This document shows, piece by piece, positions 1 to 64,000 of a DNA stretch of 64,000 bases. Origin of the DNA: Siphonodentalium dalli. Taxonomy: Eukaryota; Mollusca; Scaphopoda; Gadilida; Siphonodentaliidae. Below the pieces are notes generated by a model, which was given only the letters and a program-made list of their open reading frames with translations, was not told the DNA's origin and made no database searches. Both the position numbers and the translations under genes were made by a program. Position 1 is the first letter of the stretch. Each line of letters begins with the position of its first letter. The stretch lies in contig CP136068.1 of NCBI GenBank assembly GCA_032622095.1, positions 12,689,729 to 12,753,728 on the forward strand, in the 5' to 3' direction.

Positions 1-110
1 ATACATGTACTTCTCTTTTATGTAAATATGTTGTTACGATAGAAGAGTAATTGCATCAATTTTATTTTACTAATCTGCACAGTGTACTGACAACATGATG
101 GTTTGTATGA
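1..110 (-). pseudogene. Decayed copy of TMEM145-like exon 6 and its downstream intron
   Basis: Positions 7-106 align with 642-748, which holds the end and donor side of exon 6. The exon end is recognisable (plus-strand GCACAGTGTACTGACAACAT), but the donor has become ATTAGT instead of GTGAGT. No acceptor lies at the expected distance, so it is very unlikely to be a usable alternative exon. It looks like a local tandem duplication, about 635 bp apart, that lost function. Confidence 0.6.
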
Positions 111-716
111 TCCACATATGTGGGTAAAGGGGGGAATTCCAAAGACAATTCAGTCCACGACAAGAGGTACCAAGTATTACCCACCGGAAGCTGACATAAG
201 CTAATGAAAGGCAGAGGACTCTGCTGTATAGGCAGTTTCAGAATCAGTCATAAAGTTGAAATAAAATAAGCAAGAAAGCCCCACGTCCTCCTGTATATTG
301 AGTACCGAGTTTACCATATATATCGTATCAGATTTATAGATGCATTTATAGATAAGTTATACATTTCCCAAATTTTATTGGTGTTGTCCCATCCATAACA
401 GTAAAAATTAAGTTAATTTCGCGCAAGTAAGATATATATACTTATGCATAATAAATATATAAAGCACTGACAACTATTGGATTCCAAGCAAGTTGAATAT
501 AATCGCTATTTATATTGATCGAGTTCATTAGTTACATGTATGTGTTTCTGTTATTTTAATAAGAGATTTCTTATGTCTAGGCTTCCACACACTATCACAA
601 AAAGGTTTTATTGTTTGTGCGATTTCAGAGGTGTTGTTGTTAAATGTAATTCTCTTTATGTAAATATGTTGTTATGATAGAAGAGTAAATGAACCAATCT
701 TAATTATCTTACTCAC
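110..716. other. Intron of the TMEM145-like gene, no gene seen
   Basis: This AT-rich stretch holds no coding signal. It separates the decayed and intact copies of exon 6. TA-rich tracts lie around 318-480. Confidence 0.6.
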
Positions 717-788
717 CTGCGCACAGTACTGACAAAATGATGATGATAACATACACAACGAAGAAGGATATGTCTATTGGTAATATAT
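717..788 (-). CDS. TMEM145: TMEM145-like exon 6: first transmembrane helix
   Basis: This 72-bp exon completes codon 181 (Tyr) and gives residues 182-204 plus one base. After ILPIDIS it is a continuous hydrophobic run (FFVVYVIIIILSVL), the expected first helix of the seven-helix domain. The acceptor is TCTCTTTCAG and the donor GTGAGT, phase 1-1. The following exons, for the first cytosolic loop and helices 2-7, are not in the window. A decayed partial copy of this exon and its donor side is at 1-110. Confidence 0.87.
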
Positions 789-953
789 CTGAAAGAGAAA
801 ATAGACACTTGTTTAATAGGTAACCATTATACCTGACCGGTGATATTCATAACTATATTTAATTGTCCGATATACCGATATAACAAACGTTTCTCTGGCC
901 CGCTTGCAAATATGACTCTCACATTTGCATTGGAAAGAACAATTTCAAAATTA

Positions 954-1080
954 CAGTAATGCCCTAATTAATCCCGAGAGCTGTCCGATGAATGGTAACA
1001 AGCCATATTTCCGACTAAATCCTGAAAAGTTACCCATAATTCTGCTGTGGTCAAGGAGTCGATTAATTATGGCATTACTG
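954..1080 (+). mobile_element. Family A MITE, copy 1 (left arm deleted)
   Basis: It begins CAGTAATGCCC and ends GGCATTACTG, flanked by TA on both sides. The right arm, with AGCCATATTTCCGACTAAAT and AATTCTGCTGTGG, is present, while most of the left arm is missing. A full copy is a 210-220 bp near-perfect palindrome. TA target duplication and the CAGT end fit a Tc1/mariner-type MITE. Confidence 0.8.
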
Positions 1081-1762
1081 TATACAGTTTATCACATGAG
1101 CCTCTAAGCACTTGGACATTATTACCCCAGTTATTGAGCAATGGCAACATCCAAATGCATACAGATTCATGCTGAATAATTATGCTAATACCCAACAAAC
1201 CAGCTGATGGCTATTTCTCCAAGTATAGGCACATCCTGATTTCAACTAATACAGTTGTACTTCAATATAATAGTTAAATATGGATATCCCCGTTTTGTGA
1301 ATTCAATAAAAGAGGGATAATCTGGCCACAATCATATTTTACATAAAATCATTGATTAGCAGTGTAACACTAATTCAGTACGTACCTTGATATTTTTGTG
1401 ATGAATTAACTGGCTCAATCCATACAAATGAATAATAATGATGGCACATGATATGGAAGTAAACTAACATCCAATTCGTCTAAATTTTGTTATGAAGGAG
1501 TGATGTCATATGTTAATGTAATTTAGAAAGGCATACATTTTTAGAACATTACTACATTTTTTCATTTGAAATCCATCTTTAAAAAAACATTTTTAACAGC
1601 AGATGTTTCACGTATGTTTGTTTGCAAATTTGATAAATATATATAGTAGCCAAATTATTTTTTAGTGGGGGGGGGGGGGGGGGGGGGAGATCTCAAGACA
1701 ATAATGGATTGTCCAGGTCAGTCAGATACAATGTTATATTCTGCTGTTAGGAATTAACTTAC
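1081..1762. other. Intron of the TMEM145-like gene
   Basis: No coding signal was seen. A run of about 19 G lies at 1668-1687. Confidence 0.55.
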
Positions 1763-1847
1763 AAAATTCATCAGCAGAAAATTCTTTATGCAGTAGATCT
1801 TTACCATTGGTCATGTGAATGGTGTATGTCAAATTCAGCCCAATGTA
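1763..1847 (-). CDS. TMEM145: TMEM145-like exon 5: pre-membrane luminal segment
   Basis: This 85-bp exon gives residues 153-180 plus one base of codon 181. It reads YIGLNLTYTIHMTNGKDL and ends with FSADEF. The family has the matching LTNG and FSADEFG segment just before its first helix. N157 lies in an N-L-T glycosylation sequon in the luminal part. The acceptor is TTTGATTCCAG and the donor is GTAAGT, phase 1. The plus-strand region 1827-2035 holds several AATTCAGCCCAATG-like repeats that include the start of this exon in reverse, so the acceptor side has again been copied nearby. Confidence 0.88.
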
Positions 1848-2046
1848 CTGGAATCAAATAAAAAAATAGTTGAAATTCAACCCAACAGACTGAATGTCCT
1901 TTGTTAAATTCAGCCCAATGTAATGGAATAGTATAAAAATATAGTTTTAAATTTAGCCCAGCATACTGAATAATGTATGTAAAATTCAGCCCAAATGCAA
2001 TAGAATAATAAGTAGCCTAAAATACGAATTGACATCTGCGGTTGAA

Positions 2047-2606
2047 TTATTGACATTTTGTGTGACCGAATGCCCTTTTGAACAAGTGACACGTTAATTC
2101 CGCTTTAAATTGATCAATAGGTTGCGGAGCTTTAAGGTGGTCAGGCAATAAATTCCAGAGCCTGGGACCGGCCACGGAAAATGCGCGGTCACCGCATATT
2201 ACTAGATTGCCAGGAGTATGTATTAACAAATTCGACTTTGCAGACCTAATTGGTCTGGGAGGTTGATAAGTTCAACGATATCGGATAGGTAAGATGGTGC
2301 CAAGCCATTTAAAAAATTGTAAATGAATATTGTTTTGAAATGAACTCTTTCCTCGATCGGAAGCCAATGCAGTTTATCCAGTATAGGAGTTTATGGTCAA
2401 ATTTTTTGGTTTTTGTAACAAGCCTAGCCGCACAATTTTGAAAGACCTGGAGCTTGTACAACAAAATTAGACTTGTTGCAACCAAGGAGCAGGGAATTAC
2501 AATAATCGATGCGGCTGTTTACAAATGCATTGACAAGTTGTTTTGTCGTCTCCATGTCAATCACGTCAGCACGTAGATAGTGAGCGATAAGCAAAACACT
2601 CAACAC
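2047..2606 (-). pseudogene. LINE reverse transcriptase C-terminal relic
   Basis: Minus-strand frames carry hallmark segments of the end of LINE ORF2 proteins. One is SRIDYCNSLLLG near 2510, another a WHHLTYPIS-like stretch near 2300, and the last GDRAFSVAGPRLWNLLPDHL near 2150-2190. They lie in the order expected for a CR1/L2/Rex-like non-LTR element, but in different frames with stops, so the copy is dead and 5'-truncated. It lies in the TMEM145-like intron between exons 4 and 5, on the same strand as the gene. Confidence 0.8.
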
Positions 2607-2864
2607 CGTGGCAATTGTTTAGGTCGACAGTGATTCATGGTGACCCATTCAACACCCACTAATAGACCGTGGTATCATAACCGAACAGTACCGTAACTCC
2701 ACCGCAGTGAAATTTTCAATACCGCTGTGGATATATACTGTATACTACTGGTAATACCGTGGTCATTACCGGGGTATCATCCCGTTTTTCATGTCAATTA
2801 CATTTGATTATAGTTGTATGTCATGCGATGACCATGTAATATTTTAATCAAAACAATATTTTAA

Positions 2865-2948
2865 CCCTTTGAGTGCCAGGGGCCGATCTCATCGGCCCTA
2901 AACCTACAAAATAAGTCTGTTAAAGAATATAAGAATAAATTATTAAAA

Positions 2949-2983
<35 letters not shown>

Positions 2984-3104
2984 TTAGGCCAATGCATTCT
3001 CTTATATATGCGAGAGGCGACCTATGGTCGACTCGCATATATAAGAGAATGCATTGGCACAGGGTATATGGGTTGATACAAAAATCGACCTGGCACTCAA
3101 AGGG
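2865..3104. mobile_element. Family E TTAA-flanked MITE, copy 1
   Basis: The ends CCCTTTGAGTGCCAGG and CCTGGCACTCAAAGGG are inverted repeats flanked by TTAA at 2861-2864 and 3105-3108. It contains a poly-A run at 2954-2980 and the hairpin module CCAATGCATTCTCTTATATA with its inverted partner. TTAA duplication and a CCC end fit piggyBac-type mobilisation. Confidence 0.82.
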
Positions 3105-3108
3105 TTAA

Positions 3109-3733
3109 TGACATAAACCCTATTTTAAATGACATAAACCCAAGTTTATAAAGATGCAATAGAAATAGAAGAATCTTAAAGACATATTATGGACTTGTTC
3201 GGGTTCGTAAAACTGATCAATTAGTACTCAGACACTATGCTAATTGGGGGAATATAGCATTCTTCAAAATTTCAAAGAAATCGACCATACAAGTCCGTAG
3301 AAAACACTGTCTGAATTACGCTCAATTGTAAATATTTACATCTCGATTCGGGACGCAACAATCGGCGATAAACTAACAAAAATGATTTTCACCATCGATA
3401 CTCTTTGCATTTAATAAATATATAAGACTGACGGTGTGTTGTAAATTTGGGTTAATATTCATAAAAATAACTACTTTGAGCAAGATTATTCTCCATTTCT
3501 ACTTGATCACCCAGCCGGAGTGTTTCACGTCACTTTAAATGAAGCGACAAATGGAAACAACTGTCTGAAGTGCATGCTTCCTAACATACATGTATATAGA
3601 GGATGGTGGTCTGACAATGGATCAGACTGTATTTGCTTTTTCGACAGTCGGGAAATGATTGTTCATGCAACTATAGTGGTATCTGGGGGAGAAAAAAAAT
3701 AGTTTAATATCAAATTTTTAATGAGCAACTCAC
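3109..3733. other. TMEM145-like intron, no feature recognised
   Basis: A plus-strand 60-codon frame at 3520-3702 has no recognisable motif or splice context. Confidence 0.5.
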
Positions 3734-3940
3734 CTCTGAGTTAATTCCTCGACATCTAGCGACAGCAATAAACCACCACCTTTCTCGCGCCGACCGGAAC
3801 TCGCGTCCTCCCAAACATCGTATGACCTTGTTACCCGCGTCATTCGTCTCCAGCTCACATCCAGACTTTGAATCCAGTGGATTTAAGTTTATCACCTGGT
3901 TATTTTCTGGTTTCAAGACGGCCATCTTTTGCAGGCAGTT
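3734..3940 (-). CDS. TMEM145: TMEM145-like exon 4: PENNQVINL to RERWW
   Basis: This is the longest exon of the gene: 207 bp, residues 84-152, phase 0-0. It carries the strongest family signature: KPENNQVINL near its start, a Gly-Cys pair, an Arg-Cys pair followed by Gly-Gly, and FRSARERWWFIAVARC. In the family this block forms the end of the luminal domain, with cysteines likely in disulfides. The acceptor is TTTATAG and the donor is GTGAGT. An ATG within it (residue 89) is internal, because the upstream codons continue the exon 3 frame. Confidence 0.92.
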
Positions 3941-3985
3941 CTATAAATAGTAAAAATTGTGACAATCAGTCATTACTCGCATTAA

Positions 3986-4055
3986 CCCTTCCATGACTGG
4001 AGCCTCCTGAAAAAACCCTGTGCCAATGAATTCTCTTAATATATAAGTGATACAT
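3986..4055. mobile_element. Family F TTAA MITE fragment
   Basis: It begins TTAACCCTTCCATGACTGGA and reaches into the shared hairpin module (GTGCCAATGAATTCTC), then breaks off. Only the left part is present. Confidence 0.6.
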
Positions 4056-4174
4056 AAGTACATGGGAGATAATATAATAATAAATCCATTAAATTACAAG
4101 CATGCGACAGTAATTAGTTTCAATGCGTGGGACAATTATTACCCTGATGAGCCTGAATACTAAGTAACCATTTA

Positions 4175-4387
4175 CAGTAATGCTCTAATTAATCGACCTC
4201 TTTACCACAGCAGAATTATGGGTAACTTTTCAGGATTTAGTCGGAAATATGGCTTGTTGCCATTCATCGGAAAGCTCTCGGCGAGAGCTTTCCAATGAAT
4301 GGCAACAAGCCATATTTCCGACTAAATCCTGAAAAGTTACCCATAATTCTGCTGTGGTAAAGAGGTTGATTAATTAGAGCATTACTT
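4175..4387. mobile_element. Family A MITE, copy 2 (full palindrome)
   Basis: Two arms of about 105 bp fold on a GAAAGCTCTCGGCGAGAGCT centre. The left end is TA-CAGTAATGC. The right end has mutated to CATTACTT. Confidence 0.85.
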
Positions 4388-4499
4388 TACTTGCTCCCAT
4401 GGGACAGGGAGTGGTGGCTAGCATACATGTGCTGACAAGATCTTTCACTGCTCATAATCAGGTACCATTTTAAACCATAGGTGGGTCGAAGCATACACA

Positions 4500-4720
4500 G
4501 TTCAAGCGACCTTGCTCAAGGGTCACAACTTGGTGAGAAAAATCGAACAGCGTATAATCTCACAATTGAAAGCTGATCAATTCGGACAAGCCACTGCTGT
4601 GTGAAACTTGCATTAGACCGGCGGCAGGCTGTGAACTCATCTCAATGTGTTGACAGCGAAGACAAGTGCGACGCACTAACCACTGGACCACGGAGCTCCA
4701 CAACTTATGCAGATGGATGC
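4500..4720 (-). mobile_element. tRNA-headed SINE, minus strand
   Basis: Read on the minus strand from about 4700, it has an A-box-like TGGTCCAGTGG, then a degraded B box near AGTTCACAGCC about 45 bases on. A body containing CCTTGAGCAAGGTCGC follows, a motif common in conserved SINE central domains. The head and body order supports a tRNA-derived SINE. The family name is not assigned. Confidence 0.6.
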
Positions 4721-5029
4721 TGTTTATAGGTGGGGAATGTTCAGAAAATAAGTTCAATAAAAGGTCAGCAGACCACAGTGTCCCCCGAAAAAGTGGCAAG
4801 TCGATGCCGCTTTGTTGAAGAAATTAAAAAAAATTCTAAGTTGAAAAGGGTTAATAACTCCATACAAAAAAAAAAATTCCGTCATCTATATACATGTTGC
4901 ACATCTCCAATATGTGGGTAACAATACTTTGAAGTTTCAAATATCTACAATCAAAACTGTAGGGGAGTTGATCACGAAGGTACCCTCATACAGAAAATTA
5001 TAAAAAATGTTGAAATTTTCTAAGTCAAA

Positions 5030-5290
5030 AAGGGTTAATAACTCCGTCAAAAGATAATTTTTCCGTCATCTATATACATGTTGCACATCTTCAATATATG
5101 GGCAACAATATTCTGAAGTTTCAAATCTCTGGGATGAAATCTGTAGGAGGAGATGATTACACCATGAAGGTACTCAAAAGTGTGACGGACAGACGGACGT
5201 ACAGACGGACGGACGAACAGACGGACGAACGGACGGACGGACCCCGTTTCTATAGTCCCCCAAAAATAAATTTTTCGGGGGACAATAAAC
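5030..5290 (+). repeat. Dispersed-repeat tail with (GACG)-type microsatellite
   Basis: Two related blocks (about 4830-4990 and 5000-5180) share AAGGGTTAATAACTCC and GTCATCTATATACATGTTGC. They are followed by a GACGGACG-like array at 5185-5240 and a TCCCCCAAAAATAAATTTTT end. The layout resembles the 3' end of a retroposed element. Confidence 0.55.
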
Positions 5291-5721
5291 CGACATATGC
5301 CGTTTGTTGAACTAATTATTATCTGAACATTTCTTAAAGGCGTGCTGTACGCGAATCCGACCATTTATTAGATGCTTTCCGCTTTATTCAATGGAAAATA
5401 TGATACAAATGAATTAATTCGAGGACACAAGCTGAATATATACACATGCATGCTCAAAAGAAGCACAGGTATCAACATGAAAATTATATTTAAATAGATT
5501 TTATGACTCAAGCCATCCATAAACACAATTACAATATATTATAAGTTTCAGGTTTTGTGACAGAACCACAATTACATAACGGCTGGTGAATTGGGACAAT
5601 TAGAAATTATCACACATCGTCCAGAAAAATCTTTTATGAAATATATCAAATTCAAGACATCAGTTCTGCTGATGATTTGCCAAAAGAATTACATATTATT
5701 TGACACATTCGTCGGGAAATA

Positions 5722-5802
5722 CAGTAATTCCCTAAGTAATCGACCTCTTAACCACAGCAGAATTATGGGTAACTTTTCAGGATTTAGTCGGAAATATGGG
5801 TT
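5722..5802. mobile_element. Family A MITE, copy 3 (left arm only)
   Basis: TA-CAGTAATTCCC through GGAAATATGGG is present. The centre and right arm are absent. Confidence 0.7.
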
Positions 5803-5845
5803 GATCGGACTTTGCACTGAAAGGGTTAATTTTCTTGTTGTTATA

Positions 5846-6063
5846 CAGTAAATGTCCTAAATAATCGACCCCTAAACCACAGCAGAATTATGGGAAATTC
5901 TTCAGGAATTAGTCGGAAATATGGCTTGCATTGTGCCATTCATCGGAAAGCTCTTGATGAGAGCTTTCCAATGAATGGCAACAAGCCATATTTCTGACTA
6001 AATCTTGAAAAATTTCCCATAATTCTGCTGTGGTCAAAGGGTCATATACTTTGGGCATTACTG
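5846..6063. mobile_element. Family A MITE, copy 4
   Basis: Full foldback with TA on both sides (left CAGTAAATGTCC, right GGGCATTACTG). The centre is GAAAGCTCTTGATGAGAGCT. Confidence 0.83.
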
Positions 6064-6121
6064 TATTTCAGATTATACAAAGGGCTTAAATACTGGAAAT
6101 TTAGATGCAGTCTCCCTTTAA

Positions 6122-6337
6122 TCCTTCCATGACTAGAGCTTCCTGAAATATTGCGAAAACCCTGTGCCAATGCATTCTCTTATATATGCGAGTTTCCAAT
6201 AGGGAGCCTCACATATATAAGAGAATACATTGGCCTGACAATATTTACCTTGACCTGGTAAGCCAGTGCATTATCTTATACATGTATGTGAGGCATATAC
6301 TAGTACATGTATAACATAATGCATTGGCACAGGGTCT
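6122..6337. mobile_element. Family F TTAA MITE with hairpin module
   Basis: It starts after TTAA at 6118-6121 with TCCTTCCATGACTAGAGC and contains the CCAATGCATTCTCTTATATA module, its inverted partner and a related GCATTATCTTATACATG pair. A TTAA follows at 6338, but the right end does not pair with the left, so it may be rearranged. Confidence 0.6.
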
Positions 6338-6559
6338 TTAATGCTGTACCAGCGCATCTCCCATCGTGAATGGTTTAATTCTTTCAACACCGCAGCCCAC
6401 TTTAGCGGGCACGACGTAATTCACATTCACCACCGCAGCCAGCTTTAGTGGGCAGAGAATAATTTTCCGGAATAACAGGCAATAAACCCATACAAAAACT
6501 CCACATGTGATCACAGTAGTTCTCAGGAGAAATGTATTCAAATTAGACTGCAGGGTGAG

Positions 6560-6775
6560 AAATAAGGTATAGTTCTCCTGTGAAATAAATTTCTACCCTA
6601 AATCTAACATGAGAAATATTTCTCAGGAGAAATTTCACACATGAGTTTATGGTAGAATAGGGTAGAAATCTAACTTAGATGATTCTGGCCACAATCTGAT
6701 CAGAATATCTCGGGAATAATTCTAAGTCAGATTTCTCACATGAGAATATGGTAGAATAGGGTAGAAATTTCTTAA
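6560..6775. repeat. Local repeat of TCTCAGGAGAA / GGTAGAATAGGGTAGAAAT
   Basis: Short direct and inverted repeats occur several times, including two copies of ATGGTAGAATAGGGTAGAAA. No coding signal. Confidence 0.5.
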
Positions 6776-6962
6776 CCAGATTTCAATGGTCATATACCAT
6801 GTTTATGGGAATATATGCTAATGATTTTATTGGTTGGCGACTGAGATATCATTTGGATGATATTCTGTATCAATATTGATTGCTGGATACACAGACCTGA
6901 CAAATACGGCCACAATGTCACATGTGGGCCTAAATGCGGGATAATGTCTCTGTTTCAGTTAA

Positions 6963-7354
6963 CCCTTTACCCAACAAACCGGCCACAACCGGCCAAATAA
7001 AGCTTCAACAGCCTAAAATATCTTCAGTCTGTCTCAATAGAACCATACACATATGGATATCATTGGAACCGGCTCCTTGACCACATTGTGATAGTTACAG
7101 TTATGCCCTGTGCCAATGCATTCTCTTATATATGCGAGTCGACCATAGGTCGCCTCGCATATATAAGAGAATGCATTGGCCTAAAAAAAATCTTTTTTTA
7201 ACACTTTTTACCATTTTTTCTTACATTCTTTAACAATTTTATAATTTTTAATGTGTTAAGCCAATGCATTCTCTTATATATGCGAGGCGACCTATGGTCG
7301 ACTCGCATATATAAGAGAATGCATTGGCACAGGGCCCTTCTGTTGGGTAAAGGG
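6963..7354. mobile_element. Family D TTAA MITE, copy 1
   Basis: The ends are CCCTTTACCCAACA and TGTTGGGTAAAGGG, with TTAA at 6959-6962 and 7355-7358. It contains two full copies of the CCAATGCATTCTCTTATATA hairpin, each with its own inverted partner and a CGACCATAGGTCG loop. The TTAA flank and CCC end suggest a piggyBac-like non-autonomous element. Confidence 0.88.
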
Positions 7355-7849
7355 TTAAGTAACTTCTTTTTGTGCATATTATTGCTTTGTTCTCATCATG
7401 CTCATTGTATCCCTTCTGACTGATTCCTCATCACCACATATGATAACATTACGACAAGTTATGGATATAATGATCACTATTTGAATGTTTGGTCAATATA
7501 CTTATGTGGTGAAATATTGCAAATAAAGTTAACTGTAACAGTATATATTGAGTTCATATGTATTTACTCACCTGTTCACACATGGCATGCGTTACCATGG
7601 TGATACAATCACAATTATTTGACGTCATCCATCGGCATGCAGGTAATGCAAACTGATGGGCTGTCATCACTTATCATGACAATATATGGGTGTCCATACT
7701 GTAACCACATTTATATATACTAGTATGAATGCCCCACATGTGAGACAAAGAATTTCCATATACTGCTGTAAACCTGGTGTCCTGGATAATTTAATTACCT
7801 CTGTAAATTTGGTGGCAAAAGAGTTAAAGGAAATACCCATCCAAGAGTA

Positions 7850-7982
7850 CAGTAATGCCCTAATTAATCGACTCCTTAAGCACAGCAGAATTATGGGTAA
7901 CTTTTCAGGATTTAGTCGGAAATATGGCTTGTTGCCATTCATCGGACAGCTCTCGGGGAGTCGATTAATTAGGGCATTACTG
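7850..7982. mobile_element. Family A MITE, copy 5 (right arm deleted)
   Basis: TA-CAGTAATGCCC and GGGCATTACTG-TA ends are present. The left arm is intact but most of the right arm is missing. Confidence 0.8.
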
Positions 7983-8018
7983 TAATTAGATTAGTAAAGA
8001 AACGTTTATTATACATAC

Positions 8019-8093
8019 TTTGTCAGATTTATACACAGCTGCCCATTGAGATGGGTCATCAAAGTACATCATGATAGACTGGTGCTCATACTC
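8019..8093 (-). CDS. TMEM145: TMEM145-like exon 3: luminal FDDPSQW block
   Basis: This 75-bp exon gives residues 59-83 in phase 0-0. It contains the conserved block MMYFDDPSQW followed by VYKSDK, as in TMEM145 relatives. The acceptor is ATATTTTCAG and the donor is GTATGT. Directly upstream in transcription (8094-8712) are ten further copies of the acceptor plus the first roughly 37 exon bases. Only this last copy continues into the conserved PSQWAAVYK residues, so it is the functional exon. The upstream copies run into a TAA shortly after FDDL where the frame is intact. Confidence 0.9.
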
Positions 8094-8712
8094 CTGAAAA
8101 TATATAAGGTTAAAGGTCGTCAAAATACATCATGATAGACTGGTACTCATATTCCTGATAATATAAAAGGTTAAAGGTTGTCAAAATACAACATGATAGA
8201 CTGGTACTATAGTCCTGAAAATATAAAAGGTTAAAGGTCATCAAAATACATCATGATAGACTGGTACTATAGTCCTGAAAATATAAAAGGTTAAAGGTCA
8301 TCAAAATACATCATGATAGACTGGTACTATAGTCCTGAAAATATAAAAGGTTAAAGGTCATCAAAATACATCATGATAGACTGGTACTCATACTCCTGAA
8401 AATATAAAAGGTTAAAGGTCGTCAAAATACATCATGATAGACTGGTACTCATACTCCTGAAAATATATAAGGTTAAAGGTCGTCAAAATACATCATGATA
8501 GACTGGTACTCATATTCCTGATAATATAAAAGGTTAAAGGTTGTCAAAATACAACATGATAGACTGGTACTATAGTCCTGAAAATATAAAAGGTTAAAGG
8601 TCATCAAAATACAGCATGATAGACTGGTACGCATACTCCTAAAAATATAAAATGTTAAAGGTCGTCAAAATACAGCATGATAGACTGGTGGTCATACTCC
8701 TGAAAACAGCAG
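8094..8712 (-). repeat. 60/61-bp minisatellite made of exon 3 acceptor and exon start
   Basis: Ten tandem units of 60-61 bp lie directly upstream (in transcription) of exon 3. Read on the minus strand, each unit has a pyrimidine tract, TTTTCAG, then about 37 bases of exon 3 (GAGTATGAGTACCAGTCTAT and on). Units are separated by AACCTTTAACCTT-like intron sequence. Some units read CAG-GACTATAGTACC, a one-base loss, and one acceptor reads TTTTTAG. The genuine exon is the unit nearest 8019 and is the only one continuing into PSQW codons. Confidence 0.92.
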
Positions 8713-9497
8713 AGGTTACAGGTTTTATAAGGAGGATTCCCAAATTGTGATTGTTTGAGCCATTTGTATCTCAATAATGTAAATAAAAATCTAAGAAAAA
8801 GAGTCCATACTCCAAATGTAGTTTTTTTTGTATTTTTAGATAAAGTTACACAGAGCCCATATGTTAAACACACATGCTAGCTAGGCTCAATTGAGCTTCC
8901 AGATTTTCTTTATGTAATTTGGAAGGAGGTATAACATACATGTAGGTTGAACAATATATGAACTATTGATATATCGGCTTGATATGCTCGAAAAATACTT
9001 GCCACGGCCTCAGCCATTTCCCAGCTATTTTAAATTTTTGGCACATGTGAAACAAACGCTCTTTATTTCTACCATATCAGGTATAGACTAACACGGAATG
9101 CTCTTTTCTGTTCTGTGCCATGCACATGGTTGTGTTGTTTGTTCGGGACCTATATGGGTCCATATTGTATTTTTTATGACTTCAATATGGCTTTCTGGGA
9201 CATATAATGCCCACAGAAAGGTAGTTCAAGTGGACCTATTTTGATACTGGGAAATAATAAAAAAGCCAATATTATTAGGCGTGTTTTGAAGCACAAACTG
9301 CCATGTGGCTTTTAATTGATAACTATAAGAACACACCTGTAAGTCACAGGGGAGGTAATTAAGAGCAAGTGTTTGAACACTATGCCTATCTTTAACTAAA
9401 GCCATGTACGTAACATGTACATACATGTAGACCTCATGTGATAATTCAAATTGAATTAAAGAGATAATTTTAAGACATCAATTTCCTCAATGCCAAT
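8713..9497. other. TMEM145-like intron 2, no feature recognised
   Basis: No coding signal, and no clear transposon ends were seen. Confidence 0.45.
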
Positions 9498-9960
9498 CTA
9501 GGGACCTGCGAATATTCGAGATTCGATTCGATGTCAATATCGGGCACCCGATTCGAGATCGACCGGAAACAGTCCTCTGATTCGGATGTTTTCGAATTGG
9601 TGTTACACATGTACTTCGGTGTAGTCTCGTTTTGTGCATCTAAATAACACATGCCAAATGACCTGAACTCACAGAAATTGAAGCACATGGTTGCCAAGTT
9701 AGCCAATGTAGGTAATTTTGAATGTATGCATTTCAGAATAGACGTGCATTATGCAAATTATTTCTTTCGATCCCAACCCATGACAGTGATCAATCGCCGC
9801 ATACATTTGTAATCTGTATCGACACTATGTAAATTGGCAAACAATGTTAATCACTAGATCTCTGATTCGAATCGAGATTCGATTCGATGTCGTTATCAGG
9901 AAGGAGATTCGATATCGAGATTCGATTCGATGCAAAATCCCCGATTCGCAGATCCATATG
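9498..9960. repeat. GATTCGATTCGA-rich repeat
   Basis: Two blocks of the degenerate motif GAGATTCGATTCGATG lie at 9505-9560 and 9865-9945, near GGGACCTGCGAATATTCG and GATTCGCAGATCC ends. The same ends recur inverted at 15700-15815. A dispersed element is likely. Confidence 0.55.
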
Positions 9961-9995
9961 CCAATCCCTATTAAATTTAATGATAATTGGTTTAA

Positions 9996-10493
9996 AGGGG
10001 TACTGTACGCCATTTTCAATAAAGTCCTGGTAATAACAATGATCTAATATCGATAATATATAGAACAATAAGTAATTTGAGTCGAAAATGTATTCTGTGA
10101 ACATTCAGGTTAATAAGTTATATTAAAATCAAAGTTAATAATTTTTTGATACAAGTTTAATTTATGGGCAATGAATAGCACATATGATCGTGTAAAAAAA
10201 ATGTGTTGATATGGGGTGTAAACTCAAGCCACTCACTGACTAGTGACTATACAATGACTTAAATAAGTATATGGGACTAATATATAACATAACATTTATT
10301 TGATACATTTGCTTGAAAACTGTAGAAAAATTACTTGACAACGACAGTTTGTATTTTCTCATTCCGGCTAATCTGCCATCCGTAACATTACTTCGTACTC
10401 AACAAACCTTCATATAATGGAAATCTGGTTAATATAATCTATGACTAAGAGACTATAGAAAAACCAACAACAACATTTGAGTAAAGTATCCCT
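9996..10493. mobile_element. Family B TTAA MITE, copy 1
   Basis: The ends are AGGGGTACTGTACGCC and AAAGTATCCCT, flanked by TTAA at 9992 and 10494. The interior contains TATATGGGACTA and TTGCTTGAAAACTGT, shared with copies at 22014, 45350 and about 53000. Confidence 0.85.
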
Positions 10494-10569
10494 TTAAATG
10501 ACTTTAATTTAGGTTTTATTTAAACAGTGCTATGATTTAGTTTTGTTAGGTCACAATGTGTGTCTTTAA

Positions 10570-10928
10570 CCCTTTCAGTGCCAGGTCCGATTTTTGTACC
10601 ATAGGTCACCTCGCATACATAAGAGAATGCATTGGCCTAACAATTTTTCATCATTTGTTATTATTTTTTACAATTTTTTACAATTTTAATAATTTTTTCT
10701 TATATTCTTTAACAGACTTATTTTGTAGGTTTAGTGCCAGGGAATCTTACAATTTTCATGGGCATCAAAATTATTACTATGAATACTTGGTGATAGTTTT
10801 GAGTTATAACATGCCCCTAAGGTTTTAACCAGTTTGTTTTTCAAATTCGCTATAGCATGCTTTTTTTAGGGCAGATTTTACAGATGGTAAATTAGGGCCG
10901 ATGAGCTCGGCCCCTGGCACTGAAAGTG
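10570..10928. mobile_element. Family E TTAA MITE, copy 2
   Basis: It begins CCCTTTCAGTGCCAGGTCC after TTAA at 10566 and ends CCTGGCACTGAAAGTG before TTAA at 10929. It keeps half of the GCATTCTCTTATATATG hairpin. Confidence 0.75.
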
Positions 10929-10932
10929 TTAA

Positions 10933-11552
10933 CCCTTTCGGTGCCAAGGGCCGATCTCATCAGCCCTAATTTACGGTCTGTAAAATCGGCCCTAAAAAAT
11001 AAATGTTTTTTTTAAGATTTTTTTTATATCAATTAAATGCAGTGACTCTTGATGGTGAAATTGTTTTCATTACTTTATTGCCCGTAGATGCGCCCCAAAT
11101 CAAGTAGTAAATATTTACAGTTTAGCATTGTTCAAACAATGTTTTGGTGGAATTGTCGATTTGCTTCAAATTTTCAGCAATGTTAGTAGATTGCTACATT
11201 AATTCTTCCAGTTGGCATAGCAGCCGATTACTAACTTATCAGTTTCACGCACCCAAACAAGTACATAATATGTCTAATATTTGAGGTTAAAGAATATTTC
11301 TTTTCACAATGTGTACCTTTAACCCTTTCAGTGCCAAGTCCGATTTTTGTATCAACCCATATTTCCTTGATCATTTTTCAAATTTATTGATTATAATAAT
11401 GTGATACATTGATGGAAAGAGCTCTAAGATCTAAGAGCTCTAAAATCTAAGAGCTCTTTCCATCAATTTATTGCATTATTATAATCAATAAATTTGAAAA
11501 ATGATCAAGGAAATATGGGTTGATACAAAAATCGGACTTGGCACTGAAAGGG
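10933..11552. mobile_element. Family E copies 3 (partial) and 4
   Basis: A left end CCCTTTCGGTGCCAAGGGCC follows directly on the TTAA ending copy 2. A complete fourth copy runs 11323-11552 (CCCTTTCAGTGCCAAGTCC to its inverse, TTAA on both sides). The fourth copy is a long palindrome centred on AGAGCTCTAAGATCTAAGAG. The three copies are arranged head to tail over about 1 kb. Confidence 0.7.
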
Positions 11553-11902
11553 TTAAATAAAGCTAATTACATAGACCTTATTATGTGTATGGCATCATGC
11601 AATTTCCTCAATCTCTGGGTCTCCTATTGATAATTGGGGTTAAAAGAGGTGAGAAACTCATAGCAGTATACTGATAACTTAATCAATACCAATATGGGAA
11701 GCCTTATTGTTACCTGACTCCGTACTAGTCGTTTCATTTATCGACCAATACAATGTACAATGTAGTTCACCTGATTTGTCAGCCTATGTTAGGCAAAACA
11801 AAATCATATACGGCCAATCTACATGTATGTCACTACATCCCTGTCACTAACAGACTATAGTCATTTGTTGAACTTATTATTTGAACAATTTGTCAATGAG
11901 TA

Positions 11903-12086
11903 CAGTAATGCCCTAAATAATCAACCCCTTAATCACAGCAGAATTACAGGTAATTTTTCAGGATTTAGTCGGAAATATGGCTTGTTTCCATTCATAGGAA
12001 AGCTCTCAGTGAGAGCTTTCCGATGAATGGCAACAAGCCATATTTCTGACTAAATCCTGAAAAATTACCCATAATTCTGCTGTGGT
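11903..12086. mobile_element. Family A MITE, copy 6 (right end missing)
   Basis: Left end TA-CAGTAATGCCC. The palindrome is complete to TTCTGCTGTGGTT, and the terminal 25 bases are lost at the tandem junction. Confidence 0.8.
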
Positions 12087-12222
12087 TCACTTGATTTATC
12101 AGCCTATGCGAGGCAAAACAAAATCATATAAGAGCGATCTACATGTATGTCACCACATCCCTGTCTCTAAGAGAATATAGTCATTTGTTGAACTTATTAT
12201 CTGAACAACTTGTCAATGAGTA

Positions 12223-12435
12223 CAGTAATGCCCTAAATAATCAACTCCTTAACCACAGCAGAATTACAGGTAATTTTTCAGGATTTAGTCGGAAATATGG
12301 CTTGTTGCCATTCACCGGAAAGCTCTCAGTGAGAGCTTTCCGATGAATGGCAACAAGCCATATTTCTGACTAAATCCTGAAAAATTACCCATAATTCTGC
12401 TGTGGTTAAGGAGTCGATTATTTGGGGCATTACTG
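12223..12435. mobile_element. Family A MITE, copy 7
   Basis: Full foldback with TA on both ends and centre GAAAGCTCTCAGTGAGAGCT. Confidence 0.85.
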
Positions 12436-12603
12436 TAGTTCACCTGATTTATCAGCCTATGCTAGGCAAAACAAAATCATATACATGTATGGCCAATGTA
12501 CATGTACATGTATGTCGCCACATCCCTGTCTCTAAGAGACTATTGTCATTTGTTGAACCAATTATCTGAACAACTCGTCAATGAGTATTTAGTAAATAAA
12601 GGG

Positions 12604-13990
12604 TTTTAATATCAGTCAATAGAGATGTAAGATGAACCGTCTCCAGGAATAGATTTACATAAAACCAGCGACAATGATCCAGCTCCAGGTGTAGATTTAC
12701 ATAAAATCAAAGCAAATACGGTAGATTAATTTACAGAACAAATTACAGCTTTATTCAGACAAACCCACAACGTTGATCAAAATATGAATAATTTACTACG
12801 CAGGTCGAGTGGATTAACTGAGGCAACATATAGGTGCTTCCAAATGTCATCATCTGTTTGTTAACAAGAAACCACTATTCAACCATCCCCTTCAGTATTG
12901 ATTAAATTGCATTGAGTTCAAATATATGCAGACAAGGTACTCTTAATGCAGCCTGGAGTTAAAATGTATATATCTGGGTTTTTACCAGAGGGGCTGAGTG
13001 GTCCCCTCTGAAACATTCCCCTACCCAGAACACACATTAATGCCAATGTCACCTGTTTATCACCAGTAATAAATAAAATTTGCAAATGGTGTCCACTGAA
13101 GTGGACCATTTTATGGAAAATAATACTTTTGAACGAGACACACATCAAATTGTCATCAATAGTTATTCCTGTCAAGGCTTGTAATACATGTAGTGTGTCT
13201 GTCGTTTGCAGAATGAGGTCCCCATAGGATGAATTTAGTGACAGTATACCACACAGTGGGCTAGCATCACTAAATTCACCCTCTGGGGACATCATTCTGC
13301 TTATACTGGAGAGTGAAAATTGAAAAGAAAGAACTTTCATGTCTGGAGCTTAATTAGTACCAGAGGGTGAATTATTTTATGCTAGCCCGCTGTCACTAAT
13401 GATAATTGTCAAGAAAAAAAGGCAGATTTAAAAAAAAGTCCATGCGGCCGTCACGACGATTAATAAAAAATCACTAAACGGATTATCAGAACTAAAATCA
13501 CGCGAAATTTGTACAGTTTGCATGTACATGCAAAATTGCAAATCGACATTAGGAATCACCCGTTGTTATAAACTTGAAGATGCAACAACAGTCGCAGGGT
13601 AGCCTGATTATGTAGTGCTGGATGCTTCTTGGACAGATGATTCCATAGATGGGTCATTGTCCCAGATGCCTGCGATTTATACACCAGGTTGCATTCATCT
13701 CACGTGTAAGTCCCTGCACTACCTGCAGCGGTATCATGTTTAAAATAAACATGAATAATGACGACATTTTGTCCAGGGTCGAAGAACGCTCCGAAATTGA
13801 AAGTATCCCTTACCGAAATCATTAGCCATCTGTTAGCCATTCTTTAGCACTCGGAAGAGAAGGAATGATGGCTTACTGATGGCTAGCAGTTTTCAGAGGA
13901 TATGGATGGCTAATGCAAAATTTAGCCATCGAGGCTAGGTGATGGCTAGATGATGGCTTATTAGCCATCGCTTAGCCCTCCTATAGGCCG
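12604..13990. other. TMEM145-like intron 2 with a foldback repeat
   Basis: A 140-codon minus-strand frame (12918-13340) has no recognisable domain. It spans an inverted repeat (GCAGAATGAGGTCCCC near 13209, its partner near 13270-13300) that recurs near 25148-25230, so it is probably repeat sequence. 13820-14030 is dense in TTAGCCATC words leading into the 15-bp array. Confidence 0.5.
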
Positions 13991-14029
13991 AAATATTTAA
14001 ATGAGCTAAGCCATCGCTTAGCCCTCGAT

Positions 14030-14245
14030 GGATGGATGGCTAGTAGGCCGATGGCTAGTAGGCCGATGGCTAGTACACTACTGATGGCTTGTAAGCCGAT
14101 GGCTAGTAGGCCGATGGCTAGTAGGCCGATGGCTAGTAGGCCATCGATGGCTAGTAGGCCGATGGCTAATAGGCCGATGGCTAGTAAGCCGATGGCTAGT
14201 AGGCCGATGGCTAGTAGGCCGATGGCCAGTAAGCCATCGGATTGT
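14030..14245 (+). repeat. 15-bp minisatellite (GATGGCTAGTAGGCC)
   Basis: About 14 units of GATGGCTAGTAGGCC with variants. A multiple of three, it reads as MASRP repeats on the plus strand. There is no splice or start context, so coding is unlikely. Confidence 0.85.
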
Positions 14246-14589
14246 TAGCCCTGGACATTTAGTGATGGCTATATATGTTATATAACTTGCTTCAGGAGGA
14301 ATAACTCTTTGGAATCATCTATTTGAGAATGAATTATCTTTAAAATAATGTTATATCATAAAAATAATTTTTAACAACATATTTAACAATGTCCATTATT
14401 TTTGTTATCTTTTGCCAAGTTTTCATCATAAATAAAGTGGAAATGATTTGCAATTGTATCACTGGACACACGGACTGCATGGTATCTGGAATCATGCAAC
14501 ATCTTCACATTAGGCTGGGCCAGCCAAAGATTTCTTCAGATTTTTGTCAAAATTCAAAAGAAAATAGTCTGGTCAAGATAGATCTTTAA

Positions 14590-14774
14590 CCCTTCCAATA
14601 TGAGAACTATATATGCTGGTGCAGCATTAAAGAACCTGGTTCCAGCTGAATTCTCTTATATATGCGAGTTTCCCATCTATAGGGATCAAGCCTAGCATAT
14701 ATAAGAGAATTTACTGGCTAGAATTGCATTGGTACATGATTTTCAAAAAATTTCAAGAAGCTCCCATCGGAATG
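14590..14774. mobile_element. Family F TTAA MITE, copy
   Basis: It lies between TTAA at 14586 and 14775 and begins CCCTTCCAATATGAG. It contains CTCTTATATATGCGAG and its inverse around a CTATAGGGATC loop. Confidence 0.7.
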
Positions 14775-16154
14775 GTTAAATATGAATATGTTTTTTTTTT
14801 CAAGATGTTTAATGTGTCATATCATGCCCAATAAATTAGAAAATATAGTGCTGAGGATTGTACTTACCAATTTCCAGATTAATTTGTATATACATGTATC
14901 TTAGTGGCAGCAGGATATTTTCTCAGAATCTCAGGCAGAATGTTTGATAAACATGCGGATTTCTGAGAGTTATTTCACAACTTTTAAAATTAGCAGGCTC
15001 AGCTATCTTGAAGCCATTACAGTTCTAGTCCAATGAATCTCAACTAAAGAAATCACAAGTTTATAAGACTGCTAAGAACATAAGTGTAAAAAAACTGGAA
15101 CAACAAACTTCAATGAGCATGAGTGAATATAGACTAGCAGTTACAATTCAAATGTTGTTGAGTACAATAATCCCAGGATGCATTTATGCAGCCTCTATCT
15201 GGTTGGACCAACATATGGCAGCCATATGTCAGGTCTATGGCAGTCTTAGGAGAGAAGGTCTCCTAACCATTAATATGACTTTGGTGAAGGCTATAACATA
15301 TAAACTCCAAAACAAAACATCGCCAAAATGCAATTTTCGATGCCGGGAACACGTGTTGTGTAAATTCTCAGCTATACTACATAATGCATAATCTGAGACG
15401 GATAGACGGCGGATAACGCTGGCGGTTGCTCAGTCTCATAGCTATTATTATTCACGCGCTTTGTCGGTCCATCGGTGATCTCCAAGCTTTTGGCTACCAT
15501 GTTCAAAGCTAGAATTCAGGCGTTCAGAATTCTGTAGTCCTATAGTGGCTAATTGCTGGCTATACTTATATTTAATATATATAATCGTGATGTACAATAA
15601 GAATTATAAGGTGCATTCGTGCATATATACATCATTTTCTGTAATTAAATGGCACAAAAACAGCTAAGATCGATGTGTGAACTTGTCCGTAAACAGCCTA
15701 CTTTTCCATCAATGTATATTCGAAATTTCGAGTTGGCAATTTCGACTCGAATTCGAATCGAATTTGACTTTCGAATCGAATCTCGAATCGAATATCGAAT
15801 ATTCGCAGGACCCTAGTTAATTCATTATTGATACTCTCCATTAACAAAATTTCAGGTGTTGAAATCATTGTTATGTAAACAAAGTGATTTGTCAACAAAC
15901 ATCGCTAATCACATAGTAAGTTAAAATATTTAAGTCTATTAAAATATGATTTTCAGATATTTGTCAATGCTTTGACCTGTTTGCAATAATTTTGATTAAA
16001 CTTGGAATCTTGTTGAACTAATTCACAGGGGCTTAATTGCAATGTGCTCCGACACTGCCTCCCCCAACCCGCACTGTCATTATACATTGTATACATGTAT
16101 GTGCCATCCATATATACTAGTATGTACCGGTACTTGCTTAATGTCTTGGTAGTA
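14775..16154. other. TMEM145-like intron 2, mostly unremarkable
   Basis: A 92-codon plus frame at 15113-15391 has no motif. 15700-15815 is a TTCGAATCGAAT-rich repeat related to 9498-9960. Confidence 0.45.
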
Positions 16155-16336
16155 CAGTAATGTCCAAAGTATATGACCCTTTAACCACAGAAGAATTATG
16201 GGAAATATTTCAGGATTTAGTCGGAAATATGGCTTTTTGCCATTCATCGGAAAGCTCTCAATGATCTAAATCATGAACAAATTACCAATAATTCTGCTGT
16301 GGTTATATAAGGAGTTGATTATTTAGGGCATTACTG
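16155..16336. mobile_element. Family A MITE, copy 8 (diverged)
   Basis: TA-CAGTAATGTCC to GGGCATTACTG-TA. The right arm is shortened after AAAGCTCTCAATGA. Confidence 0.78.
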
Positions 16337-16684
16337 TATATACTAGAGATAAGGGGAACAATAGAATTTGTCTCTATTACATGTACATGTATACTACCAT
16401 GACATAAAGTAGGCGTGTATATAGGGACCGCACATAAACGCAGTGCAGGTGGCATGTTACATATACAAGCCACAGTGGACTAATTGGACTATAATCGGTA
16501 ATGCCACTGTAACAACTATAATGTTTACATAACAATTATTTTGACATGAGAAAACTTATTATTGGAGAGTTACATGCATTAATAATGAAAATAAGAATGA
16601 CTAGAAAGTTTATCTATTTTTACATAAACTTGCAGTAAGGAGGTGGAAGTTTTAGATGGACATTCATAGAAAACTACGTAATTG

Positions 16685-17486
16685 TTAAGCCAGTACACCA
16701 CAGTTCCGAAGGAATTTATGCTATATGAAGAACCACATCAAGCATATTATATAACAATAAAAATGTCAAAAAGATGACTTTAATCATAGTTTTAGAAGGG
16801 AAATTTTGGGAAGAGCGTTCTCAGAAAGTATACGAATTGAGTGGAAATGAATAACTTCCATAAAAAATACATGATCTGATCTGAGTAAAAGGCTGGCAAT
16901 TTAAATGAGTTCAATACTGATTCAAGAATCTCAAAAATATGTTAGGTGTATGCTGAAATTTTTTTTAACATCCATTTTGCAAGAATTCATATAAACCTTT
17001 GGGCTGTAATGAGTTATAGCCTCACTTTTAGGCTTTACATGTATGACCATGATAGCCAAATTCCCAGCTCACCAGCTATATCTAACACTTTGGCCTATTG
17101 TTGATTGCTCCCAGCTTGAGTGGACTGACCTGCATACCAACATTGGGCTAAGCTTCTTGATGTAACAGTTCATGGTATTTATGACTTCTCACAATTTTAT
17201 AGAACACACCTAACATAATGTTGAGATTCATGAAGCAGTATTGAACTCAATTAAATTGCCATATTCGAGCCATTTACAGGTTTAGATCATGAACTTTTTA
17301 TATCAGTTATTCATTTCTACTCAATTTTATACTGGTACTTGCTGAGAACGCTCTTCGAAAAATTTCCCTTCTAAAACTGTAATTATATACAGTCATATTT
17401 TTGACATTTGTATTGTTATATAATATGCTTGATGTGGATTATTTCAGATAGTGTAAATTCCTTCATATGGTGTACTGGCTTAACAA
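16685..17486. mobile_element. Large inverted-repeat element, about 0.8 kb
   Basis: The outer 150 bases at each end are inverted repeats. The left reads TTAAGCCAGTACACCA, and the right ends TGGTGTACTGGCTTAA. AGCATATTATATAACAATA and AGAACGCTCTTC also pair across. No coding frame lies inside. The interior near 17060-17140 resembles sequence at 56210-56280 and 62220-62280. Confidence 0.7.
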
Positions 17487-17490
17487 TTAA

Positions 17491-17917
17491 AGGTACTCAA
17501 TCCGATTCGATGGTCCCCATATCATCAGATTCCAACAACAACATAATTTTTTGAAATGCCACTTCAGTTATCAGAATCGAGTAATTGCACAAAAATAATG
17601 CTATCCACAGTCAACTATCTGCCCAAAATCTGTTATTTATCAACATTTTGTTCAAAGAAATTTGCCGGTTTGTTAAATATCTGACCAAAAAAAAGTCACT
17701 TGATTTTAGAGTTATCCATCTTCATCCGCAATTTGGTCTGAGACCGCCTTCTCGTCGACTGTTTACAGGGCCACTTGAAATTAATAGATTTCAAACATCG
17801 ATATCTGATCAATCTGAGCTTTGATGCCAGATGGGTTTCTCTACTCAAATTAAATATTTTTTACGCCCGAAGTCAAGGAAATAGTAATTTGCGAGCGTTA
17901 ATTCGGATTATGCATCT
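17491..17917. mobile_element. Family C TTAA MITE, copy 1
   Basis: It starts AGGTACTCAATCCGATTC after TTAA (17487) and ends before TTAA (17918). The second copy is at 46127-46567. It abuts the inverted-repeat element ending at 17486. Confidence 0.75.
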
Positions 17918-18373
17918 TTAAGTAGTTTTCTGTTTACATGTAGATCCATCTAAACTGTCCACCTCCTGACATACTAGAGTAGCTCAGGTGTAGAAACCCC
18001 TTTGAGTCCCTCTAACCAGAACACACATCCATGTTATTTAGGCCGTATTATTGGAAGCATGTTTACCCCAAGTGAACCACTGAGCAGTGAGTATCCAGTC
18101 GTTGAAGGGTTGCTATAAGTACAATTGTGTGGCGACTAAGTATACTTATATTCTTACTGAGTACATCGTTAATACTGTGAAGGCCATTAATAAGTGCCAC
18201 ACAATAACACATACGATTTCCATTCTATAGATCTGCAAATTGAAGAGTGCATTGTGCGTCAAACAGCAGAGTAAATACCAATAAAAGGCATTCTAATTAC
18301 CTGTCTGCAAAAGTTGTCGAACAATTATGGCACTTAAAAGGCATTTTTTAGACCTAGTTTGTAAGTAGATGTA

Positions 18374-18553
18374 CAGTAATGCCCTAAATAATCGACTCCT
18401 TAACCACAACATAATTATGGGTAATTTTTCAGGATTTAGGCGGAAATATGGCTTGTTGCTATTCATTGGAAAGCTCTCACTGAGAGCTTTCCGATGAATG
18501 GCAACAAGCCATATTTCCTGTGATTAAGGAGTCGATTATTTAGTGCATTACTG
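18374..18553. mobile_element. Family A MITE, copy 9
   Basis: TA-flanked CAGTAATGCCC to TGCATTACTG. The right arm has lost about 40 bases. Confidence 0.8.
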
Positions 18554-18691
18554 TATGTACATGTACAATACTTGCTGGAGTGAAAGTCAAATTTGGAAAT
18601 GGTCGTGGTGTACTGTACAACCAGTCTCTTTGAAAAGCCGATGTAAATCCTATATCGGATGTACATGTATGTTTCTAGAACTCTCTATTAA

Positions 18692-19080
18692 CCCTTTACC
18701 CAACAAAACGGCCAAAACCGGCCAAATAAAGCTTCAACAGCCTAAAATATCTTCGGTCTGTCTCAATAGAACCATACAAATATGGATATCATTGGAACCG
18801 GCTCATTGACCACATTGTCATGGTTACAGTTATGCCCTGTGCCAATGCATTCTCTTATATATGCGAGTCGACCATAGGTCGCCTCGCATATATAAGAGAA
18901 TGCATTGGCCTAAAAAAACACTTTTAACACTTTTTACTATTTTTTCTTACATTCTTTAACAATTTTATAATTTTTAATGTGTTAAGCCAATGCATTCTCT
19001 TATATATGCGAGGCGACCTATGGTCGACTCGCATATATAACAGAATGCATTGGCACAGGGCCCTTCTGTTGGGTAAAGGG
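18692..19080. mobile_element. Family D TTAA MITE, copy 2
   Basis: CCCTTTACCCAACA to its inverse between TTAA at 18688 and 19081, with two hairpin modules. It is nearly identical to copy 1 at 6963. Confidence 0.88.
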
Positions 19081-19593
19081 TTAAAATTAGGTTTGTATTG
19101 TAGGGATTCCTTCCATTTCATTTGAGAGTGGTGCATACAACATGGGATTTCATTGGTTTATGCCATAACAGATCACCTCACAGATCTGAGGTCAATGACG
19201 CATTGACAATTTTCCCATGCATTGCCAATGTTGATAACCAGACCACATACTAGTACTAGTAGTTGGCATAACATAGGCCCACACAAGAAGCAGAGGGCTG
19301 ATCCATTGTGCATGCGAGTACAGTTTGACGTCAGAGCTTGCTACATGTACATCATTTAATTTGGCATTACAAAGTTGGGCCAATGATTCTGTGCCAACTA
19401 TAGACATTGTACCAACCAAAACCAATCCAGCATATTTCATGGCATAGCTAGCGTTGCATATTGTGTCAGCAATGATTGTGTTTACGGAACATATAAAGTA
19501 CCAGTAGTTGATGTTCATGTATACATATACTGTGCCCATTGCAATGTATCGCATGTTCGTACGTACTAGTACCGTACCCTATGTAATGGACTG

Positions 19594-20434
19594 CCTGATG
19601 CCATGATGGTGGTTGAATTATAGTATTAACTTACATAAGGGTATTCAAATTCCCTCATACCCCCCTGATGACATGATGGTGGTTGAGCTCATATGGGTAT
19701 TCAAACTCCCTCATACCCCCCTGATGACATGATGGTGGTTGAGCACATATGGGTATTCAAATTCCCTCATACCCCCTGATGCCATGATGGTGGTTGAGCA
19801 CATATGGGTATTCAAATTCCCTCATACCCCCTGATGACATGATGGTGGTTGAGCACATATGGGTATTCAAATTCCCTCATACCCCCTGATGACATGATGG
19901 TGGTTGAGCATATATGGGTATTCAAATTCCCTCATACCCCCTGATGACATGATGGTGGTTGAGCATATATGGGTATTCAAATTCCCTCATACCCCCTGAT
20001 GACATGATGGTGGTTGAATTATAGTATTAACTTACATGTACACATGTACATATGGGTGTTCAAATTCCCTCATACCCCCTGATGCCATGATGGTGGTTGA
20101 GCACATATGGGTATTCAAATTCCCTCATACCCCCTGATGCCATGATGGTGGTTGAGCACATATGGGTATTCAAATTCCCTCATACCCCCTGATGCCATGA
20201 TGGTGGTTGAGCACATATGGGTATTCAAATTCCCTCATACCCCCTGATGGTGGTTGATTTATAGTATTAACTTACATATGGGTATTTAAATTCCCTCATA
20301 CCCCCTGATGACATGATGGTGGTTGATTCCCTCATACCCCCTGATGTCATGATGGTGGTTGAAGTATAGTATTAACTTACATATGGGTATTAACTTACAT
20401 ATGGGTATTAACTTACATATGGGTATTAACTTAC
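19594..20434 (-). repeat. 55-bp and 18-bp minisatellite made of exon 2 end and donor
   Basis: About 13 units of about 55 bp each contain, on the minus strand, the last bases of exon 2 (GAATTTGAATACCCATATG). Next to the exon, 20380-20434 is a tighter run of 18-bp units reading CCCATATGTAAGTTAATA, each with a GTAAGT donor. Further GTAAGTTAATACTA donors recur near 19625, 20030, 20270 and 20365. The array lies immediately downstream of the genuine exon 2 donor. Confidence 0.9.
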
Positions 20435-20509
20435 ATATGGGTATTCAAATTCGAAATTGAGTTGACCTTTTTTTGATAAGAAGCAGAATCTTGTTAGGAA
20501 TGTCCAGTC
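20435..20509 (-). CDS. TMEM145: TMEM145-like exon 2: luminal domain
   Basis: This 75-bp exon gives residues 34-58 in phase 0-0. It starts DWTFLTRFCFLS, which closely matches the family's first conserved luminal block, and ends in an aromatic-acidic stretch (FEFEYPY). The acceptor reads TATAATTTCAG and the donor is GTAAGT. Both flanks are minisatellites made from sequence at the exon's own edges. On the donor side the last exon bases plus GTAAGT are repeated. On the acceptor side the branch-point and pyrimidine region is repeated. The exon itself is intact with no stop. Confidence 0.9.
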
Positions 20510-21260
20510 CTGAAATTATAAGAAAAATAGTTACACGAGGATCCAAAATAGTTACACGAGGATCCAAAATAGTTACACGAGGATCCAAGAATAGTTACAC
20601 GAGGATCCAAGTATAAGAAAAATAGTTACACAAGGATCCAAGTATAAGAAAAATAGTTACACGAGGATCCAAGTATAAGAAAAATAGTTACACGAGGATC
20701 CAAGTATAAGAAAAATAGTTACACGAGGATCCAAGTATAAGAAAAATAGTTACATGAGGATCCAAGTATAAGAAAAATAGTTACATGAGGATCCAAGTAT
20801 AAGAAAAATAGTTACATGAGGATCCAAGTATAAGAAAAATAGTTACATGAGGATCCAAGTATAAGAAAAATAGTTACATGAGGATCCAAGAATACTAGTA
20901 TTATAAGAAAAATAGTTACACGAGGATCAAAGAATACTAGTATTATAAGAAAAATAGTTACACGAGGATCCAAGAATACTAGTATTATAAGAAAAATAGT
21001 TACACGAGGATCCAAGTATAAGAAAAATAGTTACATGAGGATCCAAGTATAAGAAAAATAGTTATACGAGGATCCAAGAATACTAGTATTATAAGAAAAA
21101 TAGTTACACGAGGATCAAAGAATACTAGTATTATAAGAAAAATAGTTACACGAGGATCCAAGAATACTAGTATTATAAGAAAAATAGTTACACGAGGATC
21201 CAAGAATACTAGTATTATAAGAAAAATAGCTACACGAAGATCCAAGAATACTAGTATTAT
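20510..21260 (-). repeat. 31/42-bp minisatellite of exon 2 branch-point and pyrimidine tract
   Basis: About 22 units of 31 bp (GGATCCTCGTGTAACTATTT and TTTCTTATACTT) or 42 bp (with an extra AATACTAGTATT) run up to the acceptor of exon 2. The unit's TGTAAC followed by a T-rich run is the sequence expected of a branch point and pyrimidine tract. The copy next to the exon alone has TTATAATTTCAG. Most units carry a BamHI-type GGATCC. Confidence 0.9.
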
Positions 21261-21393
21261 GGTTCACTATATTCATATCTGTGATTTACCGTGATTTTTC
21301 AAGTTATTATAAATGATAATTTAACGAGTAAATTATGTCACTTTAAATTAAATTATGTATTCATATTGTAATTTATGCATCATGGGTATAATG

Positions 21394-21745
21394 GAGGTAG
21401 TGGCCGAGTGGATAGTGTACTGGTCTCTCGTGCTAAAGGTCCGGGGATCGATTCCCGGTCGGGTTTTCTGACAAAAATCCAAACTTGGTCAGATTGTATG
21501 ACTGAAAAGTCTCATTCGTGATCATACAATATATATCCGAATACAAAACTGACTTCACTGCGACATCATGTCCAGGTACTAGTATGTTGTCGTGAGTGCG
21601 GTACGCTGTCAGATCAGGAGCCGACATAAATGGCTGACCCATGTACATGGGTGACTATGTGCATGTTAAAGAACCCGGCTGTAGGTTAGAGTAGCCCACC
21701 AAAGCACCGACCACAGTCGAGACCTGGACCCTGTCTGTAATTCTA
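21394..21745 (+). mobile_element. tRNA-headed SINE, plus strand
   Basis: The A box TGGCCGAGTGG (21401-21411) and B box GGATCGATTCC (21445-21455) are spaced as in a tRNA of Leu/Ser type, but the acceptor stem does not close. The body follows with GTGCATGTTAAAGAACCC near 21660, a motif of conserved-core SINEs in marine invertebrates. There is no poly-A tail. Confidence 0.75.
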
Positions 21746-21836
21746 TAGATAGTATTATTCGGATTTATGGTCAATCGATCAGAATCATCAGATGTTGATA
21801 ATGGAATATAATAATTACTACAGGTACAGTAATGGT

Positions 21837-22607
21837 CTAAGTAATCGACTAAGTAACCACAGCAGAATTATGGGTAACTTTTCAGGATTTAGTCAGAAAT
21901 ATGGCTTGTTGCCATTCATCAGAAAGCTCTCGGGGAGAGGTTTCCAATGAATGGCAACAAGCCATATTTCCGACTAAATCCTGAAAAGTTACCCATAATT
22001 CTTCTGTGGTTAAAGGGGTACTGTATGCCAAATGTTGTTGTTGGTTTTTATAGTCTCCGAGTCGGAGAATAAGGTAACAATCTTTTGAGTACGAAGTAGT
22101 GTTACGGATGACAAATTTACCGGAATGCAAAAATACAAATTGTCGTTGTCGAGTAATTTTTGTACACTTTTCAACCAAATGAATCAAATAAAAGTTATAT
22201 TATATGCATACTAGTCCCATATAATCATTTAAGTTATTGTATCGTCGCTAGTCAGTGAGTGGCTTGAGTGTTCTCCCCGTATCATCATAATATTTTAAGC
22301 GATCGTGTGTGCGATCGGTTTAACAATCCAGTATCCCTCAATTACTTTATCTGATTACGGAAATTCGTAATTTAATTGACGCCATTTTATGGCTCCAGTC
22401 ATAAATTCAATTTATATCAAATTATTAACTTTTAAATTATTAAATTTTAAGATAGCCTATTAACCTGAGCGTTTACAGAATACATCTTCGACTCAAATTA
22501 CTTATGTTTCTATATATTATCGATATTAGATCGTTGTTGTCACCGGAAATGTAATGAAAATGGCGTACAGTACCCCTTTAAGAAGTTGATTACTTAGAGC
22601 ATTACTG
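21837..22607. mobile_element. Family A MITE, copy 10, split by a family B MITE
   Basis: The left part 21837-22009 ends at TTCTGTGG and the right end resumes at 22582 (GAAGTTGATTACTTAGAGC) to CATTACTG-TA. Family B sits between. Removing it restores the normal CTGTGGTTAAGAAGT join seen in sister copies. Confidence 0.88.
22014..22577. mobile_element. Family B TTAA MITE, copy 2, nested
   Basis: AGGGGTACTGTATGCC to GGCGTACAGTACCCCT with TTAA at 22010 and 22578. It is inserted inside family A copy 10, so the TTAA duplication is directly visible. Confidence 0.9.
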
Positions 22608-23519
22608 TATGATGAATTGGTGACGTGAAATAATTCATTTGAGTCAAGGACTATTTTGTAAAACAATGGAGCGCGATACAATGTACAATGTCCTTGCCTC
22701 TCATGAATTATTTCTCATCAGCAGTTCAATCAAGTGATTACCAGGGTTCGCGATGCCTGAGGCGTTATTTCGCTAAAATCCGATTTGGATTCTGGATTCA
22801 GATTACAGATTTGTCCCCGTACGACTTGGTTCGGCAAAAGAACAGACCACAAATTTCCAGAATCAGTAAACGAACAGACCGTAATCCTAATTTCGTGGGA
22901 ATCCGATAGGGATTCGGATTCCGATTACGGACTCAAATGTTCGTAATGTAAACAAACCGAGATTTCGCCACCTCAGAGTTTAAAAACACAATAAAACATA
23001 AGAATCCGTCTCTTGTGTACAAATTATTGCAGAATATAAACGATCTATATCAAAGAATTTTAAATGCGGAGACAAATTTGTTTTATTGAATGTAAACTGG
23101 GAGAATATTACTGAAATTAGCCAAATAATAACGCTATTGATAGTAACGCTGGGGGAGCACTTCGGTTGATGGCGAAGAAATTGCAATTCATTGTTGATTG
23201 TCACTTTCATATGTCCATTTCATAATTCCATCCTTAAAATACCGCCCGAACGCATGTCGATTTCGAATTCGGCGGATACGTCACCATTGACCGAGTTCAT
23301 ATGCACCTGCATGGATATGTCTTCTGCTGTGTTCGTTATTATAATGTTTCTTCTTATTCAAGAAATAGTAGGATTATATGGTATCGATGGATTATCAGAT
23401 ACACGTATGTACTATCATCTAGTCTTAATGTTATAGCAATTTCATGTTTAACATGTTTTGTTTCGTTAAATGCAGTCGTTTTGCACAATAGTCTCTGTAT
23501 AGACAACAGACACATGTTC
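22608..23519. other. TMEM145-like intron 1, no gene seen
   Basis: Short frames overlap on the plus strand at 23191-23522, without splice context or known motif. Confidence 0.45.
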
Positions 23520-24225
23520 TAGGGACGTGGCTAGAAGTTTCCTCAAATTTACGGCCAACTGCACCCCCCCCCCCCCTTGAACCAAACATCAATCTCACAG
23601 GTTCGCAGAATTCAATTTGCTCCCCTTGGAAATATCCAATCTGACAAACACTAAGATTGGAAAATTACCAACTTTTACTGGTTGAAAAAAATCAAACAAT
23701 GAGAACAATGCCAACCTATATATGGTGTCAAATTAATGTCCAACTAATGTTGTGTCATGCATGAAATTTCCGACTGCTGGAATGTACCAAAGTTTAGTTT
23801 AGATATATTTATTTCAAATATATGTCAAATTTAGATAACACATGATATATAACACATACATTTGTTTATACATACAAAGGAATTGGGGGACAAGTACTGA
23901 CTCACTTAAGGGTACCCCCTCTCCCAAATGTTATTACACTGAAAAAATAAATAATTAGTAATGGCAAAGCAACGTACATGACTACCAAAACAAGTTGAAC
24001 ATATATACAGATCACCGAGTTAGTCATAAGTTTGTATATGTATTTATTTAAAATCGGGTTTGTTTGTTTGTTGCGTTTGTTGGCTTGTACGTATCATTAT
24101 TTGAAACAGTTAGTCAAAATAATCCTGATTTTCCTCACGTATGAATGACTGCACAGCTTAGCAAATTGTACCAAAAATCGGGGTGGGGGTCGAGACACAC
24201 AAGCAACCCCTGTCGTCACGTCCCT
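23520..24225. mobile_element. Family with AGGGACGTGGC / GTCACGTCCCT ends, copy 1
   Basis: The left end AGGGACGTGGCTAG and right end GTCGTCACGTCCCTG are inverted. A C12 run lies near 23566. Related ends occur at 29538, 41029, 51322 and 52069. No clean target duplication was found. Confidence 0.5.
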
Positions 24226-26060
24226 GTTCAACTGACAAGTTTCGTGTGTTCTTCACAACATCTTTGGAATTTGATTCAGGAGGCCTAGAGCTGTCATGTT
24301 TAGATATGCTTGCCAACATCAATAAACACACTTTAACTTGAAAAAAAAAGATGCGATTCAGTCGGATTGGCAGCAAATTATGTGCCATGTATATAATAAT
24401 AGACGAAAAGCATGATTTCACAACAAACATGCACTTTATAAATATAAGATACAAATGATACTTTTGTCAAATACATGAGCCATGTTTGACGCTGGGAGAG
24501 ATTTTCGGAGACCTCGTGGATTTCAAAATCTGACCTAGAATCCGAAATTAGCTCCGCCCCCCGTAATCGGCTTTGGATTCTCAATCCGGATTTTAGCGAA
24601 ATTACGGCTCTGACTTGCCAAATTTGCCAATGGCAAAAATAATTCACATTTGGCAAAAAATATTTTCATTTGGCAAAAGTTTTGGCAAGTCACTTTTTAA
24701 TTCCTCAACCAATTTGAAAAATATTGGTTAATCAACACCATTAATTTCAGTAAACTCTTATATCGTAAATATATTAGTGGTATTTTATAAGGTTTATGGA
24801 AAGTTAACACCTCTATTGTGATGCAGTTAATTTCATAGCATTAGTACTGATGGTTGGAGGGATTATTAATCCTCCTGTGATGTGCCCTACTGATGGAGAA
24901 TCCCTACTACCATTGTATTGTTTGGTGGTTGGCTTATTGTTGTATGATAAACCACAATAGAGATGCGAGTATAACTAATTAGTAACCAACTGCTTTTCTA
25001 TCGATATCGAAAGTCGTTCAAACCGCGAGTGTCGAAACATAAGACTTATTGTTGCAGGAAATGATACTATCCGGGATAATATTTGGCAATTGCTAAAATA
25101 ATTTGGCAAAAAGTATTTTCATTTGGCAAATTATTGAGGCCTAAGCAGAATGAGGTTGCCAGAGTGTCAATTTGGTGATGCTTAAGAATGCTATTCACCC
25201 TCTGGGGACTTGACATTCTGACTTTGGGTTCAATTGATTTTAATCGTTTATCAATTGCTTGGCACTGTACTCAAACTTCACTGAACTTAGTGCTCGATCA
25301 ATGCTTAAATTTCTGTGATGTACATGTATCCACCCAACCCATTACGATCCGGAGAAGCTTCTATGAATTGTGACAAATGAAATATTATAATATTCTTCAT
25401 TCCTTAATGTCTTCTACAGTAACTTGATACATGTATGTACATCAGACATGTTAAGTTTTCAAAATGTCAATCCGGTAGATTTTTTTTCGGGAGGTATGCC
25501 CAAATATGTTCGTGTTCCAACAATCATTTTTATGATGAAGATTACATAGTTTTTATGAGTTTCTATTTGTGTTTATTTTATAAATATATAAAGTATTTAA
25601 TAGTTACTGGTAAAAGTCCAAGCAGAATATAAAACACATAAATAAATGTACTATAGTAAGAATTGTGTTCGGTATGCTAATATAACAAGGTACCGTATAG
25701 TGTGTCAGAAAGACAAGCATAAACATAACTTTTAAATGAATGTGGTTTATATTGTGCTTGGACTTTTACCAGTAACTATTAAATACTTTATATCAACAAA
25801 CTAGGTCTTCAATAATTGCTTATCAATATAGTGAGCTAATTTCCCCCAGGACTGACATAAAACGTGTTTCATGACAATCTGCAAATAAAATGTTGGTTTT
25901 ATCTGGGACTAGTAGTATACATGCAGTATAGTGCCATTGTTCAATAAATATTTTTTTTAAATCTTGTTATCTGGTCCTGAAATTATGACAGCTACAGGTA
26001 CTAGTACATGTAGTGCAGAATCAGCAATAATACATATAATATTCATCTTCTCTTTACCCT
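24226..26060. other. TMEM145-like intron 1, no gene seen
   Basis: TTTGGCAAA words recur at 24600-24680 and 25085-25130. An inverted pair AATAGTTACTGGTAAAAGTC lies at 25600 and 25760-25790. The foldback related to 13209-13300 is at 25148-25230. Confidence 0.45.
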
Positions 26061-26439
26061 AAGGCCTAAAAAAAAATACATTTGTTTCCGCTAACGAGCT
26101 GAACAAAATTAGGGTAGGTAGGTAGGCTTAACTTTTTTTTTTGTTAACTTTTTTTTTCAGTATCTTTAAAAATAACTGTATAATACTTGTCAATAACCCA
26201 AACTGTGCACTTCTTAGCCCCAATCAGGTTAACCCCAATGACAGAGGAACTAAAAACTCCAATTCAATCTTACATATGCTTCAATATTTACATATATACT
26301 AGTCTATATACTAATATAGTCTTTGATAATCCTAATATTTCCCATATGGCCTGGTTGACAACTGGAGTCAGTCCAGCACCACTGCACTGTCACATATTGG
26401 TAGATATGTCCAATTTTGGTGCAGGAAATATATGTTATG

Positions 26440-27330
26440 CATTTTGTAACCTGGTTACAAAGTTACTTTGGAAGTCGTTTAAAAAATGCGACGTGTTTTC
26501 TCGGTTACGGTTACAAATGATTAGCAGAGAATAACTCCAACTAGAAAAATGAAAATATTTCACCTGTCCTTGTTAAAAACTGGTTACAAAGTTACATTTG
26601 GAAGTCGTTTAAAAAATGCGACGTGTTTTCGCGGTTACGGTTACATTTGGAAGTCGTTTCAAAAATGCGACGTGTTTTCTCGGTTACGGTTACAAATGAT
26701 TAGCAGAGAATAACTCCAACTAGAAAAATGAAAATATTTCACCTGTCCTTGTTAAAAACTGGTTACAAAGTTACATTTGGAAGTCGTTTAAAAATTGCGA
26801 CGTGTTTTCGCGGTTACGGTTACATTTGGAAGTCGTTTCAAAAATGCGACGTGTTTTCTCGGTTACGGTTACAAATGATTAGCAGAGAATAACTCCAACT
26901 AGAAAAATGAAAATATTTCACCTGTCCTTGTTAAAAACTGGTTACAAAGTTACATTTGGAAGTCGTTTAAAAATTGCGACGTGTTTTCGCGGTTACGGTT
27001 ACATTTGGAAGTCGTTTCAAAAATGCGACGTGTTTTCTCGGTTACGGTTACAAATGATTAGCAGAGAATAACTCCAACTAGAAAAATTAAAATATTTCAC
27101 CTGTCCTTGTTAAAAACTGGTTACAAAGTTACATTTGGAAGTCGTTTCAAAAATGCGACGTGTTTTCGTGGTTTTCATTTTTCTAGTTGGAGTTGTTCTC
27201 TACTAATCATTTGTAACCGTAACCGAGAAAACACGTCGCATTTTTGAAACGACTTGCAAATGTAACCGTAACCGCGAAAACACGTCGCATTTTTGAAACG
27301 ACTTCCAAATGTAACTTTGTATTTCCTAAT
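26440..27330. repeat. 180-bp tandem repeat ending in an inverted copy
   Basis: About 4 direct units of 180 bp start near 26579, 26759, 26939 and 27119. Each contains GGAAGTCGTTTAAAAATTGC, CGCGGTTACGGTTACA and AATGATTAGCAGAGAATAAC. From 27175 the same sequence runs in inverse order, so the transcript could fold into a long hairpin. Confidence 0.88.
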
Positions 27331-29100
27331 GTAAAAAAAAGGGCGCATTTGTAACCGGTTTACTGGTCGCAGCTAACGTACGAGCAAACGTACAGTCGGC
27401 TTTGAACAAAATCGACTTGGAAAAAAATGCACGACGTATTTGTAACCCAGTAACTGGTTACAATTGCGTCGTATTATTTTTCTGCACCAAAATCTGCCAT
27501 ATATGTAGAGGAAGGTTTGGGAGGGCTGACCCCCTGCTGATGGTGGGGGTTCTCCCCCTGGAAAAAAATTTGAAAATCCATTGCATTTAGAGCTAATCTA
27601 GGGCACTTTGAGTCAGTATTTTGAATTTTACTGAGAGTTCAATTTGATCAAGTTTCTCAAGCATAACTTTGGAAATTTTTATATATGTATGGATTGGAAA
27701 TGCTTATAACTTATTGTCAGATATCTTTTGGTTCAATGGATTATGCTTATGATGCTTGAAATGAGACTTACCATTATCACTCTAATTATATAATAGGCTA
27801 TTTTATAAAATTCAAGTGAGACACATACATGTACATAATATACTACATGTAGTACAGAAACAATGTCTATTTAGTTAGTATTTACTATTTATAGTACTAA
27901 TCTCTATGTTAATTTTTCATTTGGTATTATGAGATCCCACCTGATAACCAGGTTGATTCGATCAAATTGTTAATGTTCCTGTACTGTATTTGATTGAAAT
28001 ACTGAAGTCTGAAGGCTGAATCATAACAAACCTGAACTGAAACTATTTGAAGTTTTCACAGATGAAAGCTAGATAAAGCCAAACGTACCGGGTACATGCA
28101 CTTTACAGTATGATTCCAACTGTTAAACTTAAATCTTTTTGTAAACTAAAATTTCTTATGTCAATATATATAAATGTTTTGCATCTTGTTATGATATGAA
28201 TTAGGACCTAAATTGAATTTTTTTTTTTTTAAATAAAACCAAATTAATTTTTTGGGTCCAATTTTTTGTTGTTGTTGTAGTGGCAATAAGAGCACTAAAC
28301 TAATAAAACTTCTAAATCTTTTTAATAGGAGAGGTTTGAAAATGGGTAAGATACCTGTTGATGCCCTTCCCACTGAAAAAAATGATATCTGTGTCTACAG
28401 TCCAACAAAAAGTTTTGGGTAGGCACCGTTTTCTAGGGTAGGTAGGGAAACCCTAAACACAGGTATTTTTTTTTTGGCCTTATTAAAATATTAATGTTGA
28501 GCAGGAGAGCTTATGTTTGCAGGAAATATTTGTTTCTGAGTTTAAATTAGTTTACACACATGGTGCAATCATTTTAAGTTTATTTCTTGTTTCCCCCCTT
28601 TTTACTGTGTTTTTGTTGGTGTCCTTAGTTTTGATTTAAACCCTGAATCACGATTCCCTCACTTTAATGTCCAGTAACTGTATGAAACTAAACTTGTATT
28701 GAGTTGATAATGGTAAGTTGGTATCAATGATAGTCACTATCATGTGAAGTGTGCCCCCACCCCATACCAGTAAATGTATAACCCCATCCCACCCCACCAA
28801 CGACAAGCATAATTACTGGTATATTGTCATTCCCCTTGGTCAGCGTCGATCACACATAATTATCACTACACAAAGCCAGATAACCGATAATCCATTTTCA
28901 TCATTTAATAATGGTCCAGCCCATGCATCCGATCAATTAATCCAGACTCAGAAAACCCTCCCGGTCTTTCGCTTTGAATAAATGTCATAAATGTATATCC
29001 CCCTCCCCAATGCCGCCTAATAGCCTATACATACGTGTATGCATGTAAAACTGACCAGCAATTCCATTCAACTGCTTGCAAGCAAAGCTGGACGATATTC
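27331..29100. other. TMEM145-like intron 1, dispersed repeats
   Basis: 28300-28400 is an inverse copy of 37790-37880. GGTAGGTAGG and poly-T with GGCCTTA near 28430-28490 mirror AAGGCCTAAAAAAAAAT near 26061, possible ends of one element. No coding signal. Confidence 0.45.
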
Positions 29101-29153
29101 AGGACGTGGTGCCGTGACATACACAGATCTAATGGAAGAACGTGGTAACTTAC

Positions 29154-29252
29154 CTCTCGCGTGGCGAGAGTCCCTTTCACAATCAACGCATCCGACGGCT
29201 CCAAAAAGAATAAAAACAGGGAAATAACCGCCGTCAATCCGACGCGGAACAT
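29154..29252 (-). CDS. TMEM145: TMEM145-like exon 1: start codon and signal peptide
   Basis: This exon gives residues 1-33 and starts with ATG at 29252-29250 in a good context (A at -3). Residues 5-17 are hydrophobic (core GLTAVISLFLFFL). A signal peptidase site is likely after Ala22 (S-D-A). The mature protein then starts with residues resembling the family's xVxGxLxTxE segment. The exon ends with GAG followed by a perfect GTAAGT donor, in phase 0. The protein is therefore expected to enter the secretory pathway with its N-terminus luminal. The open frame runs past the donor, but the intron sequence there has no family similarity. Transcript data are needed to place the transcription start. 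Confidence 0.85.
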
Positions 29253-29460
29253 CTTCTGTCGAGTTATATCCCAAAGACGCTGTGTATTTGGCGCCCGAAT
29301 CGCGCTTTAATCCCAGCTCATCATTCTACCAATTTCACCTGCAGCCTTTCGTTTAATCGTTTGACAGCCAGTAATTCTACCTGTGATCGCAAACACGTGC
29401 CGGTCAATAATATTGCGTCACGTGATGCACGTTGCCCGGTGACAGGTAAATAAAATTCGG
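29253..29460 (-). promoter_or_regulatory. Probable promoter and 5' UTR region of the TMEM145-like gene
   Basis: This stretch upstream of the start codon is richer in CpG than its surroundings. It has two CACGTG E-boxes (29394-29399 and, inside GTCACGTGA, 29419-29424). A GTTGCCCGGTGAC at 29434-29446 loosely resembles an RFX X-box. No TATA box was identified. Motif calls are by eye. Confidence 0.4.
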
Positions 29461-29745
29461 TTTGTGAACTAAGAGAAGTAACTCTATACGTTGCAAATGT
29501 CCACGTCACAGGTATTCAATGTGTGGAACTTAATTATGCAGGGACGTGGCTCGAGAATCTCCGGGGGAGGGGTGGTGGTATCAACCTTTAAAATATCAAC
29601 CAGGAAAAACTCACAATTATGTGTTCCATTAGCACCTATATGATCACCTGGGCTGTCCGTTGTCGATCGGGCCAATGTGAGAACATTTTGAATCATTTTG
29701 AGATTTGAACCTGAACATTACAAAATCCTTAACTGTACCATCTAA

Positions 29746-30068
29746 GTGCCACCGCAGACGCTACGATTAAAATCGTAAGTGGGGAAAATCGTAGGTGGAG
29801 AAATCGTAGCTTGCCCGCAGACGCTACGGTGCTGCGATCTTTGCAGCTACGATTTTCGTGGTATTTACAACATGACCAGTGCGACAGTGGTCACGTGACA
29901 GCTACGATCGCGCGCGTTGCCAAAGTCACGCCATGATTTTCCTGGTAAAATCAAACAGTGCTTGATTGCTACGATTTGGCTACGATATTGTCGTGGGCAT
30001 GCGCATTGGATGCTTCCTCCTGCGATTTTCCCCACTTACGATTTTAATCGCAGCGTCTGCGGTGGCAC
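29746..30068. mobile_element. Harbinger-like MITE with TAA duplication
   Basis: The ends GTGCCACCGCAGACGCTACG and CAGCGTCTGCGGTGGCAC are inverted and flanked by TAA on both sides (29743, 30069). A 3-bp TAA duplication is typical of PIF/Harbinger elements. Open frames across it are incidental. Confidence 0.82.
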
Positions 30069-30239
30069 TAACTCCAGGTAAATTCACATCCCGATTTGTT
30101 CTTCTTAAATTGATTAGCATACTGTTGTTGACTGGCCATGGACGGGGATTAGTACACCAGGTGAGAACAATTTCAACCTATTATTGGTGTGAAATTTCAA
30201 ACTAACGTAATTGTGCCAGGTATGACATTTCTAACTGTT

Positions 30240-30960
30240 GAAGATTTTGACTTAAATAATTTGTAAGATACGAGTGCGCGTTAGCGCACGATCGAATTTC
30301 TTACCTAAACGCCTCTCGCCTCGAGTGAATTATTTGACGTAATTCTCTGAACTAATTGATCACTCTATTTATTACATATCTGCATCATGTTTGTTCGCCA
30401 ACTATGATAAAGACACCCATAGTTAATGCATGAAAGTCCCGATGTGGAGAAAGATCAACCATAGAACATTCAGTCTCGATCAGTAGGCCTATAAGTGACG
30501 TAACGGCATTGACTTCACGGGAAATGACATGATTCACCATTTTTAATTAACGGCGTTTCAATGGAAATTGCTCATATAGGAGTGTGATAAATAGAGAATA
30601 ATCAATTGGTTCCGAGAATTACGTTAAATAATAAACGAGAGGCGAGAGACGTCGGTAAGAAACGAGTGCGAGTTAACGTCTCTCGACTCGAGTGAATTAT
30701 ATTTAACGCCATTCTCGGAACTAATTGGTTACTCTATTTATTACACTACTGCATCAATTTGGTTCGCCAACTATAACTAAAACACCAATAATTAATGCAT
30801 GGAAGTCCAGATGTGGAGAAAGACCATCGAAAATTCTGTCTAGATCAGTAAGCAACGTAATGTCGATGACATAATTCACAGTTAAGTGACATTACCATTT
30901 TCGACATTTTCAATGGAAATTGCGCATATGAGTGAGTGTGATGAATAATATTATTATCCA
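30240..30960. repeat. Diverged tandem pair with inverted segments
   Basis: GAGTGCGCGTTAGC...CCTCGAGTGAATTAT at 30270-30350 recurs at 30665-30720, about 370 bp on. An inverse version (GTTAAATAATAAACGAGAGG) lies at 30623-30650. CTCTATTTATTAC and GGAAGTCCAGATGTGGAGAA are shared. Confidence 0.7.
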
Positions 30961-31464
30961 TCCCTTAAAGGCACGTGCGGCCTTAATTGTCGAAAATATT
31001 CATATTTGTTCCAAACACCGTAAACAGAAAAAACATTAAAACGCATACAGTTCCGTTCATATATACCATGACCATCGCGTACACAGCATGGTATCATAAA
31101 AACCTACTATATTTTACCCAAGCAAGAGCCTGACTGTGTTACAGAAGACAGCACAATGCTGCTGGCTAATCACACACAAATGGCATAAACGCTCTTTATT
31201 AGTTCCATATAAGGTATTCACCAACATAGCACGCTCTTTATGTTTACCATCATAATATAAACAAACACCAGAAAAGTAACTTTTTTATGCTTTTGTTTAC
31301 ATAACAATGGTCAAACATATGACCATAACATACTGTTTATGCGATATTTCTTATTTGTATACGGACACAGTCTATCTACATTTTGATGTTCTTTCTGTTT
31401 GTGGCGGTTTTTTACGGGTGGAGATATTTTCACAGGATACCTACCGCCAAGGCCAACCGTGTCT

Positions 31465-32040
31465 TTAACTAACACCATTTCCGATTGGGCAAAAGCCGCC
31501 ACGTGATAGTCCTGGAAAAAGTCATATTGGACTCCCGAAAGTCATATTGGACTCCCGACTGTACAATATGACTTTTCATATTGGACTCCGTGACGTCACG
31601 AATTAACTCTATTGCGAAATGAATCGGTGAAATTGTGATGCGCGCGCAACATTGATGGATTTTAGCAGACGTTTCACTTCCGCATTGAGTTTTTTCTCAC
31701 TTCCGTGTTTACTTTTCCAAATCATGCTTTCTGATGATCAATATACGGTACAGGCTTTTATAGAGAATTAAGTGCCGACAAAATTACCAAAAATAACCAC
31801 AAAAGTTTGATTTCCAAAATTTGGATAAACATACAGATGGATAATAAAAATGTCATTATACAATGTTGTGTACAGTATGAGTTTTTCTTGTACTCGTCCA
31901 GGTTGTGGTGAAAAGTCATATTGGACTCGACACTGGCGTGTCTCGTCCAATATGACTTTTCACCACAACCTGGACTCGTACAAGAAAAACACATACTGAA
32001 CACAACATTGTATAATAACTTTATATTATTATCCATCCCT
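31465..32040. mobile_element. Family H foldback element, copy 1
   Basis: It starts near TTTAACTAACACC-GATTGGGC and contains AGTCATATTGGACTCC repeats. At about 31855-32015 is a long near-perfect hairpin (TTGTACTCGTCCAGGTTGTG and its inverse). Sister copies are at 32041-33480 and 58345-58900. Confidence 0.75.
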
Positions 32041-33480
32041 TAACTAGCACCTTTTCTGATTGGGCAAAAGCCGCCACATGATAATCCGGGAAAAAGTCAT
32101 ATTGGACTCCCGAGTGTCATATTGGACTCCCAAGTGTGCAATATAACTTTTTTATCGGGACTCTGTGACGTCACGGTTGCCGCGCGCGCAACACTGGTGG
32201 ATTTAGCAGACGTTTCACTTCCGCATTGAGTTTTTGTTCACGTCCGTGCAGGGGGGGGGGGGGGGGGGGCGGAAAAAAACTTCAGACACAGGGTGGAAAA
32301 AACTGTTTTCTTCGGTTTGGGTACCCCCCCCCCCCAAAAAAACAGCAAAAACTGCAGTGTTTTTCCATTGACCATTTGCCCCCCCCCCCCCCCAGAAAAT
32401 CAAATCTACCCCAGCCGGACAACAACTCGGTTTGACCGGAAACCGAAAAAAAAAAAAAAAACACCGGAGCATACAATTCACGAGAAGGTGCTTGGTAACT
32501 TAGTTTAGATTATTATGACTAAAATGGTCATTGTCTACCAGTAGAACGCAGATTTGTACCTCGTGATGTCATGACATGCACAAACATGTATATTGGTGAT
32601 CGCAACGCTTTGTATGCACTTTAAAAAAATGACAACTAGTCATTACCTCGACTTTGAAAAAGATGCAAATGAGATGAGTGAGATACCAGCATATAACTGT
32701 TTTCTGATACCATTGGAGGATAAATAATTGTTTAGTACATGGGATAGTTCTGCAGTAAAAATTTGCCAGATAAGCGATCGCAGGGTAGAATTCTGCATTC
32801 GACTGGTAGACACTGACATAGTCGGCATTATTAAGAGGGTTAATGGGGTCAATATCACATGTAAACCAAGACAGTGGTTATCCAAAATTATTTTAGGTGG
32901 ATTGTACTACTCATGTATATATGATTTGGATATTAAGGTTAATCCATATTCTATAAAATGAGAGAAAATTGAAGTTGTGAGTCTGAAAATACATATTTGG
33001 AAAAAAATTACATGCAAATTTTTTCCGACAACCCCCCCCCCCCCCTAAATGAATAAGGAAAAATTGTACGTGTAAATTTTTGACGCCTAGGTACCCCCCC
33101 CCCCCACCCCCGATACGTTGTGTCCCGCAGTTTTTTCCGCCCCCCCCCCTGGTCCGTGTTTACTTTTCCAAATCATGCTTTCTGATTATCAAAATACAGG
33201 CTTTTTATAGAGAATTAAGTGCCGACAAATACCAAAAATAACCACAAAAGTTTTATTCCCAAAATTTGGATAAAGATGCAGATGGATAATAAAAATGCCA
33301 TCATACAATTGTGTGTACAGTATGAGTTTTTCTTGTACTCGTCCAAGTTGTGGTGAAAAGTGATATTGGACTCGAAACTGCGTGTCTCGTCCAATATGAC
33401 TTTTCACCACAACCTGGACTCGTACAAGAAAAACACACACTGAACACATCATTGTATAATAACTTTATAATATAAAAACA
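32041..33480. mobile_element. Family H copy 2, split by a CAGGG-ended insertion
   Basis: The left part runs to TTCACGTCCGTG and the right resumes at GTCCGTGTTTACTTTTCC, as in the uninterrupted copy 1 (ACTTCCGTGTTTACTTTTCC). The hairpin of copy 1 is present at 33310-33445. Confidence 0.78.
32249..33151. mobile_element. CAGGGG-ended insertion with poly-G/poly-C tracts, hAT-like
   Basis: The ends are CAGGGGG...CGGAAAAAA and TTTTTTCCGCC...CCCCCTG. GTCCGTG (7 bp) is repeated exactly at both borders (32242-32248, 33152-33158). At least six G or C runs of about 9-19 bases lie inside. A CAGGG end with a target duplication near 8 bp suggests a non-autonomous hAT element, but the duplication is one base short. 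Confidence 0.65.
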
Positions 33481-33795
33481 ATTCCCCCGAATCCCGAATG
33501 GAAGGGGATTTGACTTCATGGTAAATATTCTGGATTCGATTCGATGTCGATACCGAATCTGACCCTCTGACCAATCTGCATGTTATCCAACATGTCCCAG
33601 TTACTGACTCATTGATTACTGATTGTGTTGGACTAAGTAGATGAATAATAATGCATGTGCGTTATCAGTTTTCACAAAACATATCTAATCGTACTATATA
33701 TACATGCATGTGTATAAAAAGCCAACATTTGGGATTGTGTGTAATTTTGTGTATGTAACTCGATCTCTCACGTATTTCGCGCGTCTAAAAATCAG

Positions 33796-33960
33796 TGCAA
33801 GACGATCTGAGATATAACGCGTTTCCCAAAGGCTATCAAGACGATCTGAGATATAACGCGTTTCCCAAAGGCTATCAAGGCGATCTGAGATATAACGCGT
33901 TTCCCAAAGGCTATCAAGACGATCTGAGATATAACGCGTTTGCCAAAGGCTATCAAGGCG
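33796..33960 (+). repeat. 39-bp minisatellite, four units
   Basis: GACGATCTGAGATATAACGC units repeat about 4.2 times and stay open in frame, giving a 13-residue peptide repeat within a 120-codon frame. No splice or promoter context. Confidence 0.8.
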
Positions 33961-36569
33961 ATATTTTCACCGATATATATATAATGCGTTTATTATCCGA
34001 AGAATGTGTTTTCAGCGTAGTCCGTCATTACATAACACCAAAGCCGAATTCCGGACAAACTCCGCGCACCGTTTGCCGGCTTTCTTCTTATCGTTATCAG
34101 CATGCACCTGTGCCCATATTTTCCGGCATGTTATGTTTATTATCCGTCATTTTTTGACAGGCAACCCCCTATGTGTAATATTAGACCAAGTCTTCTCGTT
34201 CCACAGCAGCTTGTTAAATTGGTTGGGTTTATGTTTTTTTTAACCGAACCCCGGTTCGTTCCGTCTCTTCTATAATGGACTTGCATTGAAAAGCCTGGTA
34301 AATTATTATTATTATTATTATTATTATAGATACATTGAGAGCGCATTATACAATAAATTAGTTTCAATGCGCTTACAATACAGACATGGCACACATCCTA
34401 AAAATAATAGTAAAAAGCGAATGGATACTTTTATATACAAAGAACCTAACTAGAAAATACGCAAACTTAACCTAATTCTCAACCCCAGTAAAGGCAATAT
34501 AAATAAATAAATAAATAAATAACAGTTTTGTATAGCATAAAATCCACCGAAGTGCTCTAAAACGCTTGACATGTTAAACATAAAATACAATTGCAAATAT
34601 AAGACATAATTTAGGACATCAACAAAAAATGTAAAACTATAAGTGAAACGTTACTAAGAAATTCAAAAGCGCATAAAATTACAAATCGAAAAAATATTAA
34701 AAAGCTATACTGGTAAATATCCTCTCTATGTATTTATTTTCAAAATAAGTCAACTACAGTTGAATTGGAGCTTAACAACTGATACCGTATGTCATGGATA
34801 TGTCTAAGAGATTGAATTCACTGTCCAAAGATGTTATCAGCCTAAAATCTATTACAGCCAAGATATGTTGTTTTTGTTTGTTTGTAAAATTGGATGCATA
34901 TACCTTATACTAGTGTTTTATGTGCGCCTATCATGCAGCTTCTGATGGGTTACTGTATTTGTCCACTACATTGATGTATTAGAATATCCATTTAGCGGTA
35001 TGGAATCTGATCACCCTGGTAGACCTAGCATACTCTCATCACACACCGACCTGGAAACTCCAACGCATGTACTAGTATGTGGTAGACAAATGCCTATATA
35101 TCCGCCACTATTTGAAAAAAATATTCATATTTGCCTGTATATTAATCATATTTTTCCAATTAAAACAGCTTCTGAAACATGTTAAACTGTCATTTGAACT
35201 ACATGAGATAATTTCCCAGTCATATGAGTGATATAAGTAGGGTTTAATGCGGTTTTAGACCACAATTGGTGAAATTTGGGGGTGGGTGTAAAACACTTGG
35301 GAATAAAAAATATTGTTTTTGCACGTTTGGGGTGTGGTTCCCGAACATGCCAGATGCAAAATAACGGCATACCTTCCTGCACATTTTTTACTACCCCCCC
35401 CCCCACAGTTTAAGTGAAATAAATGTATTTAAAATTCCCCAAGGACTCAATAGTTTTATTAACACATATAGTAACCAGATAACGTCGAACAGTGGAATCG
35501 GGATTCAATAGGATTCGTGTGGAGCTTTGACGCAAGTATTTTTTTTTATCGTTCCACGCTCACGGGACTTTCCGATATGATGTGCGCATGCATAACTCTA
35601 ACTCCACCATCAGCATTATATTACTGTTCGAAAGTGGGCTGTCGTTCTATTATGCGTGCGAATATATTACGCAACAGTGGTTTTGAAACGGTTGACTGCC
35701 AACCCTATAATCTTTGTGGTTAAATACCGTCAGGACTGGCGTTGCGATGGTTAGGATAGGCCAATGACCGTACAGTTGAAAGTAAAAGCGCTGGTTCTAT
35801 AATATAGCATTTATACGGAAGCGTAAATGCGCCAGATGAATTATATTGGTATCTTGCTGCAGTAGGTTAGTTATTTTGCTGCAGTAGGTTAGTTATTTTG
35901 CTGCAGTAGGTTAGTTATTTTGCTGCAGCAAGTTACTATCTTTGCCAAGAAATGTTGTAAAAAATAGGAATTTTCGAAATTTGTAAAGGCTTTATAAAGA
36001 GCGTTTAATTTATGATGGAAAGAGAAAAGATACCCAGCGTTCAGCGAGGTCATCACGTGATATACATGTAGATAATATACCTATTACGAATGTACACCGT
36101 TCATAGGGAGTGACATTGTTCAGCGGGATCATCACGTAATACACGAACGTATTAGGTGTACTTCCGGGTACTGCATAACAAATAGGTCATGTACTTTTTC
36201 GCGACGTCATAAAATTCGTGGGTGGACCCCAACTGGGGTACTGCATAACAAATGGGTCATGCACTTTTCGTGACGTCATAAAATGCGTGGGTGGACCCAA
36301 ACTGGGCCCATTATCATCAATTAATATTGGTGTGAAATTCTCAGATAATATATTAATGATAATGCCCGAAGGGAACTGATCGTCAATGAGTATTTAGTAG
36401 ACATGTGGTTAACATAATACCTCACACAATGTAAATCCCCCTCATACATTGGCCTATATCTCACCAGAGACGTACCGTGTCCGAGTTCCATGAAATTTCG
36501 TTATGATCAATCATTTAACCATGTTCAAGTAAAACGTTTGATTGGAGTTATGTTTGAAAGGGCGCAATT
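33961..36569. other. Intergenic, simple repeats only
   Basis: (ATT)n at 34304-34326, (AAAT)n at 34499-34521, a 22-bp GCTGCAGTAGGTTAGTTATT repeat (about 4 units) at 35858-35940, and two about 72-bp units with CTGCATAACAAAT and GACGTCATAAAAT at 36160-36300. No gene recognised. Confidence 0.55.
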
Positions 36570-36573
36570 TTAA

Positions 36574-36660
36574 CCCTTTCATGACTAGAGCTTCCTGAAG
36601 TTTTGCGAAAACCATGTGTCAATGTAATCTTATATATGCGAGTCGCCCAAAAGATACTAA
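36574..36660. mobile_element. Family F TTAA MITE, left half
   Basis: TTAA-CCCTTTCATGACTAGAGC to TCTTATATATGCGAG, then truncated next to the 33-bp array. Confidence 0.6.
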
Positions 36661-36670
36661 AATTATAGAA

Positions 36671-37232
36671 CAGGAAGTATTAGCATGTAGCGTGCCTTTC
36701 ACACAGGAAGTATTAGCATGTAGCATGCCTTTGACACAGGAAGTATTAGCATGTAGCATTCCTTTGACACAGGAAATATTAGCATGTAGCATGCCTTTGA
36801 CACAGGAAATATTAGCACGTAGCACGCCTTTGACACAGGAAGTATTAGCATGTAGCACGCCTTTGACACAGTAAGTATTAGCATGTAGCACGCCTTTGAC
36901 ACAGGAAGTATTAGCATGTAGCACGCCTTTGACACAGGAAGTATTATCACGTAGCACGCCTTTGGCACAGGAAGTATTATCATGTAGCACGCCTTTGACA
37001 CAGGAAGTATTAGCATGTAGCACGCCTTTGACACAGGAAGTATTAGCATGTAGCACGCCTTTGACACAGGAAGTATTAGCATGTAGCACGCCTTTGACAC
37101 AGGAAGTATTATCATGTAGCACGCCTTTGACACAGGAAGTATTATCATGTAGCACGCCTTTGACACAGGAAGTATTAGCATGTAGCACGCCTTTGACACA
37201 GGAAGTATTATCATGTAGCACGCCTTTGACAC
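36671..37232. repeat. 33-bp minisatellite, 17 units
   Basis: The unit CAGGAAGTATTAGCATGTAG plus CACGCCTTTGACA is repeated 17 times. As 33 is a multiple of three and the unit lacks stops in several frames, frames of up to 200 codons appear on both strands. Nothing suggests translation. Confidence 0.9.
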
Positions 37233-37557
37233 TGGCAAGTTGGCAACACGAGATTATTAACTTCCAAACTCACTTCTTAAAGAAATGAGCAGTAAAATGT
37301 TTCATGTTACCACATTTAGAAAAACAAATTACACCTGAGCACATGTTTACCTCAGATAGGTAATTTGAAATGGGATACTTCTAGTTTGGGCATAGATTTT
37401 TAATAATTTCATCAGAAAAAATATCTAAATTAATAATGTTGAGCCATTAGGCACATATTACAGGCACATGTTACAGGTACATATTACAGGCACATGTTAC
37501 AGGCACATATTGCAGCTAATTATCTCAATGTTTCTGTACATTGACATTTATACGGTA

Positions 37558-37771
37558 CAGTTATGCCGAAAGTAATTGACCACTTAACCACAGCAGAATT
37601 ATAGGTAATTTTTCAGGATTTAATCGGAAATATGGCTTGTTGCCATTCATCGGAAAGCTCTCGCCGAGAGCTTTCCAATGAATGGCAACAAGCCATATTT
37701 CAGACTAAATCGTGAAAAAATTACCCATAATTCTGCTGTGGTTAAGTGGTCAATTACTTTGGGCATTACTG
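37558..37771. mobile_element. Family A MITE, copy 11
   Basis: Full foldback, TA on both sides, CAGTTATGCCGAAAG to GGGCATTACTG, with centre GAAAGCTCTCGCCGAGAGCT. Confidence 0.83.
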
Positions 37772-37873
37772 TATTTCCCCAAACAAACCGTAGACACAGA
37801 TATTTTTTGTTCAGTGGGAAGGGCATCCAAAGGTATCTTAACCATTTTCAAACCTCTCCTATAAAGCGTTTAG

Positions 37874-38024
37874 AAGTTGTCTGAAGAGGATAAAGAGTCG
37901 AAGATCCTTCCCATGTATGCACTGTCGCAGGGATGCAGCGAGGATGGACAGATGGAGGGAAGAGGTGATCTAATAGACGCCCAGATCCCACTTCCCACTC
38001 ACCTGCTCATAGTAACACCCACTG
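37874..38024 (+). CDS. Candidate isolated exon, function unknown
   Basis: A 50-codon open segment lies between an acceptor-like CGTTTAG and a donor-like GTAATC. It reads as a polar protein segment (KLSEEDKESKILPMYAL) with unbiased composition, unlike the surrounding AT-rich frames. Against it, the preceding 90 bases (37790-37880) are a dispersed repeat with an inverse copy at 28300-28400, the donor is weak, and no partner exon was found. It may be a decayed exon carried by a repeat. Confidence 0.2.
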
Positions 38025-39219
38025 GTAATCTGGTATCAACAAGGCAACCTAAATGTTCTAACGTTCATATAATTCAATTCCGCACCACCGATGTATTAGC
38101 GTTCTTAGCTATCTTGGGTAGCATTCGACCCCATATGTTACAAAACTAAAATAACAGAAGCTCTTTCGGGGGAATTCGCATTAGCCACTACATGTTACAC
38201 ACATAGAATAAAAATAAATGATCATGTACACATGTATGTACATGAAGCATTGAGTAGTCAAATTCAAAGCTTATAAAAAGCTTCAAGAGAAAACCTACAA
38301 ATTTGATTTAAAGAACATCTCAAAATGGTTCCAGCCACTTTGAGAGGTTTCCCTGATTTACTTGATAATTTTTATGCCGACCTGAATAAACCTATACTCG
38401 TACTAATTGAAATAATTTTGACAAAAACTAACATTGAGCTATGTTTTTGTTTTCATTGCATGGACCGATATTGACGATTTTTACCACCAAAATGATCGTA
38501 AATAAACGCTGATTATCAAACGCTTAACGGCTTGACTATCGTTTATGGAACAGAAATCCTATAGGACATTAAGTAGTATAATTGGAAAATATAGCTTTTA
38601 CAGTTTTACTCGATCGATGCACCTAATGCGCACGAGTGTAGACTACAATCGATATCTGATCGGAGGATAACATAGGTTTTGATGTGCGATCTTTATCTGT
38701 TTTTAGTGATTTTATATGAAGGGTAATAACTCTATAAAGAATGTCCCTTTACTAAATAACGGCGATTTGTATGAGAAATTACAACACCACAATAGATCAA
38801 CTCTGGTGAAATATAAGTCAAATTCTTTTATAGGGTGGGTGGGCGTGGGGGAGTTTTGGGTTACGCTCTTTAAAACACTTCTTCAAATATTTCCGTTATT
38901 TCGTCAAAAACACTTCTTCAAATATCTCCGTTATTTAGTTAATAAAAATATTTTCTTATTTTAGGATCAAAATGAGAGGATTGGTGATCCGCTTTTCATG
39001 GGATCACCATATCCTCTCATTTTGATATATGATCCTGCCTCCATTGAGCCACGAGTGACTCCTGAGACGAGGATCACATATTATATGATACCCTAACCTA
39101 CGGAGGATCACATATTGTTTTATATCTACACCCATGCGCATGGTCTGATCGATGGGCGTTGGATTTTTAAGAATCGATTCAGGCGTTTGTGAATTATGGC
39201 CGTTAGAAGTGAGGATGTA
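38025..39219. other. Intergenic, no gene seen
   Basis: Two copies of AAACACTTCTTCAAATAT-TCCGTTATTT lie at 38873-38940. A GGATCACCATATCCTCTCAT palindrome lies at 38970-39022. Confidence 0.45.
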
Positions 39220-39435
39220 CAGTAATGCTCTAAGTAATCGACTTCTTAACCACAGCAGAATTATGGGTAACTTTTCAGGATTTAGTCGGAAATATGGCTT
39301 GTTGCCATTCATCGGAAAGCTCTCCCCGAGAGCTTTCCGATGAATGGCAACAAGCCATATTTCCGACTAAATCCTGAAAAGTTACCCATAATTCTGCTGT
39401 GGTTATTAAGAAGTCGATTACTTAGAGCATTACTG
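39220..39435. mobile_element. Family A MITE, copy 12
   Basis: A near-perfect 216-bp palindrome, CAGTAATGCTCTAAG to its inverse, TA on both sides. It is the best-preserved copy in the window. Confidence 0.88.
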
Positions 39436-39461
39436 TATCTAAAAAGAAAACTAACTTGTTA

Positions 39462-40855
39462 GGCCAAAACAAAAAAGGGTTTTGATTCTCGGGCATAGCC
39501 GCGTCTGGAAAAAAGGCCCGCGTTGAAGCATTTTATTACGATTTTCAAATTGACCTATGCTGTCAAATGATAACACGAAAATGGGAAACTAGAAAAGAGA
39601 AATTAGTTATGTTTCAAACATCGAATATGATAGACATACAATGGTGTATGTGTTGGTATTCAACAACAGACACTAGGCAACGATAACTACCAGGTATATT
39701 GTCACCACAAGCTGCCCAAACCCCAAGTTTATTAAGTCAAATGTGTTTCCGTGCTGTAAACAATTATGTGATTTCCAATTTCGGGAACGCAAGCCGGAAA
39801 GAAATATGGTGCGTATTGGCGATGTGTATGCTGGTTTAATTTAATAATATTTGAAGTTTTTATGGCTAGCTTGTATAGTTACTATAGTATAGATGGATAA
39901 ATATTAAAGTATATAGATAGATATAAAATGTATAATCCCGATTTAAACTTTGATTGTTTTAGTTCCGTTTCCGTCTTTGTTGTATTCCGTGTTTTATATA
40001 CGCAGTAACAGAGAACGAGAATGGAACGGACGTCAAACAAATCTGTCCATGGATGCGTATTCTCTTTAATTAAGTTTAATTTCACCGATGTTACTGAATA
40101 TATTTGCCGACAAAATTATCCGAGAGCACCATTTTATAGTGTGCAAATATATTTTTAATCGTTGTATTTTTGGCTTGTTGGAAATAAAGCATGATCCATA
40201 ACCGAAAAATCGTAATTTTATTCCTAATGATTCAGTGATTTTAGAAATTAGAGACACTCGTTAGTCGATGTCAAGGCCGTTAATTGTGCATAGATCATAG
40301 ATGTACTAAACTGTGAATACTACCGAAAGGGTGTGCCTTTGAATGCAGAAAATCAAGAAACAGGTAACTGAGGTGTGGCAGATGCAAACTAAAATTAAAT
40401 GCAACAAACAGTCTATGACATTTAAATAAAAAATATGAAGTGTTTTCCATGTTACTGACATTGAAAAAAATCTCCCTATTTTTCACTAAATCTCCCTATT
40501 TCTGAGGACAAATCTCCCTATTTCCAATTATGAAAGTAAACAGGTCTGATATAAATAGATATATACCATAAAAAGGTACATACATATATCAAATATACCA
40601 ACAATATATATATGTATAATGTGATAATTGTATAATGTGATAAAGTATAATGTGATAATTGGTCATTCTTTATAGTGGAATACATTAGTTTATATCAAAA
40701 CAATGTTCTCCTTATATTTTCTTAACCTGGGAAGGTATAATAACCCATGCTAACTATGGGCATTATCCCCATAACAAAAATAAAAAATAAAACCCTCGCT
40801 CCCTCATCGAATCTCAAAATAAATTGCCCGAGAATCAAAACCTTTTTTTTTGGCC
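39462..40855. mobile_element. 1.39-kb element with about 30-bp inverted ends and 5-bp TGTTA duplication
   Basis: The left end GGCCAAAACAAAAAAGG continues TTTTGATTCTCGGGCA. The right end is its inverse ending TTTTTGGCC. TGTTA flanks both (39457-39461, 40856-40860). No transposase frame is visible, so it is non-autonomous. Superfamily not assigned. Confidence 0.72.
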
Positions 40856-41028
40856 TGTTAATGTACGTTAATATATTGTTTATCGGTGCACTGTTTAAAG
40901 TGGCGCGTTTTAAACTGATATATTTTATAATTTATATTTTACTCGTTTTAACGACACGCCCTTGTGGGGCAAACAACCTAAAGTCTGTATTGGAGTATTG
41001 ACCCGATTATGACATTCGTGCAGGGACG

Positions 41029-41352
41029 TTGTTAGAGGGTCTCCTTTGGGGGTACACAACATGGAGTTTAAACCTGCACCCCGCCGAAGCAGAGGGCCAT
41101 TTTCCATGTCCGAGAAATTCCATTTGCACGCCCCTTAGGTTGGAAATTTCCAATTAATTGCCACTTCAGTCCGAAGTAGGAAACTTTCGACTTTTGGTCG
41201 ACAAACAACTAAATCGAATATAAAACGAATAGAACAATATAACCAATTTTTTCTGACATTTCAAACCAATCGTGCAATTTTCAACAGCTGGATATTTTAA
41301 CCAAAATATCGGGGTGGCGTGACACCCCACCCTCCGTCGTCATGTTCCTGCC
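41029..41352. mobile_element. CAGGGACGT-ended element, copy
   Basis: Left CAGGGACGTTGTTAGAGG, right CGTCGTCATGTTCCTG. The interior has ATTTCCAATTAAT and GGTGGCGTGACACCCCACC. Related to 23520-24225. Confidence 0.5.
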
Positions 41353-41807
41353 CTCATCTAACGTTCCATCGAGCGAAATGACAAAGTGGTCACGTTATTT
41401 GGAAATAGCTATACATGTATGTTATATTTTAGTCATAAATGCATATATTGGTGTGGCGAAAATGACATGTTTTTTTAGCAAATCGTCGGACCGTATCCCA
41501 TGAAGTTTTGTAGAAATGCATGGGTATATGGTTTGGTTCATGATACGGTGTGGTATAGCATATGTCTCACAACATTTAGCATATGCCTGTATACAGGGCG
41601 TGACGACATCGGGCGTGTGTGTCTCATCACCTACAACTTCGGTAAATTTTTTCAACAGTTGCTAATTTCATACCTGACAATATATTAATTGAAAATGTCA
41701 AACATAGTGTTAGCAGCTTAATTGATATAAAACAGCTTCTTCAAGCCTTACTGCATACATATTTCAGAAAACAAAAACAATTCAGCTGAGTTTATTGTAA
41801 TTACTAG

Positions 41808-44373
41808 CTGATGTTCCCGACTTTGTCCGGGCTATTTAGGGATTTCTTTGTGATCGCCTCCGTCTGGGCAGAATGTTCGATCGGTTCAGAAACATGCCTA
41901 TATGAGCGTATATGAGGGAGGTCAAGGTCGAGGTAAAGGACACGATCTCACGTGAAATTGGACCCGCCCATATCGTTCCCGGGATCCAAGTAGGCCTACA
42001 TACCAAATTTGAGTCGGATCGGTCGAGCAATTTTCCACTCTATAACACATACACACATAGAAACAGACAAAAGTTCCAAAAATATATAATAGACTAGAAG
42101 GTGACCCGACTTCGTCCGGGCTTTGACCTTGAATTGTCTATTTTAAAGGCCAAGGTCAAGTGGGGTCACGATTTGACCCGTCCAAAACACAGTGCCCGAA
42201 CAAAAGTACCCGACAAAAGTACCCGTCGAAATCCATCCGGTTTTACCCGATTTGACCTTGAATTGACCATTTTGAAGGTCAAGGTCAGGTGGGGTCAAAC
42301 ACCAACACCCCAAAAATGGTGGAAAGCGGCCCATCGGATACCGGGAAATCGGCCCAGCGGATACCGAGATACCCTATGCATCAAATTTCGTCCGTAAAAA
42401 TCCGCCAGTTTAACCCTTGATTTCCACTCAAGTATGTAAACGCGCCTCATATACACACGCTCATTAATTATCAAGTTTCAACGTAAAGATAAATTACCAT
42501 CGGTGCCCGAGATATCGCCAAGACGTCTGCAACAGTCAAATGCATCGGCCGGTTAAGCGTTAACGTGATCTAACGTTATGACCTCTAACGACGTCATAGA
42601 AGTTACGCATTGTTTTTATCCTGATGGAAGATAGTACCACTTCTTCTTGATAATTGAGGCAGATAACTAAAACGGATACATACGCATTATATATCGTTGG
42701 AAAGAGGAAACACGAAAGATTTTCACAGTGTCATTATTATGACTGGCATTTTATTATTCGCGCTGTTTCGAATCGATTTGTAAGCACCGAACTCAAATGA
42801 AAGTCCCGTAACACAGCGTAAAAACAGATTTGACCTCGGCACGTGAAAAGTTGACCTCGGATCTGAAAATCAATAGGCCCATGTTCGTTCCCGGTCGAAT
42901 TACGTGTCCGTACCAAGTTTGGTCGAAATCGGTCCAGCCGTGTTCGAGTCCATCGCGAACACACACACACACACACACAGATCTTCCAAAATATATAATA
43001 GACTAGAAGGTGACCCGACTTCGTCTGGGCTTTGACCTTGAATTGTCCATTTTGAAGGTCAAGGTCAAGTGGGGTCACGATTTGACCAGTCCAAAAACAC
43101 TGCCCGGACAAAAGTACCCGACAAACGTGCCCGTCGAAATCCATCCGGTTTTACCCGATTTGACCTTGAATTGATCATTTTGAAGGTCAAGGTCTGGTCG
43201 GGGTCACGATTGGACCCGTCCAAAACAATCAGTGGACAAAACTAACCCCACATATCAAATTTCGTCGAAATCCCATCAAAATTGGCGATTTGACCTTGAA
43301 ATTACCCGATTTCAAGGTCAAGGTCACGTCGCACGGGCAAATGCATATGCTTATGAGACTCGCCATAAGAAAGTACCCCCACATAACAAGTTTCATCGAA
43401 ATCCCGTGATATTCGGGCGTTTGACCCTGAAATTACCCGATTTCAAGGTCAAGGTCACGTCGCACGGGCAAATTAATAGGCCTATGCCACTTCCCGGCCG
43501 AAAATACCTCCACATACCAAGTTACATCGAAATCGGGTCGGCCGTTATCGATTCCATCGCGAACACACACACAGACACACAGACACACACAGATCTTCCA
43601 AAAATATATAATAGACTAGAAGGTGACCCGACTTCGTCCGGGGTTTGATCTTGAATTGTCTATTTTGAAGGCCAAGGTCAAGTGGGGTCAAGATTTGACC
43701 CGTCAAAAACAATGCCCGAACAAAAGTACCCGACAAAAGTACCCGTCGAAATCCATCCGGTTTTACCCGATTTGACCTTTTAACCCGATTTGATTTCCAC
43801 TCAAGTATATAAACGCGCCTCATATACACACGCTCATTAATTATCAAGTTTCAACGTAAAGTTAAATTACCATCGGTGCCCGAGATATCGCCAAGACGTC
43901 TGAAACAGTCAAATGCATCGGCCGGTTAAGCGTTAACGTGATCTAACGTTATGACCTCTAACGGCGTCATAGAAGTTACGCATTGTTTTTTATCCTGATG
44001 GAAGATAGTACCACTTCTTCTTGATAATTGAGGCAGATAACTAAAACGGATACATACGCATTATATATCGTTGGAAAGAGGAAACACGAAAGATTCTCAC
44101 AGTGTCATTATTATGACTGGCATTTTATTATTCGCGCTGTTTCGAATCGATTTGTAAGCACCGAACTCAAATGAAAGTCCCGTAACACAGCGTAAAAACA
44201 GATTTGACCTCGGCACGTGAAAAGTTGACCTCGGATCTGAAAATTAATATGCCTATGCCACTTGCCGACCGATAGTACCCTCACATACGAAGTTTCATCG
44301 AAATCGGGTCGGCCGTTTTCGAGTTCATCGCGAACACACACACAGACACACCACACACACACACACACACGCA

Positions 44374-44433
<60 letters not shown>

Positions 44434-44450
44434 TCTTCCAAAATAATAAG
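41808..44450. repeat. Family G repeats: CCCGACTTCGTCCGGGC units with CA-rich ends
   Basis: Three units start with AAGGTGACCCGACTTCGTC near 42099, 43008 and 43621, with a related start at 41813. Units carry TTGACCTTGAATTG and GAAGGTCAAGGTCA. They end in AACACACACACAG and ATATATAATAGACTAG. 42418-42870 and 43790-44245 are near-identical, offset about 1373 bp, so a recent local duplication occurred. A long (CA)n lies at 44335-44430. The tail layout resembles a non-LTR or SINE 3' end, but no protein is seen. Confidence 0.7.
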
Positions 44451-45349
44451 GAAAAGGCTAGATAAATATGAATGTAGTTTGAGTGTGTTATATTGAAGGG
44501 TTTAGCGCTATGGTGGTGGAGAACATTCACTGTGAACAGCTTCACGTTTGGCACAATGTGCCAAGCGATCACATAGCTATCTACAGGTACGAAAGAACAC
44601 ACTCAGATCAAATTCATTTTTTAAATTAAGTCAATTGAATTCTACTTCAGATTTGGAGACAAACAACGCAAGTAGGAACAAGTATGATCTTGGATATGTG
44701 TACATAATCTTCTTCTATTCTTATTTGTAAATATGTTGGGTCCCTATACTCATGCAATTGTACAATACTGCAGTATGCTTTTTGAGGGAATAAACTAATT
44801 GGAATTGGAACCCTGGTATGCACAAATCAAATTAAATGCGTAAGTGTTATAATTATGATATGTCGGCAGATTGTATACAACTATTTATATAATCTTCTTG
44901 CGCCAAATGAATAAAACCTTTCATCCACCGGCTAGTTAAACCTTTCATTATACACGGATCCACCCCTTCACTTATAAAGGTATACATTGAAATGGTTTAT
45001 TATAAATTTGCAGGGATGTTCAGGGATTAAACATACGCAGACAGCATATAATACAAGTAATTAACGATTCTGATTAATTGCTGGCAAATTGGTAGCTAAT
45101 AACAAACGACCTATTAAACTTATTATCTGGATATTTTCTAAGGAAACTACTCGTCAATGAGCATTTAGTAAAGAAGGGCCTAAACTCGTATGTATAGCTG
45201 TAATTCTGCCTTTTGTGGAGTGATATAACTTCCTGGTCTGAGAAAGAAATACACAGCCAATCGGCGACCGTGTATATAGTAAACTTTGATCACAAAGAAC
45301 CCGATTGTGGGACGATTTTCTCTTGTATATCCAAGTGAACGCGCCTTAA
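44451..45349. other. Intergenic, no gene seen
   Basis: No transposon ends or coding signal. GTCAATGAGCATTTAGTAAA near 45153 belongs to the same dispersed repeat as 12580 and 36385. Confidence 0.4.
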
Positions 45350-45941
45350 AGGGGTACTGTACCCAAGATGTTGTTGTTGGTTTCCATAATCCCCGAGTCG
45401 GAGAATAAGGTAACAACTTTTCCATTTTTTGAAAGTCTGTTGAGTACGAAGTATTGTTACGGATGGCAAATTTACCGGAATGCAAAAATACAAATTGTCG
45501 TTGTCGAGTAATTTTTGTACAGTTTTCAACCAAATGAATCAAATAAACATTATATTATATGCTTAGCAGTCCCATATACTCATTTAAGTTAGTGTATGGT
45601 CACTAGTCAATGAGTGGCTTGGGTTTTCTCCCCGTATAAGCATAATGTTTCAAACGATCGTGTGTGCAATTGTTTTATTAATCCAGTATCCCTCAATTAT
45701 AATTTGATTACGTTTTGTACACGGAAATTCCAATTTTAAGAGACGCCATTTTATGGCTGGAGCCATAAAATCAATTTATATTAAATTATTAACTTTTAAA
45801 TTATTAAATTTTAAGATAGCCTATTAACCTGAGCGTTTACAGAATACATCTTCGATTCAAATTACTTATATTTCTATATAGTATCGATAATAGATCGTTG
45901 TTATCACCGGGAATTTATTGAAAATGGCGTACAGTACCCCT
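45350..45941. mobile_element. Family B TTAA MITE, copy 3
   Basis: AGGGGTACTGTACCC to GGCGTACAGTACCCCT with TTAA at 45346 and 45942. About 590 bp, no coding. Confidence 0.87.
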
Positions 45942-46126
45942 TTAAACTACAGGTATTAAATTGTCGAGCCTGGACTAGCATCGGATGGAGTCCGTGTTTT
46001 GGTTGCGATTCTTACGGTACGTACATGTGTATATGGGCGTGAAAGTCTCACCCACCCTCCCCCGTTTATTGTAGGCGGTATTCATGCGGTTGTAAGCCGT
46101 ACGCAGGATTCATACCATTTAGTTAA

Positions 46127-46567
46127 AGATACTCAATCCGATCAAACGGTCCCTATACCATCAAGATACAACAACAACAACAACATTTCTTCAAAATATG
46201 CTTTAGTTATCAGAATCGATTTATTGCAACACTATAATGCTAACCACTGTCAACTATGTATAAAATTTCCCAAAACTTGTTATTTATCAACATTTTGTTT
46301 AACAAAATATGGTCGTATTATCACTAAAGTATCGCAAATTTGGCCGTATTACCACTTGAGTTATCCATCTTCATCCGAGACCCTCATTTTGACCACATGT
46401 TTCTGGACCACATATTATTACACATCTCGAGAAATAACAAACTTCAAAAATCGATATCTGAACACTCTGAGCTTTGATGGGTGTGTTCCTCGACTCGAAT
46501 CAAATATTGTTTACCCCCGAAGCCAAAGAAATAGTAATTCAGAAACGTCTGATCGGATTGAGTACCT
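46127..46567. mobile_element. Family C TTAA MITE, copy 2
   Basis: AGATACTCAATCCGATC to GATCGGATTGAGTACCT between TTAA at 46123 and 46568. A 190-codon plus frame crosses this element and is incidental. Confidence 0.83.
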
Positions 46568-46637
46568 TTAAATGGTACTCGGTTCCATATGTTCAATTTA
46601 ACCAGTATTCAGCAACATGGCTGCCACGCCGCTTTAA

Positions 46638-46740
46638 CCCTCCGATTACTGGAGCTTCATGAAATTTTGCGAAAACCCAGTGACAAAGCATTCTCTTATA
46701 TATGCGAGTCTCCATAGTGAGCATCGCATATATAAGACAA
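46638..46740. mobile_element. Family F TTAA MITE, left part
   Basis: TTAA-CCCTCCGATTACTGGAGC with TCTCTTATATATGCGAG and its inverse, then merges into a family G unit. Confidence 0.55.
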
Positions 46741-47265
46741 GCTGGTGGGCCCGACTTCGTCCGGGCTGTTTCCCCCCTGCTTTCGTTGAAAATCCGTATT
46801 TTACCCGATTTGACCTTGAATTGACAATTTTTAAGGTCATGGTCAGGTCGGGGTCATAATCTGACCCATCCAAATCACTCCCCGGACAAAAGTATCCCTA
46901 GGTATAAAATTCGTCGAAATCCGTCCGTTTTACTCGATTTGACCTTGAATTGACCATTTTGAAGGTCAAGGTCAGGTCGGGGTCGCGATTTGACATGTCC
47001 AAAACACTCCCCGGATACCCGGACAAAATTACCCCTAGGTATCAAATTTCGTCGAAATCCGTCCGTTTTACCAGATTTGACCTTTGAATTGACCTTTTTG
47101 AAGGTCAAGGTCAGGTCGGGGTCACGATTTGACCTGTCCAAAACACTCCCTGGAAAAAATTAGCCCTAGGTATCAAATTTCGTCAAAATCCGTCTGGCAG
47201 TTTTCCCGGCCACAGCTAACACACACACAGACAGACAGACAGAAGTCCCAAAATATATATTAGAT
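46741..47265. repeat. Family G repeat, second locus
   Basis: CCCGACTTCGTCCGGGC is followed by three about 120-bp internal units with TTGACCTTGAATTGAC and AGGTCAGGTCGGGGTC. The end is ACACACACAGACAGACAGAC and ATATATATTAGA. Confidence 0.7.
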
Positions 47266-49637
47266 AATACATTAGACTTAAAATATTTATCTTGACCATG
47301 TGAGCCAGTGCATTCTATTCTATTATATATAAGCGGAATGTGACTGTAAAGTTGTATACGCTGTTAACATTTCGAGCGTAGTTGTGACCCTTGAGCAAGT
47401 TTTCTTTGACTGTGACTGATTCGCACAACACTTGCAACAATGACACGTTGACCTGACGGGCAAGAAAATATTAGGTATGCCCATGTGTCTTAATTGACCA
47501 ATGTAATAAATAATACAGGAAGTTATCCGATGGAGGAAGCCTAGTGCTATTTTATCGAAAATAATCGTATGTGTTCACGCGGTCGAGTCACGATCCATCA
47601 ATAGTATCGTCTGTTTCAACAACTGACTTCGTAATTCCATTCTAGGTGTGTTACATGGGATTTACAACTACACACCCCCCCCCACCAAATTTAAGCACAT
47701 CAAACTCACGAGTTTGCGTAATTCCATTTCACCCCATTGCTTGTGCTTTGATTTTGCCTAACTGTTCCATGGCATGCCTGAATGTTATAGCCTATGGATC
47801 GGTAGCCATGCTGAGGAACATAATCTGGGCCGACCATGCATGGTTCGGCCCAGTATGAGAATAATTTGAAATTTGAACATTACAAAATCGTTGCATTTAG
47901 ACTGGCAACTCGTTTATTGTCCTTTACATTATTATGTCAATAATGTTGATTTTTGGTTTGTGACAAGCTTTGTCAATTACCAATAAAAAAAATTTAATGA
48001 TAATTTGTAAGTCTTTTATTTCAACTTTTATAGATATTTTTCGTTCTGCAGCCCACTGATAGTTGTGGTTCGAGACGGCCGAGTCGATCGCCGGTTCGTT
48101 AATTAGGTGCTGGTTGTTATTGTTATTTTAACGGAATTCTGAGTTGGTCATTCGCGAAACCAATATATTTTATATTCTATAATTAAAATCATGGGTATAA
48201 AATATATGATCTTGTTTATGGATATTGCAGGAAGGCTACTCTGGCCGTGTCAAATTGAGTTATAGCGAAGGGATTTATCGCAGGACAACACATTTCTGGT
48301 TTTCGTGGGGTGTGAATCCGCTGGATGTCTTATACATGTAGTTGCAGTATGTAACCATTATGACCGCGTTAATTGCTTTCGATGTTTAGGTATAAACAAT
48401 GGCTGGACCATGCACTCTTGGCCGGAACACAATACCTCCGATTTTTGATCCGCATTTAGAAGCTTTCTGGTGTGGTGAATGAGAAACCTGCAGTAATAAG
48501 CCGTAGTTTTTTGTCATTATTCGAAGGATTAGTTGTTTTAACGGAATTCTGAGGCGGTGAATTCATGTAAGCAATATATTTTATATTATAATTTATATTT
48601 ATGGCTAATAATATGATCTTGAGGGCGTTACCATTTCGGATTATGGTTTTCTTGTTATTTAATACGATACCGGTATTTTGAATGTTTGCGACCACTTTTG
48701 TCGCACAGTAGATCGGTGGACTTAAAGCATTAATGTCGTAATCGGATATAAACAGGCGTGTTTTTCAGTTGCCGGCGTTCCAAAATAAGGGGAGTTACTA
48801 TGGGAATTATGCACAGTAAAGTTCATACGTAGCGGCGGTTTACATTTTATTGAGAACATAATTATGACATATTAAGGAGTCTAAGGACTGTCAAATATTT
48901 GCATTGGAGTTGCTAAAATTAAATCGCGCGTGCAATGGGGAAGTCTCAATTACTCTGGCAGGGCGGGAAACAATACTGGAATCAAAATCGAAATTCGTGA
49001 TTCATGCAAACGTTATTATATCGCATTTAAATTATCCTAATATCACAAAGTATCCATACGTGAATCTGAACTTACATTCCTTGTCTACGATAGCTGTAGA
49101 TTGTATTCCGAAAAAAATATTCTCAAACAATATGGTCGTCATGTAGCAGACTATATGAAACTGAAGGCACCGCAATGCGCATGCTCTGTGTTCTTACACA
49201 ATTGTGTGTAACACAATATACACAATATTTGTAGAACAGCCCTTGATCCTGGTATTGGTATGTAACTACACATTCTATGTGTACTAACCGGGTTTACACA
49301 TTTTATGTGTAATCGTTTCTACACATTAGTTATAAGAGTGGATTGACCCAATTTATACACGAAATTGTTAGCTATATAGGATCAACTCTTTCGATGAACA
49401 CTTGTGCATATCTGGAGTGAAATTAATCATAATCACATCACGATATAAGCACAAGTGAATCTTATTTGATGGGATTGCGCATCTATGAAGTTATGTTTAT
49501 AAGATTTAAAGGCACAGATATATCCTATAGCTTATGCGTATGGTTTCTCTGTGGTTCATTAATTACGCTAGCGTATGGTCATATTATCTAAATCGTTGCC
49601 TCATACGTTCGGCTAGCTATTTCTGGAACGCATGCAG
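47266..49637. other. Intergenic, no gene seen
   Basis: GTTTTAACGGAATTCTGAG and CAATATATTTTATATT occur twice (about 48127-48180 and 48535-48590), a diverged duplication. TACACA-ATTTATGTGTA repeats lie near 49200-49330. Confidence 0.45.
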
Positions 49638-49641
49638 TTAA

Positions 49642-50054
49642 CCCTTTACCCAACAAAGCGGCCAAAAACGACAAAATAAAGCTTCAACAGCCTAAAATAT
49701 CTTCGGTCTGTCTCACTAACACCATACACATATAGATATCATTGGAACAGGTTCATTGACCACATTGTGATGGTTACAGTTATGCCCTGTGTCAATGCAT
49801 TCTCTTATATATGCGAGTCGACCATAGGTTGCCTCGCATATATAAGAGAATGCATTTGCCTAAAAAAACAATTTTATAATTTTTTCTTACATTTTTTAAC
49901 AATTTTTATAATATTTTTCTACATTCTTTGACAATTTTATCATTTTTAATATGTGTTAAGCCTATGCATTCTCTTATATATGCGAGGCGACCTATGGTCG
50001 ACTCGCATATATAAGAGAATGCATTGGCACAGGGCCGTTCTGTTGGGTAAAGGG
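49642..50054. mobile_element. Family D TTAA MITE, copy 3
   Basis: CCCTTTACCCAACA to its inverse between TTAA at 49638 and 50055, with two hairpin modules and an expanded AT-rich centre. Confidence 0.87.
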
Positions 50055-50939
50055 TTAATGGGTCAGTTGCGTTGTGGGATTCCCACTCTCAGGATAGAGA
50101 CCGGGGGTCAATACTATGAACAATTTTATACCTGTAAATACAAATTGTATTTATTAATTTGTAATTACAAATTTGTGTTAACTATCACAGTGGTTTCATA
50201 GTACAGGGAAAATTTAGCCGTATTATTGTAATACCTTAGACTGGGCGAGAGGTGAAACCCCTAAAAGGCAGCTGTAAAACTTAAAAAAAACTAACTCCCC
50301 ACTCTGCTCCCATGCACCTGTTATCAGTGTTATCTGAATACCAGTTCAAATTAGACGGACATGTATATAGAGCTAAAATAACTGACAACAATTTATATGG
50401 GGAAGTTACAATGCGTGCTATCATATTGTGATTAGTGAGAACGCCGGTACTATGAAACGATGAGCTAACAAAATCTCGCAAATTTCACCAAGATCTACTG
50501 TTGATTATTGTAGATTGCTTACGGACAAACCTTTGCCTGTGAGTGATTAGCAATATATTGAATCACGGCGGGCCAAAGTTACAAAAGAAATAACCAATCA
50601 TAAGTTGAGAGGTGAACGCTTATCAGAGCTATCCAATCGGTTCACGGATTACTAAGTTGATGACCACATGTCTGCGCAAGTTAACAATTAAACGGTTCGT
50701 TTGTAGTGTGTGTATGTAAGTACAAGTCAGTGTAATATCGAGTACTACAAACAATTTGGTATCATTTTTTTTACAAATTACAAATTTACAACCATTCAGT
50801 TTGTGAAAATAAAATATTATTTTGATGGTACAGCATTATATATATTGTGACCATTCTATTATTTCAAACTGATCCGCTACTGTTATCATAACACATCGAG
50901 GCAGTAACGAGGCTCCATTTTATCGGGAGGGGTGTATCG

Positions 50940-51275
50940 AAGCAGGGACGTGCTACTGGTCTCGGTTATAGGAGTGGTGCGGTAGAGTGCCAGTCGGTAG
51001 AATGACAGGTGCATTACACCGTTACAGGCCGTCCAGCGCTGACGAAGCTGGTTCTAACCCCGTCATATGGAGGGTGACCGGAATCGTGTATCTGGGCAAG
51101 TTTGTCAGTTGCTTTCCGGGGGTCGGTGGTTTCTACACGCAGTGGGACGATTTCTCGGTGAAATCAAGCCTCTGCATGGTCTTTCCTCCACCCGTAAAAT
51201 TGACAACGTCCTATGTGGCCTAGCGGCTAGAACGACGATAAAACCTAATAAACCAAACCAAACCAATAGGAGTGT
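50940..51275 (+). mobile_element. tRNA-headed SINE with conserved body
   Basis: A B-box-like GGTTCTAACCCCG lies near 51050. The body has GGGCAAGTTTGTCAGTTGCT and CGGGGGTCGGTGGTTTCTAC. The tail CGACGATAAAACCTAATAAA ends in an ACCAA-type simple repeat. The body matches a SINE layout widespread in molluscs (from memory). Confidence 0.7.
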
Positions 51276-51321
51276 CATTTTATAATTTCAAAATGCTCCG
51301 ATATCTTATAATATATCTAGA

Positions 51322-52080
51322 CAGGGACGTGGCTATATATGGGGTCAGTTTGGCGACGGGGTGTCCATCCTATAATTTCCATATGCACCCTTTGAAAAAA
51401 TATATGCCTATAAATTCCACATAACGATGGAATCGTGTATCAAGAGGAAAGTATTTTAATTTTTCTACGCTGATAACAAAACTTAGTCAATATGACTAAC
51501 ATATCTTAGTCAAACGTTTTTCCTCAGGATGACTAACTTAGATCAGCCAACATGACTGAGGCATAACATTAATACAAATTACTAGGGTGATGAACTTATA
51601 TGCTCTGGTTTAAGGATGTGAAAATCGACAATTTATGTTTGACACCCTATATAGACATTCTAGACAAGTTCTTAACGTTGTAACTTACAGTAGTTACAAG
51701 GAACACATACTGCTACATCACATCCAAGCTGACACCCCATAAGGTTTTACAATTTCAAAATATAGGTCATTTCAATCCAAACTTTTGACCAAAGGAGGTA
51801 AATATGCAAATGTTGGTCTAAAACAAAACATACCCCCTAATAATTTTTTTGGAAAAAACAAAATAACAGAACAAGTTCAACCTATTGTTGTTGTAAAATT
51901 TCCAATTCATGTTGTTTCAGGTATCAAATTTCCAGCTGTTGAACGTGTTGATAAAATGTTTGGAGCGAGAAACATAACCCAACCCCTTGTCGCGACGTCC
52001 CTGTGGGTTGTACTTGAAATTTCCAGCTGACAAAATATGTTCACGAGGGGGTGAATCGACCCCTTGTCGCCACGTCCCTG
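51322..52080. mobile_element. CAGGGACGTGGC-ended element, about 0.76 kb
   Basis: Left CAGGGACGTGGCTAT, right GTCGCCACGTCCCTG. A second right end, GTCGCGACGTCCCTG, at 51987-52001 suggests two overlapping insertions. No matching flanking duplication. Confidence 0.6.
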
Positions 52081-52775
52081 CGTATCATATATATATATAT
52101 CCGGGTTAAGGGTGCGAAAACTGAAAAATTATGTTTCATAGTACTCGAACATTCTTTGTGATTGGAGATATTTGTAAATACAAAGAACACGTACTATTTG
52201 TGATTTATGTTTGTAATCGTAGGTTCATAGTATTGGCGGAATGATAAATTGTTATTTCTTACAAACAATTGTAGATTCTTACAAAGAAAAAGTTTCATAG
52301 TATTGACCCCGGATGCTATCGGGGTGAAGCTGAAGCAGAAACAATTTGTGTTTTATGTGCGACGAACTCAATTGAAAATGAGTTATATTTCCTACCATAG
52401 TGCCACGCATACGCAGAAGAACATACTAATTTCTTGCAACAAATTGGTGATACTTCTGACTTTCTTTCTGATAGTGATACTATGACACTTTGTATAAATC
52501 AGTTTCTTTTACAATTTACCCGTTTTATTTCAAAAACCTACTCTGAGACAGTCAAAACTTTCCAAAAAAAGCAAATGTACATTAATTTATGTATAATGTA
52601 ATTTACTGTAACAGTGGCTTATAGGTCCTATGGCCGGATGTTAACTATACATATGTCACTACAATAATATATATTGTATTCTAATCTATTCCATATCAAT
52701 TAGTCAGGCGCTGCTAACTTTAGAATTGCTTGCTTCAAATAAATTGCTGTATTGATTTTAATTATTTCAGGGACA

Positions 52776-52809
52776 ATGACTTACTACGGCACAACAAACG
52801 CAACGACAG
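52776..52809 (+). CDS. Multi-pass membrane protein, exon with likely start
   Basis: After the acceptor TTAATTATTTCAG the exon reads GGACAATGACT. ATG has A at -3, so it is a plausible start. It encodes residues 1-11, including an N-A-T glycosylation sequon, and ends in phase 1 at a GTAAAT donor. If the frame is instead open upstream, the 39-bp exon would be symmetric phase 1-1 like the others, and the true start could lie in an unseen upstream exon. The protein family is not recognised. Confidence 0.65.
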
Positions 52810-54786
52810 GTAAATATGAATGGCAAAATATTATACCGTTAATCACTGCTTGCTAAGAAAAGAGAAATTCATATGTTCAAAATGAGACAATTTACCCATG
52901 CACTAAACACGAGAAGAGTCTCCCGGGAAAGTTATTTTAATCTGCTGAACATTTAATCTTTAAAAATTTAATGAACCTTGAGGCATAAATTCAATAACGA
53001 ATTTCCGTGTAAAAGACGTAATCAAATTAAATGACGGACAGTGGACTGGGCAACGCGTGGTGCACATGAGTATATGGGACTAGTGTGCATATAATATAAC
53101 ATTTATTATTATATGGGACTAGTATGCATATAATATAACATTTATTATTATATGGGACTAGTATGCATATAATATAACATTTATTATTATATGGGACTAG
53201 TATGCATATAATATAACATTTATTATTATATGGGACTAGTATGCATATAATATAACATTTATTATTATATGGGACTAGTATGCATATAATATAACATTTA
53301 TTATTATATGGGACTAGTATGCATATAATATAACATTTATTATTATATGGGACTAGTGTGCATATAATATAACATTTATTATTATATGGGACTAGTATGC
53401 ATATAATATATCATTTATTAGTATATGGGACTAGTATACATATAATATAACATTTATTAGTATATGGGACTAGTATGCATATAACATAACATTTATTCGT
53501 ATATGGGACTAGTATACATATAATATAACATTTATTAGTATATGGGACTAGTATACATATAATATAACATTTATTCGTATATGGGACTAGTATACATATA
53601 ATATAACATATATTTGATACTTTTGCTTGAAAACTGTGCAAAAATTACTGGACATCGACAATTTGTATTTTCGCATTCCGACCTAACATGCCATCCGTAA
53701 CATTACGTACTTTTCAACAGACATTCAAATAGTGGAAATATGATTACCTTATTCTGCGGCTCAGAGACTATAGAAGCCAACAACAACAGTTGTGGTACAG
53801 TATCCATTTAAGGGTCTAATTAAGTACTCAGTTAATTTTTGGATTCGATGTAGGGGTAACAACTCGCTTTTAAACCTAGCTAATCTCACACTCGGAAATT
53901 TAGAGTGTAACAATTAATCGTTGAAGAATATATGTACTTACTTACTGGACACTTTTCACATAATGAACTACTACAAATTATAATAACGAATAGCAGTCGT
54001 AAGTTTTTAGGTAAAAAATCGTCTCGCAAAATTGACGACTACGAAGGACAATATAGTGCTGGTCAAATTTCTTGGCACTCACAGTAAGGCGATATGATTA
54101 TATGTGCCGTGATTGTTTTGCACCTAGTTTATTTTGTTATCAGGTCATAGTCACATAGCTCGCGTGTTCGTGCTAATATGCTTCTCTAAACCGTAATCGT
54201 AACGAGGGTATGGACAATCGACAACTGATAGAAACAACACAAATTATAGTGACGTAGTACCCTATTCGTAATTCTGATCAATAGTAGTTCATTATGCGAA
54301 AGGTGACCAATAATAAAGTAATTTATTGCACACCCAATGGCTTATTTGTGCGGAATACAGAAAAATACAGAAGATTTCAAAACGTTCAATAAACAATTGT
54401 TCTAGAACAATACAAACCGATTACGTCAACAACGCCATTGGCGACGTCATCTTTAACAGAAAATTGCTTCACTAAATTATGAAGTATTGTCTACATTTTT
54501 ACACGCCCGTTTGTTCAATAAAATGAAAAAATATCAACCTAAATGTTAGTATGTTATAATCCACAATCTTTACATTGTGCAATAAACATAGAAAAACACA
54601 GTTTTGTGAACATGTCAACGTTATTGCACTCCCGCGAGGTAAAACTCGAACTTCCGGTTCTCGTTTTACCATCGCGTCACAACAAACTCGTGCAATAACT
54701 TTAACCAGTTCACACACTTGTGTCGTTCTATCTATATAGTATCATTTTGCACCCACTCTTATTGACTACGTTCCTGTATTTTTCAG
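52810..54786. other. Intron 1 of the membrane-protein gene, with a MITE-derived minisatellite
   Basis: The middle (about 52900-53807) is a diverged family B MITE, right end next to TTAA at 53808. Its internal TATATGGGACTAGTATGCAT is expanded to about 14 units of 39 bp at 53069-53616. The rest is plain AT-rich sequence. Confidence 0.8.
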
Positions 54787-54885
54787 TTCAGTGTCGGGGT
54801 TACCGTTACTCTAGTATTGTCATATCTGTGCTCGGAGGGGTCTTGAGCGTAGTTCTGTGGCAACTGGTTCTACGAAAAAAGAGAG
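54787..54885 (+). CDS. Multi-pass membrane protein, exon with helix 1
   Basis: 99 bp, phase 1-1, residues 12-44. A short polar lead with one Cys is followed by hydrophobic residues 22-40 (SVLGGVLSVVLWQLVL). RKKR then ends the exon, which by the positive-inside rule puts the N-terminus outside. The acceptor is TTTTTCAG and the donor GTAAGT. A second AG four bases on would bring a stop codon, so the first acceptor is the right one. Confidence 0.8.
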
Positions 54886-55282
54886 GTAAGTAAGTCCAAA
54901 GATATGACACCAAAATTACATTACATTATTCTCACATGAACCCATATACTGTTGACATATAAGTTATGTATATATGTATGTATACGTGTGTAAGGGTGTG
55001 TATGTATATGTATGTGTATATGTATGCGTATATATGTATGCGTGTATGGCTATATATATGTATCTATGTATGTGTGTATGTGTATGTATATGTATGTGGA
55101 TATATGTATGCATATACACACGCGATGAATGACATTTAATATGTCTGATTTATGCTAAATTTGTTTACACCAATGATATGTAAATTGTATTTTGTTTTGA
55201 ACATGAACGGTTCTCATGTCAGACTATGGTTAGAACATTAAAGAATTGAATTGAATTTCAATTATATTCCTTTTTTTCGCAG

Positions 55283-55396
55283 AGAAAGATGGCACGGACA
55301 ACAGTTCGAAATTGGTGCTAGCAATAATGGCGCTCTCCTTCGTGGACTTTGCATTTATCGTGTCCGGCATAGCACTGGCTGTGGTGATCGTAGCAG
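55283..55396 (+). CDS. Multi-pass membrane protein, exon with helix 2
   Basis: 114 bp, phase 1-1, residues 45-82. A short polar cytosolic loop (EKDGTDNSSK) leads into a 28-residue hydrophobic run (LVLAIMALSFVDFAF and on), which is helix 2. The acceptor TTTTTTTCGCAG and donor GTAAAA are usable. Only this frame is both open and hydrophobic across the exon, and it matches the phase left by the previous exon. Confidence 0.82.
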
Positions 55397-58082
55397 GTAA
55401 AACCTTGATTATGAAATAATCAATTTTATTTTCTAAGTAATCGAACCTAATTTAGAATGGGTGGTTCCCCTTTTACAGCATGACGTTTTATGTACGGACA
55501 TGCGCAGTCTATTTGTACTCCATTTTACTTGGGAATAGAAAAAATAACTGTTTTGTGCAAACATAATTCCCATATTTCTTTGATTATCAGGATTCATTTT
55601 CCCACCCTCCCACCCCAATATTATGTTAGCAGCTTGAGATTTATGTTTCATTTCACACTAATCTGTCTCTTGAAATTCAATTTTTTTTATTATGGCTACA
55701 TATTATGTTACCGCTATTACTAAGGCAATAGCTAGGTTATTGATGATATATATTTTCATTGGCTCCACCTTCTTGACAATATATTTTGTTTAAGTTGATT
55801 ATTGGTTGTTTATGTTTATAATAATAAACAGCCCATATGAATCTGAACTACAGTGTTTGTTGTCAATGAACAAGCTCATCCTCTGAGTTCCCCTGTTGTC
55901 CCTATATACATGTATGGTCATATGAGATTCTGAAGAACATAAATAGGTGGCGTTGAAGTTTTGTGTTTTGAGGTACCAACGACTTCTGTAAAATAAATCG
56001 GTTTCAAAAGTGCAGTTCATATATCCATGATACTATATCTGAAAATCTTAAGAAGTGACTGAATTATTCGTGTAATTTAATAATTTTTTTCATTTAGAAA
56101 GGCAACTACCCACAACTAATTTTCTATATTTGAGAATGTGCATGTTATGCCTGTTGATCAATGACAAATTGGGCTGAGATGAGGTCTGGGTCATGGGTTC
56201 ATAACCAAGTTAAAGCTGACCACCATATCTCTCAACAAAGTGGCCTAATTCCAGTTGATTGCGCCCTGCTTGGGTGGACCACACTGATATCAACATTTGT
56301 TTTCATTGGGCTGGAAATTATTAATTATTCTAGCAGTTCTTTGAACAGAAAGGGACAATAAAAATGTATTAACCCTTTACCCAACAAACCGGCCAAAAAC
56401 GGCCAAATAAAGCTGCAACAGCCTAAATTATCTTGGGTCTGTCTCAATAAAACCATACACATATGGATATCATTGGAACCGGCTCATTGACCACATTGTG
56501 ATGGTTACAGTTATGCCCTGTGCCAATGCATTCTCTTATATATGCGAGTCGACCAAATTTTTTTTTTAATGTGTTAAGCCAATGCATTCTCTTATATATG
56601 CGAGGCGACCTATGGTCGACTCGCATATATAAGAGAATGCATTGGCACAGGGCCGTTCTGTTGGGTAAAGGGTTAAAATCAAAAGTCTTATCGTCTCTTA
56701 ATAATTGCTCAGATTCTATTTACAATTGAGATGGTGATTTGTGAAATTCAAGACTTTTCGCCAGATAGATCCAGAGAAATTCTTTGTTGAAAATTTCTTG
56801 TCATTTTTGGCCGGAATTATGCAAAAAGTGCGTCCCCCTTAACATTGCTAACATTGTTAGTCAAAGATTAATTTATCAGAAAGATTTGTTTTCCATATTG
56901 ATTCGGAAATTTGCTTGGTGTCCATCTCGAAACATACCTGTTACTTCGGAAAGGAGATTTTTAACCAAGTAACTGGCGCAGTTAGATTTATTAAGAACGT
57001 TAGCGTTGTTAAAGCAATGAGATCGGATCTGAAGTTACAAATACAAGATTTGGTTAGCGGTGACACGGCCTAAATTTTAAAACAGTATTCCCTGTTAGCG
57101 CCGGGGGGGGGGGGGGGGGGGGTCGGAGTCGGACAAAATGTTCAGGCAAGTATGCTGATTTTTACTTTTCGACCCTTGTTGGGATCCACCCACCCCCGCG
57201 TCCAAATTTTTTTCCTTTTTCGGCAGTTTTTTCCTACCATTTTTGGACACCCACCCCCTTTTAACACTAAATCAGAGATATGCTGTATATGAATTTCTGT
57301 GCATACTATTTGTATGGATGTTAACATTGACATGTAAATAGGAACGAGTCATTTTGGGATCATTCGGCCAAAAACAACATGGCTACCAGCGGCCATCTTG
57401 GATTTCAAAATTTGCAACAAAATACAACACGATAACTGCCTGCAGTCAGTTTAGCAGTTAGAATTACATTATTTCTCTTATTCTAATGTGTTTTAAGCCA
57501 AACTCATTGCAAAAACAGTCAAAAAACATGCAGGAAAACAACGTTTGGGTTGCAGAAATGTTTTGTTGTTGGTCCCATCGGCCACCAACCCACCCCGGCA
57601 TACGTGCCCGGAAAAAAAAATTCATCCCGCCCCTGGTAGCGCATACTATTGTAAGTATTGTATGTATTGTTGTCCTCGTCCCCAAGTATGTAACACAAGT
57701 CATTGTTTGGTGTTGTGGTCGTGGCTGGATGGTCACCATTTGGGAGGGAATTCCAATTGCACCCCCTAAACCAGACCGAAATGTCCAATTCGGGTAAATT
57801 CCATTTTCACCCCACCCAACTTGTATCTTAAGTTTCAATTGTGGTAAACTACAAACCTCATACCCCTATTGTTGGCAAATTTCCAACTGATTTGGCAGAA
57901 AGTAGAACTTAACTTTTAAGTATAAAAACTTCACACTAAAATCCCAGTATTGGAAGGAATATAAAACAATCAAACTAATTTGGTATGAACTTTATGAATG
58001 GGGGGGGGGGGGGGGTGTGAGACACCTACATGTCTCCCTGTCGTAGTGAGTCTGTAACCGATACCACACGTTTATTTTTCAG
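55397..58082. other. Intron 3 of the membrane-protein gene
   Basis: It contains a repeat block at 55940-56300 with a second copy at 61980-62300. A segment 56690-56830 has a sister at 63520-63665. A family D MITE lies between, a G21 run at 57103-57123 and a G17 run at about 57999-58015. 57540-58020 holds sequence related to the CAGGGACGTGGC family. Confidence 0.6.
56373..56672. mobile_element. Family D TTAA MITE, copy 4 (internally deleted)
   Basis: CCCTTTACCCAACA to its inverse between TTAA at 56369 and 56673. The first hairpin has lost its inverted half, while the second is complete. Confidence 0.86.
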
Positions 58083-58253
58083 ATCTAATGACGTGCGAGG
58101 ACGGAAATGCGGCAGAGGACATGGCTATCGTTGTGATAACGTTCGTGGTGTCTATATACGCATTCGTGTGTTGGCTCGTTGCCATAGTAGCGTTCTTAAT
58201 CAAATCAGTGGATTGTTCATGCTGTAAAACGAATTCGGTCAAACCCAGTCCGG
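58083..58253 (+). CDS. Multi-pass membrane protein, exon with helix 3
   Basis: 171 bp, phase 1-1, residues 83-139. A short extracellular loop with one Cys (DLMTCEDGNAAED) is followed by a 27-residue helix (MAIVVITFVVSIYAFVCWL and on). The cytosolic tail has a Cys cluster (CSCCK), a candidate for palmitoylation. The acceptor is TTTATTTTTCAG and the donor GTAAGT. The exon is intact. Three helices, an outside N-terminus and a cytosolic tail are predicted. No known family is recognised. Confidence 0.83.
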
Positions 58254-58344
58254 GTAAGTAACTTAAGAATGCATAACCATGCAATGCAATTATGTATTAT
58301 CGTAACACATGACAGATGCGTAACGAAGAATATTATTATGCATC

Positions 58345-58900
58345 CCTTAACTGACACTATTTCTGATTGGGCAAAAGCCGTCATTTGATAATACGGGAAA
58401 AAGTCATATTGGACTCCCGAATGTCACATTGGACTCCCAAGTGTGCAATATGACCTTTTAATCGGAACTCTGTGACGTCACGAATTAAATCTATTGCGAA
58501 ATGAATAGGCGAAATTGTGATATGCGCGCACCACTGGTGGATTTAACAGACGTTTCACTTCCGCGTTGAGTTTTCTTTTCACTTCCTTGTTTACTATTCC
58601 AAATCATGCTTTCTGATGATCAATTACGGGCTTTTATAGATAATTAAGTGCCGACAAATAACAAAAATAACCACACAAGTTTTATTCCCAAAATTTGGAT
58701 AAACATACAGATGGATTATACAAAAATTCATTATACAATGTTGTGTACAGTATGTGTTTTTCTTGTACTCGTCCAGGTTGTGGTGAAAAATTCATATTGG
58801 ACACAACAATGCGTGTCTCGTCCAAAATGACTTTTAACCACAACCTGGACTCGTACAAGAAAAACACATAATGTACACAACATTGTATAATAACTTTATT
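58345..58900. mobile_element. Family H foldback element, copy 3
   Basis: TTAACTGACACTATTTCTGA start, AGTCATATTGGACTCCC body, then the TTGTACTCGTCCAGGTTGTG hairpin at 58740-58880. Lies in the intron after 58253. Confidence 0.75.
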
Positions 58901-60811
58901 ACATAACTTGTATATACAACAACCGGTATCAAGTATATACGATATGTACACATGTATGGCGGCATTGGAGATCATGTAGTTACCATTATCATAGTATGTG
59001 TATTCATCCAAGCATTCATACGTAGCAATAACTAAATAGTTCAGATGGTATACGTCAACCAGGCGTATTTTCGACGAAACTCTCACACGTATTATATTAT
59101 ACATTTTGATAGACGCCGTAGTTACGTGCGCTCGCGCAACAGTATGGCGATCAGTCAGATTCGTATGTACGTAGGTACGTACGCTGGTGTCACCCTACCG
59201 ATTTCACTCCATGACTTCACCCTTACGTAGTACATGCAGGCGACGTTACGGAGTTATTATAGAGTTGACATCCTTGGCACTGACTTCCGTTACTAGCTCG
59301 TTGCTATATAAACAAACCAGCGATGTGGCTTTTGTCGAAAATTGACAAATCGGGGAATGTTGTTGCTTCTTCTGTAATTCATTATTACTATCCAATGAAT
59401 ATATTTTGGAATGGTCATTGTCCACAATGAAATATTATACCTATTCTTACTCTGTTACAATGTTTCATGATTCTAGTGCCAATAAACTTATCTTATCTTA
59501 TCTATCTTGTCCTCACTATACAATCTCTTAAACACCAGATATTGTGTGACTGGGGATCAATTATGCGCGCATGCGCAGTCAACGCATATTTTCATATTTT
59601 GCCAAATAAGGTCAAATGAACCCAAATATCATTTTCAAGCAGCTCAAGGGTCATTCTAATAGTGAGGCATGTGTGGAAATGTTATTTTTGTCACATTTCC
59701 CATATCACAATCTGCCTCAATTACCATAGTATCCCCTTTTGCACATATATTTTAGTAAAATGACGGTTTAACGTCTACCAACAACCCGTTTCTAAGGTAA
59801 AAACTGTCGCATAGCAACCGTTGCCATGGAAAGTATTTTCGTGATTGCCCCCATATCTGAAAATAATACGTGGGACCTAATATTCACACGTGCCAAGTTT
59901 TATGCTTTTATGACAATGTCCGCACTTGTTACACAAGAAACTATACCTAAAAAATCGCACGGTGATTCCGTCACGAAAATCTTGTTAATATCTACACTGC
60001 ATTGTACATTTATACAATAAAAATATGTTGTTTGTCAATGGAAATCTTAACCCGTTTTGTAAAGAGCCAATTCAAGTATGTTATTCACAGAGTTATCTTG
60101 ATAATGAAGGGTACCCTCGACACAAGGGAACTATTCGTGTGATTCCGTCACGGCCGAACTTTTGTTGATACCGATGCATTCTTTAAATGAGTATCAACTT
60201 CCGTTATGTATTTCGTAATTATATCACTTTGCTCCATCATTCTAAAAAATAGTAGGCGAAATAACATTGGTATGAACCACATACGGTCGGGTACAAGTTG
60301 AACAAAAGCTCTGGGATTGGTGATTCCGTCACGCTGGAATTCATCACATGTACTTTCAGAAAATACAAAACACCACAATGTTATACCCCACCAATGTCAG
60401 TGTCTCGATATCATTTGACCAAATTTCTTGACATGAAACCGCGACAGACACGGCGTGAAATACATCGCATTGAGTAAACAATTTCCCATTATTTCAATTC
60501 AACTTCAAGATCGCGGTAAAATTAAAAGCGCAATTTGTAAGTGGTAAACATCTGAAAAAGACATCAGGTACATTCAGAAACTAATTGTTGTGCATATTTA
60601 TTTCTATTTGAGGTGGCAATTGTTCATGTTTATCAGTATTTTTAACGATAAGAGCGGTGGTAATTGGGGGACTATATTTTATCTAGCGCATCAAATTTAA
60701 AATAAAAAGTCGTGAATTGGCTGAGTGTTTTCTATGGCCGCACATTTCGTTGATAATTATGAGCCATTTGTTTGTCTAAATAACATTTTTAAGTTCGAAG
60801 AGCATTATAAT
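58901..60811. other. Downstream intron, no exon seen
   Basis: GCAACAGTATGGCGATCAG near 59137 recurs near 62490. GTGATTCCGTCACG occurs three times about 180 bp apart (59963, 60140, 60321). No coding signal. Confidence 0.45.
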
Positions 60812-60979
60812 GGGGATAACAGTGTGGTGTTTTGTGATTTCGGAAAGGTACATGGCGAATATACTGTGGCAAATACCCGTTAATGGGCTCCGGCTCCGCC
60901 GTCGCCCATTAACTAAATTTGCCACAGTATATTCGCCATGTACCTTTCCGAAATCACAAAACATCACACTGTTATCCCC
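60812..60979. repeat. Near-perfect 168-bp palindrome
   Basis: Arms of about 65 bp (GGGGATAACAGTGTGGTGTT and on) pair with only a few mismatches, around an asymmetric loop with GGCTCCGGCTCCGCCGTCGCC between two inverted TTAATGGG words. Confidence 0.85.
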
Positions 60980-61001
60980 TAAATAAAATTATTGAAGATT
61001 G

Positions 61002-61136
61002 TAATTGTCTTTTTTTTGCTAACATTAAATTAAATTAAATAAAATAAATTAAGTAAAATACAGTTAAATTATTTTTTAAATTATTTTTTATTACATTTTT
61101 GCGCACGTTGGCATCGCTCTGAGTGCATTCTAGTTG
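61002..61136 (+). repeat. 135-bp duplicate of 63330-63458
   Basis: AATTGTCTTTTTTTGCTAAC to GAGTGCATTCTAGTT is nearly identical in both places, about 2.3 kb apart in direct orientation. Confidence 0.85.
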
Positions 61137-61494
61137 ACATGGCTTTTGTGCATTGAGGATCATTGAGATGTTCAGCCATTGTTATATGTTTAGTCTGTTC
61201 AAGTTTTCTTCGGATATATGATATTTTCGTTCGCGCTCAAACTTCACATTCAAAGAGGTAGTGGAATTCGTCTCCTACACGTAATCTGTTATGAGACATA
61301 AGTTGTTGTGTTGGATTAAAGGTAATATGTTTGTGACATCGACCGCTTTGATTGAAAATTCAACCGAGTCGCTGTGGAAAATTGGATACAAGCCGTCAAC
61401 GTCACACCATATTAAAGAAAATCGACCACATTGACGTATGTATGTTCTGTCGACAATCCTGGTAATTCGTAGCGAATTGAAATATTTTTTTCAG

Positions 61495-61502
61495 AAGAAT
61501 GA
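61495..61502 (+). CDS. Candidate last coding exon of the membrane-protein gene (option 1)
   Basis: A strong acceptor (ATATTTTTTTTCAG-like) is followed by AAGAATGA. With the incoming phase-1 G this gives Glu-Glu-stop and a protein of 141 residues. No polyadenylation signal was seen nearby. The competing option is 62740-62762. Confidence 0.3.
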
Positions 61503-61979
61503 TCAGCAAGACTTTCAGATACATCTGCGAAAACCCGAAATGTGTTGTTTTGCGAGATACGGCCAGATCAGCCTCACTGCAATTTCCTAAAAATAACTCG
61601 CATCGCGTGAAACATGAAATGTGTTGTCCTGCCAGATATCCCCATCGCCCCATTGTCACGACCAGATCAGCGTGGAGGTGAACACCCATAGGGCGTAATG
61701 AATTAGGTAACAGGTTCTAACCCTGGCTTGCTATTGGCCCCACTAATCGCTAACTAATCACTTGGGGGGAGTTCAGGTACCACGCTGCAAACGTTAAGGG
61801 TCCCACCGCACGATTTGCCCAAATTTCCTGGTATTATTTTTCAAAATGTGTCAGGAATTTCTTTGTGAAATTTGGTACAAGCGATTATTGTGACACTATA
61901 TTTAATATCAATCGAACCATTGGATATTATATCCTCATTTACTTCACTTTTATGACATGAACGATATTTTCAGATACCA

Positions 61980-62310
61980 AGAACGTCTTTAAATTAGTTC
62001 TTTCTTCAAAATTGCAGTTCATATATCCATGATATTATATCAGAAGATCATGAGAGGGAACTGAATTAATCTCCATTCGTGAAATTTAATGATTATTTTC
62101 ATATAGAAATGCAACTATCCTTCAACAATGTTCTATATTTGAGAATTTTCATCATGTCAACCCTGTTGATCAAGGAAACATTGGGTTGAGATGAGTTGTG
62201 TCATTGTTTCATAACCATGTTAAAGCTGACCGCGATATCTCTTAACAATGTGGCCTAACTTCCAGTTGATTGCTCCCTGTATTTGATTTATTAGACTGGA
62301 ATATTTGTGA
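61980..62310. repeat. Diverged copy of the 55940-56300 repeat
   Basis: Shared words are GTGCAGTTCATATATCCATG-like, TCTATATTTGAGAAT, and TGTTAAAGCTGACC with ATATCTCT. Element ends not determined. Confidence 0.6.
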
Positions 62311-62312
62311 CG

Positions 62313-62390
62313 GCTATATTCTTCATTATAATATATGGGGGTATGATGCTATATTCTTCATTATAATATATGGGGGTATGATGCTATATT
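62313..62390. repeat. 38-bp direct repeat, two units
   Basis: CTATATTCTTCATTATAATA followed by TATGGGGGTATGATG is present twice. Confidence 0.75.
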
Positions 62391-62739
62391 ATGCAATTGT
62401 AAATCTAACCAAACATTATATGATACAAATGAAGCCACATCTCAAAGAGCCGAGACATTTATTTTGTGATTGGAGTGTTATTACGTGCGCAACAGTATGG
62501 CGATCAGACAGATTCGTAGCTTGGTAGCTTGGTGTCACACTCCATGACGTCACCAAAAACGACGTAAAACCTCGTGGCGTTCTGACATTTTTACTGTGCC
62601 GCGTTTTTGCTATGTTTATTTTATGTGTTGTTTTCGATTATTTGTTTGTCGCCGATATCGCCATTTGTCAGGATTCCCTGTTTCTATATTTAAAACTGGC
62701 ATGCTCGTAGTTGGCCTCGATTTCGATTTTTTCTCCCAG

Positions 62740-62762
62740 GTCAAAATTCGTCAGAGTTATGA
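62740..62762 (+). CDS. Candidate last coding exon of the membrane-protein gene (option 2)
   Basis: The acceptor TTTTTTCTCCCAG is followed by a frame that, after the phase-1 G, gives GQNSSEL and a stop, for a protein of 146 residues. AATAAA-like words first occur near 63351. Either this or 61495-61502 could be used, or both could be missed if further exons lie past the window. Confidence 0.3.
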
Positions 62763-63329
62763 CAAAAATAGATCGACCTACATTTTCTCCATCAGAAATC
62801 TACATCAAAGAGTCTATAGACTCCTTCGGGACCTACATAGACTCCTTCATTTGGGTATTTTCACTTATAATTGGGAAGTTTTATAATTTTTGGTTCGTAC
62901 GAAGACCTCTTTTTATCGTGCGGGAAAAGAGAGACATTCATAACGCGATTTCGTAATTCGACGCAATAGGCTGAATAGCCTAACCTTCAGCAGAGTTCCG
63001 GGTCAAATACGACGAATGACGTAACACAAAACAAAACGCATTTGTTAATTATTATTACATAAAATGATCGTTATTTATTAATTATTGATTAATTATTGAT
63101 ATTTATTGTTGCATATTGGCTGCTATCAATATTTACAAAAATAGTACTAATTATTTCTTATAATTGCTCCTTTGGTCAACTTTGACTATCGGAAAATGAA
63201 AATATGCCGCTGAAAAAAATGTAATCGATATTAAAGTCTCATCCTTTCGGCAACATGGAATTGGTTTTAATTACTTAAATGATTAATATAGTAATTTGCC
63301 TTTTATCTGTGATGAAATGAGAAATGGTA

Positions 63330-63458
63330 ATTGTCTTTTTTTGCTAACATTAAATAAAATAAAATAAATTAAGTAAAATACAGTGAAATTATTTTTTAAA
63401 TTATTGTTTATTACATTTTTGCGCACGTTGGCATCTCTCTGAGTGCATTCTAGTTCTA
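63330..63458 (+). repeat. Second copy of the 61002-61136 duplicate
   Basis: As described for the first copy. Differences are mainly in the AAATAAAAT tract. Confidence 0.85.
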
Positions 63459-63880
63459 TTAGTTCTTGGTACCGAAAGAGACAAACAAGAAAATAAACAT
63501 TTCAACCTCTCAAATGTATTAAAATCCTTTGTTTTTGTCGTCACTCAATAATTGCACAGATTCTACATACAATGAAGATGATGATATGTGAAATTGAAGA
63601 TTTTTCGCCAGATAGATCCAAAGAAATTCTTTGTTGAATATCTCTTGCCATTTGGATTTATGCAAAACATTTTTATTTTCTATGATCTTTCGATTTCACA
63701 AGCATTGTACCCCACATCGCTTTAACTGGTTCACTGCTAAATATCATACATACACATAATGAAATGCGTATATTTATTTCAATAAACAGAAAATAATTGA
63801 AATTTATGCTTGGAGAATGTAACTTACTACGTTTGCTCTCTTGTTCTCGAACTTGAGCCCACACATATATACATTTCAGA

Positions 63881-64000
63881 TTAGGATATGGTTATGAGTC
63901 TGGTTGTCTGATTAGGTTATGGTTATGAGCCGGGGTGTCTTATTGGGCTATGGTTATAAGACTGGATATCGGATTAGGTTAAGGTTATGAACCTGGTTGA
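63881..64000 (+). repeat. 31-bp minisatellite cut by the window end
   Basis: About four units of GATTAGG-TATGGTTATGAG with a CTGGTTGTC end. It continues past the right edge. Confidence 0.85.

Follow-up and report, generated by a model that had tools for sequence, protein, structure and literature searches.

Minisatellite-like tandem duplications lying over the 5' or 3' boundaries of exons, with units of 10-160 bp, have been described in amphioxus under the name of mirages, and in the relevant sections of those accounts many, not all, of the copies retain splice signals and homogenisation takes place within clusters (PMC3087553, PMC3902484). The genes concerned include the globins BflGb6 and BflGb9 (PMC3087553, PMC3902484) as well as PGBD5, Adh (Adh3) and troponin C (PMC3902484), the Adh3 work being that of Canestro et al. 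2002, as represented in PMC3087553 and PMC3902484. RT-PCR reported for the amphioxus mirages suggests that the exon-proximal site is the one used and that the extra sites are silent. In human genes situated in segmental duplications, the corresponding part of PMC2812944 describes variable internal tandem repeats at exon-intron boundaries, reported to change the transcript and to create new introns, and boundary repeats, to the extent covered there, are therefore not limited to amphioxus. A further described process is the gain of introns via tandem genomic duplication (for example PMC4974935), in which a within-gene duplication is linked to splice sites. Mirages by that name were not found outside amphioxus in the open-access literature searched (one collection). 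The arrays reported here, at exon boundaries of a molluscan TMEM145 gene, had been put forward by the sequence-only reading as a candidate for an undescribed phenomenon, a description that the amphioxus mirages pre-empt.

TMEM145 is a minus-strand gene, and its 5' exons are held in the 64,000-nt stretch of DNA that was analysed (C8:12689729-12753728, hereafter the window; positions without a contig prefix are counted from its first base, and all exons are on the minus strand). The coding part of exon 1 (MFRVGL...TLATRE; 29154..29252), with the donor GAG/GTAAGT, is followed by exons A (DWTFLTRFCFLSKKGQLNFEFEYPY; 20435..20509) and B (EYEHQSIMMYFDDPSQWAAVYKSDK; 8019..8093), both of 75 nt and with AG/GT borders, exon C (207 nt; 3734..3940), exon D (85 nt; 1763..1847) and exon D2 (72 nt; 717..788), a presumed TM segment taken as the top-scoring candidate, whose phase and length agree with the candidate in a paralog. 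Exons E (-656..-507), F (-5728..-5556) and G (-17398..-17226) lie outside the window at the positions given relative to its base 1, E and F having been located from similarity to the paralog. Together, exons 1 and A-D encode TMEM145_N (Pfam, E=2.3e-51, profile 1-130 of 131); exons A and B joined match the contiguous profile positions 10-59 (E=5.9e-20), and exon G matches PF10192, the GPR180-TMEM145 transmembrane domain, at C8:12672329-12672562, downstream on the same strand as the TMEM145_N exons. The borders of these nine located exons make up the 17 junctions analysed, the sequence covered reaching down to C8:12670000. The longest introns measure up to 12 kb; the exons are open and their sites canonical, and the gene thus gives no sign of decay. 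The paralog, which is diverged, is situated on the same contig at C8:74.48-74.50 Mb. A peptide encoded by three muscle-myosin exons of this genome scored highest, among the best 60 of 108 structure matches, against scallop and squid chains (2os8, 2ec6, 1dfk and others, and 3i5f; 386-390 bits), followed by 3jbh (346 bits) and vertebrate myosin-7 chains (at most 333 bits), a pattern that points to a molluscan or closely related host and away from a cephalochordate. A haemocyanin domain, looked for as a marker of taxon, gave no match here and none in the control genomes either, and is therefore uninformative.

The claim that three independent arrays begin at exon boundaries of this gene holds in that all three are real and two of them, arrays 1 and 2, span a junction. 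Array 1 (8054..8706, minus strand, TRF) comprises 10.8 copies of a 61-bp unit lying over the acceptor (3' splice site) of exon B and extends 40 nt inside this exon, each unit joining about 21 nt of intron end to 40 nt of exon start. Inspection of the sequence found the AG kept in 10/10 upstream copies, which resemble one another at about 91% and the real junction at about 90%. The reading frame was followed from eight of the ten extra acceptors, and in-frame stops result in 8/8. A 182-nt block that includes the live acceptor is itself duplicated, with 98.4% identity and three differences, all within the real exon. From this block repeat in one haplotype we infer that array 1 has probably undergone turnover and homogenisation, in which the used splice site would share, since the repeat reaches the live acceptor. 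Array 2 (19633..20445, minus strand, several TRF rows combined), composed of 55-bp units and an 18-bp sub-array (20369-20445), lies at the donor of exon A and repeats the final 18 nt of this exon together with intron sequence, donor included. In addition to the real donor it harbours four perfect ATATGTAAGTTAATAC copies of that site, of which three belong to the 18-nt array, and every extra donor sits past an in-frame V-S-stop. The junction-spanning units of these two arrays carry 18-40 exon nucleotides, and units in TMEM145 cross the junctions as contiguous genomic DNA, not as spliced sequence. For the units of both arrays the home locus was the sole DNA match in the organism's own genome (a 2.23-Gb assembly of 9 contigs; best candidates scored, very common words skipped), and within this search the idea that the two arrays stem from a transposon is rejected. 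Array 3 (20524..21260, TRF, no strand assigned), built of 21/31/42-bp units, only adjoins an exon: it occupies the intron upstream of exon A, ends 14 nt from that exon and repeats a presumed branch-site/polypyrimidine stretch. Neither exon sequence nor a copy of the exon A acceptor is present in it, and for this reason it is not classed as a mirage; it is purely intronic and counts against a mirage-type reading that would cover all three arrays.

Exon-end copies are found near 6 of the 17 TMEM145 junctions, namely the acceptors of exons B, D, F and G and the donors of exons A and F. A 75-bp array of 2.4 copies (1825..2008, minus strand, TRF) lies over the exon D acceptor, the AG being missing from both upstream copies, and the exon F donor is accompanied by a 181-bp array of 4.5 copies containing exon-end copies (L019:3188-3990). 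Alignment detected one further copy at the exon F acceptor, offset by 65 nt, and another at the exon G acceptor, offset by 46 nt; TRF alone gave no row for either, which is why the junction test was switched to alignment. The 3' end of D2 with its donor and adjoining intron (641-742) has a direct copy at 2-100 (the whole feature spanning 2..742, minus strand; 82%, spacing of about 640 bp). No exon-end copy was present on either side of exon C, or within 800 nt of exon 1. In the paralog, TRF detected no adjoining arrays at exons A-D and alignment detected no exon-end copies at exons A-G, so that the TMEM145 arrays either postdate the split or were lost by the paralog.

The best explanation, to which a probability of roughly 0.8 is assigned, is that these are mirage-type boundary minisatellites, the outcome of ordinary local tandem duplication and array turnover, tolerated with the exon-proximal junction intact. 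Local tandem duplication would be very frequent genome-wide, about 17% of a random sample being tandem array (17.4% of 12 random 10-kb loci, and 11.7% of the window, for repeats with a period of at least 15 and a match of at least 70%), and an exon edge would sometimes be included. A block of intron end and exon start, or of exon end and intron start, would then be duplicated beside itself, and the resulting array would expand and homogenise via slippage or unequal exchange. The copy adjoining the rest of the exon is seen in the sequence to keep a complete junction, so that the encoded exon is unchanged. The spliceosome is assumed to remain on the exon-proximal site through exon definition, in which case the extra sites would be silent. 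Splice sites themselves would not attract duplication, and the many copies in TMEM145 would stem from its array-rich introns and, perhaps, from the toleration of junction copies. The proposal of one mechanism for all three arrays survives as local tandem duplication at the DNA level, in keeping with the home-locus-only units of arrays 1 and 2 and the same anatomy at other exons; it does not extend to array 3, whose anatomy differs.

How often exon ends are copied was measured by aligning the terminal 40 exon nucleotides of each junction to 350 nt of adjoining intron (a few flanks were shorter), with the score cut drawn from 4,395 mismatched pairs at their 99.5% point. TMEM145 showed copies at 6/15 junctions without D2 and 6/17 with it, the latter at 180 as well as 350 nt; the paralog showed 0/14 without D2 and 1/16 with it (1/16 also at 180 nt), and dynein heavy chain genes 3/82 at 350 nt and 2/82 at 180 nt. 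The pooled controls (82 dynein and 16 paralog junctions) gave 4/98 at 350 nt and 3/98 at 180 nt, figures that describe a sample of 98 junctions from two gene groups and not the whole genome. The dynein sample consisted of 40 stretches (41 exons, 82 junctions) out of 89 places, those left out being near-identical copies, short pieces and others simply unchosen, and 85 myosin places likewise did not enter the junction counts. Control exon borders were taken from a simple score, by a rule widened after a wrong donor at L070, and some are possibly misplaced. Among the dynein genes, which were chosen regardless of repeats, clear acceptor duplications occur at L049, with a 71-bp unit, and at L039, where the offset is 67 bp. 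Two other hits score above the cut but are unconvincing as arrays, namely exact matches of 14 nt at the L061 donor and of 15 nt at the D2 donor of the paralog; their removal leaves 2/98 for the controls. The one-sided background at 180 nt amounted to 11.5% of 40-mers in TMEM145 introns (383/3342), 9.6% in the paralog region (130/1348) and 8.2% in dynein flanks (148/1805). The corresponding 350-nt values are 14% for TMEM145 introns, 11% for the paralog region and 18% for random loci; dynein flanks gave 13% over distances of up to 350 nt, an either-side figure that is not comparable with these one-sided values. Background counts skip low-complexity 40-mers and junction counts keep them, and the paralog and dynein stretches include exons.

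At 350 nt, TMEM145 exceeds the controls (6/17 versus 4/98, Fisher p=0.0006), also after removal of the two junctions picked by the sequence-only reading (4/15 versus 4/98, p=0.011); all p values are rough, the junctions being treated as independent. Relative to its own introns, binomial p values were 0.009 (against 0.115, 180 nt) and 0.023 (against 0.14, 350 nt), not allowing for how the gene was picked, and 0.085 (180 nt) and 0.15 (350 nt) for the 4/15 that are left without the two junctions prompting the finding. TMEM145 thus remains denser in exon-end copies than the control genes, and its excess over both the controls and its own introns makes a gene-specific factor likely.

If splice junctions actively seeded duplication, through R-loops or through stalling of transcription or replication, an excess of copies at exon ends would be expected genome-wide. 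The unrelated sequences and unit lengths at the six affected TMEM145 junctions would suit such a process, which the sequence-only reading had suggested, yet the control sample shows no sign of splice sites attracting duplications: copies at control junctions (3/98 at 180 nt, as opposed to 8.2-9.6% for ordinary 40-mers) lie at or below the intron background, with a nominal deficit in dynein (2/82 versus 8.2% at 180 nt, binomial p=0.031 for so few). As these 98 junctions display no excess, no seeding is seen at splice sites, and the sample shows the outcome that the sequence-only reading had itself named as a refutation, a lack of excess over splice sites beyond this gene. Array 3, moreover, does not include a junction. 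R-loops in particular are not favoured by the GC skew, which at the coarse resolution of 2-kb bins is negative on the coding strand where arrays 1 and 3 lie (plus-strand values of +0.038 and +0.108, respectively); array 2 covers two such bins of opposite sign. Active seeding is accordingly considered highly unlikely. Likewise highly unlikely is a reading that assigns a function to the extra sites, tandem acceptors and donors either reinforcing recognition of the 75-nt exons or regulating unproductive splicing. It can draw on the AG present in all ten extra acceptors of array 1, on the four perfect extra donors kept in array 2 and on the stops reached along the splicing routes that were translated, which a switch for regulated unproductive splicing would need; however, a young homogenised array with copies about 91% alike would show the same AG retention, AG is lacking in the exon D copies, paralog exons A-D are devoid of adjoining arrays, and array 3 offers neither acceptor nor donor. 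Selection for reinforced exon definition, as originally envisaged, fits poorly with these bare paralog exons and with the stop codons that use of the translated extra sites would bring.

A selection version of the best explanation holds that junction duplications arise at the rate of other intronic ones and are normally purged, TMEM145 retaining them through relaxed constraint connected with its long introns or its diverged paralog. Controls at or below background where TMEM145 is not, a diverged paralog on the same contig and introns of up to 12 kb are in agreement with it, but the numbers are small, the control deficit is merely nominal, and open exons with canonical sites betray no decay; this version is possible, though doubtful. 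Considerably further from the data, and very unlikely, TMEM145 in this lineage might be a hotspot of tolerance or mutation in which copies of exon edges enter the introns time after time, presenting up to 11 near-equal splice sites at a single exon among which exon definition alone would choose; the number of copies would then perhaps adjust the level of productive splicing.

Read as mirage-type boundary minisatellites, the TMEM145 arrays supply a small count of mirage frequency against the intron background, and exon-edge arrays of this kind provide material from which introns and exons can change; near-identical natural acceptors or donors strung beside one exon also lend themselves to testing the choice that the spliceosome makes among equal sites. 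Among the systems with which they can be compared, the human boundary repeats in the part of PMC2812944 concerned resemble them in position and size, being minisatellite-sized and located at exon-intron boundaries, whereas the exons of TMEM145 look unchanged. With intron gain by tandem genomic duplication (PMC4974935) they have in common a within-gene tandem duplication and a link to splice sites, although the TMEM145 copies lie inside existing introns and the birth of a new intron is not invoked. The likeness to the amphioxus mirages goes further: at the six junctions listed above, four acceptors and two donors, units cross the boundary and take in exon as well as intron sequence, the 5' ends of exons are affected as well as the 3' ends, and many, not all, copies keep the AG or GT (10/10 in array 1, none at exon D). 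The differences are that the host is a mollusc and not a cephalochordate, that 6 of the 17 located junctions of a single gene are affected, and that the molluscan case is known from the genomic sequence of one haplotype whereas RT-PCR accompanies the amphioxus one. The molluscan case suggests that mirages accompany tandem-repeat-rich genomes, and not amphioxus alone.

The assembly harbors a diverged paralog of TMEM145 on the same contig, C8 (C8:74481512-74498691; stretches L014-L017 and L020-L022), and the called lengths of exons A, B, F and G (75, 75, 173 and 173 nt, respectively) are identical in both genes. The TMEM145 segment containing exon G and its adjoining 25-bp array (L018) has an oppositely oriented duplicate at a distance of approximately 330 kb (L024, C8:12344558); at the exon, the two segments are 99.8% identical across 473 nt. 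Both segments carry the exon G junction copy, i.e., exon-end sequence repeated in the adjoining intron, and the 25-bp array is of unequal length between them. The segment with exon C (window 3471-5534) likewise has a second copy, 5 Mb away at C8:17636102 (L008/L025), with approximately 97.5% identity.

A repeat of approximately 110 bp occurs in many copies in the window, oriented in both directions (951-1082, 5717-6068, 7846-7985, 11899-12440, 18371-18518 and 21821-22019). A second repeat, dispersed, CCCCAGAGGGTGAATTT-like and composed of inverted halves, is located at window 13200-13310 and also adjoins two dynein exons (L046:753-943 and L070:198-393). Read by eye, window 21395-21465 resembles a tRNA, with a box-B-like GGTCCGGGGATCGATTCCCGG, and is perhaps the head of a SINE.

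Elsewhere in the assembly, many muscle-myosin-like matches with near-equal scores follow one another at C4:274.2-275.5 Mb, and this run suggests a local gene cluster. Dynein exons at C3:24988517, C3:57828242 and C6:62041058 also gave near-equal scores and their neighboring exons match, which suggests that these loci represent recent gene copies.
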